Assembly (NCBI GenBank): GCA_024227975.1 | Contig: JAAETV010000102.1 | Coordinates: 1-38,190, forward strand | Length of the DNA stretch: 38,190 nucleotides | Source of the DNA: Actinomycetes bacterium | GTDB lineage: Bacteria; Actinomycetota; Acidimicrobiia; Acidimicrobiales; SZUA-35 | Direction of reading: 5' to 3' | The notes under the pieces: generated by a model | Databases searched by the model: none | Told to the model about the DNA's origin: nothing | The model's input: the letters and a program-made list of their open reading frames with translations, nothing else | In this document: in pieces, positions 1-38,190 of the stretch | How the letters are laid out: every line of letters begins with the position of its first letter | Numbering within the stretch: position 1 is the first letter of the stretch | Position numbers and translations under genes: made by a program

Positions 1-150
1 CGAGTCGAGCTCGGTCTGGACGATGGTTGGGTCGAGCTCGGGCCGGGGGACGTTGTCGTCCAGCGCGCCACCCGCCACGCCTGGAGGCTGCTTGGCAATG
101 AGCCGTGCCGTATCGCCTGGATCCTGATTGCCAGCCCCAACTACTGCTGA
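1..150 (+). CDS. Cupin-domain protein, C-terminal end (gene starts before the window)
   Basis: Frame 1 is open from the first base to a TGA at 148-150 and gives 49 residues. They contain the closing strands of a cupin barrel: a G-P-G-D-V-V-V-Q-R turn, then a T-R-H-A-W segment (the usual second-motif His), then N-E-P-C-R-I-A-W-I-L-I. In the cupin family this pattern forms the last beta hairpin of a small metal-binding barrel. The N-terminal metal-binding motif lies outside the window, so substrate and function cannot be assigned. The stop is followed by about 70 bases before the copper ATPase, which has its own promoter, so the two genes are probably separate transcripts. Confidence 0.75.
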   Translation, partial: RVELGLDDGWVELGPGDVVVQRATRHAWRLLGNEPCRIAWILIASPNYC

Positions 151-184
151 AACTGCTGAATCGTGGTCGGTATGGTCAAAGCCC

Positions 185-216
185 TTGACCTTCCAGTCGA
201 CTGGAAGCCGTAAGCT
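185..216 (+). promoter_or_regulatory. MerR-type operator/promoter for the copper-efflux operon
   Basis: A -35 hexamer TTGACC (185-190) is separated from a -10-like TAAGCT (211-216) by about 19-20 bp. That is the over-long spacer typical of promoters activated by MerR-family metal sensors. A perfect 18-bp palindrome, CTTCCAGTCGACTGGAAG (190-207), fills the spacer, as in CueR/ZntR sites. The predicted transcription start falls at about 222-224, so the mRNA would be essentially leaderless at the ATG at 223. A MerR-family gene with metal-ligand cysteines lies at 21447-21851 and is a candidate regulator, but this link is inference. Confidence 0.7.
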
Positions 217-222
217 GACGAC

Positions 223-2466
223 ATGGTTTCAGGCAACAATACGGCGCGCTCAGATCGGGAGCGGTCGGATCTGGCGATCGACGGTATGACCTGCGCCGCT
301 TGCGCCAATCGGATCCAGCGAGGCTTGTCGAAGCTCGACGGCGTGAGTGAGGCCCGGGTCAACTACGCCACCGGGCGGGCCACGGTGATCCACGATGTCG
401 CCGTTGCCGACGACGCATTCCGAGCCACGATCGAAGGTCTCGGCTACGGGGTCATCGACGATGATGAGGGTGATGATGCCGAGGCCCGCCGGGAGGCCTA
501 CCTATGGCAGCGGTTCCTGGTCGCGGTCATCTTGGCCCTGCCGGCCATGGCGATCTCGATGATTTCCCCTCTGCGGTTCACGGGTTGGGAGTGGGTGGTT
601 GGCGCCCTGTCGACCCCAGTCGTCTTCTGGTCGGGCTGGTCGTTCCACCGAGCGGCCATCCTCAACATCCGTCACGGCTCGACGACCATGGACACCCTCG
701 TGTCAATGGGATCGACGGCGTCATGGTTGTGGTCGGCAGTCGTGCTGGTCGGGGGTATCGAAGGGGGACACATCTACTTCGAGACCGGGGCCGTCATCGT
801 GACCCTGATCCTGTTGGGTAAGTACTTCGAGCTGCGGGCCAAGCGTCGCTCCGGTGACGCCATCCGAGCCTTGGCTGACCTCGGGGCTCACACTGCCCGC
901 CTGGAGGATGGCACCGAGATTGCCTTCGAAGACCTGGCCGCTGGTATGAGGTTCATCGTCAGGCCGGGGGAGAAGATCGCTACCGACGGCAAGATCGTCG
1001 AGGGCCAGTCAGCAGTCGATATGTCCATGGTCACCGGCGAACCGGTTCCGGTCGAAGTCGGGGTCGGAGATGAGGTGATCGGGGCCACAGTCAACGCCAA
1101 TGGATCGCTCGTGGTCGAGGCGACCCGGGTCGGGGCCGACACCGCCCTGGCCCAGATCATCCGTCTCGTCGACGAGGCCCAGGGGAGCCGCGCTGACGTC
1201 CAACGATTGGCCGATCGGGTTTCGGCCGTATTCGTTCCCCTTGCCATCGTGGCCGCCATCGTGACCCTCATTGGCTGGTTTCTCACCGGCCATGATGCCA
1301 ACGAGGCGTTCACCTCAGCCGTTGCCGTGCTGATCATCGCCTGCCCCTGCGCCCTCGGATTGGCTACCCCGTTGGGGATCATGGTCGGTACCGGCCGGGG
1401 AGCCCAGCTGGGCGTGATCATCAAGGGGGGTGAGGTACTTGAAGACACCCGTTCGGTCGACGTCGTCATCGTCGACAAGACGGGGACGGTGACCGAGGGG
1501 CGGATGGAGCTGACCGACGTCATCGTTGCATCGGCAACTGACGTTGGCCCCGAGGCCTCTGTGTTGTTGCGACTTGCGGCCTCGGTCGAGGCTCGGTCCG
1601 AGCATCCGATTGCCAATGCCATCAGCGCCGGGTCGGCCACCCACGAACCGGTTGAGCGTTTCGAGAACCGCCCCGGGTATGGAGTCGTGGGCTTCATCGA
1701 CAACACCGAGGTCCGGGTTGGTCGTCGACTCTTGTTCGACTCGATCGCTGACGAAGTCGAGATGGCCGCGGTCAAGGCCGAGGGGGAGGGTTCGACTGCG
1801 GTTTTTGTCGGGCGGGGAGGCGAGGCCGAGGCGGTCTTGGTCGTTGCCGACCGGATCAAGGAGACCTCACCGGCCGCCATTGCCGCCCTTCACCACCAAG
1901 GACTATCGGTCACCCTGCTCACGGGCGACAATGAGCGGACGGCAGCCAACGTCGGAGCCGTCGTCGGCGTTGACCGGGTGATCGCAGAGGTACTGCCTGA
2001 CGACAAGGTGGCCGAGATTCGCCGTCTCCAGTCCGAGGGTCTGCGGGTGGCCATGGTTGGTGATGGGATCAACGATGCCCCGGCCCTGGCCCAAGCTGAT
2101 CTCGGTATCGCCGTTGGGACTGGTACTGATGTGGCTATCGAGGCCTCCGACCTGACCGTCGTCTCGGGAGATCTGCGAGCCGTGGCCGATGCGATCGCCT
2201 TGGCCCGCCGCACCCTCACCACCATCAAGGGCAATCTCTTCTGGGCCTTCGCCTACAACTCTGCCGCCATCCCCTTGGCCGCCTTCGGCATACTCAATCC
2301 CATGATCGCGGCGGGAGCAATGGGGATGTCCTCACTGTTCGTCGTTTCCAACAGTCTCCGCCTGCGCCGCTTTGCTGGCTACCGTCGGTTGCGCTCGCAG
2401 CCGACACCGTCATCGACCCAGACCGGTGTCGATAGAACTACTGAACGAAAGGATCTCGTCACGTGA
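223..2466 (+). CDS. copA: Copper-translocating P1B-type ATPase
   Basis: A heavy-metal export pump of 747 residues. Visible in order: one N-terminal metal-binding domain with the motif M-T-C-A-A-C (Cys24/Cys27), eight predicted membrane spans, T-G-E in the actuator domain (near 271), the membrane metal site C-P-C (374-376), the phosphorylated Asp of D-K-T-G-T (418), the S-E-H-P nucleotide-domain motif and G-D-G-I-N-D (from 613). The late membrane segments carry Y-N-x4-P and M-x-x-S-S, which together with C-P-C are the signature of the Cu(I)-exporting P1B-1 subgroup. It would pump Cu(I) (possibly Ag(I)) out of the cytoplasm using ATP. The start at 223 has no upstream ribosome-binding site but sits at the predicted transcription start of a MerR-type promoter. 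The stop overlaps the next gene (GTGA). Confidence 0.93.
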
Positions 2467-2666
2467 CGAACGAAGCCCTGAAGACCTACAACGTCCCCGA
2501 TATCAGCTGCGACCACTGTGTCGCCGCCATAACCGAGGGCGTGAAGCCAATAGCCGGAGTTGAACGGATCGAGGTCGACCTCGAGTCCAAGACCGTGTCT
2601 GTTGTCGGTGGCGACGATGCCTCGATAATCGCTGCTATCGATGAGGCCGGCTACGACATCGCTTGA
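2463..2666 (+). CDS. copZ: Copper chaperone, CopZ-like HMA protein
   Basis: A free heavy-metal-associated domain of 67 residues with a C-D-H-C ligand motif (Cys16, Cys19) near the N terminus and the usual beta-alpha-beta-beta-alpha-beta length. The GTG start overlaps the copA stop in GTGA, so translation is coupled. It most likely carries Cu(I) in the cytoplasm and hands it to the N-terminal domain of the pump. The ligand motif reads S-C-D-H-C rather than the more usual T-C-x-x-C; the His between the cysteines could tune metal affinity. A role as a separate sensor domain is unlikely given the size and position. Confidence 0.88.
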
Positions 2667-2805
2667 GAGCCACTCCTCGGGGGAACCACACTCGGCCCTG
2701 GGGACGAATCAGACGAGATGTTGCGAATTCGGTGGCTGATCCATTTACAGGCAAGACTGGTGTCGGTATGGTCATCGATGGGGCTGCATACATTCGGAGG
2801 ACAGG

Positions 2806-3621
2806 TTGAGGCCCCCTATTCGCGATCCCGGCGCACCGAAAGGCAAACTAGGTGAGCTCCACCTTTCGCACGGTGCCGGACCCGTCGAGCTAGGTGACGA
2901 CGATTCCACTGAGCTGATCGATGAGTACGCCGTCGATCTTGGCGGCGACGTCTTCCGCGGTGAGACCCATGGCTATGAGTACCCCGTCCGCCTCGACAAC
3001 GACGACTCTGACCTTGATGGCTACGACCATGAGGGCGTCGAGGAGTACGAGAGCACCCTGGTCTGGTACGCCAGGAGGGCCGGCGAGCTGATCCTCCCGG
3101 TGCTCGACCGGATTGAACGGGTGGCCATTGGCTGGATGGCTCACTGGTCGATCCGGGTGGCCGAGATCAGTTTGGGTGTGATCTACATCTGGTTCGGCCT
3201 ACTGAAGTTCGCCCCGGACTTGAGTCCGGCCGAGGAACTGGTCGAAGCAACAGTTACCGCTGTTTCCAGCGCTACCAGGATTCCCTTTCCGACCGCACTG
3301 GCTTTCGGTCTGCTGGCCATGTGGGAGGTGATGACCGGACTCGGGTTTGTCATCCGTCGCTACCGACGCATCGCGATCTGGATGCTCATCCCTCACCTAC
3401 TGGTATCGGCCCTACCGCTCGTCTTGGTACCGGAGCTGGTGTGGACCCGCGCCCCACTCGGACTCACTATGGAGGGACAGTACATCATCACGAACCTGGT
3501 CTTGCTCTCAGCGGGACTTGTGGTCGGCGCTGCCACCCGAACCTCTGAGCTCGGCCTTGATGCGGCAGGCCGCTCCAAGGATGAGCCCCACTCAGATTCC
3601 GAAGTTGGTGGCCTCCCGTAG
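2806..3621 (+). CDS. DoxX-like integral membrane protein with acidic N-terminal extension
   Basis: A protein of 271 residues. Residues 1-85 are hydrophilic and very acidic (runs such as D-D-D-S-T-E and N-D-D-S-D-L-D). The rest holds about four hydrophobic segments with a motif like S-L-G-V-I-Y-I-W-F-G-L-L-K-F followed by P-A-E-E-L-V, which resembles DoxX/YkgB-type four-helix membrane proteins. The start is TTG at 2806, chosen because CGGAGG lies five bases upstream. The function of this family is poorly defined; no catalytic residues are evident. Its 3' end overlaps the end of the opposing SDR gene by 30 bases, so the two transcripts converge and are complementary there. It lies about 140 bases after copZ and need not belong to the copper operon. 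Confidence 0.6.
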   Translation: MRPPIRDPGAPKGKLGELHLSHGAGPVELGDDDSTELIDEYAVDLGGDVFRGETHGYEYPVRLDNDDSDLDGYDHEGVEEYESTLVWYARRAGELILPVLDRIERVAIGWMAHWSIRVAEISLGVIYIWFGLLKFAPDLSPAEELVEATVTAVSSATRIPFPTALAFGLLAMWEVMTGLGFVIRRYRRIAIWMLIPHLLVSALPLVLVPELVWTRAPLGLTMEGQYIITNLVLLSAGLVVGAATRTSELGLDAAGRSKDEPHSDSEVGGLP

Positions 3622-4431
3622 GTAGGTCTCGAATCCATCGGGTCCGAGCTCTTCCCGGCTGGCAATCAAGAGCTTGGAATCGTCACCTGCTTGGATGTGA
3701 CAAGGGGCGTCGGGGGCTGTTGCCTCGACGATGACTCTGGCCACTTCGGCCGCCTCGGCTAGGTGCTGGCGGCCTGGTATGGCTGACCAACCAGCCTCCC
3801 ACTCCTGAGCCATCGATCGATAGGGGGAGCTATCGGGAGCGCGCTCGCTGATCAGGTTGGAGGCAAACGCAGTTGGGATGCGACCAGGCTCAACCACCCT
3901 CATCTGGATACCGAAACCTGAGGTCTCGTAGCGGATGGCATCGGTCAGGGCCCCAACGGCGTGTTTGGCCGCGCTGTAGTACGACTGGAACGGCACCGCC
4001 ACCCGGCCGATGATCGACCCAACGTTGACGATCGTGCCCCCACCGGCGGCCCGCATAGAGGGCAACACGGCCTTCATCATGGCAATCGTTCCGAACACGT
4101 TGGTCTCGAAGATCTGGCGGTAGATGGCCTCGTCGGCTTCCTCGAACGATCCGATAGCGCCGATGCCGGCATTGTTGACCAGTACGTCGATTGTGCTGTG
4201 CTGGGCCAGAGCCGTCTCGACCACGGAGGCCACCGATGCAGGGTCGGTCACGTCGAGGATGACCGGCTCGACCTTCAGGCCGGCGCAGCCGTCGGCCACG
4301 GTGGCCAGGGACGCCTCACGGCGTACCCCGGCAACCACGGTGTCACCACGCTGACCAAAGGCCACGACCGCCTCGAGTCCAATGCCCGAGCTACAGCCGG
4401 TGATCAGCACACAGCCCGGGGGGCCAGCCAC
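3592..4431 (-). CDS. Short-chain dehydrogenase/reductase (classical SDR)
   Basis: A protein of 279 residues with the classical SDR signatures: T-G-C-S-S-G-I-G nucleotide-binding loop (11-18), N-N-A-G (86-89), catalytic Ser139 and the Y-S-A-A-K pair (Tyr152, Lys156). It would oxidise or reduce an alcohol/ketone substrate with NAD(P). The V-R-R segment after the second beta strand (about 37-39), and no acidic residue there, suggest NADP preference, which is inference. It begins only four bases after the stop of the thiolase gene on the same strand, so the two probably form one transcript, possibly in fatty-acid or steroid-type degradation. Substrate not predictable. Confidence 0.85.
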   Translation of the reverse strand: MAGPPGCVLITGCSSGIGLEAVVAFGQRGDTVVAGVRREASLATVADGCAGLKVEPVILDVTDPASVASVVETALAQHSTIDVLVNNAGIGAIGSFEEADEAIYRQIFETNVFGTIAMMKAVLPSMRAAGGGTIVNVGSIIGRVAVPFQSYYSAAKHAVGALTDAIRYETSGFGIQMRVVEPGRIPTAFASNLISERAPDSSPYRSMAQEWEAGWSAIPGRQHLAEAAEVARVIVEATAPDAPCHIQAGDDSKLLIASREELGPDGFETYLREATNFGI

Positions 4432-4435
4432 TGTC

Positions 4436-5620
4436 CTAGATGCGCTCGATCAGGGTGCCGGTACCGAGACCGCCACCACAGCACATGGTGATGACGCCAT
4501 AGCGTCCACCCGCTCGCTGGAGCTCGTGGACCGCTTTGGTGGTCAGGAAACAGCCGGTGCCGCCGAGGGGATGGCCCAGGGCAATGGCGCCCCCGTTGGG
4601 GTTCACCTTCTCCATGTCGGGGCTGAGCTCCTTCTCCCATGCCAGCACGACCGAGGCGAACGCTTCGTTGATCTCGACAACGTCGACATCGTCGATGCTG
4701 ATGCCCTGGCGCTCCAGAACCTTGCGGGTGGCCGGGATCGGGCCCTCCAACATCAAGACCGGGTCACAACCGACGAGGGCGGTTTGTAGGACCCGGGCCA
4801 TGGGGGTCGCCCCGAGCTCGGCTGCCTTCTCGGCGCTCATCAGGAGTACGGCACTGGCCCCATCGGCGATCTGTGAGGCTGAACCGGCGGTGTGGACCCC
4901 ATCCTCGCGGGCCACCGGCTTCAGATTGGCCAACTGCTCCAGGCTGGTGTCACGGGGGATCTCGTCGGCGGTGACGGTGATGGTCTCGTCGGTCTTCTTG
5001 CCGTCGGCATCAAGGACGGGGGCTTCGATCGGGATGATCTGGGTGTCGAAGCGGCCTTCGGTAATGGCCCGAGCAGCCCGCTCCTGAGACTGGAGACCGA
5101 ACTGGTCAGTGTCCTGGCGGGAGATCCCGTAGGTGTCTGCTATCCGCTCCGAGCCCTCGAACTGGCTGGTGAACTCATAGTGCTCGAAGTAGCTCCGACT
5201 CACGGGCTTGCCGTAGCCCGCCTTGGCTCCAGCGATGGCGTCGGACCCGATGGGCAGGATGCTCATGGCCTCGACGCCACAGGCCAACACCACGTCTTCG
5301 GCTCCCGATGCGATCAGGGCATGGGCCATGTTCACGGCGTGTTGCGACGAACCGCACTGGGCATCGACGGTGGTAGCCGCCACTTCCTCGGCCCCACCAT
5401 GGCTGAGCCAGGCCGTTCGGGTGATGTTCATGGCCTGAGCCCCGACCTTGTTGATGCAACCGCCGACCACCTGGCCCACGTCGCTGGTGGAGATGCCGGC
5501 CCGCTTGACCACCTCCATCATCACCGGGCCCAGCACATCGGCCGGGTGGGCTCCAGCTAGTGACCCGTTGCGCTTGCCGATCGGGGACCTACCGGCCTCG
5601 ACGATGACGACCTCGTTCAT
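4436..5620 (-). CDS. Acetyl-CoA acetyltransferase family thiolase
   Basis: A thiolase of 394 residues, the normal length for the soluble degradative/biosynthetic class. The nucleophile is Cys89 in D-A-Q-C-G-S-S-Q-H; the second active-site region reads N-E-A-F, then G-H-P-L-G-G-T-G (His) and C-C-G-G-G-L-G-T-G near the C terminus (general acid/base Cys). It catalyses CoA-dependent cleavage of 3-ketoacyl-CoA or the reverse condensation. The start at 5620 is preferred over an upstream in-frame candidate (5650) because CAGGAGTC lies six bases before it and the thiolase fold begins at once with N-E-V-V-I-V. Followed closely by the SDR gene; together they suggest a beta-oxidation-type acyl-CoA step. 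Confidence 0.92.
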   Translation of the reverse strand: MNEVVIVEAGRSPIGKRNGSLAGAHPADVLGPVMMEVVKRAGISTSDVGQVVGGCINKVGAQAMNITRTAWLSHGGAEEVAATTVDAQCGSSQHAVNMAHALIASGAEDVVLACGVEAMSILPIGSDAIAGAKAGYGKPVSRSYFEHYEFTSQFEGSERIADTYGISRQDTDQFGLQSQERAARAITEGRFDTQIIPIEAPVLDADGKKTDETITVTADEIPRDTSLEQLANLKPVAREDGVHTAGSASQIADGASAVLLMSAEKAAELGATPMARVLQTALVGCDPVLMLEGPIPATRKVLERQGISIDDVDVVEINEAFASVVLAWEKELSPDMEKVNPNGGAIALGHPLGGTGCFLTTKAVHELQRAGGRYGVITMCCGGGLGTGTLIERI

Positions 5621-5714
5621 GATGACTCCTGTTTGGTGACTACCGGCCAATGCTAGCTCTGCCCCCCGGGGCCATAGCCAGACGAGCCAGGCGTCAGCCT
5701 TGGTCCAGGTTGGA

Positions 5715-6663
5715 TCAGATCTCGATCGTGTGGTGTCCCTTGGTCAGGAAGTGGTAGCTGAAACGACCGGTCGGGTCGTTCTCGGTGGCCATGGTCTCCA
5801 CCAGGTCCTCGAGCTCAGTCATGTGCTCTTTCCGGGACTCCGACAGGCCAGGGGTATCGCCCGCGCTGGTGAACCAGAAGGTGAAGGGGGTGTTCGGTCC
5901 GATCCGTTCGCCCCCAACTCCGAGACGGGCCTTGACCATGGCCGCGACCACGCTCTTCTCCGGGTTGTGGCGGGCCCCACTTGCGGCAGAACACACTGTG
6001 GTCAGCGCCAACCCGATTGACGAAGTCCTCGGTCACATTGGCCTCGGCCCCATGATGTTGCACCTTGAGGATGTCGACATGGACGGTGCCGTTGTCATCG
6101 AGCTTCTCGCACTGGCCCAGGCCAGTGAGGATGTCCTCCGATGACCCGTCGCCCGTAAGCAGGATGGTTGAACCTGATTCGTCCTTGATCAGCAGCACGA
6201 GGGAGGCCAGGTTCGGAGCGGTGATGGTTCCTTCCCCCAGGGCGGTATCGAGCCGGGGGTCTGGTAGTCGGCCAGCATCAAGCCCGCTGAGGCGTTTCTC
6301 GTCTTCGAGCATCTCTGCTTGGAGGCGCCGCAAGGCCTTCTGGCTCCGGCCGAGCCACTTCCTCCAGCGGGCCTCGAGATCCTCGACTGCCTCGGTGGTA
6401 GGCCCGATGACGTCGATGGTGAAAGGTCCGATCCGGCGGAACTCGGCGGTCCCGACGATCATCAGCTCGTTGCGAGGTCGGTTCCGCTCGATATTGAGCT
6501 GGCGGGTCGAGATACGCCGGGGCAGCTCCATCGACGACCGTTCGCCAGTAGCCAGATTGTCGCAGTGGGAGGCCAGGGCATTGGGGTCGGGATCTATCGA
6601 TCCGGCGAAGGTGGCGGCGGTCGTGGCTAGTGTGGCTTCGATCTCTGGCTCGAGCTCCTCACC
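5715..6663 (-). pseudogene. Metallo-beta-lactamase-fold hydrolase remnant (N-terminus lost, frameshifted)
   Basis: Reading leftward from about 6663, one frame gives a segment with T-I-L-L-T-G-D-G-S-S-E-D and then L-K-V-Q-H-H-G-A, the C-terminal half of a ComEC-like metallo-beta-lactamase-fold domain. At about 5984-5988 that frame drifts into low-complexity residues, while another frame takes over with G-A-R-H-N-P-E-K-S-V-V and runs to the stop at 5715. Removing one C from the GCGGCA run restores a join reading V-F-C-A-S-G-A-R-H-N-P-E. The N-terminal H-x-H-x-D-H metal-site half is absent: the frame is closed by a TGA just upstream, where the S8 peptidase remnant ends. A sequencing error could explain the frameshift but not the missing N-terminal half. 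Confidence 0.75.
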
Positions 6664-7665
6664 GATTCATGTCGGCGATGAGGCCGGCGGCCGGGATGTG
6701 GCCACTGGCGTGAATCCGACCCGAGGCGTAGCCGACGTCACCCTCGAACTGGGCTGCCTCTTGGCCCGAGTTGCCAGCGGCTACGGCGTCAGCGGCCGTG
6801 AGGGCGATCGTCACCCCAACCAGGACTGCCTGGGGGCACACCTCCTGATTGCCGGCGGCGATGCTGGCCACATGGGTGCCGTGAGACCCGACCTGCATGG
6901 TCGACTGGGGGAGGAAGTCGCTGGGGGCGACCCCGACGGCGGCCGCATCGGCGATAGCCCGGTTCATGTCCTCAGCGGTCAGCACCACCCCGTACCCAAA
7001 GGGAGAATCGGCCTCCTCAGATGGAGACGGGGGAGTGGCACCCTGGTCCCAGATCTTCTCGAAGCGGGTCTTGCCACTTCGCATGAAATCGAGGTGGGCA
7101 AAGTCGAAGCCGCCAACGTCGATGATGCCAACGATCACGGCACGGTCATCTGGTTCCGGGAGTTCGGCTTCGGCTTCTCCCGAGATCCGGGCGTCGGGAG
7201 GCTTCAGGCTCCGGATGATGCCAGTTGGTGTCGGTTGGGACAGGGTACGCCGGCCTCGATATAGGCGATCCCCTCCTCGAAGGGGCCCGATCCCAAGCCC
7301 CGGGAGAGACGAGTGACCTCCGCTGGAGTCAGCTCAACGGTGGCCAGATCGCCTTTCATTGCTGAAGGTGCTGCGCCGCCCGGAAGGTCTGTCGTGCTCG
7401 ACCGGAAGCTATCGAGATGGACGAAGCAGCTGACCAAGGCAGCGTCTGTAGCATCCTTGCGGCTCGGCGGCTTCTCGATGTCGTCATCTGGTTGGGCCCT
7501 GGCCGCGGCGTCGGCTAGGTCGACGTGGGCGTTGCGAGACCTCGGAGATCCGCTCGTCACCGAGGCCGACATGGCCGCCCGATAGCCGTTGACCTCAGCG
7601 TCACCGTTGACGATCATCCGCAGCTTCGGTGAGAGCCGTTGGCGGTACTCGGCTTCATTGCTCAT
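6659..7665 (-). pseudogene. Subtilisin-like (S8) peptidase remnant (frameshift, internal deletion, no catalytic Ser)
   Basis: The gene starts with ATG at 7665 (AAGGGG nine bases upstream) and runs in one frame to a stop at 7204. The continuation lies in a different frame: the linker and I-V-G-I-I-D-V-G-G-F-D (catalytic Asp region) and G-S-H-G-T-H-V-A-S-I-A-A-G (catalytic His) end at 6659. The frame change lies near 7235-7245. After the His motif, sequence typical of the start of the fold passes directly into A-V-A-A-G-N-S-G-Q-E-A-A (the oxyanion-Asn region), so roughly 60-70 residues appear deleted. The segment with the catalytic G-T-S is missing altogether. The locus cannot make an active S8 enzyme. 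It sits directly upstream of the MBL remnant, as if the two were once adjacent genes. Confidence 0.78.
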
Positions 7666-7769
7666 CGATGGTGTCCCCTTAACACCCACGCCATCTTCGT
7701 GGCTTCAGTCTCGCGCGCTGTCTCGCCCCTCTTGGGCGATACCGGATGAGCGATGGATCCCACCGCGAC

Positions 7770-8972
7770 CTAGGAAAGGTGATGGCGGAGGACTTGGGCG
7801 TAGACGGCGCACACCTCGACGAGGTTGGCGATGGGCACATGCTCATCCGGGGCGTGCATGACGTCCATGGGTCCTGGTCCGTAGGCAACGGCAGGGATGC
7901 CAGCCCTGCTGTAGACGCGGGTTTCGAGGCAGCCCGGACACATCGACAGGGGCGCATGTCTACCGCCGGCCTGTTCGATACTTCTCTGGAAGGAGCCAAT
8001 CAGGGCCTCGTCCGGTGAGGTGAACGCAGGGTCGACGTCTTGCAGGATCGTGTAGCTCAGAGGGTGAAGGCTGGCCAGGTGATCGAGTCGGGCGATCAGG
8101 TCGGCCTTGGCTTGGTCGTAGTCCTCGTCGGGATTGGGTCGGCGGTCGATGGTGAATCGGAACTCGCCGGGAACGATGTTGAAGTTCGTGCCCCCGCCTG
8201 AGATGCCGCCTATCAGCATGATCGAGGCCCTGGCCGCTTCGGGCTCGATGCGTAGCTCGGTTCGATGGAGAGCCACCTCGTTGGCGTACTCGATGAGGTC
8301 GGCGATGGCCGCGTGGGCTTCCACGAAGGCGTTTACCCCTGTGTAGTGGAGCCCGACATGGGCCGGGCGGCCCGACACCGTGACCTCGACGGTGAAAGCA
8401 CCCCGCGCCGCGTACCAGATGTTCGGGAAGCTGGGCTCAGCGACAATGGCCCCGACAGCATTCGTGGCATCGAGGATGCCCAACTCCTCGAGTCGTTCGG
8501 AACCATCTGCCCCGCCGGTCTCTTCATCGGGAACGAACACGATTCTGATCCTGCCGCCCCCACCGGAGTCTCGATGGATGACGGCGGCGATCAGCATGGC
8601 GACAAGGCCGCCCTTCATGTCGCACGTCCCCCGACCTCGTAGCGAGCCATCGACTTCGACCGGGTCGAACTGGTCGGTCGAGAATGCGGGGACGACGTCA
8701 TAGTGGCCGTGCAGGTACATCGTCGGACCATGATCTCCGATGGTGGCAACAATGATCCGGTGCTCACCGCCCGAGAGCGAACTGTCGGTCACCAGATAGG
8801 GGATTCCGAGCTCATCGAGTTGTCGACAGATCCAGTCCTGGCACGGTCGAAGCTCAGTCCCTGGTGGATTCTCGGTCGGGAACGAAACGAACTCCTTGGT
8901 CAGGCGAACGAGCTCGTCGATACGGCTGGCCACCGCAGCCGTGATGAGGTCGTACTGTGCCGAATCACCCAC
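7770..8972 (-). CDS. M20-family metallopeptidase/deacylase (ArgE/DapE type)
   Basis: A protein of 400 residues with the M20 metal ligands in order: L-H-G-H-Y-D-V-V-P (first His/Asp), G-R-G-T-C-D-M-K-G-G (bridging Asp), P-D-E-E-T-G-G (catalytic and metal Glu), A-E-P-S-F, and a C-terminal M-H-A-P-D-E-H-V-P (last His). The central lid/dimerisation domain is present (G-R-P-A-H-V-G, N-I-V-P-G-E-F). The family hydrolyses amide bonds of N-acyl amino acids, succinyl-diaminopimelate or small peptides with two zinc ions. The exact substrate cannot be read from sequence. The start is GTG at 8972 with only a weak ribosome-binding site. Divergent from the lipoprotein gene across about 120 bases. Confidence 0.9.
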   Translation of the reverse strand: MGDSAQYDLITAAVASRIDELVRLTKEFVSFPTENPPGTELRPCQDWICRQLDELGIPYLVTDSSLSGGEHRIIVATIGDHGPTMYLHGHYDVVPAFSTDQFDPVEVDGSLRGRGTCDMKGGLVAMLIAAVIHRDSGGGGRIRIVFVPDEETGGADGSERLEELGILDATNAVGAIVAEPSFPNIWYAARGAFTVEVTVSGRPAHVGLHYTGVNAFVEAHAAIADLIEYANEVALHRTELRIEPEAARASIMLIGGISGGGTNFNIVPGEFRFTIDRRPNPDEDYDQAKADLIARLDHLASLHPLSYTILQDVDPAFTSPDEALIGSFQRSIEQAGGRHAPLSMCPGCLETRVYSRAGIPAVAYGPGPMDVMHAPDEHVPIANLVEVCAVYAQVLRHHLS

Positions 8973-9091
8973 GAGCCGGTTGCCTTGGATGATCCGGGGC
9001 AGCTGACATCGCCCAAACGATAGTCATCCCCTCCTACGATCCAGGCAGCACATCAACCGAGCCGGCTGGCCCTGGTGACGAAGGATCCGAT

Positions 9092-9841
9092 ATGAGACGA
9101 ACCGCCCTCTCTGCCCTCACAACTCTTGCTGCGCTCATGCTGGGTCTGGCGGCCTGCGGCAGCGACGACAACTCGGCAACAACCGAGTCCACTGACACCG
9201 AGTCCACCGCCACGACCGCTATTGGGGAGAGTGTTGTCTCTGCGGCCGGGCAACCCGGAGAGTCCTCGACCTTCGTGGCTGAGGTGTGGGCGGACAACTG
9301 GTTCGCCCTCTACGCCAACGGCGAGCTCGTTGGCGAGGACTCCGTGCCGATCACAACCGAGCGCTCGTTCAACGCCGAGACCATCACTTTCGAGGCCACC
9401 TACCCCTTGACGCTGGGGATCGAGGCAAAGGATTTCAAAGAGACCGACAGCGGAATCGAGTACATCGGCCAGAGCAAGCAGCAGATGGGTGACGGTGGCC
9501 TGATCGCTCAGATCACTGACACCACGACCGGTGAGACCATTGCCGTGACGAGCGCAGACTGGGCCGCTCTGGTCATCCATCGCGCTCCGCTCAACACCGA
9601 TTGTGAGAAGGACGCCGACCCCGATGCGACCTGTGAGACCGAAATCGCCGATGCTCCCTCGGACTGGTCCAGCAGTAGCTTTGATGACTCCAGCTGGACC
9701 GAGGCCACAGTGTGGGGCGAAGGCGATGTCGGTCCCAAGGACGGCTACGACCAGATCACATGGGAGCCTGCGGCCGAGCTGATCTGGGGAAGCGACCTCG
9801 AGGTCGACAACACGATCCTGTTCCGTCTCACCGTCGGGTGA
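9092..9841 (+). CDS. Secreted lipoprotein, unknown function (beta-rich)
   Basis: A protein of 249 residues. A basic start (M-R-R), a hydrophobic stretch and the lipobox L-A-A-C (Cys22) mark it for lipidation and anchoring outside the membrane. Residues 23-55 are a Ser/Thr/Glu/Asp linker. The mature domain begins around 60 with W-A-D-N-W-F-A-L-Y-A-N-G-E-L-V-G, a pattern seen in carbohydrate-binding jelly-roll folds. A pair of cysteines flanks an acidic insert (C-E-K-D...C-E-T-E) that might bind calcium or form a disulfide. A second Trp-rich stretch follows (W-S-S-S-S-F-D-D-S-S-W). GAAGGAT six bases upstream supports the ATG at 9092. I do not recognise a named family; ligand binding at the cell surface is a guess. 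Confidence 0.8.
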   Translation: MRRTALSALTTLAALMLGLAACGSDDNSATTESTDTESTATTAIGESVVSAAGQPGESSTFVAEVWADNWFALYANGELVGEDSVPITTERSFNAETITFEATYPLTLGIEAKDFKETDSGIEYIGQSKQQMGDGGLIAQITDTTTGETIAVTSADWAALVIHRAPLNTDCEKDADPDATCETEIADAPSDWSSSSFDDSSWTEATVWGEGDVGPKDGYDQITWEPAAELIWGSDLEVDNTILFRLTVG

Positions 9842-9887
9842 GCCAAGCCACCAGCCCCGGAGTTGCTCCGCTGAGGCCGGTTGGTCG

Positions 9888-10808
9888 TCAGGCTCGTCGC
9901 GCGGGTTGTCGATCGCCGACCGGCGATGTCGACCATTGGGCCGCCTGTTCGACGGTGAGCAGTGCTTCACCGACTAGTTCCGCAGTCTGAGTCGGGTCGC
10001 CGCTCCAGTCCAGTTCGTTGAATGAGCGGATGAGTGAGGCGATCACGGGCAGCATTGGCTGGAACGGCGAGGCGAGGCGAGCCACAACACGGAAGACACC
10101 CAGTGGGAGTGAGCGGAAGCGGACCGGCTTTCCGGTGGTGGTGAACCAACGCTCGATGCAGTCTCGATAGCTCATTGCCTCGGGGCCGAACAGCTCGTGA
10201 ACCGCCCCCGAGTCGTCTCCACGGTCGAGTTCGTTGACAGCGACCCGAGCGATGTCGTGAACCGAGATTGGTGATGTGGGGTGTGGGAACTTGCCGGCAA
10301 GGTTGGCGGTGCCGTTCTTGACGAAGTCGCCGATTATGCTCTCGGTGAAGGTGGTTGGGCGCAGAATGCTGTGGGGGAGGCCCGATTGTCTCAATGCTCC
10401 CTCGGTCTCCAGCTTCACGGTGAACGGCAAGGCATAGTCCACCTTGCCGGCGGCTAGGGCAGAAAGATAGACGATCCGGGGATTGCGGCCCCCGGCCATT
10501 GCGGCCTCGATGACGTTGCGACCCCCGACGACTTCGACGTCGTGTAGCCGGCTCGGCTTGGTCTTGGGATCGTGACCGACCCCCAGGAACAAAGCAACGG
10601 CGTCGATGCCAGACATCGCTGCGGTCAAGGTCTCGGGTCGGGTCACGTCGCCAATGACCACCTCGCAGCCGTTGGCGGTGAACCACTCGGATTGGTTCTG
10701 GTTGCGGAGCAGAACGCGGGGTGGGCGAGCTTCAGCCACGAGCTGGTTGACTACCGCTCGTCCCGACTGGCCGGTCGCTCCGACTACAAGTACCGATGAT
10801 TGACTCAT
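9888..10808 (-). CDS. NmrA-like/atypical SDR NAD(P)-binding protein
   Basis: A protein of 306 residues opening with V-L-V-V-G-A-T-G-Q-S-G-R, the G-x-x-G-x-x-G dinucleotide loop of atypical SDRs. It lacks the classical Y-x3-K catalytic pair in the usual place, which points to the NmrA/NAD(P)H-binding group that includes redox sensors and quinone or isoflavone reductase-like enzymes. L-R-P-T-T-F-T-E and a C-terminal substrate-binding part are visible. The gene is divergent from an AraC-type regulator with only 77 bases between start codons, and an inverted repeat abuts its ATG, so it is probably the target of that regulator. Confidence 0.82.
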   Translation of the reverse strand: MSQSSVLVVGATGQSGRAVVNQLVAEARPPRVLLRNQNQSEWFTANGCEVVIGDVTRPETLTAAMSGIDAVALFLGVGHDPKTKPSRLHDVEVVGGRNVIEAAMAGGRNPRIVYLSALAAGKVDYALPFTVKLETEGALRQSGLPHSILRPTTFTESIIGDFVKNGTANLAGKFPHPTSPISVHDIARVAVNELDRGDDSGAVHELFGPEAMSYRDCIERWFTTTGKPVRFRSLPLGVFRVVARLASPFQPMLPVIASLIRSFNELDWSGDPTQTAELVGEALLTVEQAAQWSTSPVGDRQPARRA

Positions 10809-10827
10809 AGTCCAATGATATGGACTA
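10808..10827. promoter_or_regulatory. Inverted repeat (7-6-7) in the NmrA/AraC divergent promoter region
   Basis: TAGTCCA (10808-10814) and TGGACTA (10821-10827) are perfect inverted arms around a 6-bp spacer. The left arm touches the first base of the minus-strand ATG of the NmrA-like gene. This is a plausible operator, most simply for the divergent AraC-family protein or for a dimeric repressor encoded elsewhere. Confidence 0.5.
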
Positions 10828-10885
10828 CACTCGGACGTGAAAGGGCGTTCTGTCGCTGATTTGTGATCAATCGTCTGGAGGTAGT

Positions 10886-11818
10886 GTGGATCCGCTAACT
10901 GATGTGCTGGAGTCGATCCGCTTGACTAGTGGTGTGTTCCGACGGACCGAGCTCAATGCCCCCTGGGTCGTATCCACTGGTGCCCTGCCGGTCGGGGTCT
11001 ATCACGCCGTTCACCAAGGGTCGGTCTGGATCACGGTCGACAACGCTGAGCCGCTCCTGGTCGAGGCCGGGCAGATCACCGTCCTGCCCCATGGTTCAGG
11101 TCACTCCCTGTCCCACGATCGCCGCGCCACCGGACCACAGCTGGAGGCGACCGTTGACCCTGACAGGAACGTTCAACTGCTCACCAATGATGGCGACGGA
11201 CCCCGAGCCTCGGTCTTGTGCGGCACGTTCGAGTTCGCCCGCAGCTCGGTCCACCCCTTGCTCGGGATGCTGCCAGATCTCATCGTCGTACCTACTGACC
11301 AGGCATGGCTTCACGGGGCGGTCGAAGCGCTTGACGCCGAGATCGACAACAACCTTCCCGGCACCGAGGTCATGATCAACCGGTTGTCTGACATCGTGTT
11401 GGTGAGCGCTCTACGCAACTACTGGATGACACTTCCCGACGAGGAAGTGGGCTGGCTGGCCGGTTTGCGGGATCCCGAGATCCGACACGCCATCGGACTC
11501 ATCCACCGTTGGCCCGAACGCCGCTGGACGGCCCAGTCGCTGGCGGCTGAGATCGGGCTCAGTCGAGCAACCTTCTTCCAACGCTTCACCCGCCTGGTCG
11601 GGGAACCGCCAGCCCAGTATCTGACCCGATGGCGGATCCATCGGGCGGCCCAACTACTCGAAGACGGGCGGTCAGTCATCGAGATCACTGAGGCCGTCGG
11701 CTACAACTCGACTCAGGCCTTCACCCGAGCCTTCAAGCGGTTCAGCGGCACGACGCCGGGCGCCTACGCCCGATCTGGCCACTCGGGTGAGCTGGTTGGA
11801 GCCATCGTCGCCTCGTAG
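10886..11818 (+). CDS. AraC-family transcriptional regulator with N-terminal cupin domain
   Basis: A regulator of 310 residues. The N-terminal half (about 20-180) is a cupin-type effector domain with P-V-G-V-Y-H-A-V-H-Q-G and L-P-H-G-S-G-H. The C-terminal 100 residues are a double helix-turn-helix AraC domain: W-T-A-Q-S-L-A-A-E-I-G-L-S-R-A-T-F-F-Q-R-F, then the second motif V-I-E-I-T-E-A-V-G-Y-N-S-T-Q-A-F-T-R-A-F-K-R-F. The GTG start at 10886 is supported by GGAGG five bases upstream. Cupin-type AraC regulators commonly sit beside an oxidoreductase they control; here the divergent neighbour is the NmrA-like gene. Effector unknown. Confidence 0.92.
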   Translation: MDPLTDVLESIRLTSGVFRRTELNAPWVVSTGALPVGVYHAVHQGSVWITVDNAEPLLVEAGQITVLPHGSGHSLSHDRRATGPQLEATVDPDRNVQLLTNDGDGPRASVLCGTFEFARSSVHPLLGMLPDLIVVPTDQAWLHGAVEALDAEIDNNLPGTEVMINRLSDIVLVSALRNYWMTLPDEEVGWLAGLRDPEIRHAIGLIHRWPERRWTAQSLAAEIGLSRATFFQRFTRLVGEPPAQYLTRWRIHRAAQLLEDGRSVIEITEAVGYNSTQAFTRAFKRFSGTTPGAYARSGHSGELVGAIVAS

Positions 11819-12023
11819 CGAGCCGATCCCCATTGAGACCAGAGCCAAGTTGCGCGTCCTGGCAGCCAAGGACGGCAGATCGATGGAAGCTGAGGTGAGA
11901 GACCTGTTGCGGGTCGCCGTAGGGGCTGCCCACTCAGTGCCTCTTGTCGGACGCCCGGGCGCTCACTCGGGCGCGCGATGGTGCTTCGTAGTAGGATCCT
12001 CGTTCGTGAGGGGTTCGACATGA
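11787..12023 (+). CDS. Possible remnant of a FitA/VapB-type ribbon-helix-helix antitoxin
   Basis: In this frame residues 14-47 read P-I-P-I-E-T-R-A-K-L-R-V-L-A-A-K-D-G-R-S-M-E-A-E-V-R-D-L-L, a good match to the strand-helix-helix DNA-binding core of FitA-like antitoxins. The reading frame starts inside the 3' end of the AraC gene, lacks an obvious ribosome-binding site, and its last 30 residues are not antitoxin-like. No PIN-domain toxin follows. I read it as an orphan or degraded antitoxin, not a working module; chance similarity is possible because the motif is short. Confidence 0.35.
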   Translation: MSWLEPSSPRSEPIPIETRAKLRVLAAKDGRSMEAEVRDLLRVAVGAAHSVPLVGRPGAHSGARWCFVVGSSFVRGST

Positions 12024-12178
12024 ACTGGTTCCGGCAGCTACCAATGGGAGCATATGTGATCATTGTGGGGACGATTTCTGTCATTGGCTGGATCACTCTC
12101 GATGGGACCTTGCCTCTGGTGATTTCGATCATCGCGGGATCTTCGATTGCGCTCAAGGGATCACTTCAGCACGGATAG
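12020..12178 (+). CDS. Small hydrophobic membrane protein (52 aa), unknown function
   Basis: The ATG at 12020 is preceded by GAGGGG at a good distance (six bases). The 52-residue product has two hydrophobic stretches (A-Y-V-I-I-V-G-T-I-S-V-I-G-W and L-P-L-V-I-S-I-I-A-G-S-S-I-A-L) split by T-L-D-G-T, so a two-pass hairpin is likely. It follows the possible antitoxin remnant with a 4-base overlap (12020-12023). No family recognised. An in-frame upstream start at 11978 would add 14 polar residues but has no better signal. Confidence 0.5.
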   Translation: MNWFRQLPMGAYVIIVGTISVIGWITLDGTLPLVISIIAGSSIALKGSLQHG

Positions 12179-12291
12179 AGCCACCTCCCATCCGTCGGGT
12201 TCGAACACTGGCCGTAGGCGGCGGACGACGAGTCCAAGCTTGACTCGCTTGGCAATGCCGAAGCCACGCCCCTGGCGCTCGGGATTCAGCT

Positions 12292-12328
12292 CCTACCTCG
12301 GCATCCGGCTATCTACCGAGGTCGTAGG
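12292..12328. terminator. Candidate bidirectional hairpin between convergent genes
   Basis: ACCTCGG (12295-12301) pairs perfectly with CCGAGGT (12316-12322). The outer bases CCTAC (12292-12296) and GTAGG (12324-12328) can extend an imperfect stem. The loop contains the stop codon of the minus-strand fatty-acid synthase gene. There is no T-tract, as is common for GC-rich actinobacterial terminators. The rest of 12179-12291 shows a small imperfect palindrome (12230-12246) and nothing else I can name. Confidence 0.4.
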
Positions 12329-13689
12329 GTCATCCCAGAGGGGCGCCAGGCGGGGCCGACCAGGACGATCTGGTTCAGGGTGCACAGCCGCTCGTCGAAG
12401 GCGGCCTCGCAATAGGCGAGGTAGAAGCGCCATAGTCGGCAGAAGCGTTCGTCGAAGAGGAGGGCGGCGACTTCGCCCTGGCTGGCATCGAATTGTTGGT
12501 GCCATCGGCGCAGGGTCTCGCCATAGTGGGCCGACAGGTCTTCGACATCGAGCAGCTGCATCGAGGTCGCGCCCGAGACTGAGGCGGCCAACACGTCAAG
12601 CGATGGGAGCCCGCCCCCCGGGAATACGAACCGCTTGATGAAATCCTCGGTTCGCTTGGCTGCCTCGAAGCGACGACCGGGAACACAGATGGCCTGAAGG
12701 GCTGCCATCCCATCGGGGGCCATGCAGCCTTCGATCGTGGCCAGGAACTGCTTGTAGTCTCGCCAGCTGACAGCCTCGATCATTTCCACCGAAACGACCT
12801 TGTCGAAGCGGCCGTCACCCTGGCCGGGGCCGACCCCGGCCGCCACATGGCGCGGCAGCTCCCGCCAATCGATGTCGAGCACTTCGACCAGAGGCCCGAG
12901 CCCGGCCTCGGCTACCCGCCGGGTGGCCTCTCGGTGTTGGTCGGCGGAGATGGTGGTGGTCGTCACCCGAGCGCCACGGGTGGAAGCGGCGTGGATGGCG
13001 AATCCGCCCCAACCAGTGCCGATCTCGAGCACCCGGTCACCGGTGTCGACCTCGAGCTTGTCGAGCAGCCGATCGTATTTATGGATGCTGGCCTCCGCCA
13101 GTGGGGTGTCATCGCTGGCGAACACGGCGGAGGAGTAGGTCAGGGTCTCGTCGAGGAAGAGCGAAAAGAAGTCGGTTCCAATGTCGTAGTGAGCAGCAAT
13201 GTCCTCCCGGTCCCGGGCCGCCCTGGTCGGAGCCAAGGCTCGTAATAGTCCGCCGGGGGCCAGGCGAGTTGCGGTCGCCTTGCGTCGTTGCCAGCGGCCC
13301 AGTGGTTCCAGGTTGAGGGCTGTGAGGCGGAGCAGGCCCACCAGATCGTCGGTTTCCCACCAGCGTTCGAGATAGCCCCGACCGAACCCGATCGAGCCTT
13401 CCGTGGCCACCGCCACCCAGGCCCGATCGTCGAGCACCCTGACTGTGGCCCAGGGACGTCCGAGATCAGGTCCGTACTCGATCGCTCCCCCCTGATCGAC
13501 GATCGTGATCCTGCCCGTGGTCATCCGATTGAGCAGTGCTTGCATTGCCCGTCGTGCCATCCGGGTGGCAAGTGTCGAGTGTTTGACCACGCTTGAAGGT
13601 GGCAGTGCTGGCACCAGTTGTGGTTGGCGAACGGGGCTCGGCCGGTTCGCAGGCTCGGTGCTGAGGGGGGTTGCAAGCGAGGTTGCCAT
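12313..13689 (-). CDS. Cyclopropane-fatty-acid synthase-like SAM methyltransferase
   Basis: A protein of 458 residues from ATG 13689, chosen because AAGGAG lies six bases upstream; an in-frame ATG 45 bases earlier has no such signal. The N-terminal 150 residues match the non-catalytic lipid-binding domain of the CFA/UfaA group (R-I-T-I-V-D...G-P). Then follow D-I-A-A-H-Y-D-I-G-T-D-F-F (164-175), Y-S-S-A-V-F, the SAM-binding motif V-L-E-I-G-T-G-W-G-G-F (220-230) and V-S-V-E-M-I-E-A-V. The family transfers a methyl group from SAM to the double bond of phospholipid acyl chains, giving cyclopropane or, in actinobacteria, 10-methyl branched chains. Which product is made is not clear. Divergent from the dehydrogenase operon across about 160 bases. 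Confidence 0.9.
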   Translation of the reverse strand: MATSLATPLSTEPANRPSPVRQPQLVPALPPSSVVKHSTLATRMARRAMQALLNRMTTGRITIVDQGGAIEYGPDLGRPWATVRVLDDRAWVAVATEGSIGFGRGYLERWWETDDLVGLLRLTALNLEPLGRWQRRKATATRLAPGGLLRALAPTRAARDREDIAAHYDIGTDFFSLFLDETLTYSSAVFASDDTPLAEASIHKYDRLLDKLEVDTGDRVLEIGTGWGGFAIHAASTRGARVTTTTISADQHREATRRVAEAGLGPLVEVLDIDWRELPRHVAAGVGPGQGDGRFDKVVSVEMIEAVSWRDYKQFLATIEGCMAPDGMAALQAICVPGRRFEAAKRTEDFIKRFVFPGGGLPSLDVLAASVSGATSMQLLDVEDLSAHYGETLRRWHQQFDASQGEVAALLFDERFCRLWRFYLAYCEAAFDERLCTLNQIVLVGPAWRPSGMTLRPR

Positions 13690-13852
13690 CAGCGGCTCCT
13701 TGACGAATGGACGGTCGCAGGTTTGAGCCAACACGCTTTGGGGAGCGGATTCAGGGAACCAACGTCACCTGCCACCACCGAATCAGGGCCCGGGAATCGA
13801 ACCGGCCGCGGAGTTGTGCGAGTCTGAGGGCACGTCTAGAGGGGAACGAGCC

Positions 13853-14836
13853 ATGGAACCAACACCCGAGGTCCTCGAGGACCTCCATCATCGGATGGTG
13901 CGCATTCGCCATTTCGAAGAGGCTGCGGGCCGGCTGGCCGAGGCCAACCAGCTGCCGGGCTTCCTGCACCTTTATGTGGGGGAAGAAGCCGTGGCCGCTG
14001 GGGTCTGCGCCAATCTCACCGATGACGACCAGATCTCCTCAACCCACCGAGGCCACGGCCACCTGGTAGCCAAGGGTGGTGACTTCAAGCAGATGATGGC
14101 CGAGCTCATGGGCAAGGCAACCGGATACTGCAACGGCAAGGGTGGGTCGATGCACATCTGTGACCTCGACCTGAACATGCTCGGGGCCAACGGCATCGTC
14201 GGTGGTGGTGTCCCCATCGCCGTTGGGGCCGGGTTCGCCAACAAATACAAGGGGACCGACAATGTCTCGGTCGTCTTCTTCGGTGATGGCTCCACCAACA
14301 TCGGTGCCTTCCACGAGGCGGCCAATATGGCGGCTGCTCTGTCTCTTCCCGTGGTTTTTGTCTGTGAGAACAACGAGTACGGCGAGTACACGCCCCGAGA
14401 ACAGACGATGGCCATCACCGATGTGGTCGATCGGGCTGCCGGCTATGGCATGCCCGGTGTGATTGCCGACGGGATGGACGTGATCGCCATGTACGAGGCG
14501 GCCGGTGAGGCCGTGGCCCGGGCTCGGGCCGGGGAAGGCCCCTCGTTCATCGAGGCCAAGACCTACCGGTTCTACAACCACCATGGTGTCCAGGTGCTGG
14601 GAGTGAAGTACCGCAGTGACGACGAGTTGGCCCGCTGGAAGAAACGCGACCCAATCGAGATGCTCGAAGCCCGCCTTCCCGATCTGGGGGTCATGACCAC
14701 CGACGAGATCGAGGCCGTGCACACCGACGTCGAAGCCGAGGTGGCTGAGGCCATCCGCTTCGGTCAGGAGTCACCCTTGCCCGAAGCCGACACCCTGCTC
14801 GAAGACGTCTACTCAGTGGCAGGAGGGGCACAATGA
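13853..14836 (+). CDS. acoA: Acetoin/2-oxoacid dehydrogenase E1 component, alpha subunit
   Basis: Thiamine-diphosphate enzyme subunit of 327 residues from ATG 13853 (AGAGGGG eight bases upstream; the in-frame ATG at 13814 lacks one). The ThDP/Mg motif G-D-G...N-N is present (F-F-G-D-G-S-T-N-I-G-A-F-H-E-A to V-C-E-N-N). H-R-G-H-G-H, G-K-G-G-S-M-H-I and N-G-I-V-G-G-G-V-P are the conserved E1 alpha segments. Similarity to AcoA-type proteins (L-H-L-Y-V-G-E-E-A, Y-G-M-P-G-V) favours acetoin or a related substrate over pyruvate, which is inference. With E1 beta it decarboxylates or cleaves the substrate and passes the acyl group to E2. The stop overlaps the next start (ATGA). Confidence 0.9.
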   Translation: MEPTPEVLEDLHHRMVRIRHFEEAAGRLAEANQLPGFLHLYVGEEAVAAGVCANLTDDDQISSTHRGHGHLVAKGGDFKQMMAELMGKATGYCNGKGGSMHICDLDLNMLGANGIVGGGVPIAVGAGFANKYKGTDNVSVVFFGDGSTNIGAFHEAANMAAALSLPVVFVCENNEYGEYTPREQTMAITDVVDRAAGYGMPGVIADGMDVIAMYEAAGEAVARARAGEGPSFIEAKTYRFYNHHGVQVLGVKYRSDDELARWKKRDPIEMLEARLPDLGVMTTDEIEAVHTDVEAEVAEAIRFGQESPLPEADTLLEDVYSVAGGAQ

Positions 14837-15852
14837 CTGTCACCGAACAACCAACCGAGACTCGCCAGCTGACCTATGCTGGTGCCTTCACCGAGGCCCT
14901 GCGACAGGTCATGGCTGAAGACGAGAACGTCTTCGTCGCCGGTGAAGACGTCGGCAAGGCCGGCGGTGTGTTCGGCCAATTCGCCGGCCTGGCCGACGAG
15001 TTCGGCGACCGCCGCTGCTTCGACACCCCCATCGCCGAACAGGCCATCGTCGGCTTGGGAATCGGGGCCGCCGTGAGCGGGCTCCGACCCGTGGTCGACG
15101 TGATGTTCATGGACTTCCTCCTCGTTGCCATGGACCAGATCTCCAACCAGGCGGCCAAGCTCAAGTACATGTTTGGCGGCAAGGCCACCCTGCCCCTCAC
15201 CATCACTACCAACGGGGGGGCCGGGCTGTCGGCGGCAGCCCAGCACTCCCAGAGCCTGGAGGCGCTGCTCTGCCACATCCCGGGTTTGAAGGTGGTCATG
15301 CCATCGAGCCCCTATGACGTGAAGGGCCTGCTCGTGTCCTGCATCCGAGACGACAATCCGACGGTGTTCGTCTCCAACAAGCGGATGCTGGGGGTCAAGG
15401 GGCCCGTCCCCGAGGAGATCTACGAGATACCTCTGGGCCAGGGCAAGGTCGTCCGCCAAGGCGACGGGGTGACGGTGGTGACCTATGGGCGCATGGTGCC
15501 CGAATCGGTGAAGGCGGCCGAGTCACTGGCCCAGGAAGGGATCTCGGTCGAGGTTGTCGATCTGCGTTCCTTGCAGCCCCTCGACATCGACATTGTCATC
15601 GAGTCCGTGCGCAAGACGAACCACATCGTCGTGGCCCATGAAGCGGTCCGCTTTGGCGGGCTGGGAGGTGAGATCGCGGCCCAGATCACCGAGCTCGCTT
15701 TCGACTACCTCGAAGGACCGGTCACCAGGGTGGGTGCCCCGTTCTCACCCGTCCCCTTCAGCCCGGCCCTGGAATCCCACTATGTCCCGGATGCCAGCAG
15801 TATCGTTGAAGGCATCCGCTCAACGCTCGGTCTCGGCGCTACGGGAGGGTGA
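14833..15852 (+). CDS. acoB: Acetoin/2-oxoacid dehydrogenase E1 component, beta subunit
   Basis: A protein of 339 residues with the beta-subunit hallmarks: G-E-D-V-G near the N terminus, F-D-T-P-I-A-E-Q-A-I-V-G (the Glu that activates ThDP), Q-H-S-Q-S-L-E-A in the middle, D-L-R-S-L-Q-P-L-D in the C-terminal domain, and A-P-F-S-P-V-P-F-S-P-A-L-E at the end, a pattern of the AcoB group. It forms the alpha2beta2 E1 with the preceding subunit. AGGAGGGG lies before the ATG, which overlaps the alpha stop (ATGA), and its own stop overlaps the next start (GTGA), so E1 alpha, E1 beta and the AcoX-like gene are translationally coupled. Confidence 0.92.
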   Translation: MTVTEQPTETRQLTYAGAFTEALRQVMAEDENVFVAGEDVGKAGGVFGQFAGLADEFGDRRCFDTPIAEQAIVGLGIGAAVSGLRPVVDVMFMDFLLVAMDQISNQAAKLKYMFGGKATLPLTITTNGGAGLSAAAQHSQSLEALLCHIPGLKVVMPSSPYDVKGLLVSCIRDDNPTVFVSNKRMLGVKGPVPEEIYEIPLGQGKVVRQGDGVTVVTYGRMVPESVKAAESLAQEGISVEVVDLRSLQPLDIDIVIESVRKTNHIVVAHEAVRFGGLGGEIAAQITELAFDYLEGPVTRVGAPFSPVPFSPALESHYVPDASSIVEGIRSTLGLGATGG

Positions 15853-16865
15853 CCGACGCGACCGTTGGCATCATCGCCAACCCGGCTGCCGGGAAAGACA
15901 TTCGCCGCCTCGTCAGTGCTGCTTCACCGGTGTCGGACATGGCCAAGATCGGTATCGTTCGCCGCGCCGCTATCGGTGCGGTCGAGGGTGGAGCGACTCG
16001 GATCCTGGTTGCCGACGATCGTCACGCCCTGGCCCGGCGAGCCATCGAGGGGAGCGGTTTGGATGTCTCGGTTCTCGATCTGCCCCTCTTCTCCAGCGGA
16101 CGTGACTCCCAGCGGGCGGCGGCCGAGATGGCCGGATCCGGGGTTGGGGCCGTGATCGTGCTCGGAGGCGATGGGACTCATCGCGATGTGGCCAAGGGGT
16201 GGAGGCAAGCCCCGATCGTGGCCTTGTCGACGGGGACCAACAATGTGTTTCCTCGGGCCGGGGAGGCAACGGTCGCTGGTCATGCTGCGGGGTTGGTGGC
16301 CAGCGGGGCCGTCGCCGTCGCTGAGGTGGCCCAACCGGCCAAGGTGATCGATGTCGAGATCGATCGGATCGACGGCAGCCGCGACCATGATCTGAGCCTG
16401 GTCGACGTTGCCCTCACCACCAGCTCCTTCACCGGAAGCCGGGCCGTCTGGGATGTGGCTTCCCTTCGTTCCCTGGTGACCGTTATCGCCGAGCCGGCTT
16501 CGGTCGGGCTCTCTTCTATCGCCGCCTCCCTCGCTCCCACCGGTCGAGACGAGCCCGGTGGTGTCGCCCTGTGTTTCGCTCCCGGCGGCGATGAACCCGG
16601 CGGAGTGCGGGTTCTGGCGCGGGTCAGGTGCCCGATTGCCCCCGGTCTCTACACCGACGTCGACGTGGTGAAGCATCGGCGGCTGGGTCCGGATGAGGTG
16701 GTGGAGATGGTGGGTCCCGGAGCGCTGAGCTTCGACGGTGAACGTGATGTGGTGATGATGACTGGTGAGCGTGCCCGCCTGCGAGTGAGACACGACGGGC
16801 CCCGCGTGATCGATGTGGCCCAAGCGATGATGATGGGTGGACCTGGGAGAATGAGCGATGGCTGA
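15849..16865 (+). CDS. acoX: AcoX-like protein, NAD-kinase fold
   Basis: A protein of 338 residues with N-P-A-A-G-K near the N terminus, the kinase-fold motif V-L-G-G-D-G-T-H-R, and S-T-G-T-N-N-V-F, the second conserved loop of the ATP-NAD kinase superfamily. Proteins of this type are encoded in acetoin dehydrogenase operons as AcoX; their biochemical role has long been uncertain, and phosphorylation of NAD or of a cofactor is a family-based guess. The gene lies between E1 beta and E2, with a GTGA overlap upstream and an 8-base overlap downstream, which strongly suggests work with the complex. The first residues are in the correct frame only from GTG 15849. Confidence 0.82.
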   Translation: MTDATVGIIANPAAGKDIRRLVSAASPVSDMAKIGIVRRAAIGAVEGGATRILVADDRHALARRAIEGSGLDVSVLDLPLFSSGRDSQRAAAEMAGSGVGAVIVLGGDGTHRDVAKGWRQAPIVALSTGTNNVFPRAGEATVAGHAAGLVASGAVAVAEVAQPAKVIDVEIDRIDGSRDHDLSLVDVALTTSSFTGSRAVWDVASLRSLVTVIAEPASVGLSSIAASLAPTGRDEPGGVALCFAPGGDEPGGVRVLARVRCPIAPGLYTDVDVVKHRRLGPDEVVEMVGPGALSFDGERDVVMMTGERARLRVRHDGPRVIDVAQAMMMGGPGRMSDG

Positions 16866-18309
16866 TGCATTCGTAATGCCGAAACTTGGGCTCACGATGG
16901 AGGCTGGAACCATCGTCCAATGGCTGGTTGATGACGGGGCCGATGTCGCCCCTGGACAGGCCATCCTTGTCATCGAGACCGACAAGGTCGAATCCGAGGT
17001 CGAGGCGGTCAACGCCGGCCGGCTGGCCCGAGTTGGCGAGGTGGGCCAGGAGTACCCATGCGGGGCCAACATCGGCTGGCTCTTGGCCGAGGGTGAGGAA
17101 CCGCCGGCCCCCGTCCCCGAGCCAGTGGCTTCTGCGCCGACCCTGGCTCCGGCTGCCAGTCCAGGCCCGGTCACCGCATCGCCTGCGGCCTCGGCGGGGG
17201 GACCAGTCCCTGACGGCCCCCGACCGAGGATCATGGCCTCACCAAACGCCAAGCGGGTAGCAGCCGAGCGAGGCATCGACCTGGCCACCATCGTCGGAAC
17301 CGGGCCCCGCAATCGCATCACGGCTGAAGACGTGCTGGCCGCCGGCGCGGCCCAAGCTCCAACGGCTGCCCCTGCCCCCGCACCGCTCGTACCGGCATCG
17401 ACCAGTGGTGCTCAGAGCCACCCCGCCACCATTGCCGCCCGCAATCTGGCCGACCTGCTCGGCGTCGACCTGGCCTCGATCACACCTTCGGGCCCCGACC
17501 CTCGCCTGACCCGAGACGATGTTGCCGCCTTCGTCCGGGCCCAGTTGGCTCGGGCCGCCGATCCAACCCCGCCATCGTTGGCGGCTGTGGCAGCGAGCGA
17601 CGACGCCACCAAGTGGCCCCTGCTCCAGGAGCCCTTGACTGTCGTTCCTCTCGCTGGGATGCGCGGCACCATCGCCTCCCGCATGTACGAGTCATTGCAC
17701 TCGATGGCTCAGCTGACCTTGACCATGGACGTCGAGATGGACGGGGTCGTGGCCGATCGTGAACGCCGTCGTCGAGATGGTCGACAGCGTGCTGCTGCCC
17801 CTAGCTACACCGATTATGTGATTGCGGCCACAGCCCAGGCCCTCATCGAGTTCCCCATGATCAATAGCCAGATCACTGACGATGGTGTCGCCTACCTGCC
17901 AGCGGTGCACGTTGGGATAGCGGTGGCCCTGGATGACGGCCTGATCGTGCCCGTGGTTCACGACACCGTTGCCCACGACCTCGATGCCCTGGCGGCCGAG
18001 ACGACCCGGCTGGCCACCGCGGCTCGTGACCGAAAGCTCGGTCTGGCTGATCTGGAAGGGGGGACGTTCTCGGTGACCGCACTCGGCATGTTCGATGTCG
18101 ATGCCTTCACCCCGATCATCAATGCTCCCAACACGGCCATCTTGGGAGTCGGCAGGCTCCGCACCGAGGTCGCCCTCTCCGAACAGGACGAGGTGTCGAG
18201 GGTACGGCGGCTCTCTCTCAGCCTGACCTGGGACCATCGGGCTTTCGACGGGGCCCCGGCCGCCGAGTTCACCCGCTCGATCAAGCACCGGCTCGAATCC
18301 TACGGTTGA
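16858..18309 (+). CDS. acoC: 2-oxoacid/acetoin dehydrogenase E2 (dihydrolipoyl acyltransferase) with two subunit-binding domains
   Basis: A protein of 483 residues. One lipoyl domain (1-80) carries the lipoylated Lys43 in E-T-D-K-V-E-S-E. An Ala/Pro linker leads to a peripheral subunit-binding domain (about 122-162, A-K-R-V-A-A-E-R-G-I-D ... I-T-A-E-D-V). A second one of the same pattern (about 188-228, A-R-N-L-A-D-L-L-G-V-D ... L-T-R-D-D-V) is unusual. The catalytic domain (about 250-483) ends with D-H-R-A-F-D-G (459-465; His460). E2 takes the acyl group from E1 onto lipoate and hands it to CoA. The E3 (dihydrolipoamide dehydrogenase) gene is not in this window, so E3 must come from elsewhere. 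Start ATG 16858 lies within the end of the AcoX-like gene. Confidence 0.9.
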   Translation: MADAFVMPKLGLTMEAGTIVQWLVDDGADVAPGQAILVIETDKVESEVEAVNAGRLARVGEVGQEYPCGANIGWLLAEGEEPPAPVPEPVASAPTLAPAASPGPVTASPAASAGGPVPDGPRPRIMASPNAKRVAAERGIDLATIVGTGPRNRITAEDVLAAGAAQAPTAAPAPAPLVPASTSGAQSHPATIAARNLADLLGVDLASITPSGPDPRLTRDDVAAFVRAQLARAADPTPPSLAAVAASDDATKWPLLQEPLTVVPLAGMRGTIASRMYESLHSMAQLTLTMDVEMDGVVADRERRRRDGRQRAAAPSYTDYVIAATAQALIEFPMINSQITDDGVAYLPAVHVGIAVALDDGLIVPVVHDTVAHDLDALAAETTRLATAARDRKLGLADLEGGTFSVTALGMFDVDAFTPIINAPNTAILGVGRLRTEVALSEQDEVSRVRRLSLSLTWDHRAFDGAPAAEFTRSIKHRLESYG

Positions 18310-18381
18310 GGCGGGTAGGTGGTGGGCGGTGGGCCAGGACCCAGCCCTTCTGTTTGACACCTGTCCGGGGGGTTGGGAAGC

Positions 18382-18402
18382 TGCCAGCGCATCGCGCTGG
18401 CA
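18382..18402. terminator. Perfect 8-bp hairpin after the acoABXC operon
   Basis: TGCCAGCG (18382-18389) and CGCTGGCA (18395-18402) flank the five-base loop CATCG. It lies 73 bases after the E2 stop and 35 before the next ATG. No T-run follows. It could be a terminator of the dehydrogenase operon or a structure in the leader of the SDR mRNA. Confidence 0.4.
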
Positions 18403-18436
18403 CCAGGGCCGGCGCGCCTGAAAGGGGAGCGTTGCC

Positions 18437-19399
18437 ATGGGTCTGCTCGATGGAAGGGTCTGCATCGTCACCGGTGCGGGACGGGGTCTTGGTCGTGAGC
18501 ATGCCCTGGCCTTGGCCGCTGAGGGGGCATCCGTCATTGTCAACGACCTCGGTGGTGAGGTCGACGGGACCGGAGCCAACACCGGTCCGGCGGCCGAGGT
18601 AGTAGCCGAGATCGAAGCGATGGGAGGCCAAGCCACCGCCAACACCGATTCGGTGACAGACTGGGAAGGAGCCCAGCGGATGGTCAACCAGGCCATCGAG
18701 ACCTTCGGTGACCTGCACGTGCTTGTCAACAACGCCGGCATCTTGCGGGACCGTGTCCTGGTCAATATGACTGACGCCGAGTGGGATGCCGTGATCGACG
18801 TTCATCTGCGGGGTCACTTCGCCCCCGCCCGTTGGGCCGCCGCCTACTGGCGGGAGAAGACCAAGGAGACGGGGGATCCGGTCAAGGCATGCATTGTCAA
18901 CACCTCATCAGGAGCCATGTTTGGCAATCCCGGCCAGACCAACTACTCGGCGGCCAAGGCCGGAATTGCGGCCATGACCTTGGTCCAGGCCATGGAACTG
19001 AAGCGCTACGGAGTGCGGGCCAACGCCCTCTGCCCGGTCGCCCGCACCCGTATGACCCTTCAAACCCCTGGCCTGGGTGAGACCGTCGGGCCGCCCGAAG
19101 ACCCGGGTGTCTTCGACGTTTATGATCCGGCAAACGTCTCACCCCTCGTCGCCTATCTGGCCTCGGCCGACTGCCCGTTCTCGGGCGGGGTGTTCCATGT
19201 CGGCGGCAACGAGGTCGGCCTGTTCGATGGCTGGTCCTTGGCCGATGAGAACGTGCTGGTGACCGATGGCCGCTGGACCCCCCAAGAATTGGAGGAGCAT
19301 GCCCCTCGGCTGCTCGAAGGGCGTCGCTCGGTTGCCTCCACCACATTCAACATCAATAGTGTGTTCAAGAGGTTCGGTCGTCGCGACCCCACTGTTTGA
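18437..19399 (+). CDS. Short-chain dehydrogenase (multifunctional-enzyme-type SDR)
   Basis: A protein of 320 residues with T-G-A-G-R-G-L-G, N-D-L-G-G-E-V-D-G after the second strand, N-N-A-G-I-L-R-D, N-T-S-S-G and the catalytic Y-S-A-A-K pair. The N-D-L-G-G segment and R-D-R-V-L-V-N-M-T stretch are typical of SDRs related to the hydroxyacyl-CoA dehydrogenase part of peroxisomal multifunctional enzyme type 2, common and multi-copy in actinobacteria. The C-terminal tail after 250 (D-G-W-S-L-A-D-E-N) is longer than in minimal SDRs. Likely substrates are 3-hydroxyacyl-CoA or steroid-like alcohols. AAAGGGGAG precedes the ATG. It is separated from the upstream operon by 127 bases that contain a hairpin. 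Confidence 0.87.
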   Translation: MGLLDGRVCIVTGAGRGLGREHALALAAEGASVIVNDLGGEVDGTGANTGPAAEVVAEIEAMGGQATANTDSVTDWEGAQRMVNQAIETFGDLHVLVNNAGILRDRVLVNMTDAEWDAVIDVHLRGHFAPARWAAAYWREKTKETGDPVKACIVNTSSGAMFGNPGQTNYSAAKAGIAAMTLVQAMELKRYGVRANALCPVARTRMTLQTPGLGETVGPPEDPGVFDVYDPANVSPLVAYLASADCPFSGGVFHVGGNEVGLFDGWSLADENVLVTDGRWTPQELEEHAPRLLEGRRSVASTTFNINSVFKRFGRRDPTV

Positions 19400-19429
19400 A
19401 TACGGTGAAACTGTCTGAATACGGCGAAA
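19392..19429 (+). repeat. Two-copy 19-bp direct tandem repeat at the SDR stop codon
   Basis: CTGTTTGAATACGGTGAAA (19392-19410) is followed at once by CTGTCTGAATACGGCGAAA (19411-19429); 17 of 19 bases match. The first copy contains the SDR stop codon, so the second copy is a duplicated gene end or a paired protein-binding site. Nothing else is evident in 19430-19548 except the ribosome-binding site of the kinase. Confidence 0.7.
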
Positions 19430-19548
19430 CCAGTCGCCGCCAGATCGGCCCGTAGCTGCGACCCGGGATTGACGCGCGACTGTTTCCTGTCTGTTCGGGG
19501 CCTCAGGCAGCCATGGCGTACCCTGGTGCTTGCGGATGGGAGGGCGCC

Positions 19549-21414
19549 GTGGTTGGGAACATGAGAGATATCGCCAGGTATGAGAGCGCGACCCTGATCG
19601 GACGAGGTGGGTTCGGGTCGGTCTATAAGGCCACCGACGCCGACCATGGGCGTGAGGTGGCCATCAAGGTCCTGCAGGGCTCGCTGGGCGAGACCGAACG
19701 TCGACGTTTCGATCGGGAGCGCCAGACCATGGGGCGCCTCGGAGGTCACCCCAACATCATCCCCGTCTACGATTCGGGCTACACCGCTGAGGGTGAGGGC
19801 TACATCGTGATGGAGCTGGCCACCGGTGGTTCCTTGACCGAGCGGATCCAGGCTGAGGGACCCCTGCCGTGGGACGAGGCCGTGACAATCATGGCCGCCA
19901 TCGCCAACGCAGCCGACGCCGCTCATCAGGAGGGCGTCCTCCACCGTGACATCAAGCCCGACAACATCCTGATCGACAACTACGGCAACCCCAAGCTCAC
20001 CGACTTCGGGATCGCGGCAGTGGCCAGCAATGCCACCGCCACCACCAGCACTACGGCCACGGTGGCCCATGCCGCCCCCGAGGTTCTCCAAGGTCATGAG
20101 AGCACGGCCGCCGTCGACGTCTATGCCGTTGGTTCGACCTTGTACAACCTCATCATCGGCCTGCCCCCCTTCCAACGGGCCGACGATGTCGGGGTTGCTC
20201 CCATCATCAAGCGAGCCTTGATCGAGCCACCTCCCGACTTGCGGGCCTATGGGGTACCCGATCCGGTGGCTCGGGTGGCAGAACGGTCCTTGGCCAAAGA
20301 CCTCAATGATCGTCAGCCGACGGCCGCCCAGCTCGCCATCGACCTGGCGGCGGCTGCGGCTGCGGCCGTGATGCCCGACCCGGTCCGCCCTGCACCGTCT
20401 AGTTTCACTTCGGCCCAGACCGTAGCCGCGGTGCCGCCTCGCTTCGACACTCCAGGCCCTCCACCGCCCACCGCCGCTCCACCACCCCCCCCCGCTCCAC
20501 CACCCACCCCCGCTCCACCACCCCAGGCCCCGTCGACCCCCCATCCTCCGGGCCCGGTCCCAGCTCCCCAAGGCTACGCCCAGGCCGCTCCCCAACCCCC
20601 ACCACCCGGGAACGCTCAAATGGCCCCCCAGGGGTATCAGCAGTTCCCACCCAGCCAGCCCCAGCCAACTCCTGCACCGGGTCCCCAGGGATACGCCCAG
20701 GTACCGCCCCAGGGTTATCAACAACCGCCTCAGGGCCCGACCCCACCTGGGGCCTTGCCCGGCATACAAGGATTCGCAGCACCCGCTTCAGCCCAATACT
20801 CTCCCTCCGGAGACCTTGGCTTCCAGCCTTTCCAGGCCCCCACGCCCAAGAAGGGGGGCGGAAGTCGGGTGTTGTGGGGCGTCGTCGTCCTGCTTGCTGT
20901 GGCGTTCGTCGGCCTTGGTGCCGTGGCGGTCGCCAATCAGGACTCGGGAGACGATCTCTGGAAACCGTCGTCGACTGACCCGACGACGGCGCCGACGACC
21001 GGCCCAACGACGGCGCCGACGACCGGCCCGACGACGGCGCCGTCGACCGGCCCGACGACGGCCCCGACGACCGCTCCGGCGGTGTTTGAAGGGGTCATAT
21101 TCGAAGATGCGTTCCTCGCGTGGATCCTCTACGACGTCCAGTACACCGCGTCGGTGAACACCGATGGGTTCAGCGGTTCCATGATCGTCAGCTATTTCGA
21201 TTTCGAAGGAAACCCCGTCGATATCGAGCTGGATCTGGATCTGACCACGTTCGCTGGCAGCTGGGGCTACGAGGGCTCCAACCCCCGATTCGCCCATGAT
21301 CAGACACCGGTGTTGTGGGATCCCGAGATCATCCTGATGTACGAGGCCGACGATGGGTTCTGGTACATCGACCAGGTTTGCCAATCCAACGGCGATTGTG
21401 TGTTCTTGGACTAG
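19549..21414 (+). CDS. Membrane-anchored Ser/Thr protein kinase (Pkn family)
   Basis: A kinase of 621 residues from GTG 19549 (GGGAGGG four bases upstream; an ATG at 19513 would add 12 unlikely residues). Kinase domain about 10-275: glycine loop G-R-G-G-F-G (18-23), Lys40 in V-A-I-K, H-R-D-I-K-P-D-N (132-139), D-F-G (152-154), A-P-E. Then a Pro/Gln/Gly-rich cytoplasmic linker (about 290-430), one membrane span (about 440-462), a Thr/Pro repeat stalk and an outer domain of about 105 residues with two cysteines (C-Q-S-N-G-D-C) near the end. It would sense something outside the cell and phosphorylate cytoplasmic proteins. The outer domain is not PASTA and I do not recognise it. No phosphatase gene is adjacent. 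Confidence 0.9.
   Translation: MVGNMRDIARYESATLIGRGGFGSVYKATDADHGREVAIKVLQGSLGETERRRFDRERQTMGRLGGHPNIIPVYDSGYTAEGEGYIVMELATGGSLTERIQAEGPLPWDEAVTIMAAIANAADAAHQEGVLHRDIKPDNILIDNYGNPKLTDFGIAAVASNATATTSTTATVAHAAPEVLQGHESTAAVDVYAVGSTLYNLIIGLPPFQRADDVGVAPIIKRALIEPPPDLRAYGVPDPVARVAERSLAKDLNDRQPTAAQLAIDLAAAAAAAVMPDPVRPAPSSFTSAQTVAAVPPRFDTPGPPPPTAAPPPPPAPPPTPAPPPQAPSTPHPPGPVPAPQGYAQAAPQPPPPGNAQMAPQGYQQFPPSQPQPTPAPGPQGYAQVPPQGYQQPPQGPTPPGALPGIQGFAAPASAQYSPSGDLGFQPFQAPTPKKGGGSRVLWGVVVLLAVAFVGLGAVAVANQDSGDDLWKPSSTDPTTAPTTGPTTAPTTGPTTAPSTGPTTAPTTAPAVFEGVIFEDAFLAWILYDVQYTASVNTDGFSGSMIVSYFDFEGNPVDIELDLDLTTFAGSWGYEGSNPRFAHDQTPVLWDPEIILMYEADDGFWYIDQVCQSNGDCVFLD
20980..21075 (+). repeat. Four-copy 24-bp tandem repeat encoding a Thr/Pro stalk
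   Basis: Units start at 20980, 21004, 21028 and 21052, with consensus CCGACGACGGCGCCGACGAC plus CGGC and one to four differences between copies. Each encodes P-T-T-A-P-T-T-G (or a close variant) just outside the membrane span of the kinase. Near-identical DNA units indicate recent slippage, so stalk length probably varies between strains. Confidence 0.85.
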
Positions 21415-21446
21415 GGCGTGTTCTCGAGTAATGGGAGGCTCGGATC

Positions 21447-21851
21447 GTGAGAATCGGAGAGCTCGGCCAACAAGCCGAGGTCGCGACCAAGACCATTCGC
21501 TACTACGAGTCACTGGGGCTGCTGGAGGAGCCCGCCCGGACACCGTCGGGCTATCGGGACTATAGGGAGAGCGCAGTCGAGCGGCTTCGTTTCATCCGCG
21601 ATGCCCAAGCCACTGGGCTGACCCTCTCGGAGATCGCATCGGTGCTGGAGTTGAAGGGGAGTGGGCAGCGTTCGTGTGCCCATACTGCGGCCCTGCTCGA
21701 CCGTCACCTGGCCGATATCGATACCCAGATCGAGCGGCTCAGGACAGCCCGTTCGACCCTGGTCCAGTTGGCTGACCGGGCCCGTTCCCTCGATCCAGCA
21801 AGTTGTACCGACCCCAATCGCTGCCAAGTGATTGCTTCTTCAACCGGCTGA
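21447..21851 (+). CDS. MerR-family metal-responsive transcriptional regulator
   Basis: A protein of 134 residues. The N-terminal winged helix-turn-helix is canonical (R-I-G-E-L-G-Q-Q-A-E-V-A-T-K-T-I-R-Y-Y-E-S-L-G-L-L), followed by R-D-Y and the dimerisation helix. Three cysteines sit where metal-sensing members carry ligands: S-C-A-H before the long helix (comparable to the Cys in MerR/ZntR contributed by the partner subunit) and a C-terminal loop C-T-D-P-N-R-C. The extra Cys suggests a divalent-ion or mixed sensor rather than a strict Cu(I) CueR, which is inference. GTG start with GGGAGG eight bases upstream. No metal-transport gene is adjacent; the only MerR-type promoter I see in the window is that of copA. 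Confidence 0.88.
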   Translation: MRIGELGQQAEVATKTIRYYESLGLLEEPARTPSGYRDYRESAVERLRFIRDAQATGLTLSEIASVLELKGSGQRSCAHTAALLDRHLADIDTQIERLRTARSTLVQLADRARSLDPASCTDPNRCQVIASSTG

Positions 21852-21880
21852 GCTAGGCGTTACGCCCTACCATCAGCAAC

Positions 21881-23212
21881 ATGATGAGGTTGTTGGATGG
21901 AGTGAAGGTTTTTGAGCTCGGGATAGCCATTGCTTCACCATACGCGGGACGACTCCTGGCCCACCACGGGGCTGAGGTCTACAAGATCGAGTCGCCGACG
22001 AGTCCCGACGTCGTCCGCCTGATTGGTAGCGCCTGGGTGCAAGGCAACGAGGAGCTGGCCGCCGTCGTGCCCGATTCGAGCCCCTACGTGGCGGAGATGA
22101 ACGCCGACAAGAAGAGTGTCGCCATCGACCTCAAGCACCCGGAGGGGCAGAGGGCGGCGCGGGCCTTGCTCAAACAGTGTGACGTATTCCTGGCCAACAT
22201 CGGGGCCAGGGCTCTCGCCGACCTCGGGCTCGACTACGACTCGGTTCGAGAGCATCGACCTGACATCGTCTACGTCCAGCTCCCCGGCTTCGGCACCGAC
22301 CCTGAGACCCCGTACTACCCCTATGTGGCCTGGGGCCCGAACCAGGCCCCGCTGGTCGGGATCGACGATCTCACCGGTCACGCTGGTCGGGAACCCTCCG
22401 GGATTGCAACGGTGTCCCCTCCCGACTATCTCAGCTCTCTCCATGCGGCCTTCTGCATCATCACCGGCCTTGAGCAGAGGGAGGCCACGGGCGAGGGGGT
22501 ACACGTGGACGTCTCACAGTTGGAGACCACGATCTCGCTCCTGCTCGGTCCCTACGCCATGGAATATGCCTTGACCGGTGAGGCCCAGTCTCGGATCGGC
22601 AATCGCTCCCTGTGGTACGCCCCTGAGGGGGTCTATCCCTGTGAGGGAGACGAGCGGTGGATCGCCATCAGCGTGATCGACGATGACCACTGGCAGGCCA
22701 TGGCCACACTGGCCCCTGGCGAATGGGCCAGCGACGAGCGGTTCGCAACCAATGAGGCCCGGATGGCAAACGTCGAGGCTCTAGATGAGGCCATGGCCAG
22801 CTGGACCAGCGGCTTCAACAACCACGACCTGGCCGTCAGGCTCCAAGACGTCGGGGTGGCGGCCCATGTGGTGGCCACCAACGAAGACATCCTCCAAGAT
22901 GCCCATGTGAAGGAGAGTGGCTGGTACCAGGTCCGACCCAGTAGCCGCTTCACCCGCGATGTCTTCGGCAGCTATCCGATCCACCTCAGCGAGACACCGG
23001 GGGGTTGGGAGCGCGCCGGGCCCAGTTCGGGGGAGCACACGGTCGAAGTACTCACCCAGGTGGCTGGCATGGGGGAGGGAGAGGTCGAGGCTTTGGTCGA
23101 TGCCGGTGTGGCGTTCACCATGGTCGAGCCAGACCTCGAAGTGTCCCGACCCTATGAGGACTGGCTTCACATCCTGTTCCCCCGCGACGCTGCGGACTCG
23201 AGGGATCTGTGA
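21881..23212 (+). CDS. Class III (CaiB/BaiF-type) CoA-transferase, catalytically complete
   Basis: A protein of 443 residues opening with L-L-D-G-V-K-V-F-E-L-G, with G-A-E-V-Y-K-I-E-S-P, N-A-D-K-K-S-V-A-I-D-L-K, and the catalytic Asp182 in P-P-D-Y-L-S-S-L-H-A-A-F, the aspartate that forms the acyl-anhydride intermediate in this family. It transfers CoA between carboxylic acids; the substrate cannot be read off. No ribosome-binding site precedes ATG 21881, but TACCAT (21868-21873) lies at the right distance for a leaderless transcript. The next gene, a second CoA-transferase, overlaps its stop, so the two may form a heteromeric enzyme. Confidence 0.87.
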   Translation: MMRLLDGVKVFELGIAIASPYAGRLLAHHGAEVYKIESPTSPDVVRLIGSAWVQGNEELAAVVPDSSPYVAEMNADKKSVAIDLKHPEGQRAARALLKQCDVFLANIGARALADLGLDYDSVREHRPDIVYVQLPGFGTDPETPYYPYVAWGPNQAPLVGIDDLTGHAGREPSGIATVSPPDYLSSLHAAFCIITGLEQREATGEGVHVDVSQLETTISLLLGPYAMEYALTGEAQSRIGNRSLWYAPEGVYPCEGDERWIAISVIDDDHWQAMATLAPGEWASDERFATNEARMANVEALDEAMASWTSGFNNHDLAVRLQDVGVAAHVVATNEDILQDAHVKESGWYQVRPSSRFTRDVFGSYPIHLSETPGGWERAGPSSGEHTVEVLTQVAGMGEGEVEALVDAGVAFTMVEPDLEVSRPYEDWLHILFPRDAADSRDL

Positions 23213-24372
23213 TGGCCCAACCATTCGCGGGAGTCAAGATCGTCGACCTCTCCGGCCTGGCGGGAGCATACGCCTCCCGCCTGTTCGCGGCCCTGGGGGC
23301 GGACGTGATCAAGATCGAACCCCCTGGAGGGTCACCCCTTCGCCGCATGAGCCCCTTCGTTGACGGGGCCAACGAGCCGGAGGCCTCGTTGTGGTGGGCC
23401 TACCTGGCCATGGGTACTCGCAGCGTAGTGATCGACATCGAAGATGGTGAGCAACGGTCTTCCCTGGCCGGGCTCCTGGCCCAGGCCGACATCGTCGTTG
23501 ATGATCATGGTCCCGACGTTCTCGATGGCTTTGGGGTTGGCTATGAGGCGACGCGAGCCGGGAATCCTGGGGTGGTGTGGATCTCGATCAGCCCGTTCGG
23601 GCTGAAGGGACCGAAACGTCACTGGTCATCATCGAACCTGGTGGCATGGGCTGCCTCTGGAGTCTTGTACACCACTGGATTCGAGGATGAACCACCCGTA
23701 GTTCCCGGCGGGCCGACTCAGATCGGGTTGTACGCCACCTCCCTCAATGCCGCCGTCGGAGCGGTACTGGGCCTTCGGGGCCGCAGGCTCTTGGGGTATG
23801 GCCAACTCGTCGATCTGTCGCTAGCCGAGGCCTGCCTCGCTATCTCCCCTGAGACGGGGATACCGGTCTTCCTCGATGACCGCGTCCACCGGGTCCGGTC
23901 GGGAAACCGTCGTACCCTTAGCCGGCCCTTCGGCCTCTACCCATGCAGTGATGGCTTTGTTTCGATCCTGGTGTTGATGCCCCGTCACTGGGAGGCGATG
24001 GCCAACTGGATCCATGAGTCCTTCGACAACGAGTCGATCATCGATCCAGTATTCGCCGACATGGCTGTGCGGGTTCAGACCATGGAGCTGATCGACAGCT
24101 GGGTCGAGGAGCTGACGATGTCAATGACCCTGCTCGAATTCTTCCAGGAAGGCCAGCGGCGAGGTATCCCCATCACCCCGGTCAACACCATCAAGACCCT
24201 GGCCGTCGATCCCCATCTGGACGCGGTCGGCTACTGGGACCGGACCGAGCTTCCGGGTGGGGGAGACGCCCTCATCCCCGGTGCCCCGTTTCGCACCAGC
24301 GCTGACTGGTGGAGGCTAGGCCGGGCTCCACGCCTCGGAGAGCACACCAGCCAAATGCTTGGGCGGACCTGA
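23212..24372 (+). CDS. Class III CoA-transferase paralogue lacking the catalytic aspartate
   Basis: A protein of 386 residues from ATG 23212 (the GTG one codon earlier is also possible; GAGGGA lies upstream). V-K-I-V-D-L-S, G-A-D-V-I-K-I-E-P-P-G-G and the later G-R-R-L-L-G-Y-G-Q-L-V-D-L-S-L-A-E-A identify the family. Where the partner has P-D-Y-L-S-S-L-H-A-A, this one reads G-L-Y-A-T-S-L-N-A-A: the Asp position is Leu173. It may be a structural or substrate-binding subunit of a heteromeric transferase, as in two-subunit members such as BbsEF, or an inactive relative. It overlaps the upstream gene by one base. Confidence 0.83.
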   Translation: MAQPFAGVKIVDLSGLAGAYASRLFAALGADVIKIEPPGGSPLRRMSPFVDGANEPEASLWWAYLAMGTRSVVIDIEDGEQRSSLAGLLAQADIVVDDHGPDVLDGFGVGYEATRAGNPGVVWISISPFGLKGPKRHWSSSNLVAWAASGVLYTTGFEDEPPVVPGGPTQIGLYATSLNAAVGAVLGLRGRRLLGYGQLVDLSLAEACLAISPETGIPVFLDDRVHRVRSGNRRTLSRPFGLYPCSDGFVSILVLMPRHWEAMANWIHESFDNESIIDPVFADMAVRVQTMELIDSWVEELTMSMTLLEFFQEGQRRGIPITPVNTIKTLAVDPHLDAVGYWDRTELPGGGDALIPGAPFRTSADWWRLGRAPRLGEHTSQMLGRT

Positions 24373-24447
24373 GCGGGTTGGAGCTGACGCTGGCCGCGGC
24401 ATCCTGGCTCGGTGGGAGCCGGGCTACGGATCATTGTCGAGGAGCAC

Positions 24448-24673
24448 CGTCACCGATACAAGATCGGTCGCCCACACAGAACAACACACCGATGTCAGCC
24501 TGTGGTACGCCTTCGCCGGCTCGGCCCTCGAACCAGTGATGGCTGATGAGCGAGAAGCCGTCTCCTGTTATTGGTGGCCCTTCGACCAGATCCGGTCGTC
24601 GCAAGGGTCCCGGTTCGATCCGCACCTGCCTCGAGCTGTGTCCAAGCTGGCCGCGTCGCTGGCGGACCGCTAG
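24448..24673 (+). pseudogene. Truncated Nudix hydrolase remnant (C-terminal part only)
   Basis: In the frame that stays open from 24359 to the TAG at 24671-24673, the residues from about 24448 read T-V-T-D-T-R-S-V, then H-T-D-V-S-L-W-Y-A-F-A-G-S, E-R-E-A-V-S-C-Y-W-W-P-F-D-Q-I and S-R-F-D-P-H-L. This is the C-terminal half of an actinobacterial Nudix protein. The Nudix box (G-x5-E-x7-R-E-U-x-E-E) and N terminus are absent; upstream sequence is the end of the CoA-transferase. It fills the 308-base gap before the hydrogenase protease and is not expected to be functional. Confidence 0.6.
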
Positions 24674-24680
24674 CCCGCTC

Positions 24681-25172
24681 TCAGAGCAGGGCCTCATTGA
24701 TGACCTGGTCGATGAGCTGGGGAAGTGCGTCTCGGGCCTGTTCTGACAAGGGCGCTCCTAGGGACAGATCGGCGGCTTCCATGGCATAGACGATGAGCTG
24801 GCCCGGCAACCGATCGAGAGCCCGGCCCAGAGCCACGGCCTCGGCCAGCCCGCCGTGGTGGGAGCTGGCCACTGCCCCGGGGGCAGGGAGAGGATCGGTG
24901 TCGATATCGATCCGATGGATCTCACCCGGAGCTCCGCCCCCGGCGGCCGCATCGATCACGATGACCCGCTCCCTGTCACGCCATGCCTCGATGAGGCGGG
25001 CCGGCTCCCCGTCGAGCACGATCAGCTTCACCCTGTCTCCGATCCCTTTCTGGGGGCCGAGGCAGGCTATGGCGACGGGGCCGATGCTGTCGTCGCCCCG
25101 CATGGTGTTGCCGATCCCGATCACGGCCACCGGTTGACGTGGTTCACCGAGGGTCAGCCGATCGGTTGTCAT
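24681..25172 (-). CDS. [NiFe]-hydrogenase maturation endopeptidase
   Basis: A protein of 163 residues from ATG 25172. It shows V-I-G-I-G-N-T-M-R-G-D-D-S-I-G, the N-terminal motif of HyaD/HybD/HycI proteases (Glu/Asp nickel ligand region), then V-I-V-I-D-A-A, and S-S-H-H-G-G with the metal-ligand His. The enzyme checks for Ni in the large subunit and clips off its C-terminal tail. Its ATG overlaps the stop of the large-subunit gene (ATGA), so protease and substrate are made from coupled translation. An upstream in-frame start at 25220 lies inside the large subunit and is less likely. Confidence 0.9.
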   Translation of the reverse strand: MTTDRLTLGEPRQPVAVIGIGNTMRGDDSIGPVAIACLGPQKGIGDRVKLIVLDGEPARLIEAWRDRERVIVIDAAAGGGAPGEIHRIDIDTDPLPAPGAVASSHHGGLAEAVALGRALDRLPGQLIVYAMEAADLSLGAPLSEQARDALPQLIDQVINEALL

Positions 25173-26473
25173 GAGCGGTCGACGGTCAGATCGAGGAAGT
25201 GGGTTGCGCAGCTGATGCATGGATCGTGGTTGCGGATGGTGACCTCAGCTTGGCGTCGAAGGTCGTCGTCGTCGAGGTGTAGGTGCTGCTCGACGAATCG
25301 ACGCAAGTCGCCTTCGATGGCGGGTTGGTTCTGCGAGGTCGGAGGTACGATCACGGCGTCGGTGATGAGTCCGTCATCGTCGATCGTGTAGCGATGATAT
25401 AGCAGGCCCCGCGGGGCTTCGGTTGCCCCATGACCGGTCCCGGGTCGGGGATCTGCTCGGACGCTGGCTTCATCGGGTTGCTGGTAGTTGTCGATTATGG
25501 CCAGCGCTACCTCGAAAGCGTGGACGACCTCGACTGCTCGCACCACGATGCTGGTGAAGGGGTTTGCACAGACGGGTCCGAGCCCGGCCGTGGTTGCCGC
25601 CGCCGTGGCTTGGGGTGAGAGCTTGGCTGAGTGGAGGCTGTAGCGGGCCAAGGGGCCGACCAGGTAGTTGCCCCCACCCCGACGCTGCCCGTGGAGGGCC
25701 GTTGAGTGTTCGACATGGACTTCCTCGAACACCTCGGCGAAGGACGCCACATCGATGTCCAGTCCGTGGCTGGAAACGATCCTGGTCCCCATCATGGGGT
25801 ACTCATCGCCGGCATCGAGGGCCACCAACTCGTATGGCAGTTCCTGGTCGGGGAAGTCGAAAGCGCCAACCTCCCCTACGACCTCGATGGCCAGGGCCAG
25901 GCCTTGTTCCAACCGAGCCCGTAGCGGTTCGAGGGTGCTGCGGGTCGGGGCCCGGTAGAAACCTCCAAGCTTTATGTTGACCGGGTGAATGGCCCGGCCC
26001 CCCACGGTCTCGAGGATCTCGTTTCCGATCTTCTTGATCTCGAGACCCCGTTCGACCAGGCGCCGATGCTGGCTCGCCATGTCGATGGCGCTGTCGTAAC
26101 CGAGGAAGTCGGGGGCGTGGAGGAGGTGGATGTGGAGGGTATGACTCTCGATCCACTCACCACAGTAGAGGAGGCGGCGGAGCTCGTGGAGGGGGCCATC
26201 GACGGTGATGCCGATGGCGTCTTCCAGGGCGGCGCAGGCGCTCATCTGGTAAGCCACCGGACAGATTCCACAGATCCGAGCGGTGACGTCGACCGGCTCG
26301 GCATAGCCACGGCCTCGGAGGATGCCTTCGAAGAACCGGGGCGGTTCGTAGATGTTGAGCTCGATCCCGGTCAGCTCACCGTCGCGGACCTCGATCCGCA
26401 TCGCCCCCTCACCCTCCACCCGGGCCAGCGCCCCGGTACTGAGGGCTCTACGGCCAGGCCCGTCATTGCTCAT
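25169..26473 (-). CDS. hyhL: Group 3b [NiFe]-hydrogenase large subunit (alpha)
   Basis: The Ni-Fe catalytic subunit, 434 residues from ATG 26473 (GAGGAGG upstream; the frame remains open upstream but that part is the small-subunit gene read in another frame). The N-terminal motif is [10 protein letters not shown] and the C-terminal motif D-P-C-I-S-C-A-T-H, giving the four Cys ligands of the Ni-Fe centre. Cleavage after that His would remove nine residues, F-L-D-L-T-V-D-R-S. The L1/L2 forms, and the FeS/flavin partners in the operon, fit soluble NAD(P)-linked group 3b enzymes. Coupled by ATGA overlaps on both sides. Confidence 0.94.
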
Positions 26474-27285
26474 GGTCGCCTCCTCGTTTCCGCCGGGAGC
26501 GGGACCGGGATTGGGTCTGGCGCGCTCCGGAAGGGGACCGACCAGGCATTGAAGGTGTGGAAGAGTCGCTCGATCTCGCCGAGGCTGAGACCTTGGGTGG
26601 CCAGCAGGGCGGCCAGGGCAGCGGTGTTTGCCGTCTCGGCCGGACCGAAGCAGCCGTAGCAGCCTCGATCGAAGGTGGGGCACAGGGCACCACAACCGGC
26701 GTGGGTCACCGGACCGAGACAGGGGGTGCCACCTCTGACCGCGATGCAGGGATTGCCCTTCTGCTTGCACTCGATACACACCGAGTGGCTGGGGATGATC
26801 GGTTTGCGGCCGGCGAGGTAGGCGCCGAGCACTTCGAGTAGCTGGTGACGGTCGATGGGGCATCCCCGCAACTCGAAGTCGACCTCGACATGATCGGCGA
26901 TGGGGGTCGAGGCGGCGAGAGTGGAGACGAAGGCCGGGGTGGCATAGACGATACGTAGCAGCTCCTCGACATCACCGAAGTTGCGTAGGGCCTGGATCCC
27001 ACCTGAGGTGGCGCACGCTCCGATCGTGACCAGGAACCGGGACTGGCGTCTCACCTCCTGGATTCGTTCGATGTCGTGGGCCGTGGTGATCGATCCCTCC
27101 ACCAGGGACAGATCGTAGGGTCCGGCGACGGTGGCGCTCGAGGCCTCCAGGAAGTAGTTGATGTTGACCTGGTCGGCCACGGCCAGGAGCTCATCCTCAC
27201 AGTCGAGCAAGCTCAGCTGGCAGCCGTCGCAGCTGGCGAACTTCCACACCGCCAGGGTGGGCTTGGTCGGTGGACTGGGGCTCAT
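26470..27285 (-). CDS. hyhS: Group 3b [NiFe]-hydrogenase small subunit (delta)
   Basis: The electron-transfer subunit, 271 residues. Proximal cluster ligands: F-A-S-C-D-G-C near the N terminus, G-A-C-A-T-S-G-G, and R-G-C-P-I-D. The C-terminal half has further cysteines, [11 protein letters not shown] and [16 protein letters not shown], enough for two more FeS clusters. No twin-arginine signal is present, so the enzyme is cytoplasmic, as expected for group 3. ATG 27285 overlaps the gamma-subunit stop (ATGA) and the gene's own stop overlaps the large-subunit start (ATGA). Confidence 0.94.
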
Positions 27286-28130
27286 CGTTCCCGCACCCGG
27301 AGTAGAGCCTCTACCTGAGGCCAGTCGAGTACGGGGCCGTCCTTGCAGATGAATGACGATCCGAGCTGGCAGTGGCCACAGTGGCCGATGGCGCAGTGCA
27401 TGTTGCGCTCCATGCTGAGCTGGACCGCCGATGGGGCCACCCCGAGATCGGTCACAGCCAAGGCGCTGAAGCGCATCATCACTTCAGGTCCACAGACAAA
27501 GGCAACCGTGTTGGTGGGATCGACCGGAGCTCGTCCCACCAGCCGGGTCACCACCCCTACATCGCCCCTCCATTCGGGAGTCGCGCTATCGACTGTCACC
27601 TCGATGTCGATATCGAGGCGGCCCCGCCACTCCTCGATCTCGTCGCGGTATAGGAGGGTGTCAGGAGATCGGGCCCCTATCAGGACCACGGCGCGCCCGA
27701 AGGCCGGTCGCTCCGCCAGCACAGAGGTGATGATGGGGCGTACGGGGGCCAAACCCAGCCCGCCGGCCAGCACCAATACATCCCGGCCGCGGGCCTGGTC
27801 CAGACCCCAGCCGGTGCCATAGGGACCCCGGACCCCGATCTGGTCTCCTGGCGATGCTTCCACCAAGGCGGTCGAGACTGCTCCTACCCGGCGGATGGTG
27901 TGGGTGAGGGTTCCGGCCTCGAAGCCGGCGACCGAGATCGGGGCTTCGCCAACTCCGAAGGCCCACAACATGTTGAACTGGCCCGCTCCCGGAGGGTCGC
28001 AGCCTTCGTCGAGCGGAGCGAGGTCGAGGGTCACCGTGTCGGCCAGCTCCTGGCGACGGGAAACGACCTCGTACATCCTGGGCGTCATCGGCCCCGGAGG
28101 GGTGGGTGCTTGTCTGGTCTCAGGATGCAT
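27282..28130 (-). CDS. hyhG: Hydrogenase gamma subunit, FAD/NAD(P)-binding diaphorase
   Basis: A protein of 282 residues of the ferredoxin-NADP reductase-like family. G-Q-F-N-M-L and E-A-P-I-S-V-A-G form the flavin-binding barrel, [11 protein letters not shown] starts the NAD(P) domain, C-G-P-E-V-M-M follows, and the C terminus carries a [2Fe-2S] motif [11 protein letters not shown] ... C. It would exchange electrons between the FeS chain and NAD(P)H. The ATG at 28130 overlaps the preceding gene by 11 bases; a later in-frame ATG (28088) is an alternative because the first 14 residues are Pro-rich and not conserved-looking. Confidence 0.91.
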
Positions 28131-28584
28131 GATTGCCGTAGAGGTCTATCAGCTGGAGCCGGGTTGCCTGCAGCCGGTCCCGGATCGGGCTGGCGAAACG
28201 TTGAAACAGCTCATAGCCGAGGCGAGGATCCGCATCGCAGCGCTGCCGGAGGCAGATGGCGTCGATGGCGATGGTGTGTGCCTCGGAGACCACTCTGGCG
28301 TCGAACGTCCAGCGGTAGGGGGGAAGGAGCCACGAGACGCCAAGGATCTCACCCGGTCCGATCGTCTCGATGACGAAGGGACCTTGACGGGGGGTGGCCA
28401 CCTCCAGCGCCACCAGCCCACTGAGCAGGAGGTAGAAGGTGTCGGCCGGCTGGTTTTCGACCAGGACGATGGTCTCCTGATCGAGTTTGACCTCCTGGCC
28501 ACAGCCCGCGATAGCTTCCATGGCCTCGGCCGAGAGTCCAGCGAAGAAGCGCTGTTGGTCTAGTACTTCGGTGATCGCGCTCAT
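28120..28584 (-). CDS. Cyclic-nucleotide-binding domain protein inside the hydrogenase operon (no DNA-binding domain)
   Basis: A protein of 154 residues from ATG 28584. It is a single cyclic-nucleotide-binding (CAP effector) beta-roll: [29 protein letters not shown], then [24 protein letters not shown]. The phosphate-binding cassette normally has G-E-x-x-(6-10)-R-(T/S)-A; here it is altered (G-E-I-L-G-V-S ... R-W-T-F), so nucleotide binding is uncertain. A C-terminal helical tail follows but no helix-turn-helix. It is tied by an ATGA overlap to the beta-subunit gene, so it may modulate the hydrogenase complex directly rather than act as a transcription factor. Confidence 0.85.
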
Positions 28585-29720
28585 GATGATGCCTCGTCGG
28601 GGTCTGGGGATGACTGGGGGGTAGCCAAGGCTGCCGTTTCGGCTGTCAGGTCGATGCCGACCGGGCACCAGGTGATGCAGCGGCCGCAGCCGACACAGCC
28701 CGAGCTGTCGAACTGGTCGTGCCAGGTGACGAGCTTGTGGAGTAGCCACTGGCGGTAACGGCTCTTGGTGCTCGTCCTCACCGAACCGCCGGTCAGATGG
28801 CTGAAGTCGATAGAGAAGCACGAGTCCCACACCCGCCAACGTTCAGCCTCGGTCCCAGTCAGGTTGGTGTTGTCCTCGGTTCGGCTGCAGAAGCAGGTGG
28901 GGCAAACCATGGTGCAGTTACCGCACGCCAGGCAGCGGTCTGCTACCTCGTCCCAACGAGGATGGTCCGGAGCGAGGGCGGCTAGGGGTGGGTGGGCGGG
29001 ATCGAGGTGGCGACCCATGGTGGCCTTGGCTCGATCGTGAGCCCCCCGGGCTTCGGCCAGCTCTGTCTCGGTGGCCTGCCGACCGCCGACCGAGGCTAGT
29101 AGGTCGGAGCCCCGGTCGGTTCCGGCCGCCACCAGGAATGCGTGCTCGTCTTCGGAGTCGGATCGATGGATCTCTCGGATGGAGAGATCGAAACCGCTGG
29201 TCGGGGAGGGGCCGGTGTCCATCGAACTACAGAAGCAAGTGTTTCCAGGCCGATTACAGGCGGCGGCGACGACGAACACGTCGGGGCGTCGGGCGGCATA
29301 GGCGGGGTCGGTGGCCGCCGGGTCGAGGAAGACCCTGTCCAGGAGTCCGAGGGCGGCAAGGTCGCAGGAGCGGATGGCGAAGAAGGCGAAGGAGGGTGCT
29401 TCGGGTGTCGGCTGGACGATCTCGATCGTGCCGTCGGCCCGCCTGGCTCTGATGAGTAGTGTCCTCTCGGGGTAGAGGAACCGCTTCCATGATGTCGATG
29501 GGCTGGAGAAGGCGAGGACCTCGGTGGTCCCGGTCGGTTCGAGGCGGTAACGGCCTCCGTCTTGATCCTCGCTCCAGCCTTCGGGCAGGTCTGCGATCGA
29601 GCCGATCTCGGCGTGGGTGATGACCCCGTTCTCGACCTTCGGACCGATGACGGTTCGGCCCTGGGCTCGTAGTCCTACGAGGAGGCCCTCGAGCTGGTCC
29701 ACTGAGAGGATCTGCACCAC
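28581..29720 (-). CDS. hyhB: Hydrogenase beta subunit, iron-sulfur protein
   Basis: A protein of about 379 residues if started at GTG 29720 (or at the next codon, 29717). An ATG 57 bases earlier (29777) has no ribosome-binding site, and a palindrome lies between the two, so the later start is preferred. The middle has R-S-C-D-L-A-A-L and [10 protein letters not shown]. Two ferredoxin-like [4Fe-4S] motifs follow: [16 protein letters not shown] and [13 protein letters not shown]. This is the HyhB/sulfhydrogenase beta family, which bridges the small subunit and the flavin subunit. It is the first gene of the operon in the direction of transcription. Confidence 0.9.
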
Positions 29721-29735
29721 ATGAACCCTATGCGA

Positions 29736-29750
29736 CCGACACCCTGTCGG
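29736..29750. promoter_or_regulatory. Perfect 6-3-6 inverted repeat upstream of the hydrogenase operon
   Basis: CCGACA (29736-29741) and TGTCGG (29745-29750) flank CCC. It sits about 15-30 bases before the preferred hydrogenase start (29720/29717). On the minus strand TAGGGT (just after the palindrome) lies at a leaderless -10 distance from GTG 29717. A dimeric regulator binding here would cover the core promoter. The repeat would be inside the coding region if the upstream ATG at 29777 were used. Confidence 0.45.
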
Positions 29751-29796
29751 CGTCGTGGGGTTGCCAGCTATCTTCATCTGTTCCCGTTCACGCTGG

Positions 29797-31353
29797 TCAG
29801 CCCAGGTCGAAGCTCATCGCTACCATCACTCGCCGGTTCCGGATCTGGCCTTGGCCGGTGGCGTTGGGGGCGATCGGCTCGGATTCTCCCATACCGGTGA
29901 CGGTGATGCGCTCACTGTCGATGCCGTTGCTCACGAGGAACAAGGCCACAGCAGTGGCCCGCCGTTCGCTGAGTCTCTGATTGCCGGAAGGCGGCCCGAC
30001 GCTGTCGGTGTGGCCGACGATCGATATCTCCGCCGTCGAGCGGCTCAACAGGGTTGGCAGGTCGGCCAGCGACTCGACTGCTCTCGGTGTCAGTTGGGAT
30101 CCTCCAGAGTCGAATTCCAGTCCCTGGACCCGGGCCAGGAATCCACCGGGCAAGAGGGAGACCTCGACCGAACCGTCGACGGTGAAGGCGGCCATCACAT
30201 CACCGAAGTTGGCGGCATCGAGCAGGGCATAGGTGTTGTCGTCGATCGTGATGTTGTCGACCACCTCGTTGATCCCGTCGATGGCCAGCGCGGCAGCCAC
30301 TATCCGGTCCCGCAGATCCGGACGGGGAAGCACTCCATCGAGGGTGATGATCCCATCCTCAGCCGATACTTGGAGGGTCGAGGGCTCGAGATCGGTGATG
30401 GCCAGGCCGCTGACGTCGAGCGAGGGCAAGTCCTCACCTTCGAGGTGCTCGACCAATCGTTCGATGCTGGCTTGGTCGGGGGCGGTACCGGCCAAGATCA
30501 TGGCGTCGGGGCCGACGGTCAGCGATCCCTCGATGAGCCGAGGGAGCTGATGAACCATCGAGGGGAGCTGCGTCATCCATGGTTCGGCGGGGACCAACTC
30601 ATCGACGGTCACCGTCGTCGTTGCCCTGTCGCCGAGGACGTCGGTGATGGCTGCGTCGATGGTGCTCGCCAACTCCTGATCGGGGACGATGGCATCGATG
30701 TTCAGGCCAACGCGGCCCAGGGTGGCGATCATGATCGGGTCGTTGACCTCGACCCCATCGTTGCTCACGGCCCGATCGGTCTCAGGTTCGAGCGTTTCGG
30801 GCTCGACGGGTGTTGCCTCATCGGACGGATTCGGGTTGTCGTTGGTGGCAGTAGCCAGATCGACGCCATCGTCGGGGGTGGACACAGTGGCCTGTACCTC
30901 ACCGACTCCTTCGTCGGGGCGTTGGGCTAGGGCATAGCCGACTGCAACCCCGCAGATGAACAGGCCAACGGCGGCCACGGCCATCACCAGTGGTGACCGC
31001 GCCTGATCGTCGAGGGCGTCGGGGTCTGCTTCATCAGTCGCTCCATCGTTGGGCCCGGGTCCGTCCTCGTCTCGGATGCGGTCCTCGTCTCCGTCCTCAC
31101 CGTCGAGCTGATCCGACTCGACGGGATCTGGTCCGGCGTCGTCTACCTCGATGACTTCGATGCTGGTGTCGGGCTCGGCCAGTTCGAGAGCCTTGATGGC
31201 ATCTCGTTTCTGTTGGTACACCGCCAGGAGCTCGGCTTGTTGCTCCTCGTCGTCGGTGCCATAGATAGCAGCTCGAAGCTCCAGCTGCTCCCTGTGCAGC
31301 TGTCTCCATTGTTCGGCGGCGCTTCCTGCCGTCGAATCCTTGCCGCCACTCAT
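29797..31353 (-). CDS. OmpA-family envelope protein with BON-like repeats (ArfA-like)
   Basis: A protein of 518 residues. The first 120 are cytoplasmic, with an N-terminal Gln/Glu-rich coiled-coil-like part and a very acidic stretch. One membrane span lies at about 122-143 (P-L-V-M-A-V-A-A-V-G-L-F-I-C-G). After an acidic Thr/Pro linker come BON-like segments (I-L-A-G-T-A-P-D, I-I-T-L-D-G-V-L-P-R). The last 115 residues are an OmpA domain: L-E-F-D-S-G-G-S, V-G-H-T-D-S-V-G, N-Q-R-L-S-E-R-R-A and R-N-R-R-V. OmpA domains bind peptidoglycan; the combination of one span, BON and OmpA recalls mycobacterial ArfA. GAGGGG precedes the ATG. A promoter with an internal palindrome lies at 31417-31446. Confidence 0.88.
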   Translation of the reverse strand: MSGGKDSTAGSAAEQWRQLHREQLELRAAIYGTDDEEQQAELLAVYQQKRDAIKALELAEPDTSIEVIEVDDAGPDPVESDQLDGEDGDEDRIRDEDGPGPNDGATDEADPDALDDQARSPLVMAVAAVGLFICGVAVGYALAQRPDEGVGEVQATVSTPDDGVDLATATNDNPNPSDEATPVEPETLEPETDRAVSNDGVEVNDPIMIATLGRVGLNIDAIVPDQELASTIDAAITDVLGDRATTTVTVDELVPAEPWMTQLPSMVHQLPRLIEGSLTVGPDAMILAGTAPDQASIERLVEHLEGEDLPSLDVSGLAITDLEPSTLQVSAEDGIITLDGVLPRPDLRDRIVAAALAIDGINEVVDNITIDDNTYALLDAANFGDVMAAFTVDGSVEVSLLPGGFLARVQGLEFDSGGSQLTPRAVESLADLPTLLSRSTAEISIVGHTDSVGPPSGNQRLSERRATAVALFLVSNGIDSERITVTGMGESEPIAPNATGQGQIRNRRVMVAMSFDLG

Positions 31354-31416
31354 GCGATTACCCCTCGGCCCGGGTCGTGCCCCCGGCGGTCCCGCCTCAC
31401 ATCATTCGATGGCCCG

Positions 31417-31446
31417 AGGATAGGAGGTCTTTCAAGACTTGAACAA
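31417..31446 (-). promoter_or_regulatory. Predicted promoter of the OmpA-like gene with palindrome TTCAAG-A-CTTGAA
   Basis: On the minus strand TTGTTC (31446-31441) and TATCCT (31422-31417) are an 18-bp-spaced -35/-10 pair about 64 bases from the start codon. The perfect 6-1-6 palindrome at 31431-31443 overlaps the -35 box and the spacer, a classic operator position. Neither a regulator gene nor a second copy of the palindrome is seen in the window. Confidence 0.4.
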
Positions 31447-31584
31447 GATTCTGAGCGAGCCAAGCCTCCTCAGCGCCAGGTAGGTCGGCTCCATCATCGG
31501 CTCCAGGGAGGGCGAGACAGCCAGTTTGGGACGGATACCGGACAGCCAGGATCTCGCAGCCGGGATCGTAGGTTGTCGACTCGA

Positions 31585-31590
31585 TAGTAT
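31585..31590 (+). promoter_or_regulatory. -10 element of a leaderless promoter
   Basis: TAGTAT ends six bases before the ATG at 31597, so transcription is expected to begin at or next to the A of the start codon. No ribosome-binding site precedes this ATG. No clear -35 box is seen. Confidence 0.5.
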
Positions 31591-31596
31591 GCGCCT

Positions 31597-32085
31597 ATGT
31601 CTGATCAACAGCCATGGGAGCCGCATGATCCTCCACCCGAGGTTCCTGGTCAGCCCCAACCTGTGCCTGGACAGGATCCAGCGTTACTGCCGGGGTCGGC
31701 TCCGGTTCCGCCCGTACCTGTAGCTCATCCGGGGTTCGTCTTCCAGATAGGTGATATCGGTGTCACCAACGACACCATCGTCACCCCAAGCGGCAACGCC
31801 CCTCTCGCCGGCTCGGTCTGGGTCGGGCTCGATTACACCCGAACCGTCAACAAGATTCCGACGTGGGCCATCATCATGGCCATCATCTTCGCTGTGTTCT
31901 GCCTTCTCGGCCTGCTGTTCTTGTTGGTCAAGGAGGATACGACCGCGGGCTATGTAGAGGTCAGGGTTCAGCAGGGTCAGTTCTGGCATGTCTGCCATGT
32001 ACCGGTGAACTCGCGGGCCAACGTCGACTACTTGATGATGCAGGTTGCGCAGGCCCAAGCTTTCGCCAGCCGGCAGGGCCAGTGA
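31597..32085 (+). CDS. Conserved actinobacterial single-span membrane protein, unknown function
   Basis: A protein of 162 residues. Residues 1-45 are Pro-rich. Then comes F-Q-I-G-D-I-G-V-T-N-D-T-I-V-T-P-S-G-N-A-P-L-A-G-S, a motif I recognise from a conserved actinobacterial family of small membrane proteins, followed by K-I-P-T-W-A-I-I-M-A-I-I-F and one strong membrane span (about 88-112) with L-L-F-L-L-V-K-E. The last 45 residues are predicted to form short strands with a Cys-containing W-H-V-C-H. Function is unknown. It seems to be read from a leaderless promoter and lies just upstream of hisG, about 100 bases apart. Confidence 0.72.
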   Translation: MSDQQPWEPHDPPPEVPGQPQPVPGQDPALLPGSAPVPPVPVAHPGFVFQIGDIGVTNDTIVTPSGNAPLAGSVWVGLDYTRTVNKIPTWAIIMAIIFAVFCLLGLLFLLVKEDTTAGYVEVRVQQGQFWHVCHVPVNSRANVDYLMMQVAQAQAFASRQGQ

Positions 32086-32185
32086 TCTCGCACCGACCCG
32101 TTTGGGGAGGCCAGTAACCCGGTCCCTTCTACACTTGGCAACGCCCCTTGTTTCTGAGAACCGGGGCCGGGAGATCGGATCATCC

Positions 32186-33031
32186 ATGCTGCGTGTAGCT
32201 GTGCCAAACAAAGGCTCGTTGGCCGAACCGTCGGCGACGATGCTGCACGAGGCCGGCTACCGCCAGCGGCGGGACCCCAAGGAGCTCGTCTTGGTCGACT
32301 CGGCGAACGAGGTCGAGTTCTTCTTCCTCCGACCCCGCGACATCGCCGTCTATGTCGGGGTCGGTCAGTTGGATCTCGGGATCACGGGCCGGGATCTGTT
32401 GCTCGATTCGGGCGCGGCTGCTGAGGAGGTCCTCCAGCTCGGCTTCGCCGCATCGACCTTCCGGTTCGCTGCCCGCCCGGATGTGGCCGACACCGAGGAG
32501 GACTTCGCCGGGAAGCGCATAGCTACCTCCTATGCGGGCCTGGTGGCCAAGCACCTTTCCGATATTGGTATTCAGGCCCAGATCATCAGGCTTGACGGAG
32601 CAGTCGAGACATCGGTCCGTCTGGGGGTGGCTGACGTTGTTGCTGACGTGGTCGAGACTGGCACGACCCTGCGCCATGCCGGGCTCGAAGTCTTTGGCCA
32701 ACCCATCCTCGAGTCCGAAGCAGTCCTGATCGGCCACGCCGGAGGATCTTCGACAGCAGCCAAGGATCAGCTCGTGCGTCGCCTCCAAGGGGTCCTCGTC
32801 GCCCGCCGCTATGTGATGATGGACTACGACATCGAGGCTGAGAAGCTCGAGGCGGCCTGTGCTATCGCCCCGGGGCTGGAGTCGCCGACGGTGTCCCCCC
32901 TCCATAGTGAGGGCTGGGTGGCAGTGCGGGTCATGGTTCCGCGTTCACGAGCCCAAACGGTCATGGATGAGCTGTGGGAGATGGGGGCCAGGGCCATCCT
33001 CACCACCGACATTCACGCCTGCCGGATCTGA
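32186..33031 (+). CDS. hisG: ATP phosphoribosyltransferase, long form (first step of histidine synthesis)
   Basis: A protein of 281 residues from ATG 32186 (an earlier in-frame start at 32045 overlaps the previous gene). L-R-V-A-V-P-N-K-G-S-L is the N-terminal motif; G-Q-L-D-L-G-I-T-G-R-D-L-L and A-D-V-V-A-D-V-V-E-T-G-T-T-L (PRPP-binding loop) are both clear. The C-terminal 75 residues (V-S-P-L-H ... A-I-L-T-T-D-I-H-A-C-R-I) are the ACT-like regulatory domain of HisG(L), which binds histidine for feedback inhibition, so no HisZ partner is needed. It couples ATP and PRPP to make phosphoribosyl-ATP. No other his gene is in the window. Confidence 0.95.
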   Translation: MLRVAVPNKGSLAEPSATMLHEAGYRQRRDPKELVLVDSANEVEFFFLRPRDIAVYVGVGQLDLGITGRDLLLDSGAAAEEVLQLGFAASTFRFAARPDVADTEEDFAGKRIATSYAGLVAKHLSDIGIQAQIIRLDGAVETSVRLGVADVVADVVETGTTLRHAGLEVFGQPILESEAVLIGHAGGSSTAAKDQLVRRLQGVLVARRYVMMDYDIEAEKLEAACAIAPGLESPTVSPLHSEGWVAVRVMVPRSRAQTVMDELWEMGARAILTTDIHACRI

Positions 33032-33139
33032 GCCCGAGCCAGAGGGGGAAGGTCTCTCCCGGCCGTGGGGCTTGTCGTTTCCCATCGGCTTCATAGTAAC
33101 TTGCGTACAGGAAGGCCCTGCCGTCCGCCCTAACCTCAG

Positions 33140-33970
33140 ATGACCTCGATGAGACCACTTCGCCTCCTTCACACCTCAGATGTACACATTGGTGGTGGCT
33201 ACCGAGCGCCAAGCCACGGCGACCATCATGATCACTGTTTGTGCCCCCTCGTCGTCATCGAGCGACTGGTGATTGCTGAGTCGATCGACGCTGTGCTGAT
33301 CGTCGGGGACCTGTTCGACCACCAACGAGTCAGCCCCGATCTGGTATCCGAGGTTCTGGACCGCCTCGGTGCCCTCGGAGTCCCTTGCGTCGTGATCAAC
33401 GGCAACCATGACGTCCACGACGAGGCGTCGATCTATCACCCCCAAACGGTCGGCCAATCCGGTGTCCACTTCTTCGATGACCATGAGGGGAAACAGGTCG
33501 AGCTGTTCGATGGTGCTTTGAACCTATGGGCCAAGGCCATGCCGATCCATGATCGCCAGTTCCGCCCCCTGCAAGACGTCCCACCCCGGCCCCGAGGCGA
33601 CAGTTGGTGGGTGGTGCTAGGCCACGGCCACTACGAGCCCGTCGAACAGGACCACTTCGGCCGCTCGTCCCCCCTGTCACCGGAGGACATCGAGGCCACC
33701 CGGGCCGACTATCTCGCCCTCGGGCATTGGCATGTCCGTACCGATGTCAGCACCGACAGCGTCGTCGCCTGGTACTCGGGTGCCCCCTACGGAGTGGTGA
33801 CATCGGATCAGATGAACGTGATCGACCTCCACCCCGAAACTGGAGTCGAGGTTGGCTCGGTTACGGTCAGCCTTCCCGCTGAAGGGTGTCGACTGGAGAT
33901 TGTCGGGCTCGACGGTCGGCTCGTCGCAGGCCCCGATCTCGACACGCGAATCGAGCCTCTGCTGATCTAG
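33140..33970 (+). CDS. Calcineurin-like metallophosphoesterase, SbcD/Mre11-like
   Basis: A protein of 276 residues (or 273 from the ATG at 33149). It has all five metallophosphoesterase motifs: T-S-D-V-H-I-G, V-G-D-L-F-D-H, N-G-N-H-D-V, G-H-G-H-Y-E and L-G-H-W-H. The L-L-H-T-S-D-V-H-I-G opening and spacing resemble SbcD/Mre11 nucleases, but the C-terminal capping domain is short and no SbcC ATPase gene adjoins it. It could be a stand-alone nuclease or a phosphatase. No ribosome-binding site is visible before 33140. It lies about 100 bases before the Hen1-type methyltransferase on the same strand. Confidence 0.83.
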   Translation: MTSMRPLRLLHTSDVHIGGGYRAPSHGDHHDHCLCPLVVIERLVIAESIDAVLIVGDLFDHQRVSPDLVSEVLDRLGALGVPCVVINGNHDVHDEASIYHPQTVGQSGVHFFDDHEGKQVELFDGALNLWAKAMPIHDRQFRPLQDVPPRPRGDSWWVVLGHGHYEPVEQDHFGRSSPLSPEDIEATRADYLALGHWHVRTDVSTDSVVAWYSGAPYGVVTSDQMNVIDLHPETGVEVGSVTVSLPAEGCRLEIVGLDGRLVAGPDLDTRIEPLLI

Positions 33971-34076
33971 GTGGTCGGACACCCTGTGACATCGTGCCGG
34001 AGGGTGATGGCACTATGCTGGCGACCGAACGAACTCCGTTCGACGGCCAGCTCGTCTGGGAGGGGATGGTTGGGTA

Positions 34077-34781
34077 ATGGACCTCTCTTCAAGGATGAGT
34101 GTCGAGCCAGTGGGCACCCCGAGTGGGCGGTCTGGGCGCGAACGGGTGTCTCGGTCTCCGAGCCTGAACGAGCTCCGGCTCATCGTTGTCTGCGACATTG
34201 TCGTGGCTTCCGGCGCTGCCCGGGTGCTCGATCTCGGATGCGGCGAGGGGAAGATGGTCGGGCTACTAGCCGAGGAACCCCAGATCGAGAAGGTCATCGG
34301 GGTCGACGTCTCCCGCCAGGCATTGGAGGCGGCAGCCCACCGACTCAGCTTCGACGAGCGGAAGGTCCGTGACCGGTCTGGACCCATGATCACCCTCCTC
34401 CACGATGACGTGGCCGGTCATTACTCCGAGCTGAGTGCTGAGCTCACTGACGTCACGGTCGACGCCGCCCTGGCCGTCGAGATCATCGAGCACCTCGATG
34501 GTGACCAGCTGGCCCGGTTCGAGGAGAACTTGTTCGACCATGTCGGCCCCAGCCTGATCGTGGTCACCACCCCCAATCGGGAGTACAACGTGCATCTCGA
34601 CCTTGGGGGGACAGAGGCTCTCCGCCACCGAGATCATCGCTTCGAGTGGACGCGCCATGAGTTCGCAGCCTGGGCCATGGGCTTGGCAAGCTGTTTCGGT
34701 TACGGTTTGAGCTTCACCGGGATCGGCGACCACCGGCCTCGAACCGGGCCTCAGACCCAGGCTGCTATCTTCCGACGCTGA
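34077..34781 (+). CDS. Stand-alone Hen1-type RNA 2'-O-methyltransferase domain
   Basis: A protein of 234 residues corresponding to the C-terminal half of bacterial Hen1, which methylates the 2'-OH of the 3'-terminal ribose in RNA. Visible are P-S-L-N-E-L-R-L just before the fold (28-35), the SAM motif V-L-D-L-G-C-G-E-G-K-M (50-60), G-V-D-V-S, the metal ligands E-I-I-E-H (Glu135, Glu138, His139), T-T-P-N-R-E-Y-N (164-171) and H-R-D-H-R-F-E-W-T-R (184-193) with the fourth ligand His. The first 27 residues are Arg/Ser-rich and unlike the Hen1 N domain, which is missing. A normal Hen1 N domain is found 2.8 kb downstream. The ATG overlaps a preceding TAA (TAATG) of a very short frame. Confidence 0.88.
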   Translation: MDLSSRMSVEPVGTPSGRSGRERVSRSPSLNELRLIVVCDIVVASGAARVLDLGCGEGKMVGLLAEEPQIEKVIGVDVSRQALEAAAHRLSFDERKVRDRSGPMITLLHDDVAGHYSELSAELTDVTVDAALAVEIIEHLDGDQLARFEENLFDHVGPSLIVVTTPNREYNVHLDLGGTEALRHRDHRFEWTRHEFAAWAMGLASCFGYGLSFTGIGDHRPRTGPQTQAAIFRR

Positions 34782-34784
34782 TCG

Positions 34785-35555
34785 TCATAGAGACGAGGTC
34801 ACCAACTCGGCAAACACCTCCTCGGCATCGAGGTTCACCCCTTGACGAACAAACCAGGTACAGACGTTGGTCACGTCACGGTGCAGTAGGTTGAGGCCCT
34901 GTGGGTTGGCGGCGATATCGACGGCCTGAGGGAAGTCGATGAACCAGAGTCGTTCACCCCACCACAACAGGTTGTAGGCCGATAGGTCGCCATGAGCGAT
35001 GCCGGTCGAGGTCATGGTGTGTAAACCGTCGACGAGTTGACGGGCTGCCTCGGCCATGCGATCGGGGTCGAGTCTGGCTGCCGCCAACTGGGGGGCAGCC
35101 TGCTCGTGATCACCGATGTACTCCATGACGAAGCGATCCTCGGAGAATGACACCGGGTGGGGGACGGTGACCGCGGCTTGCCACAGGCGCACCATGATGT
35201 TGTATTCATGATCGGTCCAGCGACTCTGGAGGAGGCGCTTGCCGTGGCCTGACATCCGCTCAACAGCCCGACGATCGCGGGTCTTGCGGAATTGGCGGCC
35301 TTCGCGGTACTGGACGTCGTGGCGGAACGCCGAGGCCCGATCGAATCCGAGAGCTTCGAGCTCTCCCTTGGACTTGACCTGGCGGGGCACGTATCGCTTC
35401 ACAGCCAGGAGGCAGGTGCGGAGATCGGATCCGGTCCGTTCGATCAGATCGACCTGGGCCTCCTTGCCGGACTTGAGGGGTCCGAGATCTATCTCGGACC
35501 AGGGTTCGGCCACGAGCCAGCTAGGGCTCGGGCGATGGTGGGATTGGGTTGACAC
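34785..35555 (-). CDS. RIO-type atypical protein kinase
   Basis: A protein of 256 residues. L-G-P-L-K-S-G-K-E-A-Q-V is the RIO phosphate-binding loop, L-A-V-K-R-Y holds the ATP Lys, a long insert with R-K-T-R-D-R-R-A-V-E-R follows, then H-G-D-L-S-A-Y-N-L-L-W-W (catalytic Asp and metal Asn) and F-I-D-F-P-Q-A-V-D (second metal Asp). This is the RIO1-like group; in eukaryotes and archaea RIO kinases act on small-subunit ribosome maturation, but bacterial roles are unknown. GTG start with GAGGAG four to five bases upstream. A 7-bp hairpin lies 15 bases before the start. Convergent with the Hen1-type methyltransferase, with three bases between stops. Confidence 0.88.
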   Translation of the reverse strand: MSTQSHHRPSPSWLVAEPWSEIDLGPLKSGKEAQVDLIERTGSDLRTCLLAVKRYVPRQVKSKGELEALGFDRASAFRHDVQYREGRQFRKTRDRRAVERMSGHGKRLLQSRWTDHEYNIMVRLWQAAVTVPHPVSFSEDRFVMEYIGDHEQAAPQLAAARLDPDRMAEAARQLVDGLHTMTSTGIAHGDLSAYNLLWWGERLWFIDFPQAVDIAANPQGLNLLHRDVTNVCTWFVRQGVNLDAEEVFAELVTSSL

Positions 35556-35570
35556 AGGGCTCCTCGGGAT

Positions 35571-35590
35571 CGGTTCGAAACAACGAACCG
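35571..35590. promoter_or_regulatory. Perfect 7-6-7 inverted repeat upstream of the RIO kinase
   Basis: CGGTTCG (35571-35577), loop AAACAA, CGAACCG (35584-35590). It sits 16-35 bases upstream of the GTG start, so it is either an operator near the promoter or a hairpin in the 5' leader just ahead of the ribosome-binding site. The stretch 35591-35744 shows nothing I can assign. Confidence 0.45.
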
Positions 35591-35744
35591 GTCACCCGCA
35601 GGAGCGGCGTCAGGCCCTTCGGGAGGCGCGACCGGGTATGAGCAATGCCGTGAACACAGTCATCTGATGCACACCCTCCTTCTCGGTCGAGCTGTTCCGG
35701 AGACGCTAGCCGGCTGGACCGACCCTGTCGCTCGAATTAGCGGA

Positions 35745-35759
35745 GAGTTGGGTCAACTC
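35745..35759. terminator. Short hairpin 35 bases after the anti-sigma gene
   Basis: GAGTTG (35745-35750) and CAACTC (35754-35759) with loop GGT. It lies just past the minus-strand stop at 35794 and could end the sigma/anti-sigma transcript, but the stem is short and no T-tract follows. Confidence 0.25.
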
Positions 35760-35793
35760 AGCCGGCCCAGGTCGCCTGGTCGAGGTCAACAGG

Positions 35794-36864
35794 TCAGTCG
35801 CCGAACCCGGCGCCCAGACCGGCACCGTGTGTTGCTCCGTCGAGGGGGACGGCATCGGTCGGAGCCTCTATGGTCAAGTCAGCTCCCAGGTTGGAGAACG
35901 AGATCACGACCTCGAAGCGAGCTTCACCATTGCCGGCGCCCTCTCCTCGAGGTTCACGGACATCGCCGCTGAGGCTCAGCTGGCGCAGCAGACCATCTTC
36001 GTCGACGAACAGATCGACGGTCACGTCACCTTCGGCGTCGATGTCGGCTGCATCAATCGGTAGCCAACGAGCTTGGTTCAGGGTCTCACCATCGAGATCG
36101 ATCACACTGCGGTAGTGGGTGGTTGCCAAACCGTCGGTGGTGGTCGGGCCGATCTCTTCGGTCTCCAACAGCTCCTCGACCGTGGTCAGGACAGAGCGGG
36201 GGTCGACGAACTCGATCAGGGTCGTGGCCAACCCGGCTGGGGCTTCGATCACATACCACTGGCTTCCGTCGTTGAGATAGATCTTGCCGTCAACCAGCTT
36301 CGTCTCGACTGACGAGGGCAGATCGTCGCCAACGGTCGTCGGCTGATCAGACAGCTCTACCGCGAGGGCCAGATCAGCCCCGCTGAAGGTGGCGGTGACA
36401 TCACCAGCAATCTGTTCGGAGTATGAGCCGTCGGTACCGTCGAGCCAAAAAGTGACAGCAACCTGTCCGCTGTCACTGTTGGCGGTGGCCGCAGCTGCCG
36501 AGTGCACCGCGGCCAGAGCGCGTGGGGTGTTGTCTGGCAGGAAGGTGGCTACACCAGCCACCAGGATCATCACTGCGGCAGCGGCGCCAGCCAGGACGGC
36601 CCAGTGCCGCCGCCGGCCCTGCTGGCGAACCCGCTTGACCTCAGGCAGCTTGGCGAACAACACCTCCGGTTCATGGGTTCCATGGGCCTGGCCGGTACCA
36701 GCGTCGCCGGTGGCCGAGTCGATATCGGCATTGCTGGTATCGGCCATGACGGCGTCCAGCAGGTTCCGGGATGCCTGGTCATCGATCGAAGGCAGGGTGG
36801 CGGGGTCAACAGGGTCGGCGGCCTGGAGTCGATGCATGAGGTCGTCGCGGGGGTTGATGGTCAT
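35794..36864 (-). CDS. Membrane-anchored anti-sigma-like protein with lipoprotein-type outer domain
   Basis: A protein of 356 residues. The first 85 are cytoplasmic (D-D-L-M-H-R-L-Q-A-A-D-P-V, with R-N-L-L-D-A-V-M), then R-R-R-H-W and a membrane span (about 87-108). The outer part (110-356) is beta-rich (V-A-V-T-F-W-L-D-G, K-L-V-D-G-K-I-Y-L-N-D-G, T-H-Y-R-S-V-I-D-L) and recalls LppX/LolA-like lipid-binding domains. Its ATG overlaps the stop of the ECF sigma gene (ATGA), the standard arrangement of a sigma factor and its anti-sigma. No zinc-binding H-x3-C-x2-C (ZAS) motif is visible, so sigma binding is inferred from context. Confidence 0.75.
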   Translation of the reverse strand: MTINPRDDLMHRLQAADPVDPATLPSIDDQASRNLLDAVMADTSNADIDSATGDAGTGQAHGTHEPEVLFAKLPEVKRVRQQGRRRHWAVLAGAAAAVMILVAGVATFLPDNTPRALAAVHSAAAATANSDSGQVAVTFWLDGTDGSYSEQIAGDVTATFSGADLALAVELSDQPTTVGDDLPSSVETKLVDGKIYLNDGSQWYVIEAPAGLATTLIEFVDPRSVLTTVEELLETEEIGPTTTDGLATTHYRSVIDLDGETLNQARWLPIDAADIDAEGDVTVDLFVDEDGLLRQLSLSGDVREPRGEGAGNGEARFEVVISFSNLGADLTIEAPTDAVPLDGATHGAGLGAGFGD

Positions 36865-37448
36865 CTCTGGTCATCCTCTGGTTCAGATTCGGTTTCGGGG
36901 GTCAGTTCGGCTTGGAGCCGTTGACGGGCTCGGTGGAGGCGAAGGCCAACTGCATTGGTGGTACAGCTGAGGACTTGGCCGATCTCGGCGTGGCTCAAGC
37001 CCTCCCAGGCGGCCAACCGGAGTACCTCCTGGTCGTCGGGCGAGAGCTTGATCAGGGCGGACCGAAGTTCTGCCCCATGTCGTTCGGCGGGGTCGGGAAC
37101 TTGGGCTTGTCGGTCGTGGGTTTCGAGCCTGTCAACCAAGCGAAGGCGGCGGTTCTGGGAGCGCTGCTGGTTGCGGATCACATTGGCGGCGATCCCGTAG
37201 AGCCAGGGGAGGGGAGGGCGCTCGGGGTCGATCTCATCTCGCCGACGCCAGGCGGTGGTGAAGGTGTCGCTGACGACATCATCGGCTTCGGCCCAGTTGG
37301 TAGTACGGCGCCGGGCGTATGCAGTGAGGGGGCGCAGGGTCGACTGGAACATGGCCCGGAATCGGGCATGGTCGTCGGCGCTCGGGGCGGCAGGGGTGAT
37401 GATGGTAGGGGAGAGGGGTGTTCCCACATCTGGTTCTTGTCCGGACAC
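36861..37448 (-). CDS. ECF-type RNA polymerase sigma factor
   Basis: A protein of 195 residues with region 2 (F-Q-S-T-L-R-P-L-T-A-Y-A-R-R-R ... W-A-E-A-D-D-V-V-S-D-T-F-T-T-A-W-R-R, P-W-L-Y-G-I-A-A-N-V-I) and region 4 (L-S-P-D-D-Q-E-V-L-R-L-A-A-W-E-G-L-S-H-A-E-I-G-Q-V-L, N-A-V-G-L-R-L-H-R-A-R), and no region 3, as in extracytoplasmic-function sigma factors. It would recruit RNA polymerase to an envelope or stress regulon and be held by the membrane protein that follows. GTG start with GGAG upstream. A candidate autoregulated promoter lies at 37462-37487. Divergent from the Hen1 gene. Confidence 0.93.
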   Translation of the reverse strand: MSGQEPDVGTPLSPTIITPAAPSADDHARFRAMFQSTLRPLTAYARRRTTNWAEADDVVSDTFTTAWRRRDEIDPERPPLPWLYGIAANVIRNQQRSQNRRLRLVDRLETHDRQAQVPDPAERHGAELRSALIKLSPDDQEVLRLAAWEGLSHAEIGQVLSCTTNAVGLRLHRARQRLQAELTPETESEPEDDQR

Positions 37449-37461
37449 AGCTCCAACCTTT

Positions 37462-37487
37462 CACGACCTCGCACCTTTTCGGGTTCG
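37462..37487 (-). promoter_or_regulatory. Candidate ECF-type promoter upstream of the sigma gene
   Basis: On the minus strand CGAACC (37487-37482) is followed after 16 bases by CGTG (37465-37462), close to the general GAAC-N16-17-CGT pattern of ECF promoters. It is positioned 14 bases before the sigma-factor start, consistent with autoregulation. The remaining sequence to 37563 holds no clear plus-strand promoter for the Hen1 gene. Confidence 0.4.
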
Positions 37488-37563
37488 GTTGGCCAAAACC
37501 AGGCACACGGCGGCCCGAAATGTCTCCCCGCCGAGACTCAGCATCGGGTCTACTGGAGCCTCC

Positions 37564-38190
37564 ATGCTGCTGTCTCTGACGTCCATCGTGTCTGGGTCGT
37601 CGAGCTCGTTCGACGCCACCGACCTCGGCTATCTCCTAAACAAGCACCCGAAGCGGGTGCGAACTGTCGACGTCAAGTTCGGTCAGGCCCATGTGTTCTA
37701 TCCCGAGGCCAACCCCCATCGTTGCACGGCGACTTTGCTGGTCGAGGTGGACCCGATCCGGCTCAGCCGTGCCACGAAGGGAGGGTGGGCCCAGAACCTC
37801 GAGCCCTACGTGAATGATCGGCCCTACGCCGCATCGTCACTGCTCAGCGTTGCCCTCGGGCGGATGTTCGGCTCAGCGCTTGCTGGTAGGTGCGAGGCCA
37901 AACCGGAGCTCGTAGATCGGGCCGTCGAGTTGGAGATCGAGCTTCCCGTCGTTGGCGTTCGTGGGGGCGAGGAGATTCTCCGTCGGCTCTTCGAGCCTCT
38001 CGGCTACCGGGTCGAGTGCTCGCCCATCATGCTCGACGAACAGTTCCCGGAGTGGGGCGAGAGCCGCTATCTCACCGTGAAGATGGTGGGGACCCAGACC
38101 GTGAAGGCTGCCCTGGAGCACCTGTTCGTGCTCCTCCCGGTGTTGGACGACCGCAAGCACTATTGGATCGGGGGCGATGAGGTCGACAAG
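37564..38190 (+). CDS. hen1: Hen1 (3'-terminal RNA ribose 2'-O-methyltransferase), N-terminal domain; gene runs off the window
   Basis: An open frame of 209 codons without a stop at the window edge. It matches the N-terminal domain of bacterial Hen1: L-L-S-L-T at the start, D-L-G-Y-L-L-N-K-H-P, F-G-Q-A-H-V-F-Y-P-E-A, C-T-A-T-L-L-V-E-V-D-P, Y-V-N-D-R-P-Y-A-A-S-S-L-L-S-V-A-L-G-R-M-F, E-I-L-R-R-L-F-E-P-L-G-Y, D-E-Q-F-P-E-W-G and D-D-R-K-H-Y-W-I-G-G-D-E. This domain activates or positions the polynucleotide kinase-phosphatase-ligase (Pnkp) that repairs cleaved tRNA; pnkp normally follows hen1. Whether the methyltransferase half follows here cannot be seen. TGGAG just upstream serves as ribosome-binding site. 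Confidence 0.9.
   Translation, partial: MLLSLTSIVSGSSSSFDATDLGYLLNKHPKRVRTVDVKFGQAHVFYPEANPHRCTATLLVEVDPIRLSRATKGGWAQNLEPYVNDRPYAASSLLSVALGRMFGSALAGRCEAKPELVDRAVELEIELPVVGVRGGEEILRRLFEPLGYRVECSPIMLDEQFPEWGESRYLTVKMVGTQTVKAALEHLFVLLPVLDDRKHYWIGGDEVDK

Follow-up and report, generated by a model that had tools for sequence, protein, structure and literature searches.

A Hen1-family methyltransferase without the repair half, encoded near a hen1 gene in an Actinomycetes contig

A stretch of 38,190 nucleotides from an Actinomycetes bacterium, hereafter the window, encodes a free-standing methyltransferase that we interpret, with a probability of roughly 0.6, as a Hen1-family RNA 3'-end 2'-O-methyltransferase without the repair half, located beside a repair Hen1. 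This interpretation draws on sequence comparison, a structural model and analogy with known enzymes; the features concerned are listed in Table 1.

Table 1. Coordinates of the features discussed, as positions of the window
Feature	Position	Strand	Remarks
SbcD/Mre11-like metallophosphoesterase	33140..33970	+	PF00149 E 2.4e-12; ends 175 bases before GTG 34146
Arg/Ser-rich N terminus of the earlier note; probably untranslated leader	34077..34145	+	
Free-standing Hen1-type methyltransferase	34146..34781	+	GTG start, 211 aa; probable coding region
SAM-binding motif I DLGCGEG	34230..34250	+	residues 52-58 of the 234-aa frame
YxDxR site of full-length Hen1, substituted in the free enzyme	34416..34430	+	residues 114/116/118 = G, Y, E
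Metal ligands E135, E138, H139 (EIIEH)	34479..34493	+	aligned to human E132, E135, H136
Metal ligand H187 (DHRFEW)	34635..34637	+	aligned to human H181
RIO1-family kinase	34785..35555	-	PF01163 E 8.1e-35; convergent with the free methyltransferase, 3-base gap
Anti-sigma-like / SCO4651-like protein	35794..36864	-	weak matches only
ECF sigma factor	36861..37448	-	PF04542 + PF08281; TIGR02937 above cut-off
hen1 start (N-terminal Hen1_L domain), truncated by the window end	37564..38190	+	

Identity, catalytic site and divergence of the free enzyme

The 234-aa frame at 34077-34781 (forward strand) matched only positions 254-462 of the 462-position bacterial Hen1 profile TIGR04074 (bacter_Hen1), with 203.1 bits (E = 5.6e-60), a score below the whole-protein cut-off of 340 bits, and a Pfam profile search of this protein gave no match to PF12623 (Hen1_L). 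No N domain was found upstream of the free gene, because a tblastn search of the window with the N half of Hen1 matched 37564-38190 only. The closest solved structures by sequence were the bacterial Hen1 methyltransferase domains 3jwi, 3jwg, 3jwh and 3jwj and human 4xcx. A Foldseek search with the AlphaFold2 model (mean pLDDT 81) placed CtHen1-C (3jwi/3jwg), AvHen1-C and human HEN1 domains at the top (TM 0.77-0.89 by target for ranks 1-9); ranks 1-11 were all Hen1 (E = 7e-22 to 5e-17), and the next methyltransferase followed at 1.1e-10. By profile and predicted fold, the protein is a member of the Hen1 family that comprises the catalytic half only, as the earlier note had claimed, and homology searches keep it within that family.

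The complete set of SAM and metal-binding residues that had been reported for this protein is intact. In an alignment of 83 rows counted as full-length Hen1 (some of them contig-cut or partial records) and four free rows (the window enzyme, P0003, P0004 and P0005), motif I residues D52, G54, C55, G56 and G58 are invariant (83/83 and 4/4), E135, E138 and H139 are kept in the same 83/83 and 4/4 rows, and H187 is kept in 82/82 and 4/4. The human HEN1 ligands used for the alignment (E132, E135, H136 and H181) are those named in excerpts of PMC10781085. The YxDxR site, near-invariant in full-length Hen1 (Y in 82/83, D in 83/83 and R in 82/83 rows), is altered in all four free rows; in addition, P0001, P0003 and P0004 are each altered at the same 7 of 57 near-invariant columns and share a six-residue insertion directly after the YxDxR segment.

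Free enzyme and the catalytic half of P0123, a relative of the window Hen1 described below, are 42% identical over 154 residues. In a careful tree of 92 rows, the four free rows form a clade (support 100/99) on long stems (0.51 and 0.55 changes per column), with P0123 in another supported clade. The best tree separates the free domain from P0123, but AU tests did not reject the grouping of the free enzymes with P0123 (p = 0.387, and p = 0.53 in the quick tree). The quick tree, of 143 rows, held all suitable locus domains, 25 of the 120 listed relatives of the window Hen1 and 16 of the 120 listed relatives of the free domain (both hand-chosen), the four free rows and one human row. Its free clade had 67% support, and its constrained trees joining the free enzymes to P0123 had a higher likelihood than the unconstrained one; because the quick search missed better trees and gave this low support, careful smaller trees were preferred. 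The 51 rows omitted from the careful tree were the human row, duplicate loci of one gene, the long-branched P0046, the short catalytic halves P0023, P0025, P0037 and P0101, and rows removed in thinning the cyanobacterial, poribacterial, chloroflexotal, verrucomicrobial, myxobacterial and acidimicrobial sets and a few single rows. On these sequence comparisons, the free enzyme is a diverged lineage and not a near copy of the neighbouring Hen1. A recent copy of the adjoining hen1 was ruled out by the 42% identity and the separation in the best tree; only recent copying is rejected, because the AU tests do not reject a node shared with P0123.

The loss of YxDxR, the changed columns, the insertion and the long stems could be read as a change of substrate, to another position in RNA or to a small molecule, so that fold and metal site alone recall Hen1, whose fold is described in excerpts of PMC1397878 as kin to small-molecule methyltransferases such as UbiG. 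We regard such a shift as unlikely, given that the free lineage retains TTPN, DHRFEW, the C-terminal Q and all four metal ligands, and that Hen1 structures are closest to its model (E no higher than 5e-17, whereas the next methyltransferase reaches 1e-10). Since human HENMT1 and the proteobacterial stand-alone row L147 retain D and R of YxDxR, loss of the motif could reflect altered RNA or cofactor handling and not freedom from Pnkp.

Proteobacterial stand-alone enzymes and the neighbourhood of the free gene

A second group of stand-alone Hen1-type enzymes, of about 200-240 aa, occurs in Proteobacteria (e.g., Comamonas WP_256497024.1), some carrying the database label 'small RNA 2'-O-methyltransferase'. 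In the class of Arenimonas, a Hen1 catalytic match was found in 8 genomes. Six of these have such a stand-alone enzyme, and none of the six, all of which may be incomplete, gave a Hen1_L match or a Pnkp match over the cut-off; the other 2, which have full-length-sized Hen1 frames, gave both. Action of the free domain outside the Pnkp/Hen1 complex, as suggested in the earlier note, is not demonstrated but becomes more plausible because sampled genomes with a stand-alone Hen1 methyltransferase showed no detected Hen1-N or Pnkp. This partner-free argument rests partly on possibly incomplete genomes and on a proteobacterial group of uncertain common origin: in the best tree it and the window's free group are two clades (100/99 each), but an AU test did not reject a tree with both in one clade (p = 0.439).

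In the window, the immediate neighbours of the free gene are the phosphoesterase and RIO kinase genes and not pnkp, and tblastn with Pnkp from a related locus found no match. The phosphoesterase (TIGR00619 at 60 bits, below cut-off; SbcD structures from E = 1e-5) lies on the same strand as the free gene and is a possible transcription-unit partner. The 2,782 bases between the stop of the free domain and the hen1 start do hold the RIO kinase and the sigma/anti-sigma pair noticed before, the anti-sigma assignment by weak matches only (NF053532, E = 1.3e-12, and NF052375, E = 5.9e-4, both below cut-off; no Pfam match). A HisG search for relatives of the host among 198 sampled genomes reached at best 57% identity, and the two nearest genomes gave no RIO kinase match and no clear phosphoesterase orthologue (best E = 8.3e-10, residues 4-93). 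PADLOC returned partial matches to Mads parts only, for the methyltransferases and the RIO kinase.

This arrangement bears on whether the free domain serves the Pnkp/Hen1 repair complex as an accessory subunit, replacing the Hen1 catalytic half or adding a second active site. The free gene lies 2.8 kb from full-length hen1, and this genome probably encodes the complex because pnkp (bacter_Pnkp profile) immediately follows hen1 in the three related loci checked. Three opposite-strand genes nevertheless separate the free gene from hen1; the RIO kinase, sigma, anti-sigma and phosphoesterase proteins of the window had no blastp match (E 1e-6) in 11 loci around the hen1 genes of relatives; the six proteobacterial genomes show no detected partner; and the free enzyme is missing the N domain, which activates the Pnkp ligase according to excerpts of PMC4411300. 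We therefore hold an accessory role to be rather improbable.

Translation start, relatives and the hen1 gene at the window end

The new Arg/Ser-rich N terminus of the earlier note is probably an artefact of choosing the upstream ATG. P0003, 97% identical to the free enzyme, begins at codon 24 of the 234-aa frame, which is GTG 34146; residues 1-23 show no conservation in P0003-P0005; G+C by codon position is 0.61/0.65/0.70 in the leader (23 codons only) vs. 0.70/0.43/0.78 in the body; and pLDDT is below 50 at residues 1-24. GTG 34146 is probably the start and residues 1-23 untranslated, although ATG 34077 is also a possible start because a purine-rich stretch lies upstream of it.

Database relatives of the free enzyme are few (P0003, P0004 and P0005). 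P0003 lies on a 7.7-kb contig, whereas two of the three come from contigs only 1.4-1.6 kb long, so that P0004 and P0005 are likely, but not certain, to be complete and free-standing. No free orthologue, judged by frame length, was found in overlapping samples of 395, 248 and 376 Actinomycetota genomes. This rarity and the missing N domain might suggest a decaying, functionless fragment of a duplicated hen1, which we consider very unlikely in view of the open frame, the coding-like G+C by codon position, the GTG start shared with P0003, and the SAM motif and every metal ligand kept in P0004 at 70% identity. Among mobile elements, viral contigs gave 2 matching loci (36% identity), phages 4 records (all at most 30% identity) and plasmids 23 records.

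The region 37564-38190 matches PF12623 (E = 1.2e-86), TIGR04074 positions 8-202 and, with E = 5.3e-69, chain 4dqz_A, whose deposited name is type 12 methyltransferase, so that a Hen1 N-terminal domain does leave the window here, as had been noted. P0123 (414 aa) agrees with this Hen1 start at every one of its 209 residues (100% identity) and then continues into its own methyltransferase half, matching TIGR04074 positions 8-406 with 562 bits (cut-off 340), the last part of the domain lying beyond its end. A full-length Hen1 with both Hen1_L and the methyltransferase half is therefore supported for the 37564 gene, through P0123 and not through window DNA, and the free enzyme would not be half of a split Hen1 if P0123 represents this species. 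Of the two arrangements that the earlier note had left open, the one with a free methyltransferase in addition to a full-length Hen1 is favoured by this continuation of P0123. The other, a Hen1 split in reversed order (catalytic half at 34077, N domain only at 37564), is rejected as scarcely credible: the window does end within the N domain, and 5 of the 120 listed relatives (P0125, P0173, P0208, P0210 and P0235) have Hen1_L without a methyltransferase domain, P0125 being among the five nearest although its sequence reaches motif I before ending, but P0123 carries both halves, as do the other nearest relatives P0124 and P0126-P0128 (462-468 aa), and 115 of the 120 exceed 400 aa.

Proposed function and comparison with known systems

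As an RNA 3'-end methyltransferase, the free catalytic domain would bind free single-stranded RNA 3'-OH ends directly, like animal Hen1, and methylate the terminal 2'-OH, which would shield the end from trimming, tailing or re-ligation; the adjoining full-length Hen1 would continue in repair with Pnkp. The isolated catalytic domain of bacterial Hen1 was reportedly active in a biochemistry study. The most likely candidate substrates would be short RNAs, fragments of tRNA or rRNA among them.

More broadly, and tentatively, one or more stand-alone bacterial Hen1 branches may 2'-O-methylate, and so cap, selected cellular RNAs at their 3' ends outside repair, as counterparts of animal HENMT1 that have lost Hen1-N and YxDxR and can share a cell with a repair Hen1. 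Since some bacteria carry a stand-alone copy and showed no such repair system, RNA-end methylation in bacteria may extend beyond repair; if so, they would mark RNA ends for a non-repair reason, e.g., protecting tRNA fragments or small RNAs. The significance lies in the conservation of a catalytic domain that lacks the repair half, here next to a repair Hen1 that seems intact and in six proteobacterial genomes with no detected partner, and the stand-alone genes in culturable Proteobacteria make non-repair RNA-end methylation a directly testable question.

Comparison with the bacterial repair Hen1 (TIGR04074) shows a common SAM motif, four metal ligands, TPN and DHxFEW motifs and predicted fold, whereas the free enzyme differs in having no Hen1_L, 203 of the 340 bits required, no adjacent pnkp in the window and no YxDxR. 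Bacterial Hen1 3'-terminal 2'-O-methylation is tied to RNA repair with Pnkp in excerpts of PMC4411300. The Hen1 catalytic fold is also common to the Pnkp1-Rnl-Hen1 complex (4xrp), but this match to the free enzyme is much weaker (4xrp_C, E = 1.8e-7 by sequence; Foldseek ranks 13 and 15). The proteobacterial stand-alone enzymes resemble the window's in lacking Hen1_L, keeping the metal motifs and having lost YxDxR; by contrast, the seven proteobacterial rows examined show T instead of V/I behind the first ligand and D or G instead of T behind FEW, and six genomes gave no detected Pnkp or Hen1-N, whereas the window's enzyme has a full-length Hen1 nearby. Animal HENMT1, Pimet and DmHen1 share the catalytic-domain family with the free enzyme, whose model matches 5wy0 and 4xcx, and to our knowledge they have no bacterial Hen1_L. 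In the excerpted parts of PMC10781085 and PMC8220740, animal Hen1 enzymes are described as acting on short single-stranded RNA and as lacking the plant dsRNA-binding motif. Human HENMT1 differs from the free enzyme in keeping D and R of YxDxR, and the animal enzymes in their piRNA and siRNA substrates, as given in excerpts of PMC8220740.

Two Hen1-derived frames and a full-length relative

The free frame matches the NCBIfam bacter_Hen1 profile TIGR04074 at positions 254-462 of 462 only (203 bits, E 5.6e-60; the whole-protein cut-off is 340 bits), and in Pfam it matches generic methyltransferase domains. The second frame, 2,782 bases further on, matches positions 8-202 of TIGR04074. The nearest solved structures by sequence are Hen1 methyltransferase domains for the free domain and chain 4dqz_A for the second frame. 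Between the two pieces lie an ECF sigma factor, an anti-sigma-like protein (weak matches only) and a RIO1-type kinase. The earlier note had described a catalytic half alone, separated by 2.8 kb from a Hen1 N-terminal domain, with a RIO kinase and a sigma/anti-sigma pair in between; we found this arrangement as described, with the intervening genes on the opposite strand.

Locations of Hen1-type genes, their neighbours and other genes observed (L numbers denote loci)
Feature	Location	Strand	Match, replicon or reading
Free Hen1-type methyltransferase frame, 234 codons	window 34077-34781	+	TIGR04074, C-terminal part
Second frame, Hen1 start, leaves the window	window 37564 to end		Hen1_L (PF12623), E 1.2e-86
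RIO1-like kinase	window 34785-35555	-	PADLOC mad6 model, partial match, E 1.5e-6
Three consecutive frames	window 5815-7689	-	one matches PADLOC LmuA, E 1.8e-14
NiFe hydrogenase-like cluster	window 24681-29777	-	ORF translations only
Comamonas sp. C11 stand-alone enzyme	L134:4905-5594		plasmid NZ_CP101744.1
418-aa methyltransferase and two following genes	L135:4260-8828		Enterococcus raffinosus plasmid pCX012922
481-aa frame reading like full-length Hen1	L129:4152-5597		IMG/VR contig catalogued as viral; sequence reading only
SulP transporter and stress protein	L134, L147
Mutarotase-like gene	L150, L151, L152		named from sequence by eye
Helicase-like gene	L150, L152		named from sequence by eye
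Kinase-annotated gene	L134, L150
Two more shared neighbours	L149, L151

Elsewhere in the window, the LmuA-like frame has two companions: one resembles part of a subtilisin-type protease, and the other has no PADLOC match. The set may be a protease/nuclease defence pair, and may be broken. The hydrogenase-like frames include a maturation protease and electron-transfer subunits.

Two options had been raised, a full-length Hen1 plus a second, free methyltransferase, or a Hen1 split in reversed order. When the second frame was searched against proteins and matches were scored on the 209 residues that belong to Hen1, 7,996 were obtained; the best 120 are described here. The best match, P0123 (414 aa, from a contig of 1,777 bases), agrees with the window at every one of the 209 residues and continues into a methyltransferase half, reaching 562 bits against TIGR04074, above the cut-off, and ending in ...NVHFDRLDPT, apparently where its contig ends. 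The next relatives (P0124 and P0126-P0128, 462-468 aa) have both domains, and 115 of the 120 listed exceed 400 aa, which, with both halves present in P0123, argues against the split. Hen1_L only, without a methyltransferase domain, is found in five of the 120 (P0125, P0173, P0208, P0210 and P0235; 264-351 aa), P0125 reaching into motif I before ending. These five may be truncated, frame-shifted or genuine N-only forms; P0173 has no more than the final dozen residues of the catalytic half, a pattern that a deletion of the domain would leave. Since P0123 is of the full-length type and identical to the start in the window, the hen1 gene of the species would be full-length and encode a catalytic half of its own, provided that P0123 speaks for the species, and the first option is favoured. 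The free domain and the catalytic half of P0123 share 42% identity over 154 residues. Partial matches to the PADLOC mad2 model were observed for the free domain (E 4.1e-8) and P0123 (E 2e-13). With bacter_Pnkp lying directly 3' of hen1 in three related loci (1,282-1,392 bits), pnkp is expected just past the window end at 38190.

The Arg/Ser-rich N terminus that had been taken as a new extension comprises residues 1-23 counted from ATG 34077. In P0003, the nearest relative in the database (211 aa, 97% identical), the protein starts at codon 24, GTG 34146, and residues 1-23 are not conserved in P0004 or P0005. G+C by codon position is 0.61/0.65/0.70 in this stretch of only 23 codons vs. 0.70/0.43/0.78 in the body, and residues 1-24 have pLDDT below 50 in an AlphaFold2 model. 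GTG 34146 is thus the likelier start, and the extension is probably untranslated; the purine-rich stretch that precedes ATG 34077 would fit the longer form.

Active site, a family motif and phylogeny

The metal ligands of human HENMT1, E132, E135, H136 and H181 (PMC10781085), align with E135, E138, H139 and H187 of the free domain. Conservation reaches at least 93% in 57 columns of an alignment that includes 83 rows treated as full-length Hen1. The free rows (P0001, which is the window's own domain, and P0003-P0005) retain the metal ligands, motif I, TTPN and DHRFEW, including P0004, which is 70% identical to P0003. Seven of the 57 columns are altered in all of P0001, P0003 and P0004, and six in P0005. 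The complete SAM and metal-ligand set claimed for the free domain is, at sequence level, intact. Its AlphaFold2 model (mean pLDDT 81, pTM 0.80; 31 aligned sequences) retrieves Hen1 domains at Foldseek ranks 1-11 (E 7e-22 to 5e-17), the next methyltransferase following at 1.1e-10, which together with the TIGR04074 match places the protein in the Hen1 family, as proposed.

After the SAM-adenine region, full-length Hen1 carries a YxDxR motif (Y in 82, D in 83 and R in 82 of the 83 rows). All four free rows depart from it, and so do, position by position, at least six of the seven proteobacterial stand-alone rows. The pattern occurs in none of 120 listed relatives of a Comamonas stand-alone enzyme vs. 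112 of 115 listed Hen1 proteins above 400 aa (scanned from residue 231 on). YxDxR could be a contact relevant only with the N domain or Pnkp; contrary to such a role, its D and R are kept by human HENMT1 and the stand-alone row L147.

In a careful tree of 92 catalytic domains, the free rows form one clade (100/99), and P0123 stands apart inside its own supported clade; a phylogeny against full-length Hen1 had been suggested in the earlier note. Seven proteobacterial stand-alone rows, when added, form a second clade (100/99). The free clade lies inside a supported set of 45 rows (96/97) with neighbours including Actinomycetota and cyanobacterial Hen1, the bootstrap not having settled. AU tests did not reject joining the free clade to P0123 (p = 0.387), to 26 acidimicrobial rows (p = 0.486) or to the proteobacterial clade (p = 0.439). 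In a first, larger quick tree, the four-member clade had 67% support only, and joining P0001, P0003 and P0004 to 36 acidimicrobial rows (p = 0.643) or P0123 (p = 0.53) gave a higher likelihood than the unconstrained tree. Taken together, the trees and AU tests indicate from sequence that the free enzymes form a lineage of their own that has diverged considerably, and allow both an acidimicrobial origin and one or several origins.

Distribution of stand-alone enzymes

In a scan of named genomes (456 loci confirmed, 80 kept), the frame extends at least 184 residues upstream in 76 loci and 121 residues in L008, and reaches the contig edge in L011, L058 and L072; none of the 80 shows a free-standing catalytic domain. 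Of 395 sampled Acidimicrobiia genomes, 96 had any match at E 1e-3 and eight a Hen1-strength match, seven in frames of at least 468 aa and one cut by a contig start. The nearest genome found through HisG has that protein at 57% identity, and of 248 genomes of its order, 20 match, 19 in frames of at least 463 aa and one broken across two frames. With P0005 as query, 25 of 376 sampled Actinomycetota match, 23 in frames of at least 459 aa (one with an internal TAG), one broken and one at a contig start. No free orthologue was seen in these overlapping samples, where scoring covered the best 7, 12 or 8 candidates in each genome and frame length was the sole criterion. Eleven hen1 genes compared in full align over 462-477 residues. 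Within its own clade, the free form is thus represented so far by the window and P0003-P0005 only, the latter three by protein length (P0004 and P0005 on contigs of 1,359 and 1,553 bases).

Other short catalytic halves among the matches listed include P0059 and P0082, both placed among acidimicrobial Hen1, and P0069, which groups with Geodermatophilaceae Hen1. P0082 begins in sequence reading like a Hen1 linker and may be a broken Hen1. Six such halves (P0023, P0025, P0037, P0101, P0069 and P0082; 200-248 aa), some starting with an apparent acidic linker and five of them on contigs of 25 kb to 2.7 Mb, are possibly Hen1 split at the linker, or frameshifts.

Among 23 plasmid records that matched was one from Comamonas sp. 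C11 that encodes a stand-alone Hen1 methyltransferase of 229 aa; its gene is flanked by a TraR/DksA-type gene and cfa, and release factor 3 comes next. With this enzyme as query, 8 of 369 genomes sampled around Arenimonas oryziterrae, in its class, match at E 1e-20, A. oryziterrae itself among them. Neither a Hen1_L match nor an above-cut-off Pnkp match was found in G832, G853, G810, G881, G668 and G791, genomes of unstated completeness, and G543 and G911 carry both. All eight matching genomes, and 9 of 14 controls, also give weak matches to portions of the Pnkp profile. Neither Pnkp nor Hen1-N was found within the seven stand-alone loci (L134, L147-L152), and neighbours are common to only some of them. 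The G791 frame is longer (431), its C terminus appearing out of register.

A protein search with the Comamonas enzyme, filtered to about 126-400 aa and so excluding full-length Hen1 by design, gave 1,456 matches at E 1e-30; of the 120 listed, none has PF12623, 117 are at most 260 aa and 117 match both metal-motif patterns. Some are named 'small RNA 2'-O-methyltransferase' (e.g., Pseudazoarcus pumilus, Desulfuromonas soudanensis and several JGI records), and those of Thiomonas and Rhodoferax are labelled methyltransferase domain-containing protein. In the Enterococcus plasmid, the methyltransferase has weak similarity to Hen1; the two genes after it encode a metallophosphoesterase protein of 850 aa and a protein with a nucleotidyltransferase domain, and the set resembles a divergent RNA-repair cassette.

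Possible activity and relation to known Hen1 systems

According to PMC4411300, Hen1-N activates the Pnkp ligase, and a 3'-end route from phosphatase to methyltransferase to ligase is proposed for the Pnkp1-Rnl-Hen1 complex. For the free enzyme, which lacks the Hen1-N half, guidance by Pnkp of the known kind is impossible. The Hen1 enzymes of animals methylate short single-stranded RNA, and bacterial Hen1 reportedly prefers Mn and takes 12-24-nt RNA, unspecific in sequence except for a 3' G preference (PMC10781085 and PMC8220740). On these grounds we propose that the free enzyme would capture RNA 3'-OH ends directly and shield them by terminal 2'-O-methylation; we infer the activity from the intact active site, and the choice of RNA is likewise inferred. 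An SbcD-like phosphoesterase encoded 175 bases upstream on the same strand might, to speculate from gene order, prepare the ends.

Among the literature matches listed, which cover few subscription papers, none has stand-alone bacterial Hen1 as its subject by title or start of abstract, and others may exist. A 2006 study mentions short bacterial HEN1 forms of unknown function, short meaning without the plant extension (PMC1397878). The arrangement in the window is real and unusual, a variant of a known enzyme family, and gains in interest in that it points to a class of stand-alone Hen1 enzymes in bacteria.
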